In this document: positions 1-64,000 of the stretch, piece after piece
Layout: each line of letters opens with the position of its first letter
Numbering within the stretch: position 1 is the first letter of the stretch
NCBI RefSeq assembly: GCF_000178115.2
Contig: NC_014828.1
Span: 2,741,501 to 2,805,500, forward strand
Length of the DNA: 64,000 nt
From: Ethanoligenens harbinense YUAN-3
GTDB taxonomy: Bacteria > Bacillota > Clostridia > Oscillospirales > Ethanoligenentaceae
Direction of reading: 5' to 3'
Notes under the pieces: generated by a model
The model's database searches: none
What the model was told of the DNA's origin: nothing
The model's input: the letters and a program-made list of their open reading frames with translations, nothing else
Translations under genes and position numbers: made by a program

Positions 1-420
1 GTCGGGCACGCCCAGGCGTTCGCAGAGCTCACTGTCCGACGGGCGGCGCCCCAAAGACGAAGCCAGCTCGCTCTCGGCGCTTTCCATTTCCAAAACCCGC
101 TTGCGCACGCCGCGGGGCACCCAATCGCTGCGCCGCACAAAATCCAGAATCTCCCCGCGGATGCGGTAAGTGGCAAATGTGGAGAACTGCACACCCTTAT
201 CGCTGTCGAACTTCTCGATAGCCTTGATGAGACCGATGGTGCCGCAGCTGGTCAGGTCGTCGCTTTCGGCATAGCTGCCGCTCACCGACATCACCCGGTG
301 CACGATGGCGCGCACCAGCCAGCCGTAGTGCAGCACCAGCCGGTTGCGCGCTTCCCGGCTGCGCGTTTCGCGGTAGACCTGCCAAAGCGGCTCGCTTTCT
401 TCCTGTGTCGTTTCGCTCAC
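1..420 (-). CDS. fliA: FliA/WhiG-type flagellar sigma factor, 5' part only
   Basis: This is the first 140 codons of a sigma-28 family factor that directs late flagellar and chemotaxis genes; the rest runs off the left edge. I read it directly from the minus strand. Region 2 motifs are clear: DDLTSCGTIGLIKAIEKFD (about residues 54-72), then FSTFATYRIRGEILD (about 80-94), followed by the start of region 3. The start is GTG at 420, with GAGGTGG upstream. It begins 36 nt after flhA, so it closes the fla operon. The family is clear, but assignment to FliA rather than another WhiG-like sigma rests on context. Confidence 0.85.
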   Translation of the reverse strand, partial: MSETTQEESEPLWQVYRETRSREARNRLVLHYGWLVRAIVHRVMSVSGSYAESDDLTSCGTIGLIKAIEKFDSDKGVQFSTFATYRIRGEILDFVRRSDWVPRGVRKRVLEMESAESELASSLGRRPSDSELCERLGVPD

Positions 421-456
421 GTCTTCACCACCTCACAGCCGCCTGCGATGCGTTCG

Positions 457-2511
457 TCAGGCCGCCACGGCGCCGAGCGCCTGCAATTTGACATCATTTT
501 CTAACTCATTATAACTGATAACCGCCAGATCCGGCAATGCCTGTTCGGTCAATCGCTTGAGATACAGGCGGGTCTGGGGCGCGGCCAGCACCACCGGCTC
601 AATGCCCGCGTCGCCGCACCGGCCCACCAGGGCGGTGAGGTTGTCGATGATGGCCTGCGCCTTGTCCGGCTCGATGGCCAGGTAGGCGCCGCTGTCGGTC
701 TGGCGCACGCTCTGGTTGATGAGCTGCTCCACCTGCGGGTCCACCGTGATGACCTGCAGCTCGCCATGCGGCGCATACCGGTGCGAAATGGTGCGCCGCA
801 GCCCCTGCCTTGCGAATTCGGAAAGCAGATCGGCATCCTTGATCTTGGGAGCGTGGTCGGCCAGCGTTTCCAGTATGCCCACCATGTCGCGGATGGGAAC
901 GGATTCGCGCAGGAGGTTCTGCAGCACTTTCTGCAGCTCGCCCACGGTGAGCTTATTCGGAATGAGTTCCTCCACCAGGGAGGCGTTGTTCTTCTTGACG
1001 GTGTCGAGCAGCGCGTTGACCTCTTTGCGCCCGAGCATCTCCCATGCATGGCGGCGGATGATCTCGGAAAGATGGGTCATCATAACGGCCGCCGGGTCGA
1101 TTACCGTATAGCCTTTCAGCTCCGCCTCACTGCGCTTTTCGGGCGAGATCCAGCGCGCCTTGAGACCGAACGCGGGCTCCACGGTGTCCACGCCGTCCAC
1201 GTCGAACGTGTCCGCCGAGGGGTTCATGATGAGCAGGCTGCCCGCCAGCAGCTCGCCCCGCGCCACCTCCTCGCCGCGAATCTTGATCACATACGTGTTG
1301 TTACCGAGCTGGATGTTGTCACGCATCCGCACGCTGGGAATGACCATGCCGGTATCCAGCGCGAACTGCTTGCGGAACATGACCACCTTGTCCACAAACG
1401 TGCCGCCCTGCGATTCATCCACCAGCGGGATGAGACTGTAGCCAAACTCCATCTCGATAGTCTCGACCTCAAGATACTGGTAGACGTTTTCCGGATTCTG
1501 AAGTTTTTTCAGCTCGGCGTCGGCCGCGGGCACCGCCGCTGCCGCGGCAGCGGCGGCCGGCGCCATGGCGGCGCGCTTCTGCCGCCTGTCCACCACAAAG
1601 CTGAGGACGATGAACAGCGCGCCCTCCAGGAACAGCACCGGCGCGGGAAAACCGGGCAGAAACATGATGAACAGCAGCACGCCCCCGGTGATGCGCAGCA
1701 CCAGCGGGCGGGAAAGCAGTTGGGAGGCGAGGTCCTGGCTGATGTTGGCGTCCGAGGCGGCGCGGGTGACGATGAGACCGGTGGCCACCGAGATGAGCAG
1801 CGCCGGCAACTGGGCCAGCAGCCCCTCGCCGATGGTCGCCTGCGTGTAGGTGGTGAGCACCTTCTGAATATCCTCCCCGGCCACCAGCCCGGAGATAACG
1901 CCGCCCACGATGTTGATGATGACGATGAGGATGGCAACGGTGGCATCGCCCTTGACGAACTTGGAGGCGCCGTCCATCGAACCATAGAAATCCGCTTCGC
2001 GCTGGATATTGGTGCGGCGGCGGCGCGCCTCGGGCTCGGTGATGATACCGGCGTTGAGGTCGGCGTCGATGGCCATCTGCTTGCCGGGCATGGCATCGAG
2101 GGTGAAACGGGCGGCCACCTCGGCCACGCGCTCGGAGCCCTTGGTGATGACGATGAACTGCACCACCACGATGATGAGGAACACGACCACGCCCACCACC
2201 AGGTTGCCCTTGATGACGAAGCTGCCGAATGCAGCGATGACCTCACCCGCGTCGCCGCTGTTGCCGAGGATGAGGCGGGTGGCCGAAATCTCCAGCGCCA
2301 GGCGGAACAGTGTCGTCATCAACAGCAGAGAGGGAAAGATGGAAAACTGCAGCGTATCCTTGATGAACAGCGCCGTGAGCAAAATGACGACGCCGATGGA
2401 CAGGTTGAGCATGAACAGGAAATCGAGCACGCCCGCCGGCACGGGGATGATGATGAGGAAGATCACACAGATCAGCCCGATGGACACCGCGCTGCTTTTC
2501 AGCCATTTCAT
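457..2511 (-). CDS. flhA: Flagellar type III export gate protein FlhA
   Basis: FlhA is the large integral-membrane subunit of the flagellar export apparatus; its cytoplasmic ring docks chaperone-substrate complexes. The 684-residue product has the normal family length. It has an N-terminal half rich in membrane helices that begins MKWLKSSAVSIGLICVIFLI and contains the family segment FRLALEISATRLIL. A soluble C-terminal half follows an Ala-rich linker near residues 315-330. GGAGG precedes the ATG. It lies 26 nt after flhB. In many Clostridia and Bacilli flhF and flhG follow; here the sigma factor follows directly. Confidence 0.97.
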   Translation of the reverse strand: MKWLKSSAVSIGLICVIFLIIIPVPAGVLDFLFMLNLSIGVVILLTALFIKDTLQFSIFPSLLLMTTLFRLALEISATRLILGNSGDAGEVIAAFGSFVIKGNLVVGVVVFLIIVVVQFIVITKGSERVAEVAARFTLDAMPGKQMAIDADLNAGIITEPEARRRRTNIQREADFYGSMDGASKFVKGDATVAILIVIINIVGGVISGLVAGEDIQKVLTTYTQATIGEGLLAQLPALLISVATGLIVTRAASDANISQDLASQLLSRPLVLRITGGVLLFIMFLPGFPAPVLFLEGALFIVLSFVVDRRQKRAAMAPAAAAAAAAVPAADAELKKLQNPENVYQYLEVETIEMEFGYSLIPLVDESQGGTFVDKVVMFRKQFALDTGMVIPSVRMRDNIQLGNNTYVIKIRGEEVARGELLAGSLLIMNPSADTFDVDGVDTVEPAFGLKARWISPEKRSEAELKGYTVIDPAAVMMTHLSEIIRRHAWEMLGRKEVNALLDTVKKNNASLVEELIPNKLTVGELQKVLQNLLRESVPIRDMVGILETLADHAPKIKDADLLSEFARQGLRRTISHRYAPHGELQVITVDPQVEQLINQSVRQTDSGAYLAIEPDKAQAIIDNLTALVGRCGDAGIEPVVLAAPQTRLYLKRLTEQALPDLAVISYNELENDVKLQALGAVAA

Positions 2512-2537
2512 AACCGCTCGCCTCCTTTCCGTCCGCC

Positions 2538-3608
2538 TTACCTGCGGCCGGCCCGCCGCAGCTTGTAGATGTAGGCGAGCACTTCCGCGACCGCCTTGTA
2601 AAACTCCGCCGGGATCTGCCCGCCCACTTCCACCGCCTGATAGAGCGCGCGGGTGAGCGGCGGGTCTTCCCGGATATACACATGGTTCTCTTCCGCGATC
2701 TCCACGATGCGCAGCGCCACGGCGTTCCGCCCCTTGGCCACGCAGACCGGCGCGCGCTGCTTGCCGTGTTCATACTTGAGCGCCACGGCGAAGTGCGTGG
2801 GGTTGCGCAGCACCACGTCGGCCTTCGGTACGTCCTGCATCATGCGGCGGCGCGCCATCTGACGCTGCAGGTTCTTGATCTTCCCCTTGATTTCGGGGTT
2901 ACCTTCCATCTGCTTGTATTCTTCCTTGATCTCTTCCTTGGTCATGCGGATATCTTTTTCATACTGAAACCACTGGTAAAAATAATCAATGGCACCGAGC
3001 AGCAGCATCACGCCCGCCACCTTGATGCCGATATCCGCCAGGATGCCGGCCACCCAGGAAAACGACTGCGCCAGGCTCATGTTATACAGCAGGAGAATGG
3101 TGTGCATCTGGGGCTGGATCTCGAAATAGACCACCGCGCCCACCAGCACGACCTTCAGGATGGATTTGCCCAGCTCCACAAGCGACCGCACCGAGAACAG
3201 ACGCTTGATACCCTCCAGCGGGTTGAGGCGGGAAAGATCCGGCTTGAGCTGGTCCAGCGAGACAAGCAGCCGAGTCTGCGCCAGCGTGGTGGCCACCGTG
3301 GCGGCAAACGCCACCAGCATCACGGGCACCGCCACCCCGATGAGCACCGACAGGGCGGCTGTCATCCGCGCGCGCATGTCCTCGTATCCGGACACGGCGG
3401 ACGTGAGGTTCGCCAGCATGCCGCGCATCCCGTCCGACAGGCTCTTGATCATGGACGGCCCCATCACGCGCAGCACCGCAAACGTGCCGAGCATGGCTAC
3501 GGCGGAGGTGACATCCGGGCTCTGGACCACATGGCCTTTTTTCCGTTCGTCTTCCCGTCGTTTCGGGGTGGCTTTTTCGGTTTTGTCCCCCGCGGACGCT
3601 TCGGGCAT
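2538..3608 (-). CDS. flhB: Flagellar export switch protein FlhB
   Basis: FlhB is the membrane protein that switches export from rod/hook to filament substrates. The 356-residue protein starts with the typical charged N-terminus (DKTEKATPKRREDERKKG), has four hydrophobic segments, and carries the autocleavage motif NPTH (in VVLRNPTHFAVALKYE, about residue 270) in its cytoplasmic domain. A purine-rich AGGGGGGAA site precedes the ATG. It is 36 nt downstream of fliR. Everything expected for an active self-cleaving FlhB is present. Confidence 0.97.
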   Translation of the reverse strand: MPEASAGDKTEKATPKRREDERKKGHVVQSPDVTSAVAMLGTFAVLRVMGPSMIKSLSDGMRGMLANLTSAVSGYEDMRARMTAALSVLIGVAVPVMLVAFAATVATTLAQTRLLVSLDQLKPDLSRLNPLEGIKRLFSVRSLVELGKSILKVVLVGAVVYFEIQPQMHTILLLYNMSLAQSFSWVAGILADIGIKVAGVMLLLGAIDYFYQWFQYEKDIRMTKEEIKEEYKQMEGNPEIKGKIKNLQRQMARRRMMQDVPKADVVLRNPTHFAVALKYEHGKQRAPVCVAKGRNAVALRIVEIAEENHVYIREDPPLTRALYQAVEVGGQIPAEFYKAVAEVLAYIYKLRRAGRR

Positions 3609-3644
3609 GCCGTTCCCCCCTTTTTCACCGTTTTGGGCGCGGCA

Positions 3645-4415
3645 CTAGGCCAGCAGCCGGATGAATGCGGCGACCTTTTCCAGCAGGAACGTGACCAGCC
3701 CGTTGCACATGCTCACCGTGACCGGCACCGCCACCAGCAGCACGACGATGCCCACGATGGCTTGGATCTGGATGCCGAACGCGAAGATATTGATGGACGG
3801 TACGGCCCGCATGATAAGACCGATGGCCACCACGCAGATGAGCTCCACCGCGATGATCGGGATGGCCATGCGCAAACCCATCTCCAGCATGTCCCCGCCC
3901 ATGTTCACCACGAACTGCGCGGCCCCCGGGGTGATGCCCGCCGCCCCCGGCGCAACGACATGGAATGAATCGGCCAGCATGGCGAACAGGGAAAGGTGCG
4001 CATTGCCGGCAAAGAACACCAGCAGGAGCACCAGGTTGTAAAAACTGCCCACGACCGGCATGCTGGCGCCCATGCTGGGGTCATAGATCTGCGCCATGGA
4101 AAGCCCGAGCTGCATGTCGATGTATTCGCCCGCGATGGCCACGATGCCGAACATCTGGTTGACCAGCACCCCGATTCCAAAGCCGATGGAGAATTCCAGC
4201 AGGCCGGCCACGATGAAATTGACCGGTCCGCTCATCTGCACCTGCACGCCATGCAGCGTGGGCACGATGAGAAATGCGGTGAGCAGGCTGAAGCCCACTT
4301 TCAGGATGGCGGGCACGCTGGTGCGGCCGAAAATGGGGTTGAACAGCATCATGCCCGTCACCCGCAGAAATACCAACAGAAACAGGTCGATATTCAGACC
4401 TGTGGTGATCGTCAT
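3645..4415 (-). CDS. fliR: Flagellar export gate protein FliR
   Basis: FliR is one of the FliPQR export-gate membrane proteins. The product is about 256 residues with roughly six hydrophobic helices and the family segments FLRVTGMMLFNPIFG near the N-terminus and GEYIDMQLGLSMAQIYDP in the middle. I place the start at ATG 4415 (MTITTGLN) because GGGAGG lies seven bases upstream; an upstream in-frame start at 4448 has no good site. About 105 nt without a gene separate it from fliQ. Confidence 0.94.
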   Translation of the reverse strand: MTITTGLNIDLFLLVFLRVTGMMLFNPIFGRTSVPAILKVGFSLLTAFLIVPTLHGVQVQMSGPVNFIVAGLLEFSIGFGIGVLVNQMFGIVAIAGEYIDMQLGLSMAQIYDPSMGASMPVVGSFYNLVLLLVFFAGNAHLSLFAMLADSFHVVAPGAAGITPGAAQFVVNMGGDMLEMGLRMAIPIIAVELICVVAIGLIMRAVPSINIFAFGIQIQAIVGIVVLLVAVPVTVSMCNGLVTFLLEKVAAFIRLLA

Positions 4416-4520
4416 GTCCGGCCTCCCTTGACTAAAAGATAACACCATGCGTTTTAAAACGATACTGCAAAACTACCTTGCAGCCTGCATGAATTTGCAC
4501 CGGCAAAATGCCGCGCGCAC

Positions 4521-4787
4521 TTACACCTTGCCCGCGATGGCCTGGAACACCTCGCGCGTGAACGAGGACAGCTGCGAGACCATCCAGCCGCCCGCGACCA
4601 GCAGCACAATAAGCACCGCCACCAGCTTGGGAAGGAAGTTCAGCGACTGCTCGTGGATCTGAGTGGCCGTCTCAAAGATGGACACCACCAGCCCCACCAC
4701 CAGGCAGACCACCAGCAGCGGGATGCCCAGCATGGCCGCCATGATGAGCGTGCGGTGCGCAAGCTCGGCTATCTGTGTGACGTTCAA
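4521..4787 (-). CDS. fliQ: Flagellar export gate protein FliQ
   Basis: FliQ is a small two-helix membrane protein of the export gate. The 88-residue product has the family length and pattern: an N-terminal helix (LIMAAMLGIPLLVVCLVVGL), then the conserved ATQIHEQSLNFLPKL segment and a second helix. It appears to start with TTG at 4787, close behind GAAGAGGAA. It sits between fliP and fliR, as in most fla operons. Confidence 0.95.
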   Translation of the reverse strand: MNVTQIAELAHRTLIMAAMLGIPLLVVCLVVGLVVSIFETATQIHEQSLNFLPKLVAVLIVLLVAGGWMVSQLSSFTREVFQAIAGKV

Positions 4788-4817
4788 TTCCTCTTCCCTT
4801 CCCGCGCGGCGCGCCCG

Positions 4818-5621
4818 TTATTTGAAGCTGTACACCAGCGACTGCACCGTAAGGCCCCAGCCGTCCACCAGCACAAAGAGCGCCAGCTTGAGCGGCAGGG
4901 AGATCATGGTCGGCGGCAGCATCATCATGCCCATCGACATCAGCGTGGTGCCCACGATCACGTCAATGATCAAAAACGGCAGATAGATGAGGAAGCCCAT
5001 CATGAACGCCCGTTTGAGCTCGCTGATGACAAATGCCGGGATGAGCACGCTGTTGGGGATGTTGTCCAGCGATTTGACGGTGGGCGTGCCCGCCATGCTC
5101 AGAAAGGTTTTCAGGCTGGCGTTCTCCGTCTGCTTGAACATGAACTGCCGCAGCGGCTTCATGGCGTTCACTTCGGCCTGCTCGGTGGTGATCTGCCCGT
5201 TTACCAGCGGCTGGTAGGCCGTGGTGTTGATCTGGTTGATAACCGGCGACATAATGAACAGCGACAGGAACAGCGCGATGCCCACCAGCACCTGATTGGG
5301 CGGTGTTTGCTGGGTGCCCAGCGCGTTGCGCAGAAACGACAGGAAAATGATGATGCGTGTAAAGGACGTCATCATGATGAGGATGGACGGGGCCAGCGCG
5401 ATCAGTGTGAGCAGCAGCAAAATCTGAAGGGTGTTGGCGGTGCCAGACGGGGTGGTCAGGCCGTTGAGCGTCAGCGAGATGCCCGGATCGCTGCTGGCCG
5501 CCGAAACGGCAAAGCCGACGGAGAACACGATGCAGAACACCGCCGAGGCTGCGGCAATGCGAAACAGTTTCCGCCCGTGCCTGCCTATCGTGCGGACCGC
5601 CCGCTTAATGAGATTGATCAT
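4818..5621 (-). CDS. fliP: Flagellar export gate protein FliP
   Basis: FliP forms the core of the flagellar export channel with FliQ and FliR. It has an N-terminal signal-like helix (residues about 15-40), then the family signature region SILIMMTSFTRIIIFLSFLRNALGTQQTPPNQVLVGIALFLS and the C-terminal FLIIDVIVGTTLMSMGMMMLPP segment. I choose ATG 5621 (MINLIK) because AAAAGGA lies eight bases upstream; ATG 5630 is possible. The start overlaps the end of fliO, which suggests translational coupling. The mature length of about 267 residues is typical. Confidence 0.95.
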   Translation of the reverse strand: MINLIKRAVRTIGRHGRKLFRIAAASAVFCIVFSVGFAVSAASSDPGISLTLNGLTTPSGTANTLQILLLLTLIALAPSILIMMTSFTRIIIFLSFLRNALGTQQTPPNQVLVGIALFLSLFIMSPVINQINTTAYQPLVNGQITTEQAEVNAMKPLRQFMFKQTENASLKTFLSMAGTPTVKSLDNIPNSVLIPAFVISELKRAFMMGFLIYLPFLIIDVIVGTTLMSMGMMMLPPTMISLPLKLALFVLVDGWGLTVQSLVYSFK

Positions 5622-6006
5622 GATCGTCATCCTTTTCGATATGCAGCCACTTGCCCACCTGCGCGCGCAGCTTGCCGCCGGGCATGGAATCCCGCAGGGC
5701 CACTTTAAACACGGTGGCAAAATCCTGAGCCGCCGGCACCTCCTCCTGTTCCACCGTTTCGGGGTCAAGCTCCCGCAGCGTGGTCATGCCGGAGGAGGTG
5801 ACCCCCACGACCAGCACCTTATCCACCGCCCGCACAAGCAGGATGGAGCTGTCACGCGAGAGCGGCACTTTTTCCAGAACGCGGATGTTCCGGCCGCCCC
5901 GCATCCCCAGAAAATGCCCGCCCGCGACGATGCGGGTAACGACATAGGCCAGAAAGAAAAACAGGACGACGATGGCCAGCGTCAGCAGCAGCTTGATGAT
6001 TTCCAA
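5605..6006 (-). CDS. fliO: Flagellar biosynthesis protein FliO
   Basis: FliO is a small bitopic membrane protein that helps assemble FliP. The 133-residue product has one N-terminal helix (LLLTLAIVVLFFFLAYVV), followed by the FliO core: an RNIRVLEKVPLSRDSSILLVRAVDKVLVVGV segment (shown here in parts by position, residues about 40-70). It starts at a TTG, with AAGGAGG ten bases upstream. It lies between cheY and fliP, the standard place. Confidence 0.9.
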   Translation of the reverse strand: MEIIKLLLTLAIVVLFFFLAYVVTRIVAGGHFLGMRGGRNIRVLEKVPLSRDSSILLVRAVDKVLVVGVTSSGMTTLRELDPETVEQEEVPAAQDFATVFKVALRDSMPGGKLRAQVGKWLHIEKDDDHDQSH

Positions 6007-6043
6007 AAGCGGGGAACCTCCTTATGGTCCGGCGCGCGGCCGG

Positions 6044-6409
6044 TTATTCCGGCAGCACGCGGGAGATGGCGGCAAGCAGCCTGTCCGCCTGGAACGGTTT
6101 GACGATGAAATCCATGGCGCCTTCCTTGATGGCTTCCACCACCATTGCTTCCTGCCCCATAGCCGAGCACATGATGATCTTCGCGCCCGGATCTATTTTC
6201 TTGATGGCTTTGAGCGCGCCGATTCCGTCCAGATTGGGCATGGTGATATCCATGATGACCAGATCCGGCGAGGCGCCCGCGTATTTTTCCACAGCCTGCT
6301 GCCCATCCTGCGCTTCGTCGGCGATCTCATAGCCGCCTTTGGTCAGGATGTTTTTGAGCATCATGCGCATAAAAGCGGCGTCGTCGACGACCATGATTCT
6401 TTTTCCCAC
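6044..6409 (-). CDS. cheY: Chemotaxis response regulator CheY
   Basis: This is a single receiver domain of 121 residues that, when phosphorylated, would bind the FliM/FliY switch and change rotation. The active-site set is complete: the acidic pair DD at 9-10, phospho-acceptor Asp54 in LVIMDITMPN, a Ser in CSAMG (about 84) and Lys in VKPF (about 106). The start is GTG with GGGGG upstream. Its place after fliY matches Bacillus. No cheA, cheW, cheB or cheR occurs in this window. Confidence 0.95.
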   Translation of the reverse strand: MGKRIMVVDDAAFMRMMLKNILTKGGYEIADEAQDGQQAVEKYAGASPDLVIMDITMPNLDGIGALKAIKKIDPGAKIIMCSAMGQEAMVVEAIKEGAMDFIVKPFQADRLLAAISRVLPE

Positions 6410-6434
6410 AATAATTTCCCCCTATTTTACTTAC

Positions 6435-7559
6435 TTAGGCTTTGGATTGTTTGCCGATGATCTCGGTGATGCGTACACCAAAATTTTCATCAATGACCAC
6501 CACTTCCCCCTGCGCAATCAGTTGGCCGTTGACGATGATATCCACCGGATCGCCCGCCTGCTTGTCCAGCTCGATGATGGAACCCACGGCAAAATCCAGT
6601 ATCTCGCGCACCAGCTTGCGCGACCTGCCCACTTCCACCGAAAGGTCGAGCGGCACTTCCTGAATGAGCTCGAAATTGTTCTGTTCCTCGTGGCTCAGAA
6701 CCGGCTGCGGCGCAAACTGCGGCAGCACTGCGGGGCGCACGGCCGTGGCCGCCGCGGCGGCCTCCTGCCTGGCCGCCGCTGGCGCGGCGGATGCTGCAGG
6801 CGCTGTTGGCGCGGAGACCGGAGCCGTAGCGGCGGCTGGCGCCGCTGGCGCGACGGATACGGGCGGCGCGGCGGGTTCAGGGGCCGGCGGCTCCGACTGC
6901 GGCGCGGCCGGCGGTTCCGGCGCAGACCCCGACATTTCCGAAAGATTGGAAATGCCCATTTTGTCGAGCATCGCCTGCACAAGCTCCCGTTGAAAATCGC
7001 GAGTCATCACCATGAAGATCTCGCTTTCAAACATATTTTCCACAAAGAACCGGAACTTGACGAAGACGACCTGGTCGGCCTGGCTGTATATAAACGCCAG
7101 CTTTTCTTCCTTGTTTTCCTCCGTGAGGACAAAGGCGGACGGCGGCGAGATATTGACCGTGCGGCCTATGAAGCCCGAAAGCGCGGTGGCGGAGCCGCCC
7201 ATCATCTGGTTCATCACCTCGGCGATGGCGCTGATCTGGATCTCGCCGAACTCCTCGCTCTCCACGTCGCCGCCCATCAGCAGGTTGACGATCTGGGCCG
7301 CGTCCGCAGAGCGCATAATCAGGAAGTTTTCACCGATCACGCCCTCGGTGTAGGAAATGATGACGCCGATGGACGGGATCTTCTCCAGATCTTCTATGGC
7401 CTGGCGGGAGCCTTTTTCCACATGCGGCGACGTGATGACCACCTTTTGACCCAGGATATTGGACAGCGCCGTTGCCGCAGAGCCCATGCTGATGTTGCTG
7501 ATTTCGCCGAGTATGTCTTTCTCATCCTGTGTCAGGACAAAGCCTTCATTTTGACTCAT
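6435..7559 (-). CDS. fliY: Flagellar motor switch phosphatase FliY (FliN fused to CheC domain)
   Basis: FliY is the Gram-positive switch component that both builds the C-ring and dephosphorylates CheY-P. The 374-residue product has an N-terminal CheC/FliY region with two Glu-Asn phosphatase motifs (ILGEISNISMG near residue 17 and AIAEVMNQMMG near 113), an Ala/Pro-rich linker (about 200-270), and a C-terminal SpoA/FliN domain (LDLSVEVGRSRKLVREILDF onward). The start overlaps fliM by 14 nt, so the two are probably translationally coupled. Confidence 0.95.
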   Translation of the reverse strand: MSQNEGFVLTQDEKDILGEISNISMGSAATALSNILGQKVVITSPHVEKGSRQAIEDLEKIPSIGVIISYTEGVIGENFLIMRSADAAQIVNLLMGGDVESEEFGEIQISAIAEVMNQMMGGSATALSGFIGRTVNISPPSAFVLTEENKEEKLAFIYSQADQVVFVKFRFFVENMFESEIFMVMTRDFQRELVQAMLDKMGISNLSEMSGSAPEPPAAPQSEPPAPEPAAPPVSVAPAAPAAATAPVSAPTAPAASAAPAAARQEAAAAATAVRPAVLPQFAPQPVLSHEEQNNFELIQEVPLDLSVEVGRSRKLVREILDFAVGSIIELDKQAGDPVDIIVNGQLIAQGEVVVIDENFGVRITEIIGKQSKA

Positions 7560-8553
7560 CTTTCACTCCACTCTCCAGCATGATCCGGTCCACACGGATG
7601 GCCCGGTTGTTGTGCCATGTGCCGAGCGTTCCCTCAAACCATTTTTCTTTGCCCGAATAGACCGCCGCTTTCTCGTCCAGATGCTGGTCCAGCGGAACCA
7701 CATCCCCCACCTGCAGTTGCAGGGCCTCGTGCAGCGTGATGCGCGCAGTGCCCAGCACGGCCCGCAGCTCGATGGGGATCTGGCGCACTTTGCGCAGCAG
7801 GTTTTCCCGGCTGGCCTGCTCATCGCCGGTTTTGCTGCGGCTTTCGGTGAACCAGTAACGGGTGTTGAGGTGTTCAAGCACCGGCTCCAGGATCACATAG
7901 GGAATACAGAAACTGATGTTGCCCACCACATCCCGGATCTCCACATCGAGCATGACGATGACGACCGTCTCGTTTGGCGAGACCAGCTGGCTCTGGCGCG
8001 AATTGTTTTCCAGCCGCACAAAATCCGGCTGGAGGGCATACACATTCTCCCATGCATCCCCCACCAGTCGGCACACCGTCTGCACCACCTGGCGCAGCAA
8101 CTGCATCTCGATATCGGTATAATCCCGGTCGGCCTCGTAGATTTCACCGGGGCCGCCCAGCAGCCTGTCGATGATTCCAAACGCCACGGACTGGCTGAGG
8201 GTAACCATAGACGAGCCCTCCAGCGGTTTCATATCCAGCACGCCCATCAGAACATTGGATTCCAGCGCGTTGGAATACTCGAAAAAACGCTGCTCCTCAA
8301 TGGTCAGTACTTCCACTTTACAATAGCTGCGGAGGGTCCCGGAAAGGTAGGAGGAAAGCAGACGCCCGTAATTTTCATAGATGATGCTGAGCGTTTTCAT
8401 CTGCTCTTTGTTGAATTTTTTGGGGATTTTGAAATCATAGGGGCGCACTTTCTTTTCCGTGCTGATCGTTTCCAGTTCGTTGACGCTGATGTTCCCGTCA
8501 TGCAAAGACTGCAACAGCTCGTCGATCTGGTTTTGCGATAAAACGTCGCTCAT
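7546..8553 (-). CDS. fliM: Flagellar motor switch protein FliM
   Basis: FliM is the C-ring protein that binds CheY-P. The 335-residue protein has the N-terminal CheY-binding peptide (LSQNQIDELLQSL, residues 5-17), a CheC-like middle domain (LSIIYENYGRLLSSYLSGTL; GSSMVTLSQSVAFGIIDRLLGG) and a C-terminal SpoA domain (VRQIPIELRAVLGTARITL). GGAAGG precedes the ATG. In many related operons fliL stands directly upstream; here the neighbour is a motA-like gene. Confidence 0.96.
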   Translation of the reverse strand: MSDVLSQNQIDELLQSLHDGNISVNELETISTEKKVRPYDFKIPKKFNKEQMKTLSIIYENYGRLLSSYLSGTLRSYCKVEVLTIEEQRFFEYSNALESNVLMGVLDMKPLEGSSMVTLSQSVAFGIIDRLLGGPGEIYEADRDYTDIEMQLLRQVVQTVCRLVGDAWENVYALQPDFVRLENNSRQSQLVSPNETVVIVMLDVEIRDVVGNISFCIPYVILEPVLEHLNTRYWFTESRSKTGDEQASRENLLRKVRQIPIELRAVLGTARITLHEALQLQVGDVVPLDQHLDEKAAVYSGKEKWFEGTLGTWHNNRAIRVDRIMLESGVKDESK

Positions 8554-8613
8554 ACGAAAACCTTCCTTTCCTTTGAAATGGATACCGCCCGCGCGACGGG
8601 CGCTTTGCCCTCA

Positions 8614-9369
8614 TCACGACGCGCGGCGGGCCTGTTTCACAATCGGATGCAGAATGGTGCGCAGCCGCTCCTGTACCACAAACATCGGCTCTCCGGCCTG
8701 CACGGCAAGAATCCCCTCGATCGCGGCCTGCCGCTGAATCTCCTGCCGTTCGGCCCCGGCCCGGACACGCGCCGCAAGCGGCAGCATCACCACATAGGCC
8801 GCCAGCGCGCCATAGGCCACCGGCAACAGGGCCGCCGCGATACCGGGCGCGAGCGTTTGGGGACCGGCGTAGCGGTGGAGCATCAACACCGTCTTGAGCA
8901 GCGTGCCCGCGCCGCCCACACCGATGGCCAGATAGGCCATGCGCTCAAACAGCTCCTGCGCGGCATGTTCGCGGGCTTTTTGGCAGTCCGCCTGTTTTTC
9001 CAACACCGCGCGCACCGTTTCCGGGCTGGCCCCGCCCGATATGAGCAGCAGTCCCTCCCGCACCAGCGCGTCCGAAACACGCGGCTCCGCATCCTCCAGC
9101 GCGATCAGGCCCTTTTCCCTTGCCAGCCTGGCGAGAGAAAACAGTTCCTCCTCCAGCTTTTTGCTTTCAGTCCGGCGCATGGCAAGCACCGCGGCGCCGA
9201 GCCTGTCGCGGAGCATCCCCCCCGGCAGACCCATGCAGCCAAGCGCCGCCATCCCCCCCACCACCAACAGCGCCGAACGCCCGTCCAAAAGCAGCGCCGG
9301 ATTCCCGCCGCCCAATATGAACGCCGCAAAAAGCGCGGCACAGCAGATCAAACCAACTACAAACGACAT
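8614..9369 (-). CDS. Divergent MotA/ExbB-family membrane protein
   Basis: This 251-residue protein has the MotA layout: two N-terminal helices, a cytoplasmic loop with AREKGLIALED (like the MotA loop that carries the Arg and Glu that meet FliG), then two helices and IEGILAVQAGEPMFVVQERL. MotA with MotB forms the proton or sodium stator. The TM3 stretch reads YLAIGVGGAGTLLKTV, and by eye lacks the conserved Pro of the usual PAxGxxGT motif. No motB partner adjoins it. It may be a divergent stator half or a motor accessory protein; the family is fairly sure, the function is not. Confidence 0.72.
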   Translation of the reverse strand: MSFVVGLICCAALFAAFILGGGNPALLLDGRSALLVVGGMAALGCMGLPGGMLRDRLGAAVLAMRRTESKKLEEELFSLARLAREKGLIALEDAEPRVSDALVREGLLLISGGASPETVRAVLEKQADCQKAREHAAQELFERMAYLAIGVGGAGTLLKTVLMLHRYAGPQTLAPGIAAALLPVAYGALAAYVVMLPLAARVRAGAERQEIQRQAAIEGILAVQAGEPMFVVQERLRTILHPIVKQARRAS

Positions 9370-9453
9370 GGAAACGGCATCCCTCTCCGGCAGCTTTTAC
9401 GACAGTATCCGACACGCGTGGGCAGCCGAGGCCGCAGTCCCGCGCACCGACGG

Positions 9454-9705
9454 TCATACATACGGGTCTTCTTCCCCGCCGGGGCGCCTGACGCTCTCCC
9501 GCCGCGTTTCGAACGGTCGCGCCACCACGATCGCACGGCGATAAAAGGCCACCATCCTGTCGATCACCGTTTCCGCGTCTTCTTCCACCAGCAGCTTCTT
9601 GCCGCTCTTGAGCGTGATGACGGTGTCGGGCGTCTCTTCCATGAATTCCACCTCAAAGGGATTGACATAAAACGGCCCGCCGTTCAGCCTGGTGACTCTA
9701 ATCAC
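9454..9705 (-). CDS. flbD: FlbD family flagellar protein
   Basis: This is an 83-residue member of the small FlbD (Bacillus SwrD/YlzI) family, found in fla operons and linked in Bacillus to motor power. The typical start is seen (MIRVTRLNGGPFYVNPFEVEFME), then TPDTVITLKSGKKLLVEE. It begins with GTG after GGGAGGAA. It lies 25 nt after flgE, the same order as in Bacillus. The C-terminal Arg-rich tail (about residues 65-83) is longer than I would expect. Confidence 0.9.
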   Translation of the reverse strand: MIRVTRLNGGPFYVNPFEVEFMEETPDTVITLKSGKKLLVEEDAETVIDRMVAFYRRAIVVARPFETRRESVRRPGGEEDPYV

Positions 9706-9730
9706 TGCCCTATTCCTCCCGCGGCAACGG

Positions 9731-10711
9731 TTATGAACGCTTCAGGTTGACGATCTCCTCGAGGAGGGAGTCGGCGACGGTAATGACGCGCGAGTTGGCC
9801 TGGAAACCGCGCTGGGTCACGATCATGTTGGTGAACTCCCGGGCCAGATCGACATTGGACTGCTCGAGCGCGCCGGAGATGAGCGTGGTGCTGTTGCCGT
9901 TGCTGGCCTGGATGTAGGTCGGCGAACCGGAGCTGACCGACTGGGTGAAGGAGGTGTTGCCCGCCTGCGACAAACCGCCGTCGTTGGGGAACGTGGCCAG
10001 CGCGACGATGATCGGGTCGCTTGCCGATGCGGTCGTTGCGCCGTTGGACGTGCCGTACTCAAACGTGCCGGTAGAGGAACCGATCGTCCCCGAGATGGTG
10101 CCGTCGCTGTTGATGGTCAGGTCGGAGATGTTGGTGTTCGCCGTGACCGTTACATCACTGGACGTGCTGGTGCCGGCCGCCGTGGGGTGGAAGGTCGCGC
10201 CGATGAGGCTGATGGCGTGCAGGGTGGGTAAGCTGGTCGGATCCGCCTGATAAGCGGCCAGCGAGGTGGCATCCATGCCCATCACATAGTTGCCGTTGGC
10301 ATCCACCAGATAGCCGCTCGCGTTTTTCTGGAAATTACCCACACGGGTGTAATAGTCAGCCACGGTCGCGCCGCTGCTGTTGGTTGTGGAACCTGCCGTA
10401 TGGCTGGCGGAATCGGTGCTGACAATGAAATAGCCCTCGCCGTTGATGAACAGGTTGGTGGGCACATTCGTGGTCGTTTCGCCGGTGGTGCTCATATCCT
10501 TGCTCACGCCGCTGACCTTCACGCCGTAACCGACCTGCGTGGCGTTGGTATTATCCGTGCCGCCCTGGAGGGTCTGGTAGAACAAGTCGCTGAAATCCGT
10601 ACGGCTGGCCTTGAAGCCGTCGGTATTGACGTTGGCGATGTTGTTGCCGATGACATCCATGGCTGTCTGCTGCGCCTGCAGGCCGGTGACTGCTGAATTG
10701 AGTGCTCTCAT
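9731..10711 (-). CDS. flgE: Flagellar hook protein FlgE
   Basis: The product is a flagellar axial protein, most likely the hook subunit. The N-terminal D0 rod motif (MRALNSAVTGLQAQQTAMDV, then NNIANVNTDGFK) and the C-terminal motif (LEQSNVDLAREFTNMIVTQR, ending IVNLKRS) are both present. At 326 residues it is on the short side for FlgE, so the outer D2 domain is probably small or missing. FlgF/FlgG are alternatives by sequence, but the place between flgD and flbD favours the hook protein. Confidence 0.9.
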   Translation of the reverse strand: MRALNSAVTGLQAQQTAMDVIGNNIANVNTDGFKASRTDFSDLFYQTLQGGTDNTNATQVGYGVKVSGVSKDMSTTGETTTNVPTNLFINGEGYFIVSTDSASHTAGSTTNSSGATVADYYTRVGNFQKNASGYLVDANGNYVMGMDATSLAAYQADPTSLPTLHAISLIGATFHPTAAGTSTSSDVTVTANTNISDLTINSDGTISGTIGSSTGTFEYGTSNGATTASASDPIIVALATFPNDGGLSQAGNTSFTQSVSSGSPTYIQASNGNSTTLISGALEQSNVDLAREFTNMIVTQRGFQANSRVITVADSLLEEIVNLKRS

Positions 10712-10824
10712 TGAAGATCTCCCTTTCTTTCAAGCCTGTCATGATACGATCTGTTCGGAAAACGCCGCCGCACCCCGCGGGCTATCGGACATTCAAGCCC
10801 GCAGACCCTCCTGAAAGGACCGGG

Positions 10825-11211
10825 TCATACGATGACGGCGCCGTCGATATTGGTGAAAACGTGGTCTGCCTGCTCGCCCACCGGCATGGCCGTCACCACG
10901 GTCTTGCCGGGCACGTCCACAATGAACGCCAGCCCGTCGAGCAGCACAAGCGAATCCCGCAGGCCGTGGCCCGCCGCCTGCGCCACCGCGCGGCCGAGCT
11001 TCTGCATCTCGCCGCTGTCCAGCCGCACATGGCGGTCGGCCAGCCGCTCCAGCGCATGCCTGGAAAAGCGGACCCCGTTTTCTTCTTCCTGCGCGGCGGC
11101 CAGCGCCTGCGCGAAGGAAACGGAAGCAACCTGCTGCCCCGCCTGCGCCGCCTGTGCCTGGGGACCGACCGGCGACAGCAGGATATTGTTTACCTGAAAC
11201 TCTGCCAACAA
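10825..11211 (-). CDS. Flagellar operon protein (TIGR02530 type)
   Basis: This 128-residue protein belongs to a family known only as a flagellar operon protein that usually sits between flgD and flgE in Firmicutes. The recognisable core is VRFSRHALERLADRHVRLDS, then RAVAQAAGHGLRDSLVLLDG and a C-terminal beta-rich stretch. It starts at one of two adjacent TTG codons (11211 or 11208) behind AAAGGGGGA. No enzyme motif or membrane helix is visible. It may help hook assembly, judged from position only. Confidence 0.8.
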   Translation of the reverse strand: MLAEFQVNNILLSPVGPQAQAAQAGQQVASVSFAQALAAAQEEENGVRFSRHALERLADRHVRLDSGEMQKLGRAVAQAAGHGLRDSLVLLDGLAFIVDVPGKTVVTAMPVGEQADHVFTNIDGAVIV

Positions 11212-11236
11212 ACAATCCCCCTTTCGATGTGTCTGC

Positions 11237-11707
11237 TCATGCCGAAGTGGACGAGGAGGTGTCCGTGGAGGAACCGGAAGAAGAAACCAGATCGGTCGAT
11301 GTGACGCGCGTCACATCAGTGAGCGGGACCCAGCCGCCGTTGATGTAGCACTGCGGTGTGGAGGAATCACTGAAATCGACCGCCTGCACCACGCCCTCGG
11401 AGGTGGCGCTGACCCCTGTGCTGGCATCGGTCGTGGTGTAGAGCACATCCTTGCCCACCATGGCGGTGCCCGCCTGAATGCCCGCCGTCTGCGCCAGCTT
11501 CTGCGTCTGCTCCACCATGCTGAACTGCGCCATCTGCGCCATGAACTGGCTGTTGTCGGTCGGCTCCAGCGGGTCCTGATACTCAAGCTGCTTGGTCATC
11601 AGTGTGAAGAAATCCGACATGCCAAACGTGCTGCTGGAATCATCGGTGGACAGTGTGGAGGACGCGGCGGGTAAAGAACCCAAGGATGAAATGCTGCTGA
11701 TATCCAT
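11237..11707 (-). CDS. flgD: Flagellar hook capping protein FlgD
   Basis: FlgD caps the growing hook. The 156-residue product has the conserved N-terminal core MSDFFTLMTKQLEYQDPLEP followed by DNSQFMAQMAQFSMVEQTQKL. A short beta-domain remnant (VSATSEGVVQAVDF) and a Ser-rich C-terminal tail follow. It is a short FlgD, without the long Ig/tudor domains of enteric FlgD. GGAGCG precedes the ATG. It is 15 nt after fliK. Confidence 0.93.
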   Translation of the reverse strand: MDISSISSLGSLPAASSTLSTDDSSSTFGMSDFFTLMTKQLEYQDPLEPTDNSQFMAQMAQFSMVEQTQKLAQTAGIQAGTAMVGKDVLYTTTDASTGVSATSEGVVQAVDFSDSSTPQCYINGGWVPLTDVTRVTSTDLVSSSGSSTDTSSSTSA

Positions 11708-11722
11708 ACAAACGCTCCTTTC

Positions 11723-13564
11723 TTAGGCCGTGATGTTGACGAAAGACGCAAAGGCAGGCGCCTGCGTGTCTCCGGAAGGCTGCTCCTGCTGCCGCGCCTG
11801 CTGCCCCTGCTGCCGCGGGTGCGGATTTTGGCCGCTTTGCTGGTATGCGTTCTGCCCGGTCGCGTCGGGCTGGGTATAAGACACCACCGCCTTTTCCACG
11901 GGCACGCCGCTGCTCTGCATGGCGCCTTTCAGGCTTTCAAGCCCCGCGGCGAGCATCTGGCCGGTATGATGGCTATCCGCCACGATTGAGACCGTGAGCG
12001 CGCCGCCCTGTGACACCAGCTTGATGGTGATGCCGCCGAGATCCTCCGGGCTGAGGCGGACGCGCAATTCACTGCGCTGCGCGGCAAACGCGGTCTTCAC
12101 CGCGTCGGCCACCTGCGCGGCCGCGCCCGTGTCGGCCGAAGGCTGCGCCTGTGCCGGCTCCGCCAGCCGGAAAACCGGCTGCGCCGAAACCGCCTGACCC
12201 ACCGGCTGGGCATCGGTACCCCCGGGCAGAGCGCTCCTGGTATCCTGCTCATCGTGCGGGCCGGTCCGGCTCCCGCTGTCGGAGGCATCCGACGCTTCGT
12301 CCGCAGCCGTCGGCGAAGCCACACCGATACCGGATACTGCCGCCTGCATCTGCGCCGGGCCGCCTGTCTGCACCGGTTTGGCACCCGGCGAAGCCTGCAC
12401 GGAAACAGACGCCGCAAGCGTCGTACTGCCGGCAGACGGCAGCACAAGTGGCTGCGGGAGCGCCGCTTGTTCGGTGCCCGCTGCCGGCGGGGCCGCGTCC
12501 TGTGCCGCTGTGGCGATGGTTGGAACACTGCCCTGCACGGCTGACGCCTGCTCGGTGGATACGGCCGCCGGAATCGCCTGCCCGTTTTGCGCCGCCGTGG
12601 CGACGGCTGGGACGCCGCTCTGCACGGCTGACGCCTGCTCGGTGGATACGGCCGCCGGAATCGCCCGCCCGTTTTGCGCCGCCGTGGCGACGGTTGGGAC
12701 GCCGCTCTGCACGGCTGCCGCCTGCTCGGTGGATACGGCCGCTGGAATCGCCCGCCCGTTTTGCGCCGCCGTGTCGACGGCTGGGACGCCGCTCTGCACG
12801 GCTGCCGTCTGCTCGGTGGATACGGCCGCCGGAATCGCCTGCCCGTTTTGCGCCGCCGTGGCGACGGCTGGGACGCCGCTCTGCACAGCTGCCGTCTGCT
12901 CGGTGGATACGGCCGCCGGAATCGCCTGCCCGCTTTGCACCGCCGTGGCAACGGTTGGGACGCCGCTCTGCACGGCTGCCGTCTGCTCGGTGGATACGGC
13001 CGCCGGAATCGCCTGCCCGCTTTGCACCGCCGTGGCGACGGCTGCCGCCTGTGAAACGGCAGTGCTTACAGGCGCCGCCTGCGCGGGCTTCGGCGCTGCG
13101 GGTACGGAAAACACCTCTCCGCCCTGCGCCGCCGAAGCCGCGACGGGCAGGCCGGTTTGCACGGATGACACGGGCAGGCCGGCAACGGCCGCCTGCATGG
13201 CGAAAACCGACCCAGCCGCAACGGGAACAGTCGTGCTGGAAGCGGCCTTGCCTCCCTGGGCCGCCTCACCCTGCGCGGAAGCCGCGCCGGACGGCGTGAC
13301 CGCCTGTGCAAAGAACGGAAGCCCCATCATCTGCAAAACGAGCTGTGCAGCGGTCTCCTGCTTTTGCGCGGAAGGCCGGCCGCCATCACCGCCCGCGTCT
13401 GCACCCGTGGAGGGCGACTCACCCTGCGCACCCTCGGCGGCCTGCCCTCCGGCTCCCTGCGGAAACAACAGTGAGGCGAAATCCGCCGCGCCGCCCTGCG
13501 CCGCCGCCGTACCGGTATTCCCGTTCGTCTGGACGGCTGTCTGCGTTACATTGGTTATCTGCAT
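11723..13564 (-). CDS. fliK: Flagellar hook-length control protein FliK with tandem repeats
   Basis: FliK is the secreted ruler that sets hook length and triggers the FlhB substrate switch. The start is ATG 13564 (MQITNVTQ), seven bases after AAAGGGGGTG, giving about 613 residues. The C-terminal Flg_hook domain is seen in LRVRLSPEDLGGITIKLVSQ (about residues 510-530), followed by a Gln-rich tail. The middle is low-complexity Ala/Val/Gln/Ser and holds a 29-residue tandem repeat, described separately. It is about twice the length of many clostridial FliK proteins. Confidence 0.93.
   Translation of the reverse strand: MQITNVTQTAVQTNGNTGTAAAQGGAADFASLLFPQGAGGQAAEGAQGESPSTGADAGGDGGRPSAQKQETAAQLVLQMMGLPFFAQAVTPSGAASAQGEAAQGGKAASSTTVPVAAGSVFAMQAAVAGLPVSSVQTGLPVAASAAQGGEVFSVPAAPKPAQAAPVSTAVSQAAAVATAVQSGQAIPAAVSTEQTAAVQSGVPTVATAVQSGQAIPAAVSTEQTAAVQSGVPAVATAAQNGQAIPAAVSTEQTAAVQSGVPAVDTAAQNGRAIPAAVSTEQAAAVQSGVPTVATAAQNGRAIPAAVSTEQASAVQSGVPAVATAAQNGQAIPAAVSTEQASAVQGSVPTIATAAQDAAPPAAGTEQAALPQPLVLPSAGSTTLAASVSVQASPGAKPVQTGGPAQMQAAVSGIGVASPTAADEASDASDSGSRTGPHDEQDTRSALPGGTDAQPVGQAVSAQPVFRLAEPAQAQPSADTGAAAQVADAVKTAFAAQRSELRVRLSPEDLGGITIKLVSQGGALTVSIVADSHHTGQMLAAGLESLKGAMQSSGVPVEKAVVSYTQPDATGQNAYQQSGQNPHPRQQGQQARQQEQPSGDTQAPAFASFVNITA
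12551..13042 (-). repeat. 87-bp in-frame tandem repeat in fliK
   Basis: Near-identical 87-bp units begin at 12551, 12638, 12725, 12812 and 12899, with a sixth, partial unit from 12986. Each encodes 29 residues of the form AAVSTEQxxAVQSGVPxVxT followed by AxQxGxAIP. Units differ at only a few positions, so the expansion looks recent. Because 87 is divisible by three, gain or loss of a unit keeps the reading frame. Confidence 0.95.
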
Positions 13565-13596
13565 CTTTTTCACCCCCTTTCGCCGCGCTCCCGGTC

Positions 13597-14034
13597 TCAC
13601 CAGTGGAGACGCGCCGCAATCTGTTCTTCGATCTCTTTTTCTGTTTGTATCTTCTGTTCCCGGTGATAGAGCCGGATCTGTTTTTCATAAAGCGCGTCGA
13701 TGGTCTTGCGCGCCTGCATCTTTGTCATCAGCAACTCTCTGGCCTGCTCGACGGTTTCAGTCTGCTCCCGTATGCGCGCGGCGTTGTCTTTCCTGCGCGC
13801 CCGCAGCTCCGCCAGATAGGACTGGATACGCATCATCTCCGCCGGAACGGCGCCCGCACCGCAGACCCGCAGATACCGCGCCGACCACTGCCGCTCGGCC
13901 TCCCGCAGTGCTTCCGCCTCCTGCTCCAGGAGGCGCAGGGCATGCTGCTCGCGCGCAAGCACGTCTTTCTGCTCGCGTTCCGCATATTGCCGCAGATTGC
14001 GCACCGGCGCAAGCCGGAATTTGAATCGCTGCAT
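13597..14034 (-). CDS. fliJ: Flagellar export chaperone FliJ
   Basis: FliJ is the coiled-coil stalk of the flagellar export ATPase. The 145-residue product begins MQRFKFRLAPVRNLRQYAER, the typical FliJ start, and is almost entirely charged heptad-like helix with no membrane segment, ending EIEEQIAARLHW. GAGGAGG precedes the ATG. It lies between fliI and fliK as in other fla operons. Confidence 0.92.
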   Translation of the reverse strand: MQRFKFRLAPVRNLRQYAEREQKDVLAREQHALRLLEQEAEALREAERQWSARYLRVCGAGAVPAEMMRIQSYLAELRARRKDNAARIREQTETVEQARELLMTKMQARKTIDALYEKQIRLYHREQKIQTEKEIEEQIAARLHW

Positions 14035-14049
14035 GCTTCCGCCTCCTCA

Positions 14050-15351
14050 TCACGCCAGCGCCTGCCGCATGGCGTCGATCGTCCGGCTGAACGAAAACGG
14101 CTCGCCCACACGCTGGCAAAGGAATGTTTCGATGGCCTTGTGGTACCGGATGGCCGTGTCCACTTCCTCGCTGCTGCCCGGCTTATAGGCCCCGATGCTG
14201 ATGAGGTCGGCATAGTTTTCATAGGTGGCCATCAGGCGGCGCATCTTTCCGGCCAGCTCCATATGGGCGGGATCGGCGATATCCGGCATCAGGCGGCTGA
14301 TGCTGGCCAGCACGTCGATGGCGGGATAATGATTCCGCATCGCCAGTGCGCGGGTGAGCACGATGTGCCCGTCCAGGATGCCGCGCACGGTGTCGGCCAC
14401 CGGCTCATTCATGTCGTCGCCCTCCACCAGCACCGTGTAGATGCCGGTGATGGAGCCTTTATTAAAATTGCCGGAGCGCTCCAACAGCTTGGGCATGACG
14501 GCGAAGATGGAGGGCGTGTAACCGCGCGCCACGGGCGGCTCGCCGGTGGCCAGGCCGATTTCGCGCTGCGCCATGGCAAAACGGGTGAGGCTGTCCATCA
14601 TCAGCATGACGTTTTTGCCTTTGTCACGGAAAAACTCCGCTACCGCCGTGGCCACCAGCGCGCATTTGACACGGGCCATGGCCGGGCGGTCGGAGGTGGC
14701 CACCACCAGCACGGTGCGCGCCATGCCCTCGGCCTGAAGGTCTTTCTCCATGAAATCCCGCAGTTCGCGCCCGCGCTCGCCCACCAGCGCGATGACGTTG
14801 ACGTCGGCCTGCGCGTTGCGGGCGATCATGCCCATGAGCGTGGATTTGCCCACGCCGCTGCCCGCAAAAATGCCGATGCGCTGCCCTTTGCCGCAGGTGA
14901 GCAGCCCGTCGATCACCTTTACACCCAGCGGCATGCGCTCTTTGATGCGCGGCCGCTGCAGCGGGTTGGCGGGCTCGACGTCGATGAGGTAATGCGCCTC
15001 GGACGCGATGGGACCCTTGCCGTCGATGGGTGTGCCCACACCGTCAAGCACACGGCCGACCATATCCATGCCGACCGGCACATAAAACGAGTGGCCGGTG
15101 GATTCCACCACGCTGCCGGGGCCGACACCCTGCAGGTTGTCATACGGCATCAGAAGCATACTTTTGTCCCGGAAGCCGACCACCTCGGCCATCACCGGCC
15201 TGCCGCCCGTGTTGGGAAAAATGCGGCAGACCTCGCCGATGCGCACCGCGGGGCCCACCGATTCCACCGACAGGCCGGTCACACGCTCTACCCTGCCGCG
15301 GCTGACGGTGAGATCGGCCGCGCGGATCGTTTCAATGGCCTGCTGCAGCAT
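14050..15351 (-). CDS. fliI: Flagellar export ATPase FliI
   Basis: FliI is the soluble F1-beta-like ATPase that energises export. The 433-residue product carries the Walker A motif GIFAGSGVGKST (about 157-168), the family motif LVGERGREL, Walker B in NVMLMMDSLTRFAMAQREIG, and PVARGYTPSIF. GGAGGGG precedes the ATG. The gene overlaps the end of fliH by 20 nt. Confidence 0.97.
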   Translation of the reverse strand: MLQQAIETIRAADLTVSRGRVERVTGLSVESVGPAVRIGEVCRIFPNTGGRPVMAEVVGFRDKSMLLMPYDNLQGVGPGSVVESTGHSFYVPVGMDMVGRVLDGVGTPIDGKGPIASEAHYLIDVEPANPLQRPRIKERMPLGVKVIDGLLTCGKGQRIGIFAGSGVGKSTLMGMIARNAQADVNVIALVGERGRELRDFMEKDLQAEGMARTVLVVATSDRPAMARVKCALVATAVAEFFRDKGKNVMLMMDSLTRFAMAQREIGLATGEPPVARGYTPSIFAVMPKLLERSGNFNKGSITGIYTVLVEGDDMNEPVADTVRGILDGHIVLTRALAMRNHYPAIDVLASISRLMPDIADPAHMELAGKMRRLMATYENYADLISIGAYKPGSSEEVDTAIRYHKAIETFLCQRVGEPFSFSRTIDAMRQALA

Positions 15352-16021
15352 GGCGGTCCCCTCCGGTCTGCCCGTCCGGAAAGCCGATCAGACGCATCGC
15401 TTTCCGGAACTGTGTTTCCACGCTTGCGTCCACGCTGCCCGCCTCCGTTTCCAGGATGCAGAGACCGTCGTCTCCGGGCGTCTGGCGGAGCTCCAGGCTC
15501 CGAAGCCCGTCGATCTGCTTCTTCATCCACTCCAGATACCGGGAGGCGATGCCGCAGCCATACGGGCTGGCGCGCAGCACGGCATGTTCCGCGCGGCCGA
15601 CATGCGCGGCCGCCTGCGCGAACAGCCGCAGAAACGGCTGATCGCCGCAGTGCAGCTCTTCATCCAGCGTGCGGCGCGCTTCCCGCACGGCCGCGGCGGG
15701 CAGCCCGTCCTGCCGGGCGGCCAGCTCCTGCCGGGTCTGTTCCGCCAGGCCGGTGCACGCGGCTTCCGTTTCCGCCCGCTCCCGCTCGATCCGGTCACGC
15801 ACGGCGGACAGAACCTGATCCCGGCCCGCCCGGGTGCCTTCCTCAAGCCCCTCGCGCATGCCGCACAGGCGTGCCTCGCGGATATCCTGCCAGTTGGCGC
15901 CGTGCGGCAGAGCGGCCGCAGAGACTGCCGCCCGCGCAGCCTGCTCATCCTGTTGTCCCGAATGCCGTATCAACTCTGCCACCGCTCCTTTCCGCTTGTG
16001 AGGGCCCGGCGCTTTACACAT
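15332..16021 (-). CDS. fliH: Flagellar assembly protein FliH (C-terminal-type protein)
   Basis: FliH regulates FliI and tethers it to the C-ring. This protein has a GxxxG array (GMREGLEEGTRAG, about residues 54-66), a long coiled coil, and the FliH/YscL C-terminal signature CILETEAGSVDASVETQFRK (about 189-208). The start is uncertain: GGAAAGGAG lies before GTG 15982 and TTG 15973, while the longer frame from 16021 overlaps the upstream gene. It lacks the SNVIKSS-like opening common in clostridial FliH; that opening occurs in the upstream hybrid gene instead, so the usual fliH may have been split. Confidence 0.85.
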   Translation of the reverse strand: MCKAPGPHKRKGAVAELIRHSGQQDEQAARAAVSAAALPHGANWQDIREARLCGMREGLEEGTRAGRDQVLSAVRDRIERERAETEAACTGLAEQTRQELAARQDGLPAAAVREARRTLDEELHCGDQPFLRLFAQAAAHVGRAEHAVLRASPYGCGIASRYLEWMKKQIDGLRSLELRQTPGDDGLCILETEAGSVDASVETQFRKAMRLIGFPDGQTGGDRHAAAGH

Positions 16022-16898
16022 CCAAGCCGCCGGACCGCAGCAGCCTGCCGGCGATCTTCTCGATGCGCGCCTGCGCCTGCGCCGTGTCTTCCAGCGGGAC
16101 GGGACCTAAAAACTCCATCTCCTGCCGGGCCGTTTCCTGCGCGCGTTTGGGCAGGGCCCCGAGCAGCGCCGCGCAACCTGCCGCGTCCATCCCCTTGAGG
16201 GCGACGGCCAAGTCGTGCATCCGGACATTTTTAAGTACTTTCTGCAATGCGCGGGCCGACAGACCGGGCAGGTCTTTGAAAAACACGGCGGGGCCCGGCG
16301 CATCCTCTGAAAAGGCGTGTTCCGCCGCCTGCCGGACCTCCTCCGCATCCAGCGCGGGCAGGTCCTCCACGGGCGTGGACCGCTCTGCGGCAACCGCTTG
16401 CACCGGCTCGGACAAGAGGAACGGCTGCGCCTGGTTTTCGTCCGACACGGGCAACAGACCGCGTGTTTCCTCCGGCTTGTCCGGCACGGGCTCAGGCAGA
16501 TCGGTATGCTGCCCGAAGATCTTTTCCACCATCGCCCGGGCGAATGCCTCCGCCTGCCGTCCGCAGTCCTCGTCCGCCGCACGCAGCGCCTCTTCCTGCC
16601 GCCGCCTGGCTTCCGCAAGCCGCGCCCGGTTCTGCTCATGCGCCTGCGCAAGCTGCTGCCCGGCTTCTTTCTCGCCCTGCCTGCGCCCGGATTCTTCACC
16701 CGTGCACATCATCTGCACTTTGGCGCGCAGATACTCCGCCCGTGCCTGCATGCGGATGTCCTGCTCTCTGCGAAGCCAGATGACGCGCCGTTCGCTCTCC
16801 GAACGGTCCCGCACGAGATCGGCCATGCCGTCGTGCAGCAGAATCGGCTCGCCGGTCTGCACGGTGCTGCTTTTCAAAACATTAGACAAGGATATCAT
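16014..16898 (-). CDS. Hybrid protein: FliH-like N-terminus with FliG C-terminal domain
   Basis: This extra gene of about 294 residues lies between fliG and fliH. It opens MISLSNVLKSSTVQTGEPIL, like a clostridial FliH N-terminus. A long charged coiled coil follows (about 30-135), with a FliH-like end AFARAMVEKIFG. After an acidic Pro-rich linker comes a FliG_C-like domain, from AVFFKDLPGLSARALQKVLK to RQEMEFLGPVPLEDTAQAQA (about 210-290). Compared with the FliG next door, the Arg of the GPVR motif is Pro and one acidic torque-helix position is Gln. The start could be ATG 16898 or TTG 16892, both inside the end of fliG. Its role is unknown; it might bridge the export ATPase to the C-ring. Confidence 0.8.
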   Translation of the reverse strand: MISLSNVLKSSTVQTGEPILLHDGMADLVRDRSESERRVIWLRREQDIRMQARAEYLRAKVQMMCTGEESGRRQGEKEAGQQLAQAHEQNRARLAEARRRQEEALRAADEDCGRQAEAFARAMVEKIFGQHTDLPEPVPDKPEETRGLLPVSDENQAQPFLLSEPVQAVAAERSTPVEDLPALDAEEVRQAAEHAFSEDAPGPAVFFKDLPGLSARALQKVLKNVRMHDLAVALKGMDAAGCAALLGALPKRAQETARQEMEFLGPVPLEDTAQAQARIEKIAGRLLRSGGLDV

Positions 16899-17922
16899 CC
16901 TTTCCGCCGCGGCCGATGACGATCTCGTTTGCTTCTTCCAGTCTGCGGATGGCCTGCACGATCTTCTGCTGCGCCTCTTCCACTTCACTGAGCCGCACCG
17001 GGCCGAGGAACTGGATTTCTTCCTTAATGGTATCCTGCATGCGCTTGGTCATATTCTGGAAGATGAGGTCGGCAACGTCTTTGTTGGCGCCTTTGAGCGC
17101 CACCACCAGGTCTTTGGTGTTCACCTCGCGCAGGAAACGCTGGATGCCGCGCGAATCGAGATAGATAATGTCTTCAAACACAAACAGCCTGCGTTTGACT
17201 TCTTCAGTGAGCTCGGGGTCCGTTTTGTTGAACTCGTCCAGAATGTATTTTTCGGTGGCGCGGTCGGCGCGAATGAGAATCTCGGCGATGGATTTGACGC
17301 CGCCGATTTCGGTGAAATTGGAATTCACCACATTGGAGAGCTTGGTCTCCAGCAGGTTTTCCACTTCCTTGACGATCTCGGGAGAAGTCCTGTCCATCAT
17401 GGCGATGCGTCTGGCCACATCCGTCTGCTTTTCGCGCGGCAGCTCGGCCAGGATGGCGGCCGCCTGCTCCGGCGTGGTGTAGAGCAAAATGAGCGCAATG
17501 GTCTGGGGATGCTCATACTGGATGAACGACAGCAGGTGTTTGGGGTCGGCCTTTTTGAGAAATTCAAACGAATGCGCGTGAAGCGAATCGGTGATGCGAT
17601 TGATGAGCTGCATGGCTTTTGCGGAACCGTACGCCTTCTCCAGCACCTGCTTGGCATAACCGATGCCGCCGTCGGAAATATATTTTTGCGCCAGACAGAG
17701 CTCATAGAACTCCGAAAGCGCCGCGTCGAGCTTACCGGAATCCACCTGCTGGATGGAAGCTACTTCCACGGTGAGCGTCTCCACCTCGTCATCCTTCAGG
17801 TATTGATAGAGGCGCGCGGCGCGCTCCGGCCCCAGTGAAATGATCACCATTGCGGCTTTGGTCTTATTGTTCAGCTGCGAACCAGCGGCTGCATTTGCCA
17901 ACCCTTTCACCCCCACATGCAC
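16882..17922 (-). CDS. fliG: Flagellar motor switch protein FliG
   Basis: FliG is the rotor protein that meets the stator. The frame encodes up to 346 residues with the N-terminal domain (KAAMVIISLGPERAARLYQY), the EHPQ motif (QYEHPQTIALILLY, about 139-152) and a complete C-terminal domain (RLFVFEDIIYLDSRGIQRFL; LIFQNMTKRMQDTIKEEIQF; GPVRL). The charged torque-helix positions I can align are kept. The first codon may be TTG near 17901, which has GGGGGTG at good distance, rather than ATG 17922. Confidence 0.96.
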   Translation of the reverse strand: MHVGVKGLANAAAGSQLNNKTKAAMVIISLGPERAARLYQYLKDDEVETLTVEVASIQQVDSGKLDAALSEFYELCLAQKYISDGGIGYAKQVLEKAYGSAKAMQLINRITDSLHAHSFEFLKKADPKHLLSFIQYEHPQTIALILLYTTPEQAAAILAELPREKQTDVARRIAMMDRTSPEIVKEVENLLETKLSNVVNSNFTEIGGVKSIAEILIRADRATEKYILDEFNKTDPELTEEVKRRLFVFEDIIYLDSRGIQRFLREVNTKDLVVALKGANKDVADLIFQNMTKRMQDTIKEEIQFLGPVRLSEVEEAQQKIVQAIRRLEEANEIVIGRGGKDDILV

Positions 17923-17947
17923 AAACGATGTCCCGCCACACGCGGCT

Positions 17948-19534
17948 TCAGTTATCCTTCAGCCAGTTGCGCAACAGCTGTGCCACCAGCTCCGGCTTGC
18001 TGTCTGTAAAATCTTCGATCTGCTTTTTCACCGGGTTGTCCGGCATCTCATCCAGTTTTTGAGCCAGCTCCGCCGACATGGGCGGCCCGGGTTTCACAGG
18101 CTGGGCGGCCTGCGCCTGCTCGGCCTGCGCCTCGGCCTCCTCCTGCAGCGCCTTTTTGCGCTTCCGGCCACGCAGCAGGAAAAACAGAAGCAGCAGGATG
18201 AGCACCACGGCGGCCGCACCAATGCCCGCGATGGTAAGCAGCGTGGTGGGGCTCCCCAGGCCGGACGTGCCGCTCGCGGACCCTTTCCCGCCGGAACTCA
18301 CCGCGCTGGACGACGCAAAACGCATCAACTGCACGTTGACGTTCTGCGGCGCGGTGCCCACGGCGTAGGCCACAAACTGCTGCACCTGTGTGGGGTCCAG
18401 CCCGGCGATGGCCTGGTTGGCACTGTTGAGCATGATGCCGATGGTCAGGTTCTTGATGGAACCGCCCTTGTCCTGCACCTGCTGCTGCACCTGGTTGTAG
18501 AGATAGGTCGTATTGGTGTTCTGTTGTGTCACGGTGCCGGAAAGCGAACTGGTCTGGCTGCCGCTGGTCGGGTATGCCGGCTGCGCGCCGTTGACCCCCA
18601 CCGTGCCGCCCGACGCCGTCCCGGTCCCGCCGGAAACCGTAATGCTGGAACTGACACTGGACGGGAAACCCTGGCCGTTGTCGGGCCCGGAATAGGTGGT
18701 GGTGTTGGTGGTGGTGGTGGTAAAATCGAGGATGGCCGCGGGGGAAACCTGCACGTTCGCCGCGCCGTATACCGGGCCGAGCACCGAGAGCACCTTCTGC
18801 CGGATCTCGCTTTCCACCTGCACACGCAGCGCCAACTGGTCGGACGTGGCACCCGAAAGATCGTCGCCCGTGTTATTCAGCGTGTTACCGTCGCTGTCCG
18901 CCACGGTGACATTGTCCGCCGAGAGGCCGGACACACTGTGCGAAACGATGTTGACAATACCGGTCACCTGTTTCTGGGTGAGCGTGGTACCGGGCGTGAG
19001 TGTGAGCTTGACGCTGGCGGTGGGCGATACTTTGTCCGATTCGAGCACATAGGTGTCGTCGTTGCCCTGCGTGATGGTCACGATGGCATTCTTGACGCCG
19101 GGAATTGTCTGAATGGTGCTCTGCAGGCGGTCCTGTATCTGGTAAAGGGCAAGCTGTTGCTTGTCCTTGTCGGTCATCGCCCAGTTGTTGCCGCTTTCAT
19201 AAACCGAGTAATTGAGCGTCGTCTGCGGATATCCGTCCACCGCCAGCTCCATGCGCGCCTGGTCCGCGACGGATTTATCCACATAAATGCTGTTGCCGTC
19301 CAGCTTATATTTAATGCCCCGCGTCTGCAGGTCGGCCACGATCTGGCCGGACTCCGCGTCGCTCAGCCCACTGTAAATCAGTTCATATTGCGTCTGTGTC
19401 AGGAGCATGTTTGCAGCTACGGCGCCCACTATGGCGCCCACTACGACTATCACAAGCAGCACTCTGACTTTCGCGCTCAATCCTGTCCAGAAACGGTTCA
19501 AACCGGCCGCGATCTTCTTCAGGCCTGCATCCAT
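17948..19534 (-). CDS. fliF: Flagellar MS-ring protein FliF
   Basis: FliF builds the membrane MS ring. The 528-residue protein has an N-terminal transmembrane helix (VRVLLVIVVVGAIVGAVAAN, about 24-43) and the YscJ-like domain with LIYSGLSDAESGQIVADLQT, ending in a second helix (about 430-455). The C-terminal FliG-binding tail (VKKQIEDFTDSKPELVAQLL and RNWLKD) is complete. AGGAGG precedes the ATG. It lies 25 nt upstream of fliG. Confidence 0.96.
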   Translation of the reverse strand: MDAGLKKIAAGLNRFWTGLSAKVRVLLVIVVVGAIVGAVAANMLLTQTQYELIYSGLSDAESGQIVADLQTRGIKYKLDGNSIYVDKSVADQARMELAVDGYPQTTLNYSVYESGNNWAMTDKDKQQLALYQIQDRLQSTIQTIPGVKNAIVTITQGNDDTYVLESDKVSPTASVKLTLTPGTTLTQKQVTGIVNIVSHSVSGLSADNVTVADSDGNTLNNTGDDLSGATSDQLALRVQVESEIRQKVLSVLGPVYGAANVQVSPAAILDFTTTTTNTTTYSGPDNGQGFPSSVSSSITVSGGTGTASGGTVGVNGAQPAYPTSGSQTSSLSGTVTQQNTNTTYLYNQVQQQVQDKGGSIKNLTIGIMLNSANQAIAGLDPTQVQQFVAYAVGTAPQNVNVQLMRFASSSAVSSGGKGSASGTSGLGSPTTLLTIAGIGAAAVVLILLLLFFLLRGRKRKKALQEEAEAQAEQAQAAQPVKPGPPMSAELAQKLDEMPDNPVKKQIEDFTDSKPELVAQLLRNWLKDN

Positions 19535-19562
19535 GCATACACCTCCTCATGCATCGGTTTGT

Positions 19563-19874
19563 TTACACCTGCATGTTCATGACGGTATTGTATGCCTGAA
19601 GGGCGTTGTTGCGGACACTGGAAGCCAGTTGGAGCGCCACCTGCGCCTTACTGCTGTCGATAAGCAACTGCGCGGGGTTGTCCATTTCACCGGCGGCCGC
19701 CTTGACAATATCGGCCTGAAAGGCGGAATCGGTCTGGTTGACACCGTCCACCAGCTGATTGTAGATATCCCCAAACATCTGCGTGCCGTCTACCGTCGTG
19801 CCGGAAGCCGTTTGTGCGGTGGAAAGACCGGTCTGACTGAGGGAAGCGATTTGTGGCAAGATGGAAATACTCAA
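19563..19874 (-). CDS. fliE: Flagellar hook-basal body protein FliE
   Basis: FliE joins the MS ring to the rod. The 103-residue protein ends with the family pattern DSSKAQVALQLASSVRNNAL and QAYNTVMNMQV, where the usual motif is about KAxLxLQLxxQVRNKxVxAY. The start seems to be TTG 19874, with AAGGA rather far upstream (about 13 nt). About 100 nt without a gene separate it from flgC. Confidence 0.92.
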   Translation of the reverse strand: MSISILPQIASLSQTGLSTAQTASGTTVDGTQMFGDIYNQLVDGVNQTDSAFQADIVKAAAGEMDNPAQLLIDSSKAQVALQLASSVRNNALQAYNTVMNMQV

Positions 19875-19976
19875 GGATGTAACACGTTCCTTTCCTATCG
19901 GGTCAAATAACAGAAATGCCGGACAAGGTCACAAAATATTTAAAATTTTTAAAGACAGAGTCTAAATTTTCCGAAT

Positions 19977-20408
19977 TTACTTGCCGATATCTAAAGAGGA
20001 GACGGCCATGCCTTTCAGCGCATTAAATGCGGTTACGTCCGCTGAATACGAACGTGAGGATTCCATCAGGTCCGTCATCTCGGTCACGGTGTCCACGTTT
20101 GGCAGGCGCACGTAGCCGTCCGCGCCCGCATTGGGGTTTGTCGGGTCATACGAAAGTTTAAAATCGGAAGAATCGGTCTCGATCGCATCGACCTGCACGC
20201 CGCCCGGCCCTTCGCCGGTGGCGCCGGCCAGATAGCCGTCGAACGTCGGCTGCGTGCGCTCTGAAAACGAAACCGTCTTGCGCTGGTAAGGACCGCCGTC
20301 GGCCGTCTCCGTCGTATCCTGGTTGGCCAGGTTTTCGGAGATGACGTCCATCCGCAGGCGCTGCGCCGTCAGTCCCGACCCGGGAATATTCAGTGCATTC
20401 AAAAACAC
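19977..20408 (-). CDS. flgC: Flagellar basal-body rod protein FlgC
   Basis: FlgC is a proximal rod subunit. The conserved N-terminal motif FLNALNIPGSGLTAQRLRMD and VISENLANQDTT, and the C-terminal MTDLMESSRSYSADVTAFNA, are both clear; the length of about 143 residues is normal. I choose GTG 20408 because GGGGAGGG lies nine bases upstream; a TTG at 20417 overlapping the flgB stop is the alternative. It is directly coupled to flgB. Confidence 0.95.
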   Translation of the reverse strand: MFLNALNIPGSGLTAQRLRMDVISENLANQDTTETADGGPYQRKTVSFSERTQPTFDGYLAGATGEGPGGVQVDAIETDSSDFKLSYDPTNPNAGADGYVRLPNVDTVTEMTDLMESSRSYSADVTAFNALKGMAVSSLDIGK

Positions 20409-20413
20409 GGCCG

Positions 20414-20791
20414 TCAACCCTCCCCGCCGGAGGCTGCCGTCTTCAGCATGGAAAGCTGATCCGAAACGCCCCGTGTCAAATAACTGTATTGCAGCTGGTT
20501 GCGCATCAGCTCCACCATCTGCGTTTCCATATCCACACCATTGGAGTCGGAACTGCTGATGGTTCCGGATTCCACCTGCACCTGAGGCGAAACGCTGTCC
20601 AGCTCACCGGCGCTTAGACTGCCGTCGGAGATCGCCTGGCTGAGCTGGTCTTCAAAAGAAACGCTCTTCTGCTGGTAACCCGGGGTATCCGCATTGGCGA
20701 CGTTGTCGCTGATCACATTGCTGCGCTGCCAAAGCGCGTCGATCGCCTTGGTACCTGCATCCATCGAAAGCATATTGATAGAACCCGACAC
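20414..20791 (-). CDS. flgB: Flagellar basal-body rod protein FlgB
   Basis: FlgB is a proximal rod subunit and the first gene of the operon. The family core is INMLSMDAGTKAIDALWQRS and NVISDNVANADTPGYQQKSV, with the C-terminal MVELMRNQLQYSYLTRGVSD. I choose GTG 20791 (then SGSINML), with AAGGGGGA upstream; ATG 20773 is possible. The frame stays open further upstream, but that part has no flgB likeness. Length is about 125 residues. Confidence 0.94.
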   Translation of the reverse strand: MSGSINMLSMDAGTKAIDALWQRSNVISDNVANADTPGYQQKSVSFEDQLSQAISDGSLSAGELDSVSPQVQVESGTISSSDSNGVDMETQMVELMRNQLQYSYLTRGVSDQLSMLKTAASGGEG

Positions 20792-20990
20792 GGCGCACTC
20801 GTCCCCCTTCCTGAGTATTTGACGAACGGCATCCTGACGCATCTCTGAGCGTATATTCACATTCGGGAACAGGCTCAAACATTGGTGACATGCCCCCCGG
20901 AGAAGAACCGGCGCCTTGCTCCTGGCTTCGTCAAATCTCCCCACAATCCCAAACTTTTCGTCATTTTTCCAGCTTTTATACACAGCATTT

Positions 20991-21019
20991 ATTATACTGC
21001 GCCCGCCTGTGATACGCAA
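20991..21019 (-). promoter_or_regulatory. Sigma-A-like promoter for the flagellar operon
   Basis: On the minus strand TTGCGT (21014-21019) and TATAAT (20991-20996) are separated by 17 nt. Transcription would start near 20983, leaving a leader of about 190 nt before flgB. The 530-bp stretch between flgB and tRNA-Pro holds no gene I can support; part of it is AT-rich (21130-21320). Confidence 0.6.
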
Positions 21020-21281
21020 CCGGATTCTTGTAAGAAACCGCACCCTTTTTACGAAAATGTGCCGCGGTCCGCCACAGGCATTTGCGCGGTTTCCCCTTAA
21101 AATGGCCGGGAGGAAAATCCCATTCGGTCAACCGCATATTCATAATAGTATGTTTTGGAGAAGGATGTCAATCCATATACAAAATTTTTACAGTTTTTTG
21201 TCGTTTTCTGTCTGTTTGATGCTGAATTTTATGGAATAATTTACAAAATATATACATCATTGTTCTTTTTTGTCCCGGGTA

Positions 21282-21310
21282 TTGACAATTGAAAACCTCT
21301 AGTATATAAT
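21282..21310 (+). promoter_or_regulatory. Consensus sigma-A promoter for tRNA-Pro
   Basis: TTGACA (21282-21287) and TATAAT (21305-21310) are spaced by exactly 17 nt, with the tRNA gene starting 13 nt downstream. Both boxes match the consensus in full. Confidence 0.9.
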
Positions 21311-21322
21311 AATCCCGCATTT

Positions 21323-21399
21323 CGAGGCGTAGCTCAGTTTGGTAGAGTGCTTGGTTTGGGACCAAGATGCCGCAGGTTCGAGTCCTGTCGCCTCGACCA
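21323..21399 (+). tRNA. tRNA-Pro (anticodon TGG)
   Basis: A full cloverleaf is present: acceptor CGAGGCG paired with CGCCTCG, D-arm GCTCAGTTTGGTAGAGT, anticodon stem CTTGG/CCAAG around the loop TTTGGGA (anticodon TGG), and T-arm GCAGGTTCGAGTCCTGT. The CCA end is encoded (21397-21399 region). Confidence 0.97.
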
Positions 21400-21419
21400 G
21401 CGGGCCGTGCCCGCAGACA

Positions 21420-21460
21420 AACACGCCCTTCACTGTTGTGGAGGGCGTGTTGCTTTGTGC
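21420..21460 (+). terminator. Terminator after tRNA-Pro
   Basis: The inverted repeat ACACGCCCT/AGGGCGTGT with an 11-13 nt loop is followed by a T-rich stretch (TTGCTTTGT). It also lies just beyond the end of the opposing lysR gene. Confidence 0.65.
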
Positions 21461-21467
21461 CCGTATA

Positions 21468-22343
21468 TTATCCATAGGCCGGCATATCGCTTTCTTCACA
21501 AAGCATATCAACAAATCTCAAAAGAGTGGCGGAGGGTGAAACTCCTTTTGCCCGCACAAAGCAGGTGCGCATGGTGCCGAATTGCGGCGGGACCGCAAAC
21601 GTGCGCAGCAAGCCCATCTGTTCTTTCTGCATGACGACCTGCTTCATCACAAACGAGGCCCCCAATCCGGCCATCACACCGTTTACAATGGCGTCGATAT
21701 TATTAAATTCCATATACCGGACACCGGGAAGCCCTTTAAAACGCAGATATTCTTCCAGTGCCATCCGTTTATAACAGCCGACCGTATTCATTAAAAACGG
21801 CAGTGTGAAAACATCCTGTAGGCGCCTGACGGCCGGAGGAGCGATCAGAACCAGCTCCAGATCGGTCGTCCAGACTTCCTCAAGCGTTTCCTGATCGTAG
21901 TTCGTTGCGGCGATAAACGCGCCGTCCAGTTTAAAATGTCGAATCTGATCGACCAGATCCGCCGACGGCAACGTTAAAAACGAAAGCTCCACATCCGGAA
22001 AATTGCGATGATACCGCGCAAAAATCTGCGGCAGATCGACAGCCGAAACAGGGTGGTATGTGCCGATAGCCAACCTGCCCTGGGGTTTTCCGTCGTCTTG
22101 CAGTACATAGCGTGCCTCGTCCAGCATACGCAGGACCTGTTCCGCATACGGCAGCAGCTTTTCACCTGCCGGTGTCAAAACCATCCCATGCTGCCGCTGG
22201 AACAGCGGGGTGCCCACCTCTTTTTCCAGCGCCCGTATATGCGCCGTCACATTCGATTGGACATAGCCAAGCGCATGTGCGGCTTTGGTGACGGTTCCTT
22301 CCACCGCAACCGCACGAAAAATCCGCAAGTCACCGCTTTCCAT
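21468..22343 (-). CDS. LysR-family transcriptional regulator
   Basis: The 291-residue protein has the LysR winged helix at the N-terminus (LRIFRAVAVEGTVTKAAHAL, GYVQSNVTAHIRALEKEVGT, PLFQRQHGMVLTPAGEKLL). A periplasmic-binding-like effector domain follows from about residue 90 (GRLAIGTYHPVSAVDLPQI). It is divergent from an MFS exporter gene with about 145 bp between them, the usual layout for a LysR protein that controls its neighbour. The effector cannot be told from sequence. Confidence 0.93.
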   Translation of the reverse strand: MESGDLRIFRAVAVEGTVTKAAHALGYVQSNVTAHIRALEKEVGTPLFQRQHGMVLTPAGEKLLPYAEQVLRMLDEARYVLQDDGKPQGRLAIGTYHPVSAVDLPQIFARYHRNFPDVELSFLTLPSADLVDQIRHFKLDGAFIAATNYDQETLEEVWTTDLELVLIAPPAVRRLQDVFTLPFLMNTVGCYKRMALEEYLRFKGLPGVRYMEFNNIDAIVNGVMAGLGASFVMKQVVMQKEQMGLLRTFAVPPQFGTMRTCFVRAKGVSPSATLLRFVDMLCEESDMPAYG

Positions 22344-22396
22344 TCAACACCCCCCTATCATCACATAAAGTGAACGAATCCATCTCATATATTCAT

Positions 22397-22425
22397 TTTA
22401 CATCATGCCGCTTTTCCTGTAAACT
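22397..22425 (+). promoter_or_regulatory. Candidate promoter for the MFS gene
   Basis: TTTACA (22397-22402) and TAAACT (22420-22425) are 17 nt apart, 63 nt upstream of the MFS start. The same 145-bp gap must hold the LysR binding site. An imperfect inverted pair, GTGAACGAAT and ATTCATTTTAC, overlaps the -35 region. Confidence 0.5.
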
Positions 22426-22488
22426 GAAAACAGAAAAAGGAAACTGGAGGGTGCGTCCTTCGGCCTGTTCCGGTCAGGAGAATTTACT

Positions 22489-23928
22489 ATGAAACAAACA
22501 TCCACCAACAAGTGGGCGATCTTATCGGTCGTCACACTGGCTTCGTTCATCACAAACGTCGATTCCACCATCGTCATCATCGGGCTGCCCAAGTTGATGC
22601 AGGGACTGCATCTCTCCGTGGATGCCGGCCTTTGGGTGATTACCGCCTATGTGATCACCAGCACGGTCTTTTTGCTTCCGGCTGGCAAATGGTCGGACCG
22701 CGTGGGCAAAAAGCGCATCTTTATGGGCGGCTTTTCACTCTTCACCATTGCAACCGTCCTATGTGCGCTGGCGGGGTCCAGCACCGCCATCATTGCATTT
22801 CGGTTTTTGCAGGGAGCGGGCGCATCCATGGCGCTTGCCACAGCAACTCCCATTATTATGCAGACATTTGCAAAAAAAGAGCTCGGGCTGGCTGTCAGCA
22901 TCAACGCGACATCCTGGGTGCTGGGAGCCATCATCGGGCCGGTCATCGGGGGCGCTTTGATCGACACGCTCGGCTGGCGCTCTATTTTTGCGCTCACCGC
23001 TCCTTTTGCCATAGCCGGCGTGCTTCTGGCGGCGTTTGTGCTCCGTCCCGATCGTGTGCACACGGATACGAAAATGGATTGGGCGGGACTGTTTACATTC
23101 GGCCTTGGGCTGACCGGTCTCATGGTCATCCTCTCGGAGGGAGGCGGCTGGGGCTGGCTTTCGCCCGCAGTCATTCTTCTGGCCGCAGGCACAGTCGTTT
23201 TGTTCTTCCTGTTCATCCGAACGGAAAAGCATGCCGCATCGCCGCTTTTTGATCTCGGGCTGCTCCTCAACCGGCAGTATTCCACCGGGCTTCTGATTGC
23301 CATAGGCTATATGATCGGGTTCTATTCCATCACGTTTCTGCTGACCATCTACCTGCAAGGCGCCCTGCGGCTGGATGCGCTGCACGCCGGGCTTCTTCTC
23401 ATCCCGCTCTCGGTGCCGCAGCTGGTCCTCAGCCCGCTTTGCGGCAAACTGGTCGACCGCGTCGGCGCGCCGGTATTACTGGCCGTGGGCCTGACCGGCA
23501 TAACAGCCGGGCTTCTGCTGCTCGGAACCCTGGGGCCCAGTCTTTCCACACCGGCTTTGTCCGGAGCGCTCATTCTGGTTTCCGTTTCCAACAGCTTCGC
23601 CTGGCCCTCCATCGCCAAGACCATTTTGGAAACCGCTCCAGCCAAACAGGCAGGCATCGCCTCCGGCATGTTTTTTACGGTCAATTATGCTTCCCGGGCC
23701 GTCAGCCAGACCTTTGTCCTGCTATTGATGGAAATCGGTGTGCCGGCTGTGTTGGTGACGCGGGCAATGGCCGGAACAGGCGGAGCGGAATCTGCGGTTC
23801 AGAGACACGCCCTTGTTCTATCCGCCGACGTAAGCTTTCGTATTTTTGCGATTTTTACAGCAGCTTCCGTCATAACCACACTGTTTTTCATTCGCACCAG
23901 ACGAAAAACAATCCCGCACGCACGGTAA
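22489..23928 (+). CDS. MFS drug exporter, DHA2 (14-helix, EmrB-like) family
   Basis: The 479-residue inner-membrane protein is probably a proton-coupled efflux pump. It shows the DHA2 start (VTLASFITNVDSTIVIIGLP), motif A (GKWSDRVGKKRIFMGG, about 65-80), motif C (GAIIGPVIGGALIDTLGWRS, about 145-164) and about 14 hydrophobic segments. AGGAGAA precedes the ATG. Control by the divergent LysR protein is likely. The substrate is unknown. Confidence 0.92.
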   Translation: MKQTSTNKWAILSVVTLASFITNVDSTIVIIGLPKLMQGLHLSVDAGLWVITAYVITSTVFLLPAGKWSDRVGKKRIFMGGFSLFTIATVLCALAGSSTAIIAFRFLQGAGASMALATATPIIMQTFAKKELGLAVSINATSWVLGAIIGPVIGGALIDTLGWRSIFALTAPFAIAGVLLAAFVLRPDRVHTDTKMDWAGLFTFGLGLTGLMVILSEGGGWGWLSPAVILLAAGTVVLFFLFIRTEKHAASPLFDLGLLLNRQYSTGLLIAIGYMIGFYSITFLLTIYLQGALRLDALHAGLLLIPLSVPQLVLSPLCGKLVDRVGAPVLLAVGLTGITAGLLLLGTLGPSLSTPALSGALILVSVSNSFAWPSIAKTILETAPAKQAGIASGMFFTVNYASRAVSQTFVLLLMEIGVPAVLVTRAMAGTGGAESAVQRHALVLSADVSFRIFAIFTAASVITTLFFIRTRRKTIPHAR

Positions 23929-23931
23929 GCC

Positions 23932-24158
23932 CGCATCACGGGTGTTGCAGGCTCGTTTGAAAAGGCCGGTGCGGGCGGTCAAGCTCCTGCGGTACTTTAC
24001 CGACAAAAACATCCGCATCAACTGCACGGTTATGAGGTCAAACGCGGATTCCTATCGCCGTGTAAAGACGAACATCGCGGACCTTCTTGATATTCCGGTT
24101 CGGTATGACAGCGCCCGGTCGTCATGGACGACGGGTGCCGGGACCATAACGTATCCAC
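23932..24158 (+). pseudogene. Remnant of a radical SAM/SPASM-type enzyme
   Basis: Between the MFS gene and gerAC a short stretch translates to RITGVAGSFEKA in one frame and then, after a frame change, VRAVKLLRYFTDKNIRINCT and VMRSNADSYRRVKTNIADLL followed by DIPVRYD. This resembles the middle part of SPASM radical SAM proteins (ITGxxGSFxK, then L..KGI.V.IN.TV...N, ...LGI..R.D). The CxxxCxxC motif and both ends are missing, so it is non-functional. The match is from memory of the family pattern and needs a search. Confidence 0.5.
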
Positions 24159-25361
24159 TCAATATTCCGCTTTATTTTTGTTATTGGTCATACCGGTTCG
24201 CACCAAAGTGGATTTTACGATCACATTGCATCGCACGGTGGGGTAGATTTCCGGCCAGTTATTCTTAATTTTTTCCCATTGGCGGGGATATTTTTTGTAA
24301 AAGCTCTGACCCAGCCCCAATATATCCGACTTATATTCCGTTTGCGTTTTGTTCAGAAGCTCTTCCACAAGGGCTTTCACTTTTTCGTTGTGTTCCTCTT
24401 CCAGCTTGGCAATCACGTCGATATCCGTTACATCCGTATCGTCGTGTACTTCGTCAATATTGGAAACATCGCTGATATTGATATCAAAAGAAATCTCCGA
24501 GCCGTTAAAATGCGGCTCGATGTGGCTATGCTCGCAAAGCACCTGCGTCGTAATCAATGAGTTTTGGTCTTGCAAACCATTGACGTTGACGACGGCACTT
24601 TTGATTTTGCCGGCCGCAAAATTGTAAGCTGTCGTTTCGTCTTCGCTTAAAAAGCCCTGAAATTTGTCAAACGCAAAAACCGCGCTGCCTGCGTAGTTGA
24701 TATCCGTTTGCTGCCCGTCTGCGCTTTGCGTACCCGTCTGTGTTTGCAGAGAATTCATTTCCGGTGTTAAACTAAAGATTCCCAAAAGCGGATCCATGCC
24801 GTACGCATAGCAGCTTTGATTGAAATCCAGCAGGGTTTTATAAACCGATCCGGGGTTTCTGAACGAAACATTATCAAATTTGCTGAGCGCTATGGAAGGA
24901 ATGCGTTCCGTTTTGTTATCGTAATCCAAAACATCGCGCGCTTTGGTATCCTTGGCAACCGCAAGGAGCATGTTGTCACGCGATTCGATATCTCTGGTAA
25001 AAAAGTCCAGAATGTTGTTCATTCCTTCTCTTGCAACCGCTTCGTCTACAATAATTAGGCCGTTATGTGAATAAAATGGACTCCTTTCATATTTTTGGGA
25101 TAATTTCCGTTGGGCACTGAAAAATGTATCCCCTTCACTGGAAATATCTTTATATGGTTTTTTGTTGTTCTCCTGGTTTTTTTGCATGTTCCCCGGCAGT
25201 ATGACCTGCAGGGTAATCTGGTAGTGATTGGTTTGCGCATCTTTGTCAATGGCAATGCCGGTCACAATGCCGATTTCATTCATCTCTTTTTCATCCCAGC
25301 ATGCACATCCGGTCAAAAACATCATGGAAAAGCAGAGCAGCATCGCGCACAGTTTTTTCAT
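24159..25361 (-). CDS. gerAC: Ger(x)C-family spore germination lipoprotein
   Basis: This is the C subunit of a germinant receptor, a lipoprotein facing the outside of the spore inner membrane. The 400-residue protein has a lipoprotein signal (MKKLCAMLLCFSMMFLTGCA, Cys 19) and the family start CWDEKEMNEIGIVTGIAID. The Ger(x)C middle is also recognisable (SEGDTFFSAQRKLSQKYERS PF; HNGLIIV). It lies 18 nt after gerAA and is co-directed. The gene is less GC-rich than its flanks. Confidence 0.93.
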   Translation of the reverse strand: MKKLCAMLLCFSMMFLTGCACWDEKEMNEIGIVTGIAIDKDAQTNHYQITLQVILPGNMQKNQENNKKPYKDISSEGDTFFSAQRKLSQKYERSPFYSHNGLIIVDEAVAREGMNNILDFFTRDIESRDNMLLAVAKDTKARDVLDYDNKTERIPSIALSKFDNVSFRNPGSVYKTLLDFNQSCYAYGMDPLLGIFSLTPEMNSLQTQTGTQSADGQQTDINYAGSAVFAFDKFQGFLSEDETTAYNFAAGKIKSAVVNVNGLQDQNSLITTQVLCEHSHIEPHFNGSEISFDINISDVSNIDEVHDDTDVTDIDVIAKLEEEHNEKVKALVEELLNKTQTEYKSDILGLGQSFYKKYPRQWEKIKNNWPEIYPTVRCNVIVKSTLVRTGMTNNKNKAEY

Positions 25362-25379
25362 ACAGCATCTTCTCTTTAT

Positions 25380-26909
25380 TTAAGAATCGTTTTGTTTTGC
25401 CGGGCTTGAGAAATACGACAGCCATTTTGTCGGCAAACGCCAAAAAGTGTCTTTCAACAGTCCTTTTTTATTCAACGGCACCACGGGAGAAAGATAGGGC
25501 ATTCCAAAAGAATGGATGCTGCACAGCCGTATCAGAATGACAATGGAAACCATTTCTATGCCCAGAAATCCGAAACACGCACACAAGAACAGCAGCGCCA
25601 ACCGAAAAAATATGATGATATTTTTCATGTGATAATTTAAAATGGCCGTAACCCCTGTCAAGGCAATGATGATTACCATGGGCGCACTGACGATACCTGC
25701 ATCCACAGCCGCCGTACCGATAATTAAGGCGCCAATAAAACTGATGGTCTGGCCGACCGGACGCGGCGCCCGGACACCCGCTTCCCGCAGGATATCAAAG
25801 ACAAAGGTCATGACCAATGCTTCCACAAAAGTCGGGAACGGTATGCCTTCTCTGGACGCCGAGGCCGTAATCAGCAACGTAAGCGGCAGCATTTCCTGAT
25901 GAAACGTGGCCATGGCTACATAAACCGGGACGATCGATATCGTCAGGATGAACGAAACGATCCGCACCAGCCTGCTGAAGGAGGCAAAAAAGGCCGGCAT
26001 ATAATAATCTTCCGCATTATGGAATTCTTCCATAAAAAAATAGGGGATAATGATTGCCATAGGCGAACCGTCGGCCAATATGGCAATTTTCCCTTCCATG
26101 ATTTTTGCCGCCGTCTTGTCCGGGCGCTCCGAAACGCCAATGGTATTAAACGGAAAACTTGGTTTATCTGAAACAAGGTCTCTGATGGTGGTGGTGTCCA
26201 AGATCAACTCGGTTTCCATTGCATCAAGCCTGTTGTGGAGCGTTTTCAGCACGCCCGTATCGATAATACCACGCAAATACACAAGATAAATCGGCGTTTT
26301 GATACCATGTTTTGGAACATATTTTTCCACAATCAGCCGTGGAGTACGCAGAATGTTGCGAACCAGCGAAAGATTGATTTTCACGCTTTCCACAAAGGAT
26401 TGGTGCGGCCCAAATACTGATGCCTCCATCGTCGGCGTCGGTATACTGCGGGTCATTCGTTTTTCCAGATCTATCGTAATCGCGCGGTTGCATCCCTCAA
26501 GAAATATGGCCACGCGCCCATTGACTACCGCATGCACGACATCCTGAAAATGTTTGGCTTTTTCAACTTGTCCAAAGCTGATGACGCGTTCACTTGCTAT
26601 ATCCACAGCAGACGCCGCGCTGTTTTCCAATATGCGGCCGCCTGTCTGCAGCAGCGCGCGCAGGACATGCTGCGCAAGCATATCTTCATCCACAAGACCC
26701 GACAGATAGAACGCAAAACCTTTTAAAGATTCGCCGGCACCCATCACAAAGTCTTTGAACGTTGTATCGACGGAACCGTTAAAAATTCGAATAAGAGAAC
26801 GCCGGTTTTTCTCCAGGCTTTTGTCAACGGCAGTGTGGATGTCGGGGTCGTCTTGCTGTTCCGTTTGTTTCAGTGCGCTGTCAATATAGTTGTTAAAGTG
26901 ATTTTTCAT
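25380..26909 (-). CDS. gerAA: Spore germination receptor A subunit (GerAA/SpoVAF family)
   Basis: The 509-residue membrane protein belongs to the GerA family. A soluble N-terminal domain (about 1-290) includes YLSGLVDEDMLAQHVL, CNRAITIDLEKRMTRSIPTP and FPFNTIGVSERPDKTAAKIM with EGKIAILADGSPMAIIIPYF. About five C-terminal helices follow, with ASREGIPFPTFVEALVMTFV. It would act with GerAB and GerAC in germinant sensing. It forms a two-gene unit with gerAC; the B subunit is on the other strand. Confidence 0.95.
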   Translation of the reverse strand: MKNHFNNYIDSALKQTEQQDDPDIHTAVDKSLEKNRRSLIRIFNGSVDTTFKDFVMGAGESLKGFAFYLSGLVDEDMLAQHVLRALLQTGGRILENSAASAVDIASERVISFGQVEKAKHFQDVVHAVVNGRVAIFLEGCNRAITIDLEKRMTRSIPTPTMEASVFGPHQSFVESVKINLSLVRNILRTPRLIVEKYVPKHGIKTPIYLVYLRGIIDTGVLKTLHNRLDAMETELILDTTTIRDLVSDKPSFPFNTIGVSERPDKTAAKIMEGKIAILADGSPMAIIIPYFFMEEFHNAEDYYMPAFFASFSRLVRIVSFILTISIVPVYVAMATFHQEMLPLTLLITASASREGIPFPTFVEALVMTFVFDILREAGVRAPRPVGQTISFIGALIIGTAAVDAGIVSAPMVIIIALTGVTAILNYHMKNIIIFFRLALLFLCACFGFLGIEMVSIVILIRLCSIHSFGMPYLSPVVPLNKKGLLKDTFWRLPTKWLSYFSSPAKQNDS

Positions 26910-26997
26910 ATTCCAACGCCCCCTTACGATACAGTGTTTACCTTTGATCGCATTATATGAAGCATTAGTTTTTCATAAAAAGCAAGATTTTGGAGAG

Positions 26998-27027
26998 ACA
27001 TAATTTCCCCTTGCCCCGGCGATACTA
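26998..27027 (+). promoter_or_regulatory. Candidate forespore (sigma-G/F-like) promoter
   Basis: ACATA (26998-27002) and GATACTA (27021-27027) are 18 nt apart. They differ from the Bacillus sigma-G boxes GHATR and CATDMTA at one position each. Transcription would start about 30 nt upstream of the small membrane ORF. A forespore promoter is what a germinant-receptor gene needs, but short motifs like these also arise by chance. Confidence 0.4.
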
Positions 27028-27064
27028 ATATTTGTTTTAACCAAGCCATCATGGAGGAACAGAA

Positions 27065-27202
27065 ATGGTTCATTTCAAAAGCCTGCCGCTCATTTGGCAG
27101 GCATTGAGCTTTTTTGAAAAACTTCTGATTATCGGTGGTGCAGTCACGATACTGCTGCTTCTGTTCCTTTGTGTGTATTATTTGGCAAAGCGTTTTTACT
27201 GA
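27065..27202 (+). CDS. 45-residue single-helix membrane peptide upstream of gerAB
   Basis: A small open frame encodes MVHFKSLPLIWQALSFFEKL, a hydrophobic helix (about residues 21-39) and the charged end YYLAKRFY. GGAGGAA lies seven bases before the ATG, and gerAB starts 29 nt after the stop. Some germinant-receptor operons carry a small D subunit with two helices; this one has only one and I see no clear likeness. The ribosome binding site, the helix and the position support translation; the function is unknown. Confidence 0.6.
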   Translation: MVHFKSLPLIWQALSFFEKLLIIGGAVTILLLLFLCVYYLAKRFY

Positions 27203-27231
27203 ACATCATACAGGTTGGGGTGGAGACGCTT

Positions 27232-28344
27232 ATGATAACAAAACATCAACTGTTTAGCATGATGATACTATTTGAAATCGGCAGCACTACATTGTTTGTT
27301 TTAGGCATCGGAGCCAAGCAGGACGCATGGATCGTCATTTTGCTTGCCACACTCGCCGGTCTTTTACTGCTGTGTATTTATTTCCTGTTACAAAAACGGC
27401 ACCCCGGAAAAGGAATCGGTGAGATGCTGTTGGACATCTGCGGGCCGATCATTGGGTTTCCGCTGGTCGTTCTTTATGCAGGTTATTTTACGTATTGTAC
27501 AAGTATCAACCTTCGAGATTTTTGTGAGCTGGTATCCATCACGCAGTTGGAATATACGCCGCTTCCGGTTATCATGGTCATTATCATCCTGCCCATATTT
27601 TATCTGCTCTACTGCGGCGTATCATCCCTGGCAAAATTATCGGAAATCTTATTTACGATTTTTATAATATCTGTGGCTACCATTTATATCCTGGTGATCG
27701 TATCCGGCATTTTTCATCCGGGTTTCCTTTTGCCGGTGCTTTCCAATGGCTTTTTCTCGTTATTTAATATGGATTTGGTCAAGACGATCGAATTTCCATA
27801 CGGTGAAATCGTCGCCTTTCTGGCTTTGTGGAAATTCACGGAAAGCCCGTCGCAATATAGGCGATCTTCCGTCAAGGCAATCCTTTGCACGGGCGCGTTT
27901 TTGGTGATTACCGACATTTTTATCCTCTGCACCTTGGGGGCGGATTACGCGGCCATTTCTACCATTCCGCTTTTTAAAGTCATCCGATTGATCAACATCA
28001 AAAACATCATCACGAATTTAAATGCCGTGGGCGTGGTGCTGATTTTTATAGGCGGCTTTTTTAAGATCTGCATATTCTTTTTCGCGGCGGTTCTCACATT
28101 GGAGCCCATTTTGAAGATCAGTCGGAAAATAATCATTCTGATCGTCGGCGCGGTTGTTTGCACCAATACGTTGAGCATCCCCGGCTTTCTCCAGCACGTC
28201 TGGGCTTCCAATTATGTACGCACACCCTATGTGCACGGCCTCTTTCAGATTGCAATCCCTCCTGTTCTGCTTTTGGCCAGTCTTGCAAAATCTCCGGAGA
28301 AAAAAAAGCGTGAACAGCATTCCACGGATGTTTTCCCTTCATAA
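27232..28344 (+). CDS. gerAB: Spore germination receptor B subunit (GerAB, APC-superfamily)
   Basis: GerAB is the transporter-like subunit thought to bind the germinant. The protein, about 370 residues from ATG 27232 (MITKHQLFSMMILFEIGSTT), has about ten hydrophobic helices and family segments such as LYAGYFTYCTSINLRDFCEL. GGGGTGGAG precedes the chosen ATG; an upstream frame to 27169 has no ribosome binding site and overlaps the small ORF. It is divergent from gerAA-gerAC, unlike the usual single ABC operon. Confidence 0.93.
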   Translation: MITKHQLFSMMILFEIGSTTLFVLGIGAKQDAWIVILLATLAGLLLLCIYFLLQKRHPGKGIGEMLLDICGPIIGFPLVVLYAGYFTYCTSINLRDFCELVSITQLEYTPLPVIMVIIILPIFYLLYCGVSSLAKLSEILFTIFIISVATIYILVIVSGIFHPGFLLPVLSNGFFSLFNMDLVKTIEFPYGEIVAFLALWKFTESPSQYRRSSVKAILCTGAFLVITDIFILCTLGADYAAISTIPLFKVIRLINIKNIITNLNAVGVVLIFIGGFFKICIFFFAAVLTLEPILKISRKIIILIVGAVVCTNTLSIPGFLQHVWASNYVRTPYVHGLFQIAIPPVLLLASLAKSPEKKKREQHSTDVFPS

Positions 28345-28396
28345 AAGCGGCCCTTCCGTCTCCACACCAACATCCACGGCTAATGCCGCATGCAAT

Positions 28397-28449
28397 GTTC
28401 CCCCCTGCGGGCCAGCCTGTAAGGCCAGCCCGCAGGGGGGAACGTTTTT
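28397..28449 (+). terminator. Strong terminator after gerAB
   Basis: A near-perfect hairpin, GTTCCCCCCTGCGGGC paired with GCCCGCAGGGGGGAAC plus an inner GCC/GGC pair, is followed by TTTTT. It separates gerAB from the end of the converging glgP gene and may serve both. Confidence 0.92.
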
Positions 28450-28479
28450 GGCAATCCGAAAACATACGTGCAAACGGAT

Positions 28480-30822
28480 TCAGACCATGGGCACGCCCCA
28501 GATCTCTTGCGCATACTGCAAGATGGTGCGATCACTGGAAAACATCCCGGCGTTGGCCGTGTTCAGAAAGCATTTTTTCGTAAAGGCGGCGCGGTTCTGC
28601 GCGTAATCGCGGTTGACGCGCAACTTGGTATCCATATAGGCGTGGAAATCGTGCAGCACATAATACTGGTCGGCACGGTTCCATGTTTTTTCGGTCAACG
28701 AGGCAAACAGTTCCTCGAACATGCCGGTTTTGCCGTCGTCCAGCGTGCCATCAAGCAGCGTATCCAGCAGGCGCTTGATGCGCGCGTCGGACCGGTAGAT
28801 GGCTTTCGGGTCGTAGGACGTCTCCAGCGCGGCAATTTCTTCCACCCTTGCGCCGAAGATGTAGTTGTTTTCCTCACCGGCCTGCCCGACGATCTCCACA
28901 TTCGCCCCATCGTAGGTGCCCAGCGTAACCGCGCCGTTCAGCATGAATTTCATATTGCCCGTGCCGGATGCCTCGGTACCCGCCGTGGAAATCTGCTCGG
29001 ATACATCGGCCGCCGGTGTCAGCTTCTCCGCGTAGGACACATTGTAGTTCTGCACGAACACCACTTTGAGCCGATCACGCACAGCCGAATCGCCGTCCAC
29101 CAGCCGGGCGATCTCATTGATGAATTTAATGACGGCTTTCGCGCGGAAATAACTCGGCGCGGCTTTTGCGCCGAAGATGAACGCCGTGGGATAAAAGTCC
29201 CGGATGCGTCCGTCCTTCATGCCGAAATAGAGATCCAGAATGGACAGCGCGTTGAGCATCTGCCTCTTGTATTCGTGCAGGCGCTTGACCTGGATATCAA
29301 ACAGGAAAGACGGGTCGAGTGAAACACCCTCGGCCTTTTGGATATGGGCCGCCAACTGCTGCTTCTTCTCCAGCTTGACAGCGGCGAACGCATCCAGCAC
29401 GGCAGAGTCGTCCTGATACGCTTCCAGCCCTTTCAGTTTGGAGAGGTCGGTCAGCCAGCCGTCACCCACCTTTTCGGTGATGAACGCCGCCAGCTCGGGG
29501 TTGGCCAGTGCAAGCCAGCGCCGCTGCGTGATGCCGTTGGTCTTGTTGTTGAACCGCTCCGGCCAGAGTGCATACCACTCGCGCAGGGCCGTGTTTTTGA
29601 GAATCTCGGTGTGAATGCCGGCCACCCCGTTGATGGAATGGCCCGCATAGATGGCCAGGCGCGCCATGTGCACCAGCCCGCCCGAGAGGATGCGGTACGG
29701 CTCCTGCGCGGCGCCTTCGATCCCCCGCGCGAGCAGGTCGCGGCGCAGACGGTCGTTCACCATCACAATATAGGGGTACACGTCCGGCAGCACCGACATG
29801 AACAGCCGGGCGTCCCATTTCTCCAGCGCTTCCGCCATAATGGTGTGGTTGGTGTAGGCAAACACCCGCTCCGCGATGGAAAACGCCTTCTCGAACGGCA
29901 AGGCTTCCTCACCCGCCAGGATGCGCAGCAGCTCCGCGATGGACACGGTGGGATGCGTATCGTTGAGCTGTATGGCGTATTCCTCCGGCAGATGAGAGAA
30001 ATCGCTGCCATGCGTCCGTTTATACGCTTTCAGGATGGACCGGATGGACGCGCTTGAGAAGAAATATTGCTGCTTGAGCCGCAGGCGCTTACCGGCTTCC
30101 GTGTCGTCGTTGGGGTACAGAACGCTGGAAATGGCTTCCGCTTCGTTTTTCTCCCGGTAGGCTTCATCGTATTTCTGCTCGTTGAACAGGGTGAAATCGA
30201 ACGGCTGCAGCGGCTCGGCCTGCCACAGGCGCAGTGTGTTGACGGTCTTGCCGCCGTAGCCGATCACCGGCATGTCATACGGCACCGCCCACACCGTCTG
30301 GTCGCCGAAGCGCACCTGCACCTTTTCCGTCTCGCGCCGCACCGACCACGGATCGCCGAAGCGCTGCCAGTCGTCCGCCGTCTCGCGCTGGAACCCGTCC
30401 TCGAACGTCTGCTTAAACAGGCCGTATCGATACCGGATGCCGTATCCGTCCAGCGCAACACCCTGTGTCGCCGCCGAATCCAGGAAACACGCCGCCAGGC
30501 GGCCCAGCCCGCCGTTGCCCAGTGCGGCGTCTTCAATGTCTTCAAAAACCGTGATGTCCGTTCCCTTTTCTTTCAGCCAGTCCGCGGTCTCCCGCAGCAG
30601 GCCGAGGTTGAGCAGATTGCTGTAGATCATCCGCCCGATCAGAAATTCCGCCGAAAAATAGCAGGCACGCTTGCCGGGCTTTTCTTCCTTCCATGCCGGA
30701 TCGGCAGCCTCCACAGCCGCTTTGGACACCGCATTGTAAAGCTCCGCCGTGGTCGCCTGCCCGGGCTTTTTCCCTGTTTCCAACGCCAGAATCGATTCGA
30801 TGCTGCTTGTGTACCTGCTCAT
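28480..30822 (-). CDS. glgP: Glycogen/maltodextrin phosphorylase
   Basis: The enzyme releases glucose-1-phosphate from alpha-1,4-glucans with PLP. The protein is about 780 residues, normal for the family. The signatures are GNGGLGRLAACFLDSAAT, YAIQLNDTHPTVSIAELLRI, the PLP-binding segment EASGTGNMKFMLNGA with its Lys, and TLGTYDGANVEI. The start is ATG 30822 (MSRYTSS) behind AAAGGAG; the frame is open further upstream without likeness. It lies 13 nt after malQ and is co-transcribed with it. Confidence 0.96.
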   Translation of the reverse strand: MSRYTSSIESILALETGKKPGQATTAELYNAVSKAAVEAADPAWKEEKPGKRACYFSAEFLIGRMIYSNLLNLGLLRETADWLKEKGTDITVFEDIEDAALGNGGLGRLAACFLDSAATQGVALDGYGIRYRYGLFKQTFEDGFQRETADDWQRFGDPWSVRRETEKVQVRFGDQTVWAVPYDMPVIGYGGKTVNTLRLWQAEPLQPFDFTLFNEQKYDEAYREKNEAEAISSVLYPNDDTEAGKRLRLKQQYFFSSASIRSILKAYKRTHGSDFSHLPEEYAIQLNDTHPTVSIAELLRILAGEEALPFEKAFSIAERVFAYTNHTIMAEALEKWDARLFMSVLPDVYPYIVMVNDRLRRDLLARGIEGAAQEPYRILSGGLVHMARLAIYAGHSINGVAGIHTEILKNTALREWYALWPERFNNKTNGITQRRWLALANPELAAFITEKVGDGWLTDLSKLKGLEAYQDDSAVLDAFAAVKLEKKQQLAAHIQKAEGVSLDPSFLFDIQVKRLHEYKRQMLNALSILDLYFGMKDGRIRDFYPTAFIFGAKAAPSYFRAKAVIKFINEIARLVDGDSAVRDRLKVVFVQNYNVSYAEKLTPAADVSEQISTAGTEASGTGNMKFMLNGAVTLGTYDGANVEIVGQAGEENNYIFGARVEEIAALETSYDPKAIYRSDARIKRLLDTLLDGTLDDGKTGMFEELFASLTEKTWNRADQYYVLHDFHAYMDTKLRVNRDYAQNRAAFTKKCFLNTANAGMFSSDRTILQYAQEIWGVPMV

Positions 30823-30835
30823 ACTCTCTGCTCCT

Positions 30836-32398
30836 TTACTGCTCCTCGCATTTGTTTGGAACGGACGATCCGGGATGCTTCTGCGGTTCCGGAGGCTTGA
30901 AGCGGGCATATGTTTCGGCCAGATGGCGTATACGGTCTGCCAGTTCATCCGAAAGCTGCCCCGGCAGCACCCGCCACATCCAGTTGCCGCCTATGGTGGA
31001 CGGGCAATTCATGCGCGCGCCATTGTCCAGCTCCAGGAAGTCCTGCATCTGGAAGATGACGGTGTCCGCCACGCTGGCGTACGCCGCACGGACGAGCGCC
31101 CACGGCAGCTCCCCGCGCCGCCGGACATTGAGATACGTTTTGGCGAACGCGAGTTCTTTTCTTTTTTGGTGTTTGAAAAAGCCGACGAGCGTTTCATTGT
31201 CGTGCGTGCCACCGTAGACGATGCAGTTGTTTTCAAAATTGTGCGGCAGATTGGGGTTTTCCGTCCCGTCGTCAAACCCGAACTCCATCAGCTTCATGCC
31301 CGGATAGCCTGCGGCCTGCTTCACACGGCGCACGGCCGGTGTGACCGCCCCCAGGTCTTCGGCAATCACCCTGGCGGCTCCCAGCACCGGGCCAAACGCC
31401 GCGAGCAGCGCCTTGCCCGGGCCGGCCTTCCAGACGCCGTTCATGGCGGTGCCGTCCTTGGCCGGGATGGAATAGTAGCGCACGATCCCGATGAAATGGT
31501 CGATGCGGATAACATCATAGAGCTTCGCAGAGGCGCACATCCTCTGCTTCCACCAGGCGAACCTGTCCCGTCCCATCACGTCCCAGTCATACAGCGGGTT
31601 GCCCCAGAGCTGGCCGGTGGCGGAAAACATATCCGGCGGAACACCCGACACCGCGACCGGACGGCGGTCCGCATCCAGTTGGAAGAAGCGGCTGTTCACC
31701 CACACGTCGGCGCTGTCCATCGATACATAGATGGGGATATCCCCGATGATCTGTACGCCGTTTTTATTCGCGTACGCTTTGAGCCGGTTCCATTGTTCAT
31801 AAAATTTGAACTGGCAGAAGGACCAGAACCCGATCTCCTGTTGCAGGTCTTCGACACAGGCCGCCACCGCTTCCGGGCGGCGCAGGCGGATATCATCCGG
31901 CCATTCCACCCACGACCGGTTGCCAAACTGCGCCTTGATGGCCATATAGGCGCTGTAATCCGGCAGCCATGCCTCGTTTTCCTCGCAAAACAGGCGGTAG
32001 GCTTCCGTGGAAGCGTGCCGGCTGCGTACATAGGCCTGTTTGAGCAAAGCGAACCGTGCCTCGAACTGCTTGCCGTAATCGACCTGGGAAGGAACGCCGC
32101 CCCAGTCGGGCGTTTCCGCCTCCGCGTCGGTGAGCAGTCCTTCCTCTATCAGGATATCCGGGTCGATGAAATACGGGTTGCCCGCAAACGCCGAAAAGCT
32201 CTGGTAGGGGCTGTCTCCATAGCTGGTGGGGCCGAGTGGCAGCACCTGCCAGTAGGTCTGCCCCGCTTTTTTGAGAAAATCCACAAACTCGAACGCCGCG
32301 CGCCCGAACGTGCCGATGCCATAGGGCGACGGCAGGCTGCTCACCGGCAGCAGGATGCCCGCACCGCGCGCAAGCGGTTTTTGTTTTTTTAGCCGCAT
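30836..32398 (-). CDS. malQ: 4-alpha-glucanotransferase (amylomaltase, GH77)
   Basis: The enzyme moves maltodextrin segments between chains and feeds the phosphorylase encoded next. The 520-residue protein begins with the GH77 motif RGAGILLPVSSLPSPYGIGT. It also shows WQVLPLGPTSYGDSPYQSFS, the nucleophile region VIRIDHFIG, the acid motif AEDLG and GTHDNET. AAGGGAG lies upstream. It is 87 nt after the lacI-type gene on the same strand, so regulator, transferase and phosphorylase may form one operon. Confidence 0.97.
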   Translation of the reverse strand: MRLKKQKPLARGAGILLPVSSLPSPYGIGTFGRAAFEFVDFLKKAGQTYWQVLPLGPTSYGDSPYQSFSAFAGNPYFIDPDILIEEGLLTDAEAETPDWGGVPSQVDYGKQFEARFALLKQAYVRSRHASTEAYRLFCEENEAWLPDYSAYMAIKAQFGNRSWVEWPDDIRLRRPEAVAACVEDLQQEIGFWSFCQFKFYEQWNRLKAYANKNGVQIIGDIPIYVSMDSADVWVNSRFFQLDADRRPVAVSGVPPDMFSATGQLWGNPLYDWDVMGRDRFAWWKQRMCASAKLYDVIRIDHFIGIVRYYSIPAKDGTAMNGVWKAGPGKALLAAFGPVLGAARVIAEDLGAVTPAVRRVKQAAGYPGMKLMEFGFDDGTENPNLPHNFENNCIVYGGTHDNETLVGFFKHQKRKELAFAKTYLNVRRRGELPWALVRAAYASVADTVIFQMQDFLELDNGARMNCPSTIGGNWMWRVLPGQLSDELADRIRHLAETYARFKPPEPQKHPGSSVPNKCEEQ

Positions 32399-32485
32399 GG
32401 CGCACCCACTCCCTTCTTACTTTTGCTTTCTTTTATGTAAAATACAAACCGGCACACGCCATGCGGTCGGCCCCGTCTGCGTCCT

Positions 32486-33502
32486 TCAGGCGGACGCACG
32501 CACGACGAGCCGGGTCGGGACGATCGTGTGCGAAGGCCCGGACCGGTCTTTCTCCTGAAGCTGGCGGTACAAAAGCCGCACCGCTTCTTCGCCCAGGGCG
32601 CAGGCGTTCACATCCACCGTCGTCAGCGGCGGGCGGTAGTATTCGGAGAGCGGCACATTGTTGAAACCCGCGACGGAAACATCCTGCGGCACCCGCACGC
32701 CCTGCTTTGCCAGCACGTCCATAGCCGCAAGCGCCTGGAAATCGTCGGCGGCAATGAGCCCGTCGAACGGCACGCCGCACCGCAGCAGTTCTTCCGTCAA
32801 TACCCGCTCATCTCCTCCCATGAACTGACCGTCCACCACCAGGCGTTCATCAAAAGGAAGACCCGCTTCCCCCAGCGCTTTCCGGTATCCTTCATACCGG
32901 TCTTTGGTCACGACGATGTTCGGCGCAAGCCCGACGAACGCGATGTGCCGGCGGCCTTTGGCAAGGAAGTGGCCCGCCAGGCGGTAACCGGCCTCCAAGT
33001 TATCGCTGTCCACCCAGTTGATGCGATCCTTCCACGCATCCGCAGGGCGCCCCACCATGGCCAGCGGGAACTGCGCGGGATATACGCTTTCCCAATCGGT
33101 CGAATCGGTACGCGAAATCATCAGGATAGCACCTTCCGTCACACCGCCGTTGGCAAAATCATGAAGCCTGTTTCGTTCTTCTTCCTCGCTGCCGGCGCCG
33201 GAAAGCAGAATGGAATATCCACATAGCTGCGCCTGCATGGTGATGCCCCGCAGCAGCTCGAAGAAAAACGGGTGCTGGAAAACCCGCTCGCTTGCACCCG
33301 GCAGCAACACGCCGATGATGTTGGTGGAACGCCGGACCAGCGAGCGCGCGATGATGTTCGGATGGTAATCCATCTCGCGCATCACTTTCCGCACCTTCTG
33401 GCTGGTTTTGGCGCTGATAAGCGGGCTGCCCGCGATCACGCGGGAAACCGTGGACGGCGTGACGCTGGCGGCTTTGGCGATATCCTGAATGGTTACGCGC
33501 AT
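32486..33502 (-). CDS. LacI-family regulator of maltodextrin genes
   Basis: The protein, about 338 residues, starts with the LacI helix-turn-helix (TIQDIAKAASVTPSTVSRVI), then the hinge motif NIIARSLVRRSTNIIGVLLP and a sugar-binding domain ending PPLTTVDVNACALGEEAVRL. The start is ATG 33502 with GAGGAAA upstream. It likely represses itself and malQ-glgP and responds to a maltose-type sugar, as MalR-like proteins do; the ligand is inferred from the neighbours. Confidence 0.92.
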   Translation of the reverse strand: MRVTIQDIAKAASVTPSTVSRVIAGSPLISAKTSQKVRKVMREMDYHPNIIARSLVRRSTNIIGVLLPGASERVFQHPFFFELLRGITMQAQLCGYSILLSGAGSEEEERNRLHDFANGGVTEGAILMISRTDSTDWESVYPAQFPLAMVGRPADAWKDRINWVDSDNLEAGYRLAGHFLAKGRRHIAFVGLAPNIVVTKDRYEGYRKALGEAGLPFDERLVVDGQFMGGDERVLTEELLRCGVPFDGLIAADDFQALAAMDVLAKQGVRVPQDVSVAGFNNVPLSEYYRPPLTTVDVNACALGEEAVRLLYRQLQEKDRSGPSHTIVPTRLVVRASA

Positions 33503-33560
33503 CGATTTCCTCACTTTTGGGCAGATCGGCCTTGGAGACGGTGGCTTTATCGCAGCACAG

Positions 33561-33574
33561 TGCAAACGTTTGCA
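33561..33574 (-). promoter_or_regulatory. LacI-type palindromic operator
   Basis: TGCAAACGTTTGCA is a perfect 14-bp palindrome with the central CG typical of LacI/CcpA operators. It lies about 60 nt before the lacI start and about 40 nt after the predicted transcription start, where bound repressor would block elongation. I saw no second copy next to malQ. Confidence 0.75.
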
Positions 33575-33621
33575 TAAGCCACCGCTCGCATTCTATGACC
33601 CCTGTGATCCATGCTGTGGCC

Positions 33622-33650
33622 ATTATAACAGGTTCTTTTGCGCATTGCAA
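33622..33650 (-). promoter_or_regulatory. Promoter of the lacI-malQ-glgP unit
   Basis: TTGCAA (33645-33650) and TATAAT (33622-33627) on the minus strand are 17 nt apart. The next 285 bp to the right (33651-33935) hold no gene or clear site that I can support. Confidence 0.65.
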
Positions 33651-33935
33651 GCGCCGCCCATAACTTTCAAACAATCCGGTTTGTTTTTATGTATTTTACA
33701 TACGGTTCTGTCGGTATTTTTATAGAGATATGCCGATACACACCAACGCGACCCGGCTCCGACACAAGGCCGAAAACTCACTTGCGGCTGGTGGAAATAC
33801 GCCAAAAACAGGACAAGAAGCGCCCGGCTCCAACCCCCCCTTCCCGGAAGGTTCCATCCAAACAGGCACATGACCGCCGCTTCTCCAGCATACGAACCAC
33901 TTCAACAGAATCCTGCATTTTCCGCACGAAAATTC

Positions 33936-33964
33936 TTGACATCCATTTTACAATATGGTATGAT
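33936..33964 (+). promoter_or_regulatory. Promoter of the tRNA-Thr/tRNA-Tyr unit
   Basis: TTGACA (33936-33941) and TATGAT (33959-33964) are separated by 17 nt, about 44 nt upstream of tRNA-Thr. Confidence 0.85.
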
Positions 33965-34007
33965 GTTCAAGCGCCGTTTTGAACGGTGCACTGAACATCT
34001 GAATCTT

Positions 34008-34083
34008 GCTGGTGTAGCTCAGTTGGTAGAGCAGCTGATTTGTAATCAGCAGGTCGGGGGTTCAAGTCCGTCCACCAGCTCCA
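34008..34083 (+). tRNA. tRNA-Thr (anticodon TGT)
   Basis: Acceptor GCTGGTG pairs with CACCAGC; the anticodon stem GCTGA/TCAGC encloses TTTGTAA (anticodon TGT); the T-arm has GGTTCAAGTCC. The 3' CCA is encoded. Confidence 0.97.
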
Positions 34084-34137
34084 GGCGTACGCCGCCTGCC
34101 GCGCACATACAGGCAGGACAAACTGCATATCGTTCAT

Positions 34138-34223
34138 GGAGGGATTCCCGAGTGGCCAAAGGGGGCAGACTGTAAATCTGTTGTCGGAAGACTTCGATGG
34201 TCCGAATCCATCTCCCTCCACCA
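34138..34223 (+). tRNA. tRNA-Tyr (anticodon GTA)
   Basis: Acceptor GGAGGGA pairs with TCCCTCC; the anticodon stem GCAGA/TCTGT encloses CTGTAAA (anticodon GTA); a long variable arm typical of bacterial tRNA-Tyr is present. The CCA end is encoded. It lies 54 nt after tRNA-Thr. Confidence 0.97.
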
Positions 34224-34245
34224 GGCGGTGTTTTACCGCACCATA

Positions 34246-34284
34246 AGGCGCATCTGCAATAGCGGATGCGCCTGTTTGTTTTGT
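34246..34284 (+). terminator. Terminator after tRNA-Tyr
   Basis: AGGCGCATC pairs with GATGCGCCT across a 10-nt loop and is followed by GTTTGTTTTG. From here to 34544 I see no gene. Confidence 0.75.
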
Positions 34285-34544
34285 CCTTTTCATTCACCGG
34301 CCCCCAATCCGCAGCGAGCGTGACCTCCGCACACCCTGTTTCCCCATCCGTACAAAAGCGCCCGATGCCTGGCAGCCGGAACCCGGCACTGCCGCGCATT
34401 GGGCGTTTTGGTTTACCATGTCGGACAAATTTCTCTATTTTCTTGGAGTTTATTTATTCTGGCAAACAAACCATCTGGACGTTCGGGGAATATATACAGC
34501 ATGCTAAACAAATCTTCACGGCGCACAAGGTTCTCCCCTGCGGG

Positions 34545-35282
34545 TCACCAGTCTTCGGAATCCGGCTGGCCGGGGTCGGTTTCCTCCAGCAGACCGAATT
34601 TCATCCGGATGCGCTCCAGCTTTTTGCAGAGCGGCCTTTCCAAAACAAACAAAAAAAACGCGGTCGCCGCACCCAGGATCGTATCGAACAAAAAACCGGA
34701 CGCATAAGCCGCCAAAAGGAGCTGCCAAGTGAAACGGCTGGTAAACGCGGAAACCGACCAGACGTCAATGATCAGTCCATACAGATATCCCGAAAGAAAT
34801 CCAAACAGGCAGACGCTCCAGCGGTGCCGGAGCCAGCCGGAACGACGCAGCAGCCCCGCCAGAAACCCGATCATGCCGCAGCAGAACATCTGCCAGGGCG
34901 TCCACGGCCCCTGCCCGAAAAACAGGTTGGAGGCGAGCATGGCCACCGCCCCTGTTAAAAAACCCGCTTCCGGCCCAAACGCAAAGGCGGTGATGATCAC
35001 CACCGCGACAATGGGCTTGAATTGCGGCAGCGCGGCAAATGCCAGTCTGCCCGCAGCCGCCACCGCCGCCATGACCGCGATGGGAACCAGTTCCCGCGCT
35101 TTTGGTTTTCGCTTTTCAAACACCAGAAAAAACGGCAGCATCGAAAGCAGCAGCACAACCGGGCTGACGACGGCATAGGTGCGGTTGCCCAGCGCCACCC
35201 CTGCCGCCAGCATGCATGGTATGACCACCAGCAGCAGAACCGAGGCCACTTTCAGCCGCAGGGAGTTTCGCTTGACCGACAT
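34545..35282 (-). CDS. ECF transporter substrate-binding (S) component, probably corrinoid
   Basis: This membrane S component captures the vitamin for an energy-coupling-factor importer. The protein, about 245 residues, has about six helices, with family-like segments PIAVMAAVAAAGRLAFAALP and FGPEAGFLTGAVAMLASNLF followed by GQGPWTPWQMF. That pattern occurs in S components of the CbrT/DUF6580-like group. The start is ATG 35282 after GAGGAGG; it overlaps the ATPase gene by 31 nt. Cobalamin as substrate is inferred from the riboswitch at the head of the operon. Confidence 0.8.
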   Translation of the reverse strand: MSVKRNSLRLKVASVLLLVVIPCMLAAGVALGNRTYAVVSPVVLLLSMLPFFLVFEKRKPKARELVPIAVMAAVAAAGRLAFAALPQFKPIVAVVIITAFAFGPEAGFLTGAVAMLASNLFFGQGPWTPWQMFCCGMIGFLAGLLRRSGWLRHRWSVCLFGFLSGYLYGLIIDVWSVSAFTSRFTWQLLLAAYASGFLFDTILGAATAFFLFVLERPLCKKLERIRMKFGLLEETDPGQPDSEDW

Positions 35283-36928
35283 CTTTGCACCACCTCCTCG
35301 CATGTGACCGCATCCGGAAAGACCCGGCGGGCGATGCGGTTGGCCGCCGAGGTGTAGAAATTGTTGCCCGCGAAAAACGGGACCGGAGCGTCCTCGGAAA
35401 CCACCGTACCGTTGAAAAACAACAGACAGCGGTCGGCAAAGGATGCCGCGAACTCCACATCGTGGGTCGCCATCAAAATGGCCGTCCCCTGCCCCGCCAA
35501 GCGCCGGAGCACAGCGGCAAACGCCTGCTTGAACGGGGCGTCCAGCCCTTTGGTGGGCTCGTCCAGCAGGATGACGCGCGGGCCGCGCAGCAGCAGTTTG
35601 GCAAACGCGGCCTTCTGCTGCTCGCCGCCGCTCAGGTCATAGGGGTGCCGCTCCAACAGAGCTTCCAGTTCCATCTCCCTCACCACGTCCGCAAGCCGTT
35701 CGCCGTCGTCCGCTTCGGCCAGATCCTCCCGCACGGTGTCTTTCACAAACAGCAGCTGCGGGTCCTGCGGCAGCATCGCCACGACGCCGCGGTACTGCTC
35801 CGCGCCGCCGTATGCCGTGCTTTTTTCCCCGAGCAGTTCCAGCGTGCCGCGGTGAGGCCGGTGCAACCCGGCGATCGTTTCCAGCACCGTGCTCTTGCCC
35901 ACGCCGTTTCCGCCGAGCAGACAGGCGATCTGCCCGCCGTACACCTTCATCGAGGCACCCCGCAGTACATCCCGCCCCTTTTTGTCATATCGAAACCAGA
36001 CGTCCCACATCCGCACGGCGGGAATCGCCTTGCCGTCAGCCTGCGTTTTGGACGGCACACCTGCTTCAGTTCCCTGCACGGCGGGCACTGGGCAATGCCG
36101 CTGCAGCCAGCGGCTGCCCTCCCGGACCGTCAGCGGACACTCCCCTGTGCCGCCCGCCCCGGCATAGATGCGCGCGGCCGCCGGGAACCCCGCAAACAGC
36201 GCATGCTCCGCCCCGCCGGAAGCAAATGCCTCCGCCACCCGGCGGGGCGTGTCGCAGCAGAGGAGCCGGCCGCCGTCCATCACGGCCACCCGGTCTGCCA
36301 TGGGGAACACCTCTTCGAGCCGGTGCTCGGTCAGCACCACCGTCACCGCAAGCGTGCGGTTGATGCGCCGCACCGTTTCCAGAAAATCTGCGGCGGCAAT
36401 GGGGTCGAGCTGGGCGGTCGGCTCGTCCAGAATCAGCACGCGCGGCTGCATCACCATCACCGAAGCGAGATTGAGCATTTGCAACTGCCCGCCGGAGAGC
36501 GTGCTCACATCCCGGTCGAACCACTCTTGAATGCCGAAAAAACTGGCCATTTCCGCCACACGGCGCCGGATGACAGGCGTAGAAAGCCCCAGGCTTTCCA
36601 GTCCGAACGCCAGTTCGTGCCACACCTTATCCGTCACCGTCTGATTCTGGGGCTTTTGCAGCACAAACCCAATCTCCGCGGCCGCTACGCGCGCGTCCAG
36701 TTCACGCAGCGCCCTGCCGTCGTACCGCACTTCGCCGCGCACCCGCCCGAACGGGGTCAGCTCACGCTTGAGGTGCCGCACCAGCGTGCTTTTCCCCGAA
36801 CCGGACGCGCCGCACAGGAGCAAAAACGCACCTTCCTCGATCTCAAGGGAGATGTCGTCCAGTGCGCGGCCGGCCTGTTTGGGATAGCGAAAGCTCAGAT
36901 GGTCGATTGCAAGGAGCGCCATTTCCAT
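35252..36928 (-). CDS. Fused double ATPase of the ECF importer (EcfA-EcfA')
   Basis: The single protein, about 558 residues, carries two complete ABC ATPase domains. Domain 1 has GASGSGKST (about 38-46), LSGGQ and VLILDEPTAQLD; domain 2 has GGNGVGKST (about 350), LSGGEQQ and VILLDEPTKGLD. Most ECF systems use two separate ATPase genes, so this is a fused form. The start is ATG 36928 (MEMALLAIDHLSFRY) or ATG 36922; both lie inside the end of ecfT. It powers import with EcfT. Confidence 0.92.
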   Translation of the reverse strand: MEMALLAIDHLSFRYPKQAGRALDDISLEIEEGAFLLLCGASGSGKSTLVRHLKRELTPFGRVRGEVRYDGRALRELDARVAAAEIGFVLQKPQNQTVTDKVWHELAFGLESLGLSTPVIRRRVAEMASFFGIQEWFDRDVSTLSGGQLQMLNLASVMVMQPRVLILDEPTAQLDPIAAADFLETVRRINRTLAVTVVLTEHRLEEVFPMADRVAVMDGGRLLCCDTPRRVAEAFASGGAEHALFAGFPAAARIYAGAGGTGECPLTVREGSRWLQRHCPVPAVQGTEAGVPSKTQADGKAIPAVRMWDVWFRYDKKGRDVLRGASMKVYGGQIACLLGGNGVGKSTVLETIAGLHRPHRGTLELLGEKSTAYGGAEQYRGVVAMLPQDPQLLFVKDTVREDLAEADDGERLADVVREMELEALLERHPYDLSGGEQQKAAFAKLLLRGPRVILLDEPTKGLDAPFKQAFAAVLRRLAGQGTAILMATHDVEFAASFADRCLLFFNGTVVSEDAPVPFFAGNNFYTSAANRIARRVFPDAVTCEEVVQRCRSSETPCG

Positions 36929-37776
36929 TCCCCCCATCCTTCCAGCCCCGCAGGCAGGAAACAAAGTACGCCGTAAGCCGCCGCCACCGCCGCCGTGGCC
37001 GGACCCGACGTCCATTTCACATATGGGTAATACTGCACATAGACCGTGCCCGTCAGTTGCCCCAGCACACAGGCCGCCACGGCGGCCGCGATCACCGCCA
37101 GGCAAATCGCGTCCCGTCCGCAAAAACGGAAGATGGAAAACGCCGTCCGTCCAGGCAGGCCGTAGCCGCGTGCCTTCATGGAATCGGCGGTTTCCACCGC
37201 ATTTTCCAGCGCCCAGGTGATGAGGATAGATAGGATGCGCATCCCATTGCGCGCCCGTTTCCAGAGATTTCCCGCACCCGTCCCCATCCCGATGGCGGCC
37301 TGCGCACGGGAAATGCGGCCGATCTGCGTTTTGAATCGCGGAATCAGCCGCAGAGTCATCGACAGCAGCAGCGCAAGCGACGGAACCGCCCGGCCGAACA
37401 GATACAGAAACTCGTCGGATGTGAATACCTCGTTGCAGCAGAAGAACCACAGCAGCATCGCGGCCAGCATCACGGACGCTGCCGCTCCGAACAGCACCGC
37501 CTCCAATGTGACGGGGTTGTCATGGATATAAAACAGCATCGTCATGCCCTGGTGGACGAACAGCGGATTAAGCACCGCCACCGCCGCAAGCATCGGCAGC
37601 GTGAACAGCAGGCTGAACCGCAGCGCCCGCGCGCGCCCGAGCAGCACCGCATACAGCATGGCGGCTGCGAACGACACCCCCAGAAACACCGGATGCATAA
37701 GCAACAGCGTGCAGATGACCACCGCCGCAAAAAATGCGAAATGGACGAGGGGATGATAGGACTGGAAACGGTTCAT
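36895..37776 (-). CDS. ECF importer transmembrane coupling protein EcfT
   Basis: EcfT couples the ATPases to the S component. The protein, about 293 residues, has about five or six helices and the coupling-helix motifs SMTLRLIPRFKTQIGRISRA and ALENAVETADSMKARGYGLP (the canonical second motif is near A-x-x-x-SMxARGY). GAGGAG lies before ATG 37776/37779. It follows the lipoprotein gene by about 10 nt. Confidence 0.92.
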   Translation of the reverse strand: MNRFQSYHPLVHFAFFAAVVICTLLLMHPVFLGVSFAAAMLYAVLLGRARALRFSLLFTLPMLAAVAVLNPLFVHQGMTMLFYIHDNPVTLEAVLFGAAASVMLAAMLLWFFCCNEVFTSDEFLYLFGRAVPSLALLLSMTLRLIPRFKTQIGRISRAQAAIGMGTGAGNLWKRARNGMRILSILITWALENAVETADSMKARGYGLPGRTAFSIFRFCGRDAICLAVIAAAVAACVLGQLTGTVYVQYYPYVKWTSGPATAAVAAAYGVLCFLPAGLEGWGEWKWRSLQSTI

Positions 37777-37786
37777 CATGATCTCC

Positions 37787-38869
37787 TCAGTTGGCGGCAC
37801 CGATGTCGTGGCCGAGGTCGCAGGTGTAGGCAAAGAGCACCGTGTCTCCGCTTTTGAGCGTATACTGCGACACCCCATAGCCGGGGAACGTGCCGTTGAC
37901 CGCATAGTCCCATCCACTGAGCGGCCCCGCGTCGAACTCATAGAGGTTGTTGATGCCCTCGATGTATTCGCCTGCGGCCGAACCTTTATGCTCCATCTGG
38001 ATACCGTTTTTTTCGCAGACGGACACAAGCAGGTCGTAGACCGTCGCACCCGGCTTGACCGCCATGGAAGTTTCCGGCAGAATGACACCGTTTGCAGGCA
38101 CCACGCGGTGGTCCTGCTTGTTGGCGGAAAGGCTGCTCCAATTCTGCACGGCCGTGTCACAGCGGATGGAGATGTTCACCCGGATGGTCTGCGGGGCGGG
38201 CGCAGAGCTCACCGGCATTTTCGGCGCGGACGAGACCGGCGCGCTTGATGCCGGCACGCTTGATGCCGGCACGCTTGATGCCGGCACGCTTGATGCCGGC
38301 ACGCTCGAAACCGCCGGCGGCGCAGCGGACGACACCGCATCCGCCTGCACCTGCGCGAGCAGGTAGGGACCCGTGTTTTCGGATACCCGGATGGTGGCGG
38401 CACCGTTCACCACCTGCGCCGTGCCCGCCTGCCACAGGGCGCCGGGCTTCCCGGCGTAAAACGGATAACTGCCGTCCGCCCAGCCCTTTCCCACCGTGAT
38501 GCGCAGGGAGGCCGCGCCGGGATAGCTTCCCTTTTGCTCGAGCGTAATCTGCCCGTAGGTCTGTGCGGTATCCGTGCCGTTCGGTGATACCGTCACCGGT
38601 TTATAGGAAATATGCAGATCAGCTTCGGCCGGTTTGCGGATATCCGGCCCGACGAATGTCCACGAATAGGAAACGCCGCCGCTCTTGCCGTTGTAGATAG
38701 CGATGCCTCCGCTTTGTTGCAGCCGCTGGAAATCGGCTTTGCGGACCACGCCATTCGCCGGGACGGAAGCAACCGTCGTCCTGCTTCTGGTGTTTGCGGT
38801 GCAGCCCGCAAACACCGCGGTGCAGGCGACCAGCAACGCGAACCAGATGGCCATCACGCGCTTTTTCAA
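37787..38869 (-). CDS. DUF4430 lipoprotein of the corrinoid ECF system
   Basis: This secreted lipoprotein, about 360 residues, starts at TTG 38869 (MKKRVMAIWFALLVACTAVF, then AGC; lipobox Cys about 23) with GGGGATGA upstream. A beta-rich domain (about 45-175) is joined by a SVPAS-repeat linker to a C-terminal DUF4430 domain, seen in YEFDAGPLSGWDYAVNGTFP and GYGVSQYTLKSGDTVLFAYT. DUF4430 resembles the transcobalamin C-terminal domain. It directly follows the cobalamin riboswitch, so surface capture of corrinoids is likely. Confidence 0.85.
   Translation of the reverse strand: MKKRVMAIWFALLVACTAVFAGCTANTRSRTTVASVPANGVVRKADFQRLQQSGGIAIYNGKSGGVSYSWTFVGPDIRKPAEADLHISYKPVTVSPNGTDTAQTYGQITLEQKGSYPGAASLRITVGKGWADGSYPFYAGKPGALWQAGTAQVVNGAATIRVSENTGPYLLAQVQADAVSSAAPPAVSSVPASSVPASSVPASSVPASSAPVSSAPKMPVSSAPAPQTIRVNISIRCDTAVQNWSSLSANKQDHRVVPANGVILPETSMAVKPGATVYDLLVSVCEKNGIQMEHKGSAAGEYIEGINNLYEFDAGPLSGWDYAVNGTFPGYGVSQYTLKSGDTVLFAYTCDLGHDIGAAN
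38243..38306 (-). repeat. 15-bp tandem repeat encoding a SVPAS linker
   Basis: The unit GCTTGATGCCGGCAC recurs about four times in register, with edges that diverge. It encodes the PASSV pentapeptide repeat that links the two domains of the DUF4430 lipoprotein. Confidence 0.9.
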
Positions 38870-38907
38870 AACATCATCCCCATAATCTGTCGGCCTTCGA
38901 GTTTGCA

Positions 38908-38935
38908 AATAAAAAAGGCCGCGCGCGGCGGCCCC
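38908..38935 (-). terminator. Riboswitch-controlled terminator before the corrinoid operon
   Basis: On the minus strand GGCCGC-CGCGC-GCGGCC is followed by TTTTTTATTT. It lies between the cobalamin aptamer and the lipoprotein start. A second hairpin, GCTTCCCGCGC with GCGTGGGAAGC (about 38938-38966), just before it may take part in the switch. Confidence 0.85.
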
Positions 38936-39003
38936 GATGCTTCCCACGCTTTTAGCGCGGGAAGCAAGCAGCCGCCTTTCCTCCGAAAGAAGCTCTGTTC
39001 CAC

Positions 39004-39166
39004 GCGATGCGGCAGGTCTCCTGACTCGAATTCTTCCGCCGCCCCGGCCTTCCCGATCTCCCGGTGGCACAAACGGAGCGTTGTCCTTCTCACAGTAGCG
39101 GAGGCTGTCACGGTTTCGCACCGTGTTCCCTTGTTTCCCGCATGCACGCGCATGCGACCGCATCGC
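39004..39166 (-). ncRNA. Cobalamin riboswitch
   Basis: On the minus strand the aptamer is closed by a 9-bp P1 (GCGATGCGG with CCGCATCGC). It contains AAGGGAACACGGTGCGAAAC, GACAGCCTCCGCTACTGTGA, GCCACCGGG and the B12 box GAGTCAGGAGACCTGCC. These are hallmarks of the adenosylcobalamin class. Bound cobalamin should favour the downstream terminator and shut off the importer operon. Confidence 0.95.
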
Positions 39167-39204
39167 TTGATTCTGTTTTTTATCACTCAGGCTGTATGCG
39201 CCGT

Positions 39205-39807
39205 TCAGGCTTCGTAGGCGCGCACCCGAAATTTGGCACCGATGGACGCGGCGATGGCGCGGCTCTCCTCGATCTGCGCGGGAGTGAGAAGGTCGAGCAC
39301 CGTCATCGTCACCGACGGGATATACCGCATGCAGTCTCTGGCATAGGCCAGCACGGCGTCATACGCCGCGCGGCCGAAATCGCTGCGGCAATAGTGCTGA
39401 TAGGTCGCGGCATCCGGCGCGTTGAGGCTGATGGACACCGCATCCGCCAGGCCCGCCAGCTCTTTGGCGGTTGCCCGACCATGGATAAGGTCGGCCAGTC
39501 CGTTGGTATTGATGCGCACCGGCAGCCCCGGCGCTTTTTCCTTGGCTCTCCGGATCACGTCTTTCACGGCGTCCAGCCGCTCCAGCGGTTCGCCGTAGCC
39601 GCAGAACACCAGTTCTTTATATTTGGACAGATCGTTGGCAAAGATGGCGTCCACGATCTCCTCTACGGACGGCTCGCGCTCCAACCACAGGCTGCCCGAT
39701 CCATACGCGCCGTCTCCCTCGTTGCGGATGCAGAACGTGCAATGGTCGGGGCAGCGATTGGTCACATTGACATACAGCCCGTCATGTACCGGATATGTGA
39801 TGGTCAT
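39205..39807 (-). CDS. TatD-linked radical SAM protein
   Basis: The 200-residue protein is a short radical SAM enzyme of the TatD-associated type (TIGR04038). The cluster motif CPDHCTFC (about 19-26) follows YVNVTNRC, and GYGEPLERLD and LPVRINTNGLADL match SAM and strand motifs. The reaction is unknown. The ATG overlaps the tatD stop by 4 nt, so they are coupled, and the cobalamin riboswitch begins about 40 nt after its stop. Confidence 0.88.
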   Translation of the reverse strand: MTITYPVHDGLYVNVTNRCPDHCTFCIRNEGDGAYGSGSLWLEREPSVEEIVDAIFANDLSKYKELVFCGYGEPLERLDAVKDVIRRAKEKAPGLPVRINTNGLADLIHGRATAKELAGLADAVSISLNAPDAATYQHYCRSDFGRAAYDAVLAYARDCMRYIPSVTMTVLDLLTPAQIEESRAIAASIGAKFRVRAYEA

Positions 39808-40580
39808 ACGGTCTCCTCCCCTCGGTTGATGCCAAACAGCTCGCGCGCGTTTCTCGCCGTCACCTGTGCGGTCTCCTCCGCGGAAAGCCCCATCATCTCG
39901 CCCATGCGGGCCAGCGTATGCGTCAGCATGGAGGAATCACAGCGCCGGCCGCGCAGCGGCTCGGGCGCCATATAGGGGCAGTCGGTTTCGCAGAGCACAC
40001 GGTCATGCGGCAGGGTTTCCAGCACGGCGCGCGCCTTTTTGTTGTTCTTAAACGTGACAGACCCCGTAAAGCCGAGGTACAGCCCCAACTTGAGCAGCTC
40101 GCGCGCGGTCTCGGCGCTGCCGGAATAGCAATGCACCACCCCGCGCGGACGGTATTTCTGCAAAAATGCCAGCGTGTCGGCATGCGCGTCGCGGTCGTGC
40201 ACGATGACCGGCAGGTCCAGTTCTCTGGCCAGCTCAAGCTGGCCGGCAAACCATTTGTGCTGGAGCTCGCGCGGGACATCCCAGTGATAGTCCAGCCCGA
40301 TCTCCCCGATGGCGGCCACCGGAAAGGATTCCGCCAACCGCTTGATCTCCGCCAGGTCACCCGAGGCGGCGTCCGCCGCCTCTTCGGGGTGGATACCCAC
40401 CGCCGCGTGACAGAACGGATACGCTTTAGCCAGCTCCACACAGGCGGCGCTGTCAGCCGCCGTCGTGCCCGCATTGAGCACATCGGTCACGCCCGCGGCG
40501 GGCAGACCGCCCAGCACGGCCGCACGGTCGGCGTCAAACGCATGGTCGGCATAGTGCGCGTGTGAATCAAAGATTTCCAT
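39804..40580 (-). CDS. tatD: TatD-family metal-dependent hydrolase
   Basis: The protein, about 258 residues, is a TIM-barrel metal-dependent hydrolase; TatD relatives are Mg-dependent DNases. The motifs are DSHAHYAD at the start, AVGIHPEEA, IGEIGLDYHWD, PVIVHDRDAH, GVVHCYSGS and LCETDCPYMAPEPLRGRR. The start is ATG 40580, just 5 nt after metG, with a weak ribosome binding site, so reinitiation after metG is likely. The metG-tatD pairing is common in Firmicutes. Confidence 0.95.
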   Translation of the reverse strand: MEIFDSHAHYADHAFDADRAAVLGGLPAAGVTDVLNAGTTAADSAACVELAKAYPFCHAAVGIHPEEAADAASGDLAEIKRLAESFPVAAIGEIGLDYHWDVPRELQHKWFAGQLELARELDLPVIVHDRDAHADTLAFLQKYRPRGVVHCYSGSAETARELLKLGLYLGFTGSVTFKNNKKARAVLETLPHDRVLCETDCPYMAPEPLRGRRCDSSMLTHTLARMGEMMGLSAEETAQVTARNARELFGINRGEETV

Positions 40581-40584
40581 ATTA

Positions 40585-42540
40585 TTACCGGACCTTCGCG
40601 CCGGAAGGAATAGCGCCGTCCACAAACAGTACACGCGCGGCGGCACCGTCGTCGGCCGCCAGAATCATCCCCTGGCTCTCCACCCCGCAGAGTTTGGCGG
40701 GCGCGAGATTTGCGACCAATATGATTTTTTTACCGGGCAGGTCTTCCGGCGCATACCATTGCGCGATGCCCGAAACCACCTGGCGCGCTTCGCCGCCCAC
40801 ATCCAGTTCCAACCGAAGCAGTTTTTTCGATTTTTTAATTTTTTCGGCGGCTTTGATCTCGGCCACGCGCAACTCCACTTTGCCGAACTCGTCGATGCCG
40901 ATGCGCGCCACGCCCGCAGGCGCGTCATCCGCTTTCTTCGCGTCCGCTTCGGCGGTCGGAGTTTCCGCCGGGCCGGGCGTGATCTGCGCCAGCGCTTCCA
41001 ACTCAGCCGGAATGTCCAGCCGAGGGAACAGCGCCGCCCCTTTTTGCACACGCAGGCCGTCGGGCAGCACATCGAACCGTGCGGTGTCCGACCAGTCGGG
41101 CACGCCTTCAGGCAAGCCGAGCTGTCTTCTGATCTCCGCCGCGGTAGCGGGCATGAACGGCGCGATGCAGACGGAGATCAACCGCACCGATTCGCAGAGG
41201 TTGCGCAGCACCTGCGCCAGCCGGGGCTTATCCGCCTCGTTTTTGGCCAGTATCCACGGCGCGGTCTCATCAATGTATTTGTTGGTGCGGGAAACAAACT
41301 TCCAGATATCCGCCAGCGCGTTGGAAAACTGGAACGCATCCATATCCGCTTCCACGGCTTTAGCCGTTTCGGCCGCCAGCGCACGCAACTTGTCGTCGAA
41401 CGGGCCGGATTCTCCTGCGGCGGGCAATACGCCGCCGAAATACTTCTCCACCATCGCCACCGTGCGGGAAACGAGATTGCCCAGATCGTTGGCCAGGTCG
41501 GCGTTGATGCGGCCAAGCAGGGCCTCGGTGGAAAACGTGCTGTCCGCCCCGAACGGGATCTCCCGCAGCAGGAAGTAGCGGATGGCGTCCACACTGTACC
41601 GCTTGCAGAGCAGCACGGGATCGACCACATTGCCCTTGGATTTGGACATCTTATCCCCGCCCAACAGCAGCCACCCGTGCCCGAACACGCGCTTGGGGAG
41701 CGGCTCGCCCAGCGCCATCAGGATAGCCGGCCAGATGATGGTGTGGAACCGCACGATCTCTTTGGCCATCAGGTGCACGTCGGCGGGCCAGTATTTGCGG
41801 TAGTCCGCATCGTTCTCCGTGCCGTAGCCCAGCGCGGTGATATAGTTGCTGAGCGCGTCGATCCAGACATAGATGACATGGCCGGGGTCGAAATCCACCG
41901 GGATGCCCCAAGTAAACGATGTGCGCGACACGCAGAGGTCCTCCAACCCGGGCTTGATGAAGTTGTTGACCATCTCGTGCATGCGCGAGGGCGGCGAGAT
42001 GAACTCCGGATGCGCTTTGTAATGCTCGACAAGCCGGTCGGCATATTTGGAAAGGCGGAAGAAATAGGCTTCCTCCTCCGCCCGTTTCACCTCGCGGCCG
42101 CAGTCGGGACACTTTCCGTCCTTGAGCTGCGTCTCCGTCCAGAACGACTCGCAGGGGCGGCAGTACCAGCCCTCGTATTTGCCTTTATAGATATCGCCCT
42201 GCTCATACAGCCGCCGGAAGATCTGCTGCACCACTTTTTCATGAGCCGCGTCGGTGGTGCGAATAAACCGGTCATAGGATATATCAAGCAGCTTCCAGAG
42301 CGACTTGATCTCCGCCACGATCTCATCAACGTATGCTTTCGGGGTCTTGCCCGCAGCCTCAGCCCGCTCCTCGATCTTCTGGCCATGCTCATCCGTACCG
42401 GTGAGGAACAGCACGTCGTAACCCTGCATCCGCCGAAAGCGCGCCATCGCGTCCCCCGCCACCGTGGTGTAGCCATGCCCGATGTGCAGCGTGCCGGACG
42501 TGTAATAAATAGGGGTGGTGATATAATAGGTTTTTTTCAT
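40585..42540 (-). CDS. metG: Methionyl-tRNA synthetase with C-terminal tRNA-binding domain
   Basis: The enzyme charges tRNA-Met. The product is about 651 residues. It shows the class I HIGH motif in TLHIGHGYTT (about 18-21), a zinc knuckle (CRPC and CPDCG, about 125-150), DKMSKSKGN (KMSKS, about 298) and a C-terminal EMAP/Trbp111-like domain (GIDEFGKVELRVAEIKAAEK onward). The start is ATG 42540 behind GGGAGG. The frame is open further upstream without likeness. Confidence 0.97.
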   Translation of the reverse strand: MKKTYYITTPIYYTSGTLHIGHGYTTVAGDAMARFRRMQGYDVLFLTGTDEHGQKIEERAEAAGKTPKAYVDEIVAEIKSLWKLLDISYDRFIRTTDAAHEKVVQQIFRRLYEQGDIYKGKYEGWYCRPCESFWTETQLKDGKCPDCGREVKRAEEEAYFFRLSKYADRLVEHYKAHPEFISPPSRMHEMVNNFIKPGLEDLCVSRTSFTWGIPVDFDPGHVIYVWIDALSNYITALGYGTENDADYRKYWPADVHLMAKEIVRFHTIIWPAILMALGEPLPKRVFGHGWLLLGGDKMSKSKGNVVDPVLLCKRYSVDAIRYFLLREIPFGADSTFSTEALLGRINADLANDLGNLVSRTVAMVEKYFGGVLPAAGESGPFDDKLRALAAETAKAVEADMDAFQFSNALADIWKFVSRTNKYIDETAPWILAKNEADKPRLAQVLRNLCESVRLISVCIAPFMPATAAEIRRQLGLPEGVPDWSDTARFDVLPDGLRVQKGAALFPRLDIPAELEALAQITPGPAETPTAEADAKKADDAPAGVARIGIDEFGKVELRVAEIKAAEKIKKSKKLLRLELDVGGEARQVVSGIAQWYAPEDLPGKKIILVANLAPAKLCGVESQGMILAADDGAAARVLFVDGAIPSGAKVR

Positions 42541-42618
42541 GGTGGACGCCTCCCGCTTTGCATGACGAACCCCACTCCCGCCCGAACCGGGCACGGCAGC
42601 CGGATTCCCATTCCTTTT

Positions 42619-42647
42619 ATTATACCAACTGGGCGCCATAAATTCAA
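42619..42647 (-). promoter_or_regulatory. Promoter of metG-tatD-radical SAM
   Basis: TTGAAT (42642-42647) and TATAAT (42619-42624) on the minus strand are 17 nt apart, about 75 nt before metG. Confidence 0.7.
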
Positions 42648-42739
42648 CTCGCGCGCCAAACTCGGGCGCCCCAGCGTTTCCACGGGCTGTCTCGCGCCCG
42701 CAGCCTCCCCCTCCGGCATGCACACCCCGGGCCGGCGCA

Positions 42740-42771
42740 AATAAAAGACCGCCCCGTAAAACGGGACGGTC
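42740..42771 (-). terminator. Terminator after the G5/3D protein gene
   Basis: On the minus strand GACCGTCCCGT and ACGGGGCGGTC form a hairpin followed by TTTTATTT. Confidence 0.88.
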
Positions 42772-42787
42772 AAGTGCCGAAGGCGTG

Positions 42788-43930
42788 TCATTTTAACACA
42801 TAGATGTTGACAGTTCTTTTCCCGAACGCATCGCATTGTGCCTGTGTCGGGAAAAAGAGATCGGTGAGGACGCCGCTTCCGTTGGACACAAACCCGCCGG
42901 TATCGGCTGCGACCGCGGTGCCGTAAACAAATGAGCGGTCGGGCGTGGCGATATACAGCTTGGTGCCATACGGGATCTTGTTGGGGTTTACGGCGACCAA
43001 CCCTTTTGCCACCTGTTGCCCGGTGGCGGTGTAGGTTCCCTGCGCTTGCGTATAGGCGGTAGCGATCCCGGTGAACACGGTGGAATAAGCACCGGGGACG
43101 CCATCCGCCGCGCCGTCCACAGTGGTGGACTTGGCGGTTTTGGTCGAAACAGACGAACTAAGTGAAGATTTGAGGTTGAGCGGCGAGGCGGTACCGACGA
43201 CGACCTGTTCGTTGACCGGCGATGTGGTGGAGCGGCCGGTCTCAGCCTGCTCCGCCAGCTTTCCGTCTACATATTTTAAACGTAGCGTCACTGTTTCGAC
43301 GCCGTTCTGACCGGCCACGAGGACGTTGCGCGTGCCTTGCGCCAGCGTGGAGTCCTGCGTGGTCTGCGTCTGATACGGGATCGGGTTCTGCACGGTGCTC
43401 GTCTCATAGCGCACGCGCGTGACCGCGATGTTCATCCCGCGGGCGATTGCCTGATCGGGCTTCACACTCACGGTGTCGTCTGCGCCGAGCTTCACACCGG
43501 CTTTTTGCAGTGCGTCCGCCACCTTGCCGGTGGCGATCATGATTTCCTGTGTTTTCCCGTCCGCAGTAACCGGAACGGGGAAGGCCGTAAAGAAATCGAT
43601 GCGGCCGTACTGGTTGTGGATACCCGTGAAGGTATACCGGTCGTCCTTGGAAAGGCGGATGCCGCTTTGCCGCAAAATCGCGTCCGGATCAGACCGGAAC
43701 GTATAGATTGTCCGCGTACCGCTGCCGTCTGTGATCTGAATGACCTTGGTGTTGAGCACGACCGCCGTGATAGAGACGGACGCCAACGCGGCGCATAACA
43801 GAATGGCAAAGGTTCGGGTTCTGACAAGCGGCAGGATCCTGCGTCCCCATTGGGACGCGGTTTCCCGCGCGGTTGCCAGGCGGCTCAGCGACCACCGGAT
43901 CTCCGGCAGGGGACTGGGGCCAAATTTCAC
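42788..43930 (-). CDS. G5 and 3D domain cell-wall protein (YabE-like)
   Basis: This is an exported, membrane-anchored protein of about 380 residues, probably a peptidoglycan lytic enzyme of the YabE/RpfB group. An N-terminal helix is at about 40-62, two ubiquitin-like DUF348 repeats follow, then a G5 domain (TVTLRLKYVDGK region) and a C-terminal 3D domain with GTKLYIATPD, AADTGG and VNIYVLK. The three Asp residues of 3D are visible. The start is GTG 43930 after AAAAGGAG. Confidence 0.9.
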   Translation of the reverse strand: MKFGPSPLPEIRWSLSRLATARETASQWGRRILPLVRTRTFAILLCAALASVSITAVVLNTKVIQITDGSGTRTIYTFRSDPDAILRQSGIRLSKDDRYTFTGIHNQYGRIDFFTAFPVPVTADGKTQEIMIATGKVADALQKAGVKLGADDTVSVKPDQAIARGMNIAVTRVRYETSTVQNPIPYQTQTTQDSTLAQGTRNVLVAGQNGVETVTLRLKYVDGKLAEQAETGRSTTSPVNEQVVVGTASPLNLKSSLSSSVSTKTAKSTTVDGAADGVPGAYSTVFTGIATAYTQAQGTYTATGQQVAKGLVAVNPNKIPYGTKLYIATPDRSFVYGTAVAADTGGFVSNGSGVLTDLFFPTQAQCDAFGKRTVNIYVLK

Positions 43931-44029
43931 GATTACATTGCTCCTTTTTTCCGTAATTCTTTGTTTCGGCACACGGAAAAACACGCCTACCCCCACGTTC
44001 TATATCTGTTATGTGCGGGGGTTTCGCCT

Positions 44030-44059
44030 ATTATATTGCATGGCGGGGGGAGCTGTCAA
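44030..44059 (-). promoter_or_regulatory. Promoter of the G5/3D protein gene
   Basis: TTGACA (44054-44059) and TATAAT (44030-44035) on the minus strand are 18 nt apart. The leader of about 90 nt contains a hairpin (CCCCCGCAC with GTGGGGG, about 43989-44021). Confidence 0.8.
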
Positions 44060-44135
44060 GGCGGATTTGGCCTGAACAATCTGTTTTGTTTTGTCAAAAT
44101 ACGAAAAACAGAGGCAGAATATTGTCGAAAGAAAC

Positions 44136-44176
44136 AAAAAAACGCACAAATCACGGAGCGTGATTGTACGTTTTTT
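44136..44176 (-). terminator. Terminator after rpsI
   Basis: The hairpin built on ATCACG-gag-CGTGAT, with further pairing of ACGTACA and TGTGCGT, is flanked by A and T runs on both sides. It can work in either direction; the nearest upstream gene is rpsI. Confidence 0.85.
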
Positions 44177-44203
44177 AGATTTTTCACATATGAAAAAGCA
44201 AGC

Positions 44204-44602
44204 TCAGCGTTTGGAGAACTGCGGCGCACGGCGCGCGGCTTTCAAGCCGTACTTCTTACGTTCTTTCATGCGCGGATCGCGGGTAAGGAACCCGGCTTTT
44301 TTGAGGACGGGACGGAAATCCTCGCCCGCCTGCAACAGCGCGCGGGAAAGGCCGTGGCGCACCGCGCCCGCCTGACCGGAAACGCCGCCGCCCGCCACGC
44401 GGGCCACGATGTCGTAGCGGCCGAGCGTCTTGGTCACTTCCATGGGCTGGCGCACGATCAGTTTCAAGGTCTCCAGGCCGAAATATTCATCGATATCGCG
44501 GTCGTTGATGGTGATGCTGCCGGTGCCCGGATACACGCGCACGCGCGCGACAGAGCTCTTCCGGCGGCCGGTGCCATAAAAATACGGTTTCTCGTTATAC
44601 AT
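44204..44602 (-). CDS. rpsI: Small-subunit ribosomal protein uS9
   Basis: The 132-residue ribosomal protein has the S9 signature [20 protein letters not shown] at the start, [20 protein letters not shown] in the middle and a basic end ([17 protein letters not shown]) that contacts tRNA. It lies 15 nt after rplM in the usual rplM-rpsI pair. Confidence 0.98.
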
Positions 44603-44617
44603 TGCCTTTCCCCCTTA

Positions 44618-45046
44618 TCAAAGCGCCCAGACTTCCGGTTTTTGCGCGGCGTGCTCATGCTCGGTACCCTTGTAGACCCGCAGGCGGTCCAGCGCAGCAC
44701 GACCGATCACCGTGGACGGGATCATACCCTTCACGGCAAGTTCGATCGCCTTTTCCGGATGCTCGGCCATCAGCGTGCGGTAGCGCACTTCTTTGAGGTG
44801 GCCAGTGTAGCCGGTGTGGTGCCGGTAATATTTCTGGTCAAGCTTGGAGCCGGTGAAAACGGCCTTCCCGGCATTGACCACGATCACATGATCGCCGCAG
44901 TCGAGATGCGGGACAAATTCCGGCTTGTGCTTGCCGCGCAGCAGCACGGCGGCCTCGGCGGCAAGGCGCCCCACCGGCTTGCCCGCCGCGTCAAGGATGT
45001 ACCATTTGCGGGTGATATCCTTCGCTTTCGGCATAAACGTAGACAT
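44618..45046 (-). CDS. rplM: Large-subunit ribosomal protein uL13
   Basis: The protein, about 142 residues, has the normal L13 length and motifs: RKWYILDAAGKPVGRLAAEA, VIVVNAGKAVFTGSKLDQK, YYRHHTGYTG and the C-terminal LDRLRVYKGTEHEHAAQKPE. The start is ATG 45046 behind AGGAGG. Confidence 0.98.
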   Translation of the reverse strand: MSTFMPKAKDITRKWYILDAAGKPVGRLAAEAAVLLRGKHKPEFVPHLDCGDHVIVVNAGKAVFTGSKLDQKYYRHHTGYTGHLKEVRYRTLMAEHPEKAIELAVKGMIPSTVIGRAALDRLRVYKGTEHEHAAQKPEVWAL

Positions 45047-45062
45047 ATCGCGTTCCTCCTGA

Positions 45063-45111
45063 TAAAAACTGCCGCGCGACATCGGGCCGCGCGGCCTTTC
45101 ATAATGATGCA
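45063..45111 (-). promoter_or_regulatory. rplM leader hairpin, possible L13 autoregulatory element
   Basis: The short leader of rplM forms GCCGCGCG-gcccgatgt-CGCGCGGC followed by AGTTTTTATC and then the ribosome binding site. This looks like a terminator placed ahead of the gene. L13 leaders are known in Firmicutes; whether this one belongs to that class needs a covariance-model search. Confidence 0.55.
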
Positions 45112-45117
45112 CGTTCT

Positions 45118-45146
45118 ATTATATCCACCGCCGGGCGCAATGTCAA
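45118..45146 (-). promoter_or_regulatory. Consensus sigma-A promoter of rplM-rpsI
   Basis: TTGACA (45141-45146) and TATAAT (45118-45123) on the minus strand are 17 nt apart, about 70 nt before the rplM start. The stretch from 45147 to 45258 holds nothing else that I can identify. Confidence 0.9.
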
Positions 45147-45258
45147 GAGAAAAATCCGAAGACCGTAATTTAGAACGGTTCAATCTTTTAAAATCGGCCT
45201 TTTCCTCCGTCATCCGTTCTGTGGCTCCCGCTTCATTTCAAAAAATCGTATTGACCAT

Positions 45259-46134
45259 TCAGGGTGCATACCGCCGGTTCTGCCTGCCGAACGCCTTTTC
45301 CGCCTGCTTTTTTTCCGCGGCGGAAAGGGTGAACGCCCCGCTGTCACGCCAGGCGGGCAGCAGGACATCCACCCGTCCGCCGGACGCCGCCGCCTGCTCC
45401 AGCGCCCGCGTCTTGCTCAGCAGGTCATTCATGGAAAACGTCGTTTTGGCCATATCGAACCGATTGCCGAACGAATCCGGCGCGAGGTCCTGCGCGTTGC
45501 AGGTTTCCCGCAGCAGCGCCTGCAACACGGCGCCCTGCGCCGCCAGCCTGTCGGTCGGATCCGTATAGGCCGCATAGCCCGCGACAGCCTCCACCTTCAT
45601 ACCATTAAGGTGCTGAACTCCGCTGTCCGCCTGCACCTGCGCGCCATGTGGCACGCGGGCATCCACCGCCGCGGGCAGCGTGCAGTCCACGCCGCCGTTC
45701 AGATCGACCACCTGCGCAAACGATGTGCTGTCCTGCACCCAGTAATAGTCCACCGGCACCCCCAGAGTTTCCGCACAGGCGGCGGACGTTCGCGTGGGGC
45801 CGCTCCCGCCGAACAGATCCAACAACGTGCCGCCACGCACGGAGAGCGCCTCCGGCAGCGGCATCACCGTCAGGTGTTTGTCCGGCGCGTCCAGCCCGAT
45901 GAGCGCAAACAAAAGCGGCGCGCCCGAATCGGGGTCTGTGAGTACAAACAAAAGATTGAACGAGTCGGAGGGTACAATTTCCAGCGAACGGGACGCCGGT
46001 TGCGCGGGCTGATACAAAACCGCATACAGTCCGGCCCCCGCCGCGAGCAACAGCGCCGCCGCCGTCAGCGCAAGCCATGGCCAAAATTGCCGGATACGAG
46101 CGGAAATCGCCTGTGCTTTCTGCATTTTCTTCAA
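45259..46134 (-). CDS. Degenerate LytR-CpsA-Psr-like membrane protein
   Basis: The 291-residue protein has an N-terminal helix (about 20-42) and an outside domain resembling LCP proteins: SDSFNLLFVL, GVPVDYYWVQ, VVDLNGGVDCTLP, GVQHLNGMKVEAV and TDPTDRLAAQGAVLQALL. LCP enzymes attach polymers to the cell wall. The usual PRD motif appears as PLPE here, and the YaRyR motif as YAAYT, so catalytic Arg residues are missing by my alignment. The start is TTG 46134 or ATG 46125. It stands alone between rplM and the sensor kinase gene. Confidence 0.65.
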   Translation of the reverse strand: MKKMQKAQAISARIRQFWPWLALTAAALLLAAGAGLYAVLYQPAQPASRSLEIVPSDSFNLLFVLTDPDSGAPLLFALIGLDAPDKHLTVMPLPEALSVRGGTLLDLFGGSGPTRTSAACAETLGVPVDYYWVQDSTSFAQVVDLNGGVDCTLPAAVDARVPHGAQVQADSGVQHLNGMKVEAVAGYAAYTDPTDRLAAQGAVLQALLRETCNAQDLAPDSFGNRFDMAKTTFSMNDLLSKTRALEQAAASGGRVDVLLPAWRDSGAFTLSAAEKKQAEKAFGRQNRRYAP

Positions 46135-46238
46135 TATAATACACTCCCGGAAGAATCACATGATGGTTTTCCTTGCTTTCATTCTTGCCGGAAGTGTAAA
46201 AGCCATACATATATTATAATGAAAAAACACGGCCCAGC

Positions 46239-46267
46239 AAAAAACGCACCTGCCAGAAGCAGGTGCG
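46239..46267 (-). terminator. Terminator after the sensor kinase gene
   Basis: On the minus strand CGCACCTGC-ttctg-GCAGGTGCG is followed by TTTTTT. Confidence 0.9.
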
Positions 46268-46298
46268 CCGCAAGTCGCGGGATCGCTCCCGAAAGCCG

Positions 46299-47423
46299 TT
46301 ATGGCAACGGTACGCCGCAAACATCCGAAAGCTCCACATAGACCGCGGAGAACCGGTCCTTGAGATAGCGTGCGCCATCCTGGGCCAGAAAGTCCGGCGC
46401 GTTGCCTGTTTTGCAGAGCGGAAGCGAAAACGCCACGTCGGTCCCCTCGCCCAGGCGGCTATGGATCGTCAGTGTGCCGCCGTGCTTTTCCACCACCGCT
46501 TTCACCAGCGCAAGCCCGATCCCATTGCCCGAAAACCCTTGGGCGTCCGCCATACGGAACCTGTCCTGTGCGGAAAGCACCGCCACGGTGGCCTCATCCA
46601 TTCCCAGCCCGCAGTCGGACACCGTCACGATCACATTTTCCGCAGTCGCGTCCACCCGCACATGAATCCGATTTCCTTCTTTGGTGTAGCGGCAGGCATT
46701 GGAAATCAGGTTCAGAAACGCGCGGCGCAGGCGCACCGGGTCGAACGCTGCGCTGACCGGCTGCCGGGGCACCTCACAGGTCAGCGAAATGCCGATGCCG
46801 TCGGTCAGTACACCGGCCGCATCGCACAGGCCCCGGATGAACCGGGCGATGTTTCCGGTCTTCTTGTGCAGTTTGCCGTCCGCCATCCACAGCCGCCCGA
46901 TATCAATAAAGTTTTCCGAAAACCGCATCAGGCGGTAACAATTCTGCATGATCAGCCGGAGATAATTCATGGTGCCGACGTCGGCGCCGATTTCGCGCGC
47001 GAGCAGGCCGAGAGTTGAAAAAATGATGGTAAGCGGCATCCTGTAACTTTTTTCGCCCATCCTCAAAAGACGTTCGGCCGTTTGACGCACGGAGGTATCC
47101 GGCGGTTCTTCCGGCCCGCCGCCCAGCACCTGGAACCCCACCGGCCTGTCCTCGTCCAGCACAGGCAAAAAAAGCAGCGAGCCGGCACCGTCCTGTATCC
47201 GTATGGAAAGCGACTTCCCGTTTTGCAGGGTCCGCACGATTGTTTCTTTCGGCAAACACGCCGGCCATCCATACCTTCCGCTCCCATCTTCCGGCAGCGG
47301 AATCTGCTGCGCAGCAGCCTGATTGCACCAGCAGATTTGCAGCGATGCATCCGTTAGCATGGCCGGAAATAAGGCATGGGCATAAAGGCTCTGCATCATA
47401 TGCAAAACTGCGTCCAACTGCAT
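46299..47423 (-). CDS. Sensor histidine-kinase-like protein without the acceptor His
   Basis: The soluble 374-residue protein has an N-terminal PAS-like part (ILTDASLQICWCNQAA region), a dimerisation helix region and a C-terminal ATPase domain with FLNLISNACRYTKEGN (N box), VSDCGLGMD (G1) and GNGIGLALVKAVVEKHGGTL (G2). Where SHELRTPL is expected it reads EKSYRMPLTIIF, so the phospho-acceptor His is absent. I choose ATG 47423 because AGGGGTG is suitably upstream and the promoter lies just before it. No response regulator adjoins. It may be a pseudokinase or act on a partner. Confidence 0.82.
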   Translation of the reverse strand: MQLDAVLHMMQSLYAHALFPAMLTDASLQICWCNQAAAQQIPLPEDGSGRYGWPACLPKETIVRTLQNGKSLSIRIQDGAGSLLFLPVLDEDRPVGFQVLGGGPEEPPDTSVRQTAERLLRMGEKSYRMPLTIIFSTLGLLAREIGADVGTMNYLRLIMQNCYRLMRFSENFIDIGRLWMADGKLHKKTGNIARFIRGLCDAAGVLTDGIGISLTCEVPRQPVSAAFDPVRLRRAFLNLISNACRYTKEGNRIHVRVDATAENVIVTVSDCGLGMDEATVAVLSAQDRFRMADAQGFSGNGIGLALVKAVVEKHGGTLTIHSRLGEGTDVAFSLPLCKTGNAPDFLAQDGARYLKDRFSAVYVELSDVCGVPLP

Positions 47424-47445
47424 TCCGCTCACACCCCTATTCGCT

Positions 47446-47473
47446 ATTATATCATCTTCCTTCGCGGTGTAAA
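47446..47473 (-). promoter_or_regulatory. Promoter of the sensor kinase gene
   Basis: TTTACA (47468-47473) and TATAAT (47446-47451) on the minus strand are 16 nt apart. The start site would be about 16 nt before ATG 47423, which supports that start. Confidence 0.65.
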
Positions 47474-47605
47474 CCATCCATGTTCCCTTTGGGAAGATTT
47501 CCGGCACAAGTTGCGTTCCCGAACGCCTGTGCGGCATTTCCGGCCACCGCACAGGCCAAACCTTGAAAAAGCGCCGCATTTAATTGATAAAAATCTAACA
47601 ATCGC

Positions 47606-47634
47606 TTGCAGAAAAGCAGGAAATGGTATAGAAT
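47606..47634 (+). promoter_or_regulatory. Promoter of the GAPDH gene
   Basis: TTGCAG (47606-47611) and TAGAAT (47629-47634) are 17 nt apart, about 25 nt before the ribosome binding site. Confidence 0.7.
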
Positions 47635-47636
47635 AG

Positions 47637-48689
<1,053 letters not shown>

Positions 48690-48711
48690 TTTCGCTTTTT
48701 CTTTATAATGA

Positions 48712-48747
48712 GCAGGGCCGTCCCAGTCCGGGCGGCCCTGCTTTTTT
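48712..48747 (+). terminator. Terminator after GAPDH
   Basis: GCAGGGCCG and CGGCCCTGC form a hairpin with a short loop, followed by TTTTTT. Confidence 0.93.
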
Positions 48748-48761
48748 ATGCGTGCGTTTGG

Positions 48762-49541
48762 TCAGCCGTTCACGCGGGCGACCACCATACCGTTTTCGGC
48801 ATATGAGATGGCCACGGTTTTGGTCATTGTCTGCCCATCCGTAAAGGTCACCGTCACGGTCAGGGTGTCGTGTATCTGTGTCCTGTCCGGTTCCGAGCCG
48901 GACGTTTCTTTTATCAGCTTGTCAATCATTTCGGAAGATGGGTTCCAAAGCACTCCGGCTTTTGCAAGCTCTGCGGAAATCAGCAGGGATCTGCCCTTAC
49001 GGTCCTGCTGCACATCGTCGGTCAGCATGCCGCTATCCGCCGCAAACAGCACCTTTTGGATATCGACTCCGACGACCCCAAAACCGCCGATTGCCAGACC
49101 TTTCGGGCCGAAGCCCGGAATCAGGAGCAGCCCTTTCACTTGATGGATCTGCACATCCACATTCGGCCTTAAAACCGTGCCGTTCTGTAGCTGGGAAGAA
49201 CCGCCCCCGCCCGACGCTACCGGCTCCGCGAACGCGACCAACTCAAACGCATGCCGCACAGGCGCAACCGATGTTCCAGACGATGGCCTGTTTTCCGCCG
49301 TTTCATGAACGGAAAACCACTGCGCAGGCGCCAGCGCAAACAGCACCGTAGCCACGCACAAAGCTGCCGCGGTAGCCAGTGCTATTCGCAGCGGCCCGCG
49401 GATGCGGCGGTCGTGTTGTATCCGCACGTCCTCATCCGCATAGGGCCGCCCATCCCGCCCTGCCTCGATTTTATTCCACACATCAGGTGTGTACTGTTCC
49501 GCTTTTCTTTGGATGAACCGATGCAGCTCCCGTTTGTTCAT
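48762..49541 (-). CDS. Probable membrane anti-sigma factor paired with ECF sigma
   Basis: The 259-residue protein has a short cytoplasmic part (1-48; ELHRFIQRKAEQYTPDVWNK), one helix (IALATAAALCVATVLFAL, about 53-70) and an outside domain with YsiX-like repeats I do not recognise. It overlaps the end of the ECF sigma gene by about 59 nt, the standard link between a sigma and its anti-sigma. No zinc HxxxCxxC motif is visible, so it is not a ZAS-type anti-sigma. Confidence 0.65.
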   Translation of the reverse strand: MNKRELHRFIQRKAEQYTPDVWNKIEAGRDGRPYADEDVRIQHDRRIRGPLRIALATAAALCVATVLFALAPAQWFSVHETAENRPSSGTSVAPVRHAFELVAFAEPVASGGGGSSQLQNGTVLRPNVDVQIHQVKGLLLIPGFGPKGLAIGGFGVVGVDIQKVLFAADSGMLTDDVQQDRKGRSLLISAELAKAGVLWNPSSEMIDKLIKETSGSEPDRTQIHDTLTVTVTFTDGQTMTKTVAISYAENGMVVARVNG

Positions 49542-50055
49542 CGGAAAGCCCCCTTTCTTTCAGCCATCGCCTCAGCTTGGCAAGCGCCCGCTGGTATTTC
49601 CAGAGCGCGGTGCCCAGCGGAATACGCAGCAATGCGGCTGTTTCGCGGTGTTTCAGGCCACCCAGCACATGCAGCAAAACGATTTGCCTTTCATCGGGCG
49701 GAAGACGCGACAAGGCTTCATCCAACTCCGTGGTTTCTTCCATACCGGCCCCACGCCGCACGGCCTTTTCCACCGGCGCCGCAGGTTCCACCCGTTTGCG
49801 CTCACGCAGGCAGGTCAGCGCCAGATTCCGCGCAATAGCAAACACATACGCTTTCGCGTTTTCGCTATGGTATCCCGCGTGTTTGAGCCGGATGAACGTA
49901 TCCTGCAAAATATCCTGCGCGTCGTGGTAATTGCCGGTGATGGCCAGCGCAAAATAGAACACCGCAGAACGCCACGCCGTATATAACAGATGCAGCGCGT
50001 CATTGTCCCCCTGCCCGGCGCGCACCAGCAGTCCGTCCATCTCCTCATCGGTCAT
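49483..50055 (-). CDS. ECF-family RNA polymerase sigma factor
   Basis: The protein, about 190 residues, has region 2 (YTAWRSAVFYFALAITGNYH, DAQDILQDTFIRLKH; then AYVFAIARNLALTCLRERKR) and region 4 (LDEALSRLPPDERQIVLLHV; GGLKHRETAALLRIPLGTAL). This is the SigW/SigM-like layout. The start is ATG 50055 (MTDEEMDG) after GGGGTG. It is probably held inactive by the membrane protein encoded next. Confidence 0.93.
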   Translation of the reverse strand: MTDEEMDGLLVRAGQGDNDALHLLYTAWRSAVFYFALAITGNYHDAQDILQDTFIRLKHAGYHSENAKAYVFAIARNLALTCLRERKRVEPAAPVEKAVRRGAGMEETTELDEALSRLPPDERQIVLLHVLGGLKHRETAALLRIPLGTALWKYQRALAKLRRWLKERGLSDEQTGAASVHPKKSGTVHT

Positions 50056-50078
50056 GCACACACCCCTTTTCCGAAAGC

Positions 50079-50101
50079 AAGCGTTCTCCGGAGGAACGCT
50101 T
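50079..50101. repeat. Inverted repeat upstream of the ECF sigma gene
   Basis: AAGCGTTC-tccggag-GAACGCTT is a perfect 8-bp inverted repeat 24 nt before the sigma gene. It could be an operator or a 5' hairpin; there is no T run. Confidence 0.6.
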
Positions 50102-50160
50102 CCCTTTGTATAACGCCGGAAACGGCGGTTTTATTGGCCGGCCAGGCCAAAAACCCATGC

Positions 50161-50208
50161 AAAATAAAAACTGCCCTGCGAACCTCAAAACATCCGCAAA
50201 GCAGTTTG
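50161..50208 (-). terminator. Terminator after the DUF975 gene
   Basis: On the minus strand AAACTGCTTTGCG pairs with CGCAGGGCAGTTT (one mismatch) and is followed by TTATTTT. Confidence 0.78.
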
Positions 50209-50229
50209 GAATATATCAAACGGGCGGTT

Positions 50230-51087
50230 TCACGCTTCCGGCGAAGCAGGCGGTGCATCGGTCTGCACCTGCACATCCTGCTTCCGCTCTTTCGCGCGCT
50301 TGGTGAAGATGATATGGCGCGCAAACACGGCCGAGGAAGCGTTATAATACGGCATGACATAGAGCGCGGGGAAAACCATGACGCACAACAGCCACCACAG
50401 GATGAACGACAGTTGGAACTTGATGATCTCCCAGCGGAACCCTTTGGCGTAACGAGCCGCCGTGCGCACGCAGTCGTTCGTTTTGCGGCCGCTATCTTCC
50501 ACCAGCAGATACACGGCCGGAAAATACCGCATGGCAATAAGCGCCAACACGACCGATGCGCACACCCACAGAACCATTCCTGCAATCAGCAGGAAATTGG
50601 CCAAAAACGTATTTGCCGCGCCCAGCACAAACGCATAAACCACCCAGAGCGCAGCCGGCGTGGCATAAACGGCAAGCCCCCAGAGCGCCACCCGCCAGAG
50701 GATGTGCAGTTGCAGGAGGATACTTTTCGCATACAGCCCCGGCGAACCATACCAACCGAACACTTCCCCGAGGGGCGTTTCCTTCCGCTCAACCAGTTTC
50801 CAATACCATTCCACCTGGCCGACCTGCAGCGGCGCGGTGAACAAAAACAGCACTACGGAAAAAATAATAGAAAGAATCAGCGACGGCACGGACACATTCG
50901 GCAGGGCACCCATCAGGCCGGTACCGGAAGACTGCGGCACACCCGCCACCTGGCGCACACCCTGCTCAAGCAACGTGACCCCGCCCATGGGCAGCAGGTA
51001 AAACAGCGTGATCAGCATTGCACGCGTCCAGTTGCCTACCAGGAGCCGCCGGCCGTTCAACTTGGCCTGAAATCGAATTCTCGACAT
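50230..51087 (-). CDS. DUF975-like integral membrane protein
   Basis: The 285-residue protein has about six hydrophobic segments and begins MSRIRFQAKLNGRRLLVGNW, with the Lys/Arg-rich start and the GNW pattern common in DUF975 proteins. A stretch near residue 205 (NDCVRTAARYAKGFRWEIIK) also fits. The function of the family is unknown. The gene stands alone with its own terminator. Confidence 0.7.
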   Translation of the reverse strand: MSRIRFQAKLNGRRLLVGNWTRAMLITLFYLLPMGGVTLLEQGVRQVAGVPQSSGTGLMGALPNVSVPSLILSIIFSVVLFLFTAPLQVGQVEWYWKLVERKETPLGEVFGWYGSPGLYAKSILLQLHILWRVALWGLAVYATPAALWVVYAFVLGAANTFLANFLLIAGMVLWVCASVVLALIAMRYFPAVYLLVEDSGRKTNDCVRTAARYAKGFRWEIIKFQLSFILWWLLCVMVFPALYVMPYYNASSAVFARHIIFTKRAKERKQDVQVQTDAPPASPEA

Positions 51088-51221
51088 TCTATCACTCCAA
51101 AATTATCGCTCTACGCAGTACCCTTATTCTACCCCGTCCGCTCACAAATGTCAAAGCCGGGCGGGCCGGCCCGCGGCAATGTTCAAGCAACCCGGCCGGA
51201 ATGCACCGCCGCACAGCCTGC

Positions 51222-52904
51222 TTATCGTTGTCCCCCGGCCACGCGGTTGATCGCAGAAAGAATGCCGCGGATAGACGCGATGGTGATATCGGAATCCAGC
51301 CCCACGCCATAAACGGTGCTGCCATCCGGTGCGCGCAGAGCGATATAGCTCAGTGCCATGGAATCGGAACCTTTGGCAACAGCCTGCTCACTGTACGAGA
51401 GGAAGGTATAGCCCGTCACGCCCGCGGCTTCCACCGCTTTGAAGAAAGCATCCACTGCACCATTGCCCACGGCATCCAGAGGCAGCTCCGCGCCGTCGCG
51501 GACCAACACACCCTCAAACCGCACATGCGGCGCGGCGCCATCTTCACAATGGGCAAACCGGTATTTTTTCAGTGCATACGGCGTGCTGATATTGACATAG
51601 TACCGGTTGAACAGATCAAGCACCGCCTGCGGCAGCAGCTCGGTGCCCGCCTCGTCGCAGGCTTGCTTGACGATGTGGCCGAAATCCGGGTGCATGGCTT
51701 TGGGCAGTTCATAGCCGTAAACCGACTGCATGACGAACGCCGCGCCGCCCTTGCCGGACTGGCTGTTGATGCGGATGATCGGTTCGTAGGCGCGCCCCAC
51801 GTCGGCCGGGTCCAGAGGCAGATACGGCACCTCCCAATAGGGGGAGTTCGTCTCCCGCATATAGGCCTCGCCTTTGTTGATGGCATCCTGATGGGAACCG
51901 GAAAACGCAGTGAACACCAGGTCGCCCGCATAGGGGTGGCGGGGATGCACCTCCATTTTGGTGCACCGCTCATAAACCTCGCGTACATGGCGGATGTTGC
52001 TGAAATCCAGCTCGGGGTCGATGCCCTGTGTAAACATATTCAGCGCCACCGTAACGATGTCCAGATTGCCGGTGCGCTCCCCGTTGCCGAAGAGCGACCC
52101 TTCCACGCGCTCCGCACCGGCCAGCAGCCCCAATTCCGCCGCCGCCACGCCGGTGCCGCGGTCGTTGTGCGGGTGCAGGCTGATGATGGCGTTTTCGCGG
52201 TGCGGCAGGTGGGTGATGAAATATTCGATCTCATCCGCATAGATATTGGGCATGCAGCACTCCACCGTGTGCGGCAGGTTGAGGATGATCTTGTTCTCCG
52301 GCGCGGCTCCCAGCTCCTCCATTACCCTTGTGCAGATGGCCACGGCATTTTCCGGCTCGGTGCCCGAAAAGCTCTCGGGCGAATATTCATACCGGATATG
52401 CGTGCCCTGGTCCACCTCGGCGGCCAGCGTGCGGATAAGCCTGGCCCCCTGCACGGCAATGTCGATGATGCCGTCCATATCCTTTTTGAACACAACTTTG
52501 CGCTGGAGCGTGGATGTGGAATTATACAGGTGGATGATGACGTTCTTGGCGCCCCGGATGGCCTCGAACGTTTTGCGGATGAGGTGCTCGCGTGCCTGCA
52601 CCAGCACCTGGATGGTTACATCATCCGGGATGTGGCCGCCCTCGATGAGGGTGCGGATGATCTCATACTCCGTTTCGGACGCGGACGGGAACCCCACCTC
52701 GATTTCCTTGAACCCGACCTCCACCAGCAAGTGGAACATCTCCAGTTTTTCGGCGAGGTTCATCGGCTGCACCAGCGCCTGATTGCCGTCGCGCAGGTCC
52801 ACGCTGCACCACGCGGGCGCGTGCGTGATGGTGCGCGTGGGCCAGAGACGCTTGGTCATGGGCACCCCCGGAAACGGGACGTACTTTTGGTAAGACGGTT
52901 TCAT
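51222..52904 (-). CDS. leuA: 2-isopropylmalate synthase, long (yeast/actinobacterial-type) form
   Basis: The enzyme makes 2-isopropylmalate, the first step of leucine synthesis. The protein, about 560 residues, opens VPFPGVPMTKRLWPTRTITH with PAWCSVDLRDGNQALVQPMN, as in the longer LeuA class, and has ISLHPHNDRGTGVAAAELGL, SLFGNGERTGNLDIVTVALN and a C-terminal regulatory LeuA dimer domain (from about 440). The start is ATG 52904 behind AGGAGG. It is preceded by a T-box leader. No leuB, leuC or leuD lies nearby. Confidence 0.95.
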   Translation of the reverse strand: MKPSYQKYVPFPGVPMTKRLWPTRTITHAPAWCSVDLRDGNQALVQPMNLAEKLEMFHLLVEVGFKEIEVGFPSASETEYEIIRTLIEGGHIPDDVTIQVLVQAREHLIRKTFEAIRGAKNVIIHLYNSTSTLQRKVVFKKDMDGIIDIAVQGARLIRTLAAEVDQGTHIRYEYSPESFSGTEPENAVAICTRVMEELGAAPENKIILNLPHTVECCMPNIYADEIEYFITHLPHRENAIISLHPHNDRGTGVAAAELGLLAGAERVEGSLFGNGERTGNLDIVTVALNMFTQGIDPELDFSNIRHVREVYERCTKMEVHPRHPYAGDLVFTAFSGSHQDAINKGEAYMRETNSPYWEVPYLPLDPADVGRAYEPIIRINSQSGKGGAAFVMQSVYGYELPKAMHPDFGHIVKQACDEAGTELLPQAVLDLFNRYYVNISTPYALKKYRFAHCEDGAAPHVRFEGVLVRDGAELPLDAVGNGAVDAFFKAVEAAGVTGYTFLSYSEQAVAKGSDSMALSYIALRAPDGSTVYGVGLDSDITIASIRGILSAINRVAGGQR

Positions 52905-52948
52905 CCTGCAAGTTCCTCCTTTATGATGGTTGACGGGCAAACGGGCGC

Positions 52949-53208
52949 AAAAAATCCCCGCCCCACGCAGGGGCGAGGAAAACTTCCACGCGGTACCACC
53001 CTGATTCGGCGGCAAGCTGCCGCCCTTTACAGGCCTCTAACAAGGCCCGGCGCGCTAACGTGCACCACACGTCCGCCCCTCATCGGGACGGCGACTCCGG
53101 GATGAGCTATCCACCTCTGCCGCTTTGCCCGCTCACACCAGCCGCGGGCTCTCTGAAAAACGGGCGAAGGTCTTTTTCCCTTCATGGTCTTTTTGAGTCT
53201 ACGATATT
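52949..53208 (-). ncRNA. T-box leader of leuA (Leu specifier CUC)
   Basis: The minus-strand leader has the Stem I pattern AGAGAGCCC...GGTGTGAGCGGG, a probable specifier loop GGATAGCTCATCC containing CTC (Leu), and the antiterminator T-box AATCAGGGTGGTACCGCG (about 52990-53007). The terminator GCCCC-tgcgt-GGGGC ends in TTTTTT (52949-52975). Uncharged tRNA-Leu should let transcription enter leuA. Confidence 0.92.
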
Positions 53209-53214
53209 GTCTTT

Positions 53215-53243
53215 ATCATATCAACGCCCGACATGGTTGTCAA
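53215..53243 (-). promoter_or_regulatory. Promoter of the T-box/leuA unit
   Basis: TTGACA (53238-53243) and TATGAT (53215-53220) on the minus strand are 17 nt apart. Confidence 0.88.
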
Positions 53244-53272
53244 GCACTTTTTACGGCAACCGCGCGCACCGC

Positions 53273-53965
53273 TCACCTGCGGGGCTTCTTATCACTGTCC
53301 GTAATGAGGCGGATGACATCGTCATACAGCGCGTCCATACTGGTGGAAAGCCGCTTGTTGCAGTGATAATTGCCAAAGATCCAGCGCGCAAACCGGCATT
53401 TTTCCCGGATATGGTCGAGATAAACATGGAACGCATTGAGCTCGCCTTCATCCCGTACCAGCATCCGGCGCACGCTCGACGGCGCTTCGTAGGTGAAGAT
53501 ATAATCCACCTGCCAGTCGTTGGCCACCAGGTTCTCAATGCCCGTGCGCATCTCCTCTTCGTTGGGTATCTCCTGCGGCCACCAGCCTTTGCCGGGCTCG
53601 CGCATGTCGCGGTCTTCGCTCTCGCCGCCGCCGAAGGTGAACACCTTCTTGCCGTCGATGGTATAAACCTGGCCGCGCATCAGATGCATCACATTGCCTC
53701 CGACGACCTGCACATCTCCGCCGTTCCATTGCTCGACGGGATACGATCCCAACAGGTCGAAATTTTCATGCGCGCCGTCCACAAACAGGATGGGGTGTTT
53801 GGATTTTCCGAGCTTCTCCAGCGTTTTCTTTTCTTCCGGGCTGCCGTCCCAAATCATGCCGAAATCGCCGCACACCACCACAAAATCTTCTTTTTTCACC
53901 CGGCCGAACGGACGGCTTTCAAAATCACGCAGATCCGCGTGCACATCACCGGTTACAAAAAGCAT
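53273..53965 (-). CDS. Metallophosphoesterase-family protein with altered metal ligands
   Basis: The protein, about 230 residues, has the calcineurin-like fold motifs GDVHAD (4-11 region) and CGDFGMIWDG (about 32-41). Later motifs are changed: the expected GNHE is GAHE (about 64), the THTAP type is TYEAP (about 157) and the GHYH type is GNYH (about 197). These positions normally bind the second metal. It may be inactive or use another mechanism. The start is ATG 53965 after GAGGGAA; the frame stays open upstream inside alr. It lies about 65 nt after alr on the same strand. Confidence 0.8.
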   Translation of the reverse strand: MLFVTGDVHADLRDFESRPFGRVKKEDFVVVCGDFGMIWDGSPEEKKTLEKLGKSKHPILFVDGAHENFDLLGSYPVEQWNGGDVQVVGGNVMHLMRGQVYTIDGKKVFTFGGGESEDRDMREPGKGWWPQEIPNEEEMRTGIENLVANDWQVDYIFTYEAPSSVRRMLVRDEGELNAFHVYLDHIREKCRFARWIFGNYHCNKRLSTSMDALYDDVIRLITDSDKKPRR

Positions 53966-54029
53966 GTCTGATTCCCTCTTACAGTATGTAAAGATGAACG
54001 GTCCTGCGGCAGCGGCAAAACAAAGACTT

Positions 54030-55211
54030 TTAAGGCAAAATGTAGTTGAGTTTGCCGACCTGCCGGCCGCCCTTGAAGAACACCCGGGGCACCCGCTTGC
54101 CGATGAGGCAGGCAGTCTCATAATTGATGGTGCCCATCTGCGCGGCGATCTCCTCCATGGAGACCGTTTCGCCGCCGTCCCGCCCAATGACGGTGACCAC
54201 ATCGCCGCTCTGCGCGTTGGGGATGTCGGTCACGTCGGCCATGCACTGGTCCATGCAGACGCGGCCGACAATGCGCGCGCGTTTGCCGTGGATGAGCACG
54301 TCCGCCCGGTCGGAAAGGCTGCGCGCATACCCGTCCGCGTAGCCGATGGGCAGCGTGCCCACCCGGCGCGCCGACGGCGTGCGGTAGATCATGCCGTAGC
54401 TCACGGGTGTGCCGGGCGTAAGCGTCTTGGTCTGGAACAGCATGGTCTTGAGCGCCATGGCCGGCTGCAGTTCAATGGGCAGCGGCATGCCCACCGCGGG
54501 CGTCAACCCATAGAGGATGATGCCGGGGCGCACCATGTCGAGCTGCATTTCGGGATAATTGAGCAACCCCGCACTGTTGCAGCAGTGACGCAGCGAAAAG
54601 CGCAGCCCCTGCTCCTCCAGCAGCGCGACGGCACGGATAAACCGCTCAAACTGCGTGCGGGTAAACGGGTTGCCCGGCTCATCCGAAACGGCAAAGTGCG
54701 TAAACACCCCGTCAATGCGCAGGTTCGGCAACGCGGCCGCCGCGGCACCGTCCTGCAGCAGAGCAGGCGCATCCTCTTCACCGTGGAACAGAAACCCGAT
54801 GCGGGACATACCGGTGTCCAGTTTAAGGTGCACATCCACCGTGCCGCCCGCTTCTTTCGCGGCGGCGCTGAGCTGCTCCCCATATTCCATGCTGAACAGC
54901 GTCTGTGTGACGCGCTGTTTGATGAGCATGCCCGCAAACTCGGGCGGCGTGTAGCCCAGAATGAGGATGGGCTTTTCAATGCCCGCGATGCGCAGCTGCT
55001 CCGCTTCTTCTATATTGGAAACGCCGAACCAGTCCGTGCCGGCGTCGTCAAACGCTTTTGCTACAAAAGGCGCGCCATGCCCGTAGCCATCAGCCTTGAC
55101 GATGGTCATGATCTTGCTCTGCGGGGACACATACGCCCGAATGGCAAGGTAATTCGCTTCTATTTTATCCAGGTCGACTTCCGCCCAGGTACGCTTTAAA
55201 AAATCAGACAT
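54030..55211 (-). CDS. alr: Alanine racemase
   Basis: The PLP enzyme makes D-alanine for the cell wall. The protein, about 393 residues, has RTWAEVDLDKIEANYLAIRA, the PLP Lys in MTIVKADGYGHG (about 39), TGMSRIGF, the catalytic Tyr segment TPVSYGMIYRT and IVGRVCMDQCMADVTDIP. The start is ATG 55211 behind GGAGG. It is co-directed with the phosphoesterase gene. Confidence 0.96.
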   Translation of the reverse strand: MSDFLKRTWAEVDLDKIEANYLAIRAYVSPQSKIMTIVKADGYGHGAPFVAKAFDDAGTDWFGVSNIEEAEQLRIAGIEKPILILGYTPPEFAGMLIKQRVTQTLFSMEYGEQLSAAAKEAGGTVDVHLKLDTGMSRIGFLFHGEEDAPALLQDGAAAAALPNLRIDGVFTHFAVSDEPGNPFTRTQFERFIRAVALLEEQGLRFSLRHCCNSAGLLNYPEMQLDMVRPGIILYGLTPAVGMPLPIELQPAMALKTMLFQTKTLTPGTPVSYGMIYRTPSARRVGTLPIGYADGYARSLSDRADVLIHGKRARIVGRVCMDQCMADVTDIPNAQSGDVVTVIGRDGGETVSMEEIAAQMGTINYETACLIGKRVPRVFFKGGRQVGKLNYILP

Positions 55212-55335
55212 GCGGTTTCCTCCGGTTTGGCCGTGAAACGCGGCAGAAATGGATACGCCCCGCCCATACAGACTGCGGACGCATATACAATTATAGCCTG
55301 TGGCGCACAAAAAGCAACCGCTTTCACCGAATTCA

Positions 55336-55365
55336 CACAAAAGCGGAGACATCTCCGTTTTTGTG
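55336..55365. repeat. Inverted repeat in the alr/prsA intergenic region
   Basis: CACAAAAGCGGAGA and TCTCCGTTTTTGTG form arms with 13 of 14 matching positions and a 2-nt centre. Read on the plus strand it resembles a terminator (CGGAGA-CA-TCTCCG then TTTTT), yet no plus-strand gene lies before it. It may be an operator between two divergent genes. Confidence 0.6.
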
Positions 55366-55374
55366 CCGAGGCGG

Positions 55375-55403
55375 TGGACAAGCCTGCCAAATCATAGTAT
55401 ACT
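55375..55403 (+). promoter_or_regulatory. Promoter of the PrsA-like gene
   Basis: TGGACA (55375-55380) and TATACT (55398-55403) are 17 nt apart, 35 nt before the start codon. Confidence 0.75.
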
Positions 55404-55437
55404 GTTGATTGATGTATGAACTACCGGGAGGATCGTT

Positions 55438-56454
55438 ATGAAGAAGCATTGGACCAAAGCAGCAGCTTTTCTGGTTGCCTGCACGCTCGCGCTCGGCCTG
55501 ACAGGCTGCGCCGACACGCTGTGGGTGATGAAGACCGATAAGATCACCGTGCCCACCGGCGTCTACCTCTATTACCTGCTCAGCGCGCGCAGCGAAGCGC
55601 AGTCGAAAACTTCCTCCAGCACTTCCTCCAGCACCTCTTCCGGTTCATCGGTCGACTGGTCGAAGAAGATCGACGGGAAAGATGCCAAAACCTGGGCCGA
55701 CAACGAGGCCGTGAAAAACACGCGGGAACTTTTGGCCGCCGAATCGCTCTGCACCCAGAAGAAAATCACCCTGGCCGCAGATGAAAAAAGCCAGGTGACT
55801 TCTTATGCGCAGAACATGATGAGCTCCTATACCGTGTTAAAGAACAACGGCATCGCCGAGGCGTCCATGAAGCGCGTGCTGGCCTACAACCAGTATCTCA
55901 AGGACAAGCTGTTCCAGTCCTATTACGGCACGGGCGGCTCGGAAGCTGTTTCGGACGCCGACCTGAAAGACTATTACACCAAGAACTTCGTGCAGATCAA
56001 GCAGATCTTTTTCAGCACCCAGGACGACAGCGGCAACGCCCTATCCACCACCGACCAGCAGGCCAAGAAGAAAAAGGCCGACAACATTTTCGGGCAGATC
56101 AACGCCGATCGTTCCAATTTCACCGCGCTGATGGACGCCAACAACGAGGACCCCGGCATGCAGTCCAGCCCGGACGGCTATGTGTTCGGAAAATCGGAGG
56201 ACTTCGTGCAGGTGTTCAAGGACACGGCGTTCTCCATGAAGGTGGGCGACGTCAAACTCATCCAGTCCAGCCTGGGCTACCACATCCTGTATAAAGTGGC
56301 GCTCGACCCGAACAAGTTCGATTCGGTCAAATCCGACGTGCTTACCGATATGAAAAACCCGGCGTTTCTGAAGATGCTGGACAATTACAAGGGGATCACG
56401 GTCAACAACAGCACCATCAGCCGCTACGACGTCACCAATGTGAAAGATTCCTGA
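55438..56454 (+). CDS. PrsA-like peptidyl-prolyl isomerase lipoprotein
   Basis: The 338-residue lipoprotein has a signal with lipobox LTGC (MKKHWTKAAAFLVACTLALG then LTGCA; Cys 24). A Ser/Thr-rich stretch (about 60-75), a SurA-like helical part, and a parvulin-type domain follow (VQIKQIFFSTQDDSGNALST; YVFGKSEDFVQVFKDTAFSM; VGDVKLIQSSLGYHILYKV). It probably helps exported proteins fold outside the membrane. GGGAGG precedes the ATG. It has its own promoter and terminator. Confidence 0.87.
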   Translation: MKKHWTKAAAFLVACTLALGLTGCADTLWVMKTDKITVPTGVYLYYLLSARSEAQSKTSSSTSSSTSSGSSVDWSKKIDGKDAKTWADNEAVKNTRELLAAESLCTQKKITLAADEKSQVTSYAQNMMSSYTVLKNNGIAEASMKRVLAYNQYLKDKLFQSYYGTGGSEAVSDADLKDYYTKNFVQIKQIFFSTQDDSGNALSTTDQQAKKKKADNIFGQINADRSNFTALMDANNEDPGMQSSPDGYVFGKSEDFVQVFKDTAFSMKVGDVKLIQSSLGYHILYKVALDPNKFDSVKSDVLTDMKNPAFLKMLDNYKGITVNNSTISRYDVTNVKDS

Positions 56455-56474
56455 CACCGCCGCATGTTTTCCGG

Positions 56475-56513
56475 AAGCGGGTGTTTGCCATTTGGGTAAA
56501 CACCCGCTTTTAT
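56475..56513. terminator. Bidirectional terminator between the PrsA-like gene and rsmE
   Basis: AAGCGGGTGTTT and AAACACCCGCTT form a 12-bp hairpin, followed by TTTAT on the plus strand. rsmE ends just beyond it on the other strand. Confidence 0.88.
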
Positions 56514-56521
56514 GCTGTTAT

Positions 56522-57241
56522 TTACAGGTTGCCTGTGGCGTACATGATGACCGACAGCACGCAGAGCGGCGCCGTTTCGGTGCGCAGGATGCGCGGCCCC
56601 AGCGTGCAGACGCGCACACCCAGTTCCCCCGCCAGCGCGACTTCCTCATCTGCAAAGCCGCCTTCCGGTCCGATGCAGACGCCGATCTCCCGCACGCCGT
56701 TCCATACGCCGAGATGCGCATCACCGCCCTTTTCATAAAACAGCACGCCGCGCTCCATACCGGCCAGTTCCCGGGCGGCCGCGGAAAAATCCACCGCTTC
56801 GCCCACCACCGGCAGCCGCCCACGTCCGCTCTGCTTGGCCGCCTCGGCGGCGATCTTCTGCCAGCGGGCCGTCTTTTTGGCCAGCGTGGCCCTGTCCGGG
56901 CGGGAGACACAGCGCGCCGTCAGCACGGGCACGACGCGGCTCACGCCGAGCTCCACGGATTTCTGCACGATCAGTTCCATCTTGTCCGCTTTGGGCAGCC
57001 CCTGAAACAGCGTGACATGCACGCTCGGTTCGGCGATGGTGGGCCGCTTCTCCAGCACGCGCAGCTCCACCGCGTCTGGCGCAGCGGACAGAATTTCGCA
57101 AAGGTAGTCGCTCCCCGCCAGATCGCAGACCGTCAGTTTGTCACCCGGCCGCATGCGCAGCACCCGCGCGATATGCGCGGCATCCGCACCGGTGATGCAT
57201 CCGTGTGTTTCGTCCACATCCTGCGTGAAAAAACGCGGCAT
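56522..57241 (-). CDS. rsmE: 16S rRNA m3U1498 methyltransferase
   Basis: The SPOUT-class enzyme methylates U1498 of 16S rRNA. The protein, about 239 residues, starts MPRFFTQDVD and has HIARVLRMRPGDKLTVCDLA, QGLPKADKMELIVQKSVELG, the SAM-site segment IGVCIGPEGGFADEEV and LGPRILRTETAPL. The start is ATG 57241, 4 nt after prmA. The prmA-rsmE pair is common in Firmicutes. Confidence 0.96.
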   Translation of the reverse strand: MPRFFTQDVDETHGCITGADAAHIARVLRMRPGDKLTVCDLAGSDYLCEILSAAPDAVELRVLEKRPTIAEPSVHVTLFQGLPKADKMELIVQKSVELGVSRVVPVLTARCVSRPDRATLAKKTARWQKIAAEAAKQSGRGRLPVVGEAVDFSAAARELAGMERGVLFYEKGGDAHLGVWNGVREIGVCIGPEGGFADEEVALAGELGVRVCTLGPRILRTETAPLCVLSVIMYATGNL

Positions 57242-57245
57242 CCCT

Positions 57246-58211
57246 TCACCCCTTTTTGCAGCACAGGCAGTGCCAGCCTTTTTCCTCGTCTTCCTCCACG
57301 GGGAACAGCCGGTGCCCGGCCAGCGCCTGCGCCACCTCGTCCCGCCGACCCTCGATGATGCCGGAGGTGACGAGCACGCCGTCCGACGCCAGCACCCGCG
57401 CGATGAACGGCGCCAGCCCGATGATGACGTCCGCCACGATGTTGGCAAACACCAGATCGTACCCCGCGCCCACACGCGCGCGAAGCATGTCGTCGGTCAG
57501 CACATCACCCGTATAGACCTCCAGCACCTCCTCGGGAATGCCGTTGAGCGCCGCGTTTTCAAGCACCGTGTCCCGCGCGATGGGGTCGATATCCACCGCC
57601 GTGGCTTTCTCCGCGCCGAGCAACAGGGAGATAAGCGAAAGAATGCCGCTGCCGCACCCGAGGTCGAGCACCTGCGCGCCCTTGCGGACATAGCGCTGCG
57701 CCGCCTGCACACAGAGACGGGTGGTCTCATGCGTGCCGGTGCCAAACGTCATGCCGGGATTGATGGAAAAGACCGTATAGCCCTGCACCTCCTCCGAGAG
57801 CGGCTCCCATGCGGGCCGGATGAGCACATTGCCTACCGGCGTGGGTTTGAAATACTTCTTCCAGTTATTGGCCCAGTCCTCTTCCGAAACATGGACCGTT
57901 TCCAATGTCAGCCGGCCGTAGGCATGCGCGCCGTCCTGCGCGCGCATGGCGTCCATCTCCTGCCGGATGGCCTGCACCGTCTGCGGTGCCGTGAGAACCG
58001 GCAGATACGCTTTGATTTTGGTCTCGCCCGCCATTTTTTCACGCAGCTCGTTGTCCACATAGTCCCAGTATTGCCGGTTGTTCTCCAGAAACTCGTTGAA
58101 ATCGGTTTCGTCCTCGATCTCCACACCGGTGATGCCGAGCAGGCAGAGCCTTGCCGTGACGGCCTCCTCGCCCGCATGCGTACTGTAGATCGTTACCTGT
58201 GTATAGTCCAT
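57246..58211 (-). CDS. prmA: Ribosomal protein L11 methyltransferase
   Basis: PrmA methylates ribosomal protein L11. The protein, about 321 residues, has the N-terminal substrate domain (VSEEDWANNWKKYFKPTPVG), the FGTGTHETTRLCVQ motif, the SAM-binding VLDLGCGSGILSL (about 185-197) and the FANIVADVI motif. The start is ATG 58211 with GGAG upstream. It shares a transcript with rsmE. Confidence 0.96.
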   Translation of the reverse strand: MDYTQVTIYSTHAGEEAVTARLCLLGITGVEIEDETDFNEFLENNRQYWDYVDNELREKMAGETKIKAYLPVLTAPQTVQAIRQEMDAMRAQDGAHAYGRLTLETVHVSEEDWANNWKKYFKPTPVGNVLIRPAWEPLSEEVQGYTVFSINPGMTFGTGTHETTRLCVQAAQRYVRKGAQVLDLGCGSGILSLISLLLGAEKATAVDIDPIARDTVLENAALNGIPEEVLEVYTGDVLTDDMLRARVGAGYDLVFANIVADVIIGLAPFIARVLASDGVLVTSGIIEGRRDEVAQALAGHRLFPVEEDEEKGWHCLCCKKG

Positions 58212-58241
58212 AGCTTTTTGCTCCGTTTGTTCGTTTTTTCG

Positions 58242-58270
58242 ATTATACCACAAATGAAAGGGAAACAAAA
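58242..58270 (-). promoter_or_regulatory. Candidate promoter of prmA-rsmE
   Basis: TATAAT (58242-58247) on the minus strand lies 31 nt before prmA. The best -35 at 17 nt is TTTTGT (58265-58270), which is weak. Confidence 0.5.
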
Positions 58271-58298
58271 ACGGCAGTACCGCAGGAAAACGCCGCAG

Positions 58299-58330
58299 AA
58301 AAACGGGGCGGATGCCGCCGCATCCGCCCC
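58299..58330 (-). terminator. Terminator after the hydrogenase operon
   Basis: On the minus strand GGGGCGGATGC and GCATCCGCCCC pair around a 4-nt loop and are followed by GTTTTT. Confidence 0.9.
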
Positions 58331-58371
58331 GCAGCCGGAAACCGTGCCGGTCTTCGTCGGAAAAATCCTTT

Positions 58372-60060
58372 TCAGTGCCGTCCGCGATGCAGCCGGTGAT
58401 GGTTCTCGCCCAGCACATCGCCGTAGACCTTGGAAAGCACCGGGTTTTCCTGTGAACGGCGGATCTGTGTCTCGCTGTCCGCCTGATACAGCCCTTTGGC
58501 GCGCGCGGCACGCGTCTCCGCCGCCTGCGGGCCCGGCTGCCCGCCGCCGCCGATGCAGCCGCCCGGGCAGGCCATCACTTCCACGAAATCATACTGCCGC
58601 CTGCCCGCCTGCATATCTTGAATGAGCTGTTCGGCATTACGCAGGCCGTGCACCACCGCCACGCGCAGTTCCCGGCCGTCCACCGCGGCGGACGCTTCTT
58701 TTACGCCTTCCATGCCGCGCACACCGGTGAACGCCACCTGTTGAAGCGTGTCGTGGCCGCTGTCGGCGGCCAAATTGCGCAGCACCGCTTCGGTGACGCC
58801 GCCCGTCACGCCGAAAATCACCCCGGCGCCGCTGGTCAGGCCAAACGGCATATCCGGACCTTCGGATTCCAGCGCGGCAAAGTCGATGCCGCCCTCACGG
58901 ATCATCTGCGCGATCTCCTGCGTGGTGAGCACGACGTCGATATCCTTGCCGATCTCCGTGACCATTTCATCCCAGCCGGCCTCAAGCTTTTTGCCCGTGC
59001 AGGGCATGACCGCCACGCTGAAGGTCTTTTTGCCTTCCGCCGTGTCTTTGCCGCTGAAATAATCACGCAGCACAGCGCCGAACATGCCCATAGGCGAGCG
59101 GCAGGTCGAGATATTCTCCGCAAGCTCCGGGTGCCGGTTGCGCGCGTAAGTGACCCAGCCGGGGCAGCAGGAGGTGAACATCGGGAACCTGCCGCCGTTC
59201 TGCAGGCGGTCGAGCAGCTCATTGCCTTCCTCCGTCACGGTCAGGTCGGCGCCGAGGCCGGTGTCATACACTTCATCGAAACCGAGCATGCGCATGGCGG
59301 CGACCAGCTTGCCTAATGTGACTTCGCCGGGTTCCATGCCGAATTCCTCGCCGATGGCCACCCGCACGGCGGGGGCGATCTGCGCCACCACGCGGGTCTG
59401 CGGATCTTGCAGCGCCTTCCACGCGCGGGCGGTGTCGTCCCGCACGGTGATGGCGCCGGTGGGGCACACGCCGGCGCACTGGCCGCAGCCCACGCAACCC
59501 ACATCGCCAAGGCTGCGGTGAAACGCGGTGGTCACTTCCATATCCGAGCCGCGATAGGCGAACGCCAGCGCGCCCACGCCCTGCACCTCGGCGCACATAC
59601 GCACGCAATCGCCGCAGAGGATGCACTTCTGCGGGTCGCGCAGGATGGCCGGGCTGCTGGTATCGAGCGGGAGGTCGCGCACCTCCTGCCGGAAGCGCAC
59701 CTTGCGCACACCGAAGCGCAGCGCCAGCTCCTGCAGCTTGCAGGAACCGTTCTTTTCGCAGGTGGTGCAGTCGCGGTTATGATTGGAGAGCAGCAGCTCC
59801 AGAATCATCCGGCGGTATTTGCGCAAACGCTCGGTGTTGGTGCGGATCTCCATACCGGGTTTGGGCGGCGTGGAACAGGCGGCCATGGTGCGGCCGCGGC
59901 TGTCTTCCACCGTGCACATGCGGCACGCGCCGTACACGCTCATGCAGGAATAATAGCAGAAGGTCGGCAGGTCGATCCCGGCCTTGCGCACCACTTCCAA
60001 CAGGTTCTTCTCGCCGTCCAGTTCCACCCGGCGGCCGTCGATTACAATACTGTCCTTCAT
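58372..60060 (-). CDS. hydA: [FeFe] hydrogenase catalytic subunit (HydA/HndD type)
   Basis: The 562-residue subunit carries the H-cluster that makes or takes up H2. An N-terminal [2Fe-2S] domain (CYYSCMSVYGACRMC, C about 64) leads into the His-Cys cluster (HNRDCTTCEKNGSC) and two [4Fe-4S] motifs (CILCGDCVRMC; CVGCGQCAGVC). The H-cluster motifs are complete: L1 TSCCPGW, L2 MPCTGKK, L3 EVMACPGGCIGGGGQP. It is the last gene of a three-gene operon with NuoF- and NuoE-like partners, as in bifurcating HydABC enzymes. Confidence 0.96.
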   Translation of the reverse strand: MKDSIVIDGRRVELDGEKNLLEVVRKAGIDLPTFCYYSCMSVYGACRMCTVEDSRGRTMAACSTPPKPGMEIRTNTERLRKYRRMILELLLSNHNRDCTTCEKNGSCKLQELALRFGVRKVRFRQEVRDLPLDTSSPAILRDPQKCILCGDCVRMCAEVQGVGALAFAYRGSDMEVTTAFHRSLGDVGCVGCGQCAGVCPTGAITVRDDTARAWKALQDPQTRVVAQIAPAVRVAIGEEFGMEPGEVTLGKLVAAMRMLGFDEVYDTGLGADLTVTEEGNELLDRLQNGGRFPMFTSCCPGWVTYARNRHPELAENISTCRSPMGMFGAVLRDYFSGKDTAEGKKTFSVAVMPCTGKKLEAGWDEMVTEIGKDIDVVLTTQEIAQMIREGGIDFAALESEGPDMPFGLTSGAGVIFGVTGGVTEAVLRNLAADSGHDTLQQVAFTGVRGMEGVKEASAAVDGRELRVAVVHGLRNAEQLIQDMQAGRRQYDFVEVMACPGGCIGGGGQPGPQAAETRAARAKGLYQADSETQIRRSQENPVLSKVYGDVLGENHHRLHRGRH

Positions 60061-60063
60061 GCT

Positions 60064-61938
60064 TTACGCCTCCTTGATCGCGTGGAACGGGCAGTTTGCA
60101 ATGCACGCGCCGCACTTGATGCATTTCTGGGTGTCGATGGTAAACGGATGCCTGATCTCGCCGGAGATCGCACCCACGGGGCAGATACGGGAGCATTTGC
60201 TGCACCCTTTGCAGGCCTCGGGGTCGATGGCGTAAATGCTCATGGCCTTGCAGGTGTGGGTGGGGCATTTTTTGTCGCGCACATGGGCAATGTATTCGTC
60301 GCGGAAATATTTCAGGGTGCTCACCACCGGGTTGGCGGCGGATTTGCCGAGGCCGCACAGCGCGGTGTTGCTGATGGTATCGGCCAGCTCCTCCAGCATG
60401 TCGAGATCCTCCATCTCGCCCTTGCCCTCGACGATGCGGGTGAGGATCTCCAGCATGCGGCGGGTGCCTTCCCGACAGGGCACGCATTTGCCGCAGCTCT
60501 CGTTCTGCGTGAAGTTCATGAAGAAGCGCGCCACTTCCACCATGCAGGTGTCCTCATCCATGACCACCAGACCGCCGGAACCGATCATCGCACCCACTTT
60601 CTTGAGCGAGTCGAAATCGAGCGGCAGGTCGAGGTGCTCGCTGGTGAGGCAGCCGCCGGACGGGCCGCCGATCTGCACGGCCTTGAACGCCTTGCCGCCG
60701 CGGATGCCGCCGCCGATATCGAAAATGACCTCGCGCAGCGTGGTACCCATCGGCACCTCGATGAGGCCGGTATTGTTGACGTTGCCGGAGATGGCGAACA
60801 CCTTGGTGCCCGGGCTGTTTTCCGGCCCGATGCCGCGGAACCAGTCGCCGCCGTTCTGCACGATGCGCGGCACGTTGGCGAAAGTCTCCACATTATTGAG
60901 CACGGTGGGGCGGTTCCACAGGCCATGCTCGGTGGTACGGGGCGGCTTGACGCGCGGCATGCCGCGCTTGCCCTCAATGGACGCGGTGAGCGCGCTGCCC
61001 TCGCCGCAGACGAACGCGCCCGCGCCTCGGTTGACCCGAATGTCGAACGAGAAGCCGGATCCGAGGATGTTTTCACCCAGCAGGCCGACGCCGCGCGCGG
61101 CTTCAATGGCCTTGTTCAGCCGCTCCACCGCCACGGGGTATTCGGCGCGCACATAGATGTAGCCCTGTGTGGCTTTGGTGGCAAAACCCGCGATGAGCAT
61201 GCCTTCGAGCACGCTGTGGGGGTCGCCCTCCATCACGCTGCGATCCATGAACGCGCCGGGGTCGCCCTCGTCGCCGTTGCAGACCACATATTTGATCTCG
61301 TCCGGGCGGGAGAGCACCTGCTCCCACTTGCTGCCGGCCGGATATCCGCCGCCGCCGCGCCCGCGCAGGTTGGAGAGCTTGATGAGCCTGCAGACATCCG
61401 CAGGCTCCATGGTGAACAGCGCCTTGCGGAACGCCTGGTAGCCGCCCATGGCAATGTATTCGTCGATGGATTCGGCGTCGATGTCGCCGCAGTGGTGCAG
61501 CACCAGGCGGGTCTGCCGGCTGTAGAACGGGATGTCCTCCTGCTTGGCGAACGTCTGCTCGCCCTCTTTGTAGAGCAGACGCTCCACGGGCTTGCCGCCG
61601 AACAGGGTCGTCTCCGCGATCTCCTCGGCGTCTTCCGGCTTCACGCGCAGATAGAGGTAACCCGCCGGCTCGATGCGCACGATGGGGCCCATCTCGCAGA
61701 AGCCGTGGCAGCCGCTCTTGTGGACGCCGATGCCGTGCTCCGGTTCTTTTTCCAGCCGCACGTCCACCAGCAGGCCCTTTTCGGCCACGATGGCGCGTAG
61801 ACGCTCATAGAACTCGAGCGAACCCCCCGCCAGGCAGCCCGTGCCCGCGCAGACGGATACGCGCAGCTGCTGTTTATCCATCCGCTCGCCCGCCACATGG
61901 GAGAACCGGTCGAGTTGTTCCGCTGTTTCCAGTTTCAT
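60064..61938 (-). CDS. hydB: NADH-linked hydrogenase subunit, NuoF-like (HydB/HndC type)
   Basis: The 624-residue flavin subunit links hydrogenase to NAD(H). It has an N-terminal thioredoxin-like [2Fe-2S] part (CAGTGCLAGG ... SGCHGFCEMGP), the NADH/FMN motifs LRGRGGGGYPAGSKWEQ and VVCNGDEGDPGAFMDR, the N3 cluster motif ESCGKCVPCREG and two C-terminal [4Fe-4S] motifs (CKGCSKCSRICP; CIKCGACIANCP). AGGAGG precedes the ATG, which overlaps the upstream gene by 4 nt. Confidence 0.96.
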   Translation of the reverse strand: MKLETAEQLDRFSHVAGERMDKQQLRVSVCAGTGCLAGGSLEFYERLRAIVAEKGLLVDVRLEKEPEHGIGVHKSGCHGFCEMGPIVRIEPAGYLYLRVKPEDAEEIAETTLFGGKPVERLLYKEGEQTFAKQEDIPFYSRQTRLVLHHCGDIDAESIDEYIAMGGYQAFRKALFTMEPADVCRLIKLSNLRGRGGGGYPAGSKWEQVLSRPDEIKYVVCNGDEGDPGAFMDRSVMEGDPHSVLEGMLIAGFATKATQGYIYVRAEYPVAVERLNKAIEAARGVGLLGENILGSGFSFDIRVNRGAGAFVCGEGSALTASIEGKRGMPRVKPPRTTEHGLWNRPTVLNNVETFANVPRIVQNGGDWFRGIGPENSPGTKVFAISGNVNNTGLIEVPMGTTLREVIFDIGGGIRGGKAFKAVQIGGPSGGCLTSEHLDLPLDFDSLKKVGAMIGSGGLVVMDEDTCMVEVARFFMNFTQNESCGKCVPCREGTRRMLEILTRIVEGKGEMEDLDMLEELADTISNTALCGLGKSAANPVVSTLKYFRDEYIAHVRDKKCPTHTCKAMSIYAIDPEACKGCSKCSRICPVGAISGEIRHPFTIDTQKCIKCGACIANCPFHAIKEA

Positions 61939-62417
61939 GCCTTTGCCTCCTCACGCAAGCCGTCCACCACCGCGAGCGCCGTTTCCGGCGTCATCTTCGG
62001 GTGCACATGGTCGTTCACGGTCATCACCGGAGCCAGGCCGCACGCGCCCAGGCAGGACACGGTCTCCACGGTGAAAAGCTGGTCGTCTGTCGTCGGTTTC
62101 GCCTCGCTCACGCCCAGCTTGTCGCGCAGGGCGTTGAGGATGGGGATGGATTTGCGCACATGGCAGGCCGTGCCGTCGCAAACCTTGATGACGTATTTGC
62201 CTTTGGCCGTGAGCGAAAAATTCTTGTAAAACGTGGCGACACTGAAAATCTCGCTTTCCGAAACGCCGGTGCGTTCGGACACGCGCGCCAGCGCATCTCC
62301 GGGCAGATAGTGGCACTCTTCCTGAATCTCTTCCAATATGGCGATCAGTGCCGACGGCGAAGCATCATGGCGGTCCACGATGGCGTCCACCGCCGCGATG
62401 GTCTGTTCTTTTGTCAT
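61935..62417 (-). CDS. hydC: Hydrogenase [2Fe-2S] subunit, NuoE-like (HydC/HndA type)
   Basis: The 160-residue NuoE-like subunit starts the operon. It has a helical N-terminus (LIAILEEIQEECHYLPGDAL) and the thioredoxin-like [2Fe-2S] domain with CDGTACHVR and CLGACGLAP as the four ligands (pattern C-x4-C...C-x3-C). It works with the NuoF-like and H-cluster subunits to pass electrons between NADH, probably ferredoxin, and H2. A fourth small subunit (HndB-like) is absent. Confidence 0.95.
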   Translation of the reverse strand: MTKEQTIAAVDAIVDRHDASPSALIAILEEIQEECHYLPGDALARVSERTGVSESEIFSVATFYKNFSLTAKGKYVIKVCDGTACHVRKSIPILNALRDKLGVSEAKPTTDDQLFTVETVSCLGACGLAPVMTVNDHVHPKMTPETALAVVDGLREEAKA

Positions 62418-62588
62418 TGAACTATTCCTCCGTTCCGCTTTGCAACAGCGAGACTCTTAGATTCACAATATACAAAAAAAGTTTAGCTTTTTTCTATTTT
62501 TTCTACAAGAATTGTGTAAACCCCGTCCCTGGCATTTTTTGATCTTCTCATTGTAAATATGGTATTCATAAATAGACATCTACATGCA

Positions 62589-62627
62589 GCAGGCCCCTTC
62601 CGCCGCAATGCGGTGGAAGGGGCCTGC
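62589..62627. repeat. Long hairpin between hydC and the pyruvate-kinase-like gene
   Basis: GCAGGCCCCTTCCGCCGC and GCGGTGGAAGGGGCCTGC match at 17 of 18 positions around AAT. No T run follows on either strand, so it is not a classic terminator. The rest of 62418-62643 is AT-rich (62460-62580) and should hold the hydrogenase promoter, but I could not pick a convincing one. Confidence 0.75.
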
Positions 62628-62643
62628 TAGCGCCGGCTGCCGC

Positions 62644-63192
62644 TCAATACAGCGCCGGCTTGCAGATATATTCATGGATCTTGACGTTTAAAATCTCGCT
62701 GGCGTGGGCAGGCGTGAGGATGAGCGCCGTGTCTGCGCCGCGCGCGGTGCCGCCAACGGCCACCACCGGCTCGCCATAGGGCAGCAGGCCGGCGTCCAGC
62801 GCCATCACGGCCACCTCCACGCAGACTTTCGTGCCCGCGCCGAACATCCGCAGCGTGTCGGCGATGACTTCCACCGGATGGATGCCGCCGTATTTTTTGC
62901 TCAGGCCGCGCTCCGCGCCGCTGAGCACATGAGAGGTGGTGAGCACACGCACGCCGGCGCGCTCCAGCGCCTCCCGCTCGGTCTGCGGCAGTTCCATCTC
63001 GCCCGGCTTGGGGTAACCAAATGCGTGGGTGACACAAACCACGCCGACGCCCTCGTGCGCGGGCAATGCACGCACCGTTTCGCCCCTGCTGGAAGCGACG
63101 ACGATATGGCCGATGCCGTGCGCGCGGGCCGCTTCCACGGCCGCTTTGGCCACCTCCACGGTGTTTTCGCGCCCGGGCTGTGCGAAAATCAT
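62644..63192 (-). CDS. Stand-alone pyruvate kinase alpha/beta (C-terminal) domain protein
   Basis: The protein, about 182 residues, resembles the C-terminal allosteric domain of pyruvate kinase without the catalytic barrel. It opens MIFAQPGRENTVEVAKAAVE with AARAHGIGHIVVASSRGETV, then VVCVTHAFGYPKPGEMEL and GEPVVAVGGTARGADTALIL. Such single-domain proteins are widespread in Firmicutes and archaea with no known role. I choose ATG 63192 with AAAGGA eight bases upstream. Confidence 0.85.
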   Translation of the reverse strand: MIFAQPGRENTVEVAKAAVEAARAHGIGHIVVASSRGETVRALPAHEGVGVVCVTHAFGYPKPGEMELPQTEREALERAGVRVLTTSHVLSGAERGLSKKYGGIHPVEVIADTLRMFGAGTKVCVEVAVMALDAGLLPYGEPVVAVGGTARGADTALILTPAHASEILNVKIHEYICKPALY

Positions 63193-63269
63193 GGAAATCA
63201 TCCTTTCTCTACACATCCCATATTTACAACGTACTTTATTTTATTATACCACACGCGCAAGGCACGCCG

Positions 63270-63938
63270 TCACACCGGGCGGATCTTGAGCATATCGCCA
63301 AACAGCTCGTAGGGCACGATGAAGACCGGGATGCCGGTCACATAGGGCGCAATGGTGTAAAGCTGGAAGAAAAAGGCAAATCCCCGGGGCGTGAGGTAAT
63401 AGTTTTTCTCATCAAAATACTGAAAGACATTTTTCTGATAATCCTCGAAATATTTATCCGGGTCCCGCTGGATCTGGGCAAAGATAGCACGAAAAATGAT
63501 GTTGCGGTAGCCCGGATCGCTGAAAAACGCGTTCAGCGGCAGGCGGCGCGCGTCCCACGCCCGCCAGGTGTCGGCATGGCGGACGGTGGTGCCGTGCGCA
63601 CCGCCCGTGTATGTATATTGGTCGTAGTAAATGGAGAGCAGGCCGCCGTGGTTGAACGGCACCTCATAGGTCATGCCCGCCCCGTATGCGTGAAACGGAT
63701 AGCCGTTTTTCTGCGCCTCCCGCCAGGACTGCACCGCGTCCGCATACAATTTTCTGGATGCATAGGCATAGAACCGGCGGGCCGCATGGTCGTAAAACAC
63801 ACTGATGACCTGCCCCGCCGGGCTGCCTTTGGTCAGCACCCGCGGGTAGGCGATGTCGATCTCTACCATCATCACGCCGCGATACTGCGGCTTACCCTGT
63901 ATCTGGCGTCTTGTCACTGTAACCGGTTTCTCATTCAT
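63270..63938 (-). CDS. DUF3298/RsiV-like domain protein
   Basis: The 222-residue protein has no signal peptide or membrane helix in this frame. Its pattern (VEIDIAYPRV; VSVFYD; TYEVPFNHGGLLSIYYDQYT with YTGGAHGTT; RRLPLNAFFSDPGYRNIIF; FYLTPRGFAFFFQLYTIAPY type) matches DUF4163/DUF3298 proteins such as RsiV, where YTGGAHG is typical. RsiV binds lysozyme as an anti-sigma; this protein lacks the membrane anchor. GGGAGG precedes the ATG. Confidence 0.8.
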   Translation of the reverse strand: MNEKPVTVTRRQIQGKPQYRGVMMVEIDIAYPRVLTKGSPAGQVISVFYDHAARRFYAYASRKLYADAVQSWREAQKNGYPFHAYGAGMTYEVPFNHGGLLSIYYDQYTYTGGAHGTTVRHADTWRAWDARRLPLNAFFSDPGYRNIIFRAIFAQIQRDPDKYFEDYQKNVFQYFDEKNYYLTPRGFAFFFQLYTIAPYVTGIPVFIVPYELFGDMLKIRPV

Positions 63939-64000
63939 GCGCCGCGCCTCCCTGTTCCGGCCGCCGCCGTCGCGCCGCCTGCGCGGCGTCCGGGCGGCGC
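63935..64000 (-). CDS. Possible 3' end of a further gene (partial)
   Basis: An open frame enters from the right edge and ends with TGA overlapping the next ATG by 4 nt, a common operon junction. Only 21 very GC-rich codons are visible, so the call rests on the overlap alone. Confidence 0.3.
   Translation of the reverse strand, partial: APPGRRAGGATAAAGTGRRGA

Follow-up and report, generated by a model that had tools for sequence, protein, structure and literature searches.

The flagellar hook-length control gene fliK of Ethanoligenens harbinense YUAN-3 contains six full copies of an 87-bp unit in tandem, and we consider it probable that the disordered middle of the FliK ruler was lengthened by stepwise, in-frame duplication of the 29-residue segment that this unit encodes. 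The array lies in a stretch of 64,000 nucleotides, the whole of which was analysed and is referred to here as the window (Table 1). A sequence-only reading had assigned the array-bearing gene to fliK, and this assignment is confirmed by family search, fold match and neighbouring genes. The product matches the Pfam family Flg_hook (PF02120) at residues 488-567 with 54 bits against a cut-off of 29.8 (E = 1.5e-14), and in an AlphaFold model built with 28 aligned orthologues the FliKC core is predicted with a pLDDT of about 95 and the order H-E-E-E-H-H-E. When this model was searched with Foldseek, the best match was the FliK C-terminal domain 2RRL (E = 3.4e-6), followed by the PscP switch domain 5CUK (E = 1.4e-4). 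Outside residues ~481-567 the protein is predicted to be disordered, including the array (pLDDT about 38-50), and its N-terminal region is of low complexity, with F29 as the sole invariant residue there in the 28-sequence alignment. The gene sits among hook and export genes in the order fliI-fliJ-fliK-flgD-TIGR02530-flgE, i.e. between fliJ/fliI and flgD/flgE, and motA/motP (assigned by eye, without family search) is also found in the window. The start of fliK is placed at the ATG at 13564, while an upstream GTG at 13600 is a possible alternative. MotP, the hook-basal body protein and FliI have been detected as proteins in E. harbinense YUAN-3 (PMC6598285), and the flagellar genes of the window, the flbD-like frame included, are spaced exactly as given for that strain in the same paper.

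Table 1. Coordinates of fliK, its repeat units and its neighbours in the window, and of two further array-bearing FliK frames (given with their locus).
Feature	Coordinates	Strand	Evidence
fliK, flagellar hook-length control protein, 613 aa	11723..13564	-	Pfam Flg_hook, operon, fold match
FliKC core (T3S specificity-switch domain), aa 482-567	11864..12121	-	Pfam, AlphaFold, Foldseek
Tandem array, six full 87-bp (29-aa) units, aa 176-349	12518..13039	-	Unit alignment, TRF
Unit 0: VATAVQSGQAIPAAVSTEQTAAVQSGVPT	12953..13039	-	Unit alignment
Unit 1: VATAVQSGQAIPAAVSTEQTAAVQSGVPA	12866..12952	-	Unit alignment
Unit 2: VATAAQNGQAIPAAVSTEQTAAVQSGVPA	12779..12865	-	Unit alignment
Unit 3: VDTAAQNGRAIPAAVSTEQAAAVQSGVPT	12692..12778	-	Unit alignment
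Unit 4: VATAAQNGRAIPAAVSTEQASAVQSGVPA	12605..12691	-	Unit alignment
Unit 5, most diverged: VATAAQNGQAIPAAVSTEQASAVQGSVPT	12518..12604	-	Unit alignment
flbD-like frame	9454-9705
flgE-type hook protein	9731..10711	-	Family search
TIGR02530 flagellar protein	10825..11211	-	Family search
flgD, hook cap	11237..11707	-	Family search
fliJ	13597..14034	-	43 bits, just below curated cut-off 50.45, and operon position
fliI, export ATPase	14050..15351	-	Family search
G002 FliK with 26-aa array	L003:1111-2946	+
G698 FliK, 1057 aa	L207:335-3505	+

The array is the single dominant one of the window, and TRF reported it at 12504-13044 with a period of 87, 6.2 copies, 94% matches, 0% indels and a score of 914, compared to a top score of 78 among 300 codon-shuffled fliK genes. 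An in-frame 87-bp tandem array on the minus strand within fliK, as first described, is thereby upheld. The 87-bp period stood as well, whereas the count of five full units and one partial unit did not: six full units are present, and the lower number arose because the interval originally assigned to the array, 12551-13042, begins inside the sixth. In the register used here (VATA..GVPx), the array is flanked on both sides by a few further matching bases. The units had also been called nearly identical, which is apt insofar as pairs share 87-97% identity, with 3-11 differences in 87 bases and 1-7 in 29 residues, but no pair is identical. The unit is rich in Ala, Gln, Thr and Val and includes two prolines and two glycines; its length is a multiple of three and it is free of stops. 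The array is placed in the predicted disordered region, N-terminal to the confident FliKC fold. A search of the 3,008,576-bp genome with a 30-base core of the unit, tolerating up to 3 mismatches, gave six matches, each within the fliK array, and no second copy of the array was found in plasmid or viral contig collections or in the congeneric assembly G001.

Fourteen columns vary across the six units, and shared variants form contiguous blocks of neighbouring units: units 0-1 share those at columns 13 and 19, units 3-4 that at column 25, units 3-5 that at column 57 and units 4-5 that at column 60. Such blocks argue for growth of the array by stepwise duplication. The orderly block pattern, by which the units can be told apart, also bears on the accuracy of the unit count. 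A short-read assembly can collapse or miscount an array of 522 bp; given these variants and a genome that forms a single contig, we regard such an error as highly improbable. With respect to age, the array had been proposed to be young, a description that is weakly supported. Its mean pS of 0.069, as opposed to about 0.39 in the array of a sister genus (G002, see below), makes it the younger of the two, yet it is not fresh, since no two units are separated by fewer than 3 differences in 87 bases and synonymous divergence averages about 7%.

Mean pN is likewise 0.069, and the resulting pN/pS of 1.00 (all unit pairs) means that the unit residues show no selection signal; with small counts, this is compatible with neutrality and not proof of it. 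With synonymous and replacement differences equally frequent, conservation appears to be stronger for the length and frame of the unit than for its residues. The same ratio, as well as the predicted disorder of the segment, would fit neutral drift in a tolerant linker, where the array arose incidentally as low-complexity, GC-rich sequence was duplicated, its number and presence are unselected, and any shift in the hook is small and inconsequential. We take this to be a real possibility, against which it counts that all six copies keep the frame and the unit length exactly and are free of indels. Identical stretches of 62-78 bp are shared between units and leave room for recombination, and homologous recombination or slippage between units could add or remove whole units with the frame kept. 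Such stretches could even support a contingency device, the strong form of the earlier suggestion of population variation, in which frequent changes of unit number in populations would provide mixed hook lengths for selection. For the array studied here we find this unlikely, as it holds no identical units, so that 3 or more substitutions per 87 bp have accumulated since the number of units last changed on this lineage.

FliK is among the few cases where the length of a protein directly sets the size of a cell structure. Salmonella FliK variants of 363-785 aa produce hooks of 42-135 nm, at 0.2 nm per residue, and in this bacterium there is a hook length that is optimal for motility (PMC6126814); such an optimum speaks against a linker whose length drifts without consequence. 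The Salmonella linker is part of the ruler, but its deletion also loosens control, and the loose and uneven effect of deletions within it is a point against the mechanism favoured below (PMC6972891). A spontaneous duplication inside Salmonella fliK was moreover selected as a suppressor (PMC6972891), so internal duplications of this gene do occur and are tolerated. In the mechanism that we favour, FliK would be exported through the growing hook, and the array would add contour length between the N-terminal part, retained at the hook tip or channel, and a C-terminal part in contact with FlhB. The added contour length would postpone the switch to filament export and hence give a longer hook, and the residues of the unit would matter little provided that the spacer stays soluble, unfolded and exportable. 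Assuming the Salmonella slope, which was measured on helical YscP inserts and from which the rise of a unit bearing Pro and Gly may differ, one 29-aa unit would correspond to ~5.8 nm and the array to about 35 nm. With full extension (about 0.37 nm per residue), a unit could span up to about 10.7 nm, and part of the array could also serve as plain linker and not as ruler. The earlier proposal that gain or loss of a unit would shift hook length in fixed steps, with the frame intact, is thus a sound expectation, considering the stop-free unit length divisible by three, the 0.2 nm per residue of FliK and the repeat variation of YscP (see below).

Three other genomes of the host family were sampled. 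In one of them, from another genus (G002), a 26-aa unit is repeated 5.7 times at residues 180-327 of a 612-aa FliK frame. This array is also in frame and occupies the same position in the protein as the 29-aa array, but the unit is different and the array is older. The 29-aa and 26-aa units aligned no better than shuffled ones (p = 0.20 for protein and 0.052 for DNA), which favours independent origins; alternatively, one ancestral array, rewritten by turnover, may lie behind both. Two observations on this relative speak against neutral drift, namely the pN/pS of 0.40 in its array and the near-equal FliK length of the two array-bearing family members (613 versus about 607 aa, n = 2). A third genus (G003, L006) instead lends weight to drift, as its 521-aa FliK frame is without a comparable array and contains only a weak 18-bp repeat. 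In the congeneric assembly G001, which is 62% complete, no fliK was detected, and its FliI matches were weak, of the ATPase family, with 27-35% identity.

In an order-wide and FliI-anchored set, TRF arrays (period of at least 30, score of at least 80) were present in 11 of 142 Flg_hook frames, as compared with 6 of 448 other frames of at least 300 aa at these loci (Fisher p = 3.6e-4), a rough count in that it pools canonical FliK with a second type of Flg_hook protein, is unmatched for composition and includes one locus (L066) whose period is not divisible by three. Seventy further loci from the phylum (the 30 best-scoring, 20 picked for a long frame and 20 of mixed length) gave three arrays, one of which (L223) is the same as that of L046. 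The FliK of a distant member of the Bacillota (G698, locus L207) resembles the one described here in carrying an in-frame array in mid-protein, and differs in having 12 units of 48 aa and a total of 1057 aa. Four adjacent 144-bp units of this gene are identical in DNA, so that its array is truly recent, and it makes a stronger case of the phenomenon than the array of the window. Such recent turnover elsewhere is a point in favour of a contingency device. The 48-aa unit is charged and partly helix-like, and it is missing from the 506-aa FliK of a congener (L247). Among 206 distinct Flg_hook frames with a median of 497.5, the FliK of E. harbinense stands at the 85th length percentile, a conservative figure because the set is enriched for long frames, and without the array its 439 aa would rank at the 26th. 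Linker length varies widely over these frames, which again is consistent with drift.

The variety of units is informative for yet another explanation, i.e. that they are functional repeats which bind FlgE, FlgD or the export gate and whose sequence was under selection, with length following as a by-product. Salmonella FliKN does bind FlgD and FlgE (PMC6972891). We nevertheless consider this very unlikely, as the 26-aa and 48-aa units differ in sequence from the unit studied here (p = 0.20 for 29 versus 26 aa), the pN/pS of the latter is 1.0, and the array is absent from other FliKs. That unrelated lineages carry units of their own suggests instead that the ruler segment needs composition and length, not sequence.

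Compared to Salmonella FliK, the protein has the same C-terminal switch domain, in sequence and fold, the same operon context and a disordered, proline-containing middle, but it comprises 613 and not 405 aa, holds the six-unit array in its middle and has an N-terminal region that is not alignable. A precedent for natural variation in repeat number is YscP of Y. enterocolitica, in which repeats of 14, 25 and 46 aa vary in number, giving proteins of 452, 515 and 538 aa whose size is reflected in the length of the needle (PMC3469391). The tuning of a type III ruler by repeat number is therefore an already known idea, and the natural variability of YscP likewise favours a contingency device. As compared through the published work and not by sequence, YscP and the present FliK are both type III secretion rulers lengthened by in-frame repeats, and the six 29-aa units lie, as in YscP, within the ruler region. 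YscP, however, is an injectisome ruler with several repeat types that vary among strains, whereas we describe one uninterrupted repeat type in a flagellar ruler of one strain. Periscope proteins (PMC9704523) also have a length set by the number of near-identical tandem repeats, but theirs are folded repeats of surface-attached adhesins, while the FliK array is a segment of an exported ruler, predicted to be disordered, and Pfam indicated no anchor domain in this protein.

Tandem arrays in a natural FliK were not described in the literature that we found, where coverage of subscription journals, including the primary ruler papers, was thin; that arrays recur in FliK, each lineage with an unrelated unit of its own, is apparently unreported. 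It is because of this recurrence that we find the FliK arrays moderately interesting, and the FliK ruler seems to have been extended repeatedly through duplication of a short unit. More tentatively, the arrays may constitute a recurrent hook-length knob in Bacillota, for which a spacer unit is invented independently and its number changed by recombination until a selected length is converged upon, a possibility about which we are doubtful. The natural series of 6 x 29, 5.7 x 26 and 12 x 48 residues provides material to ask if repeat number tunes hook length.

A few further observations concern related frames and other parts of the window. The second type of Flg_hook protein (L156, L163, L164, L168 and L170) occurs mostly in one Oscillospirales family (f2); in all five the domain is preceded by long Pro/Gly/Ala-rich tandem arrays, several have a distinct N-terminal region, and in several genomes such a protein is found beside a canonical FliK. 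In the draft genome G002, a FliI match (L175) contains one in-frame TAG, due to either a sequencing error or a broken gene. A plus-strand frame of 548 aa, antisense to fliK and fliJ (12378-14024), was set aside as a gene, since the stop-free 87-bp repeat keeps this frame open across every copy. Finally, a 15-bp array of 4.7 copies (38236-38305, minus strand, 98% identical) encodes SSVPA pentapeptides within a secreted-lipoprotein-like frame of 458 aa (37787-39163).
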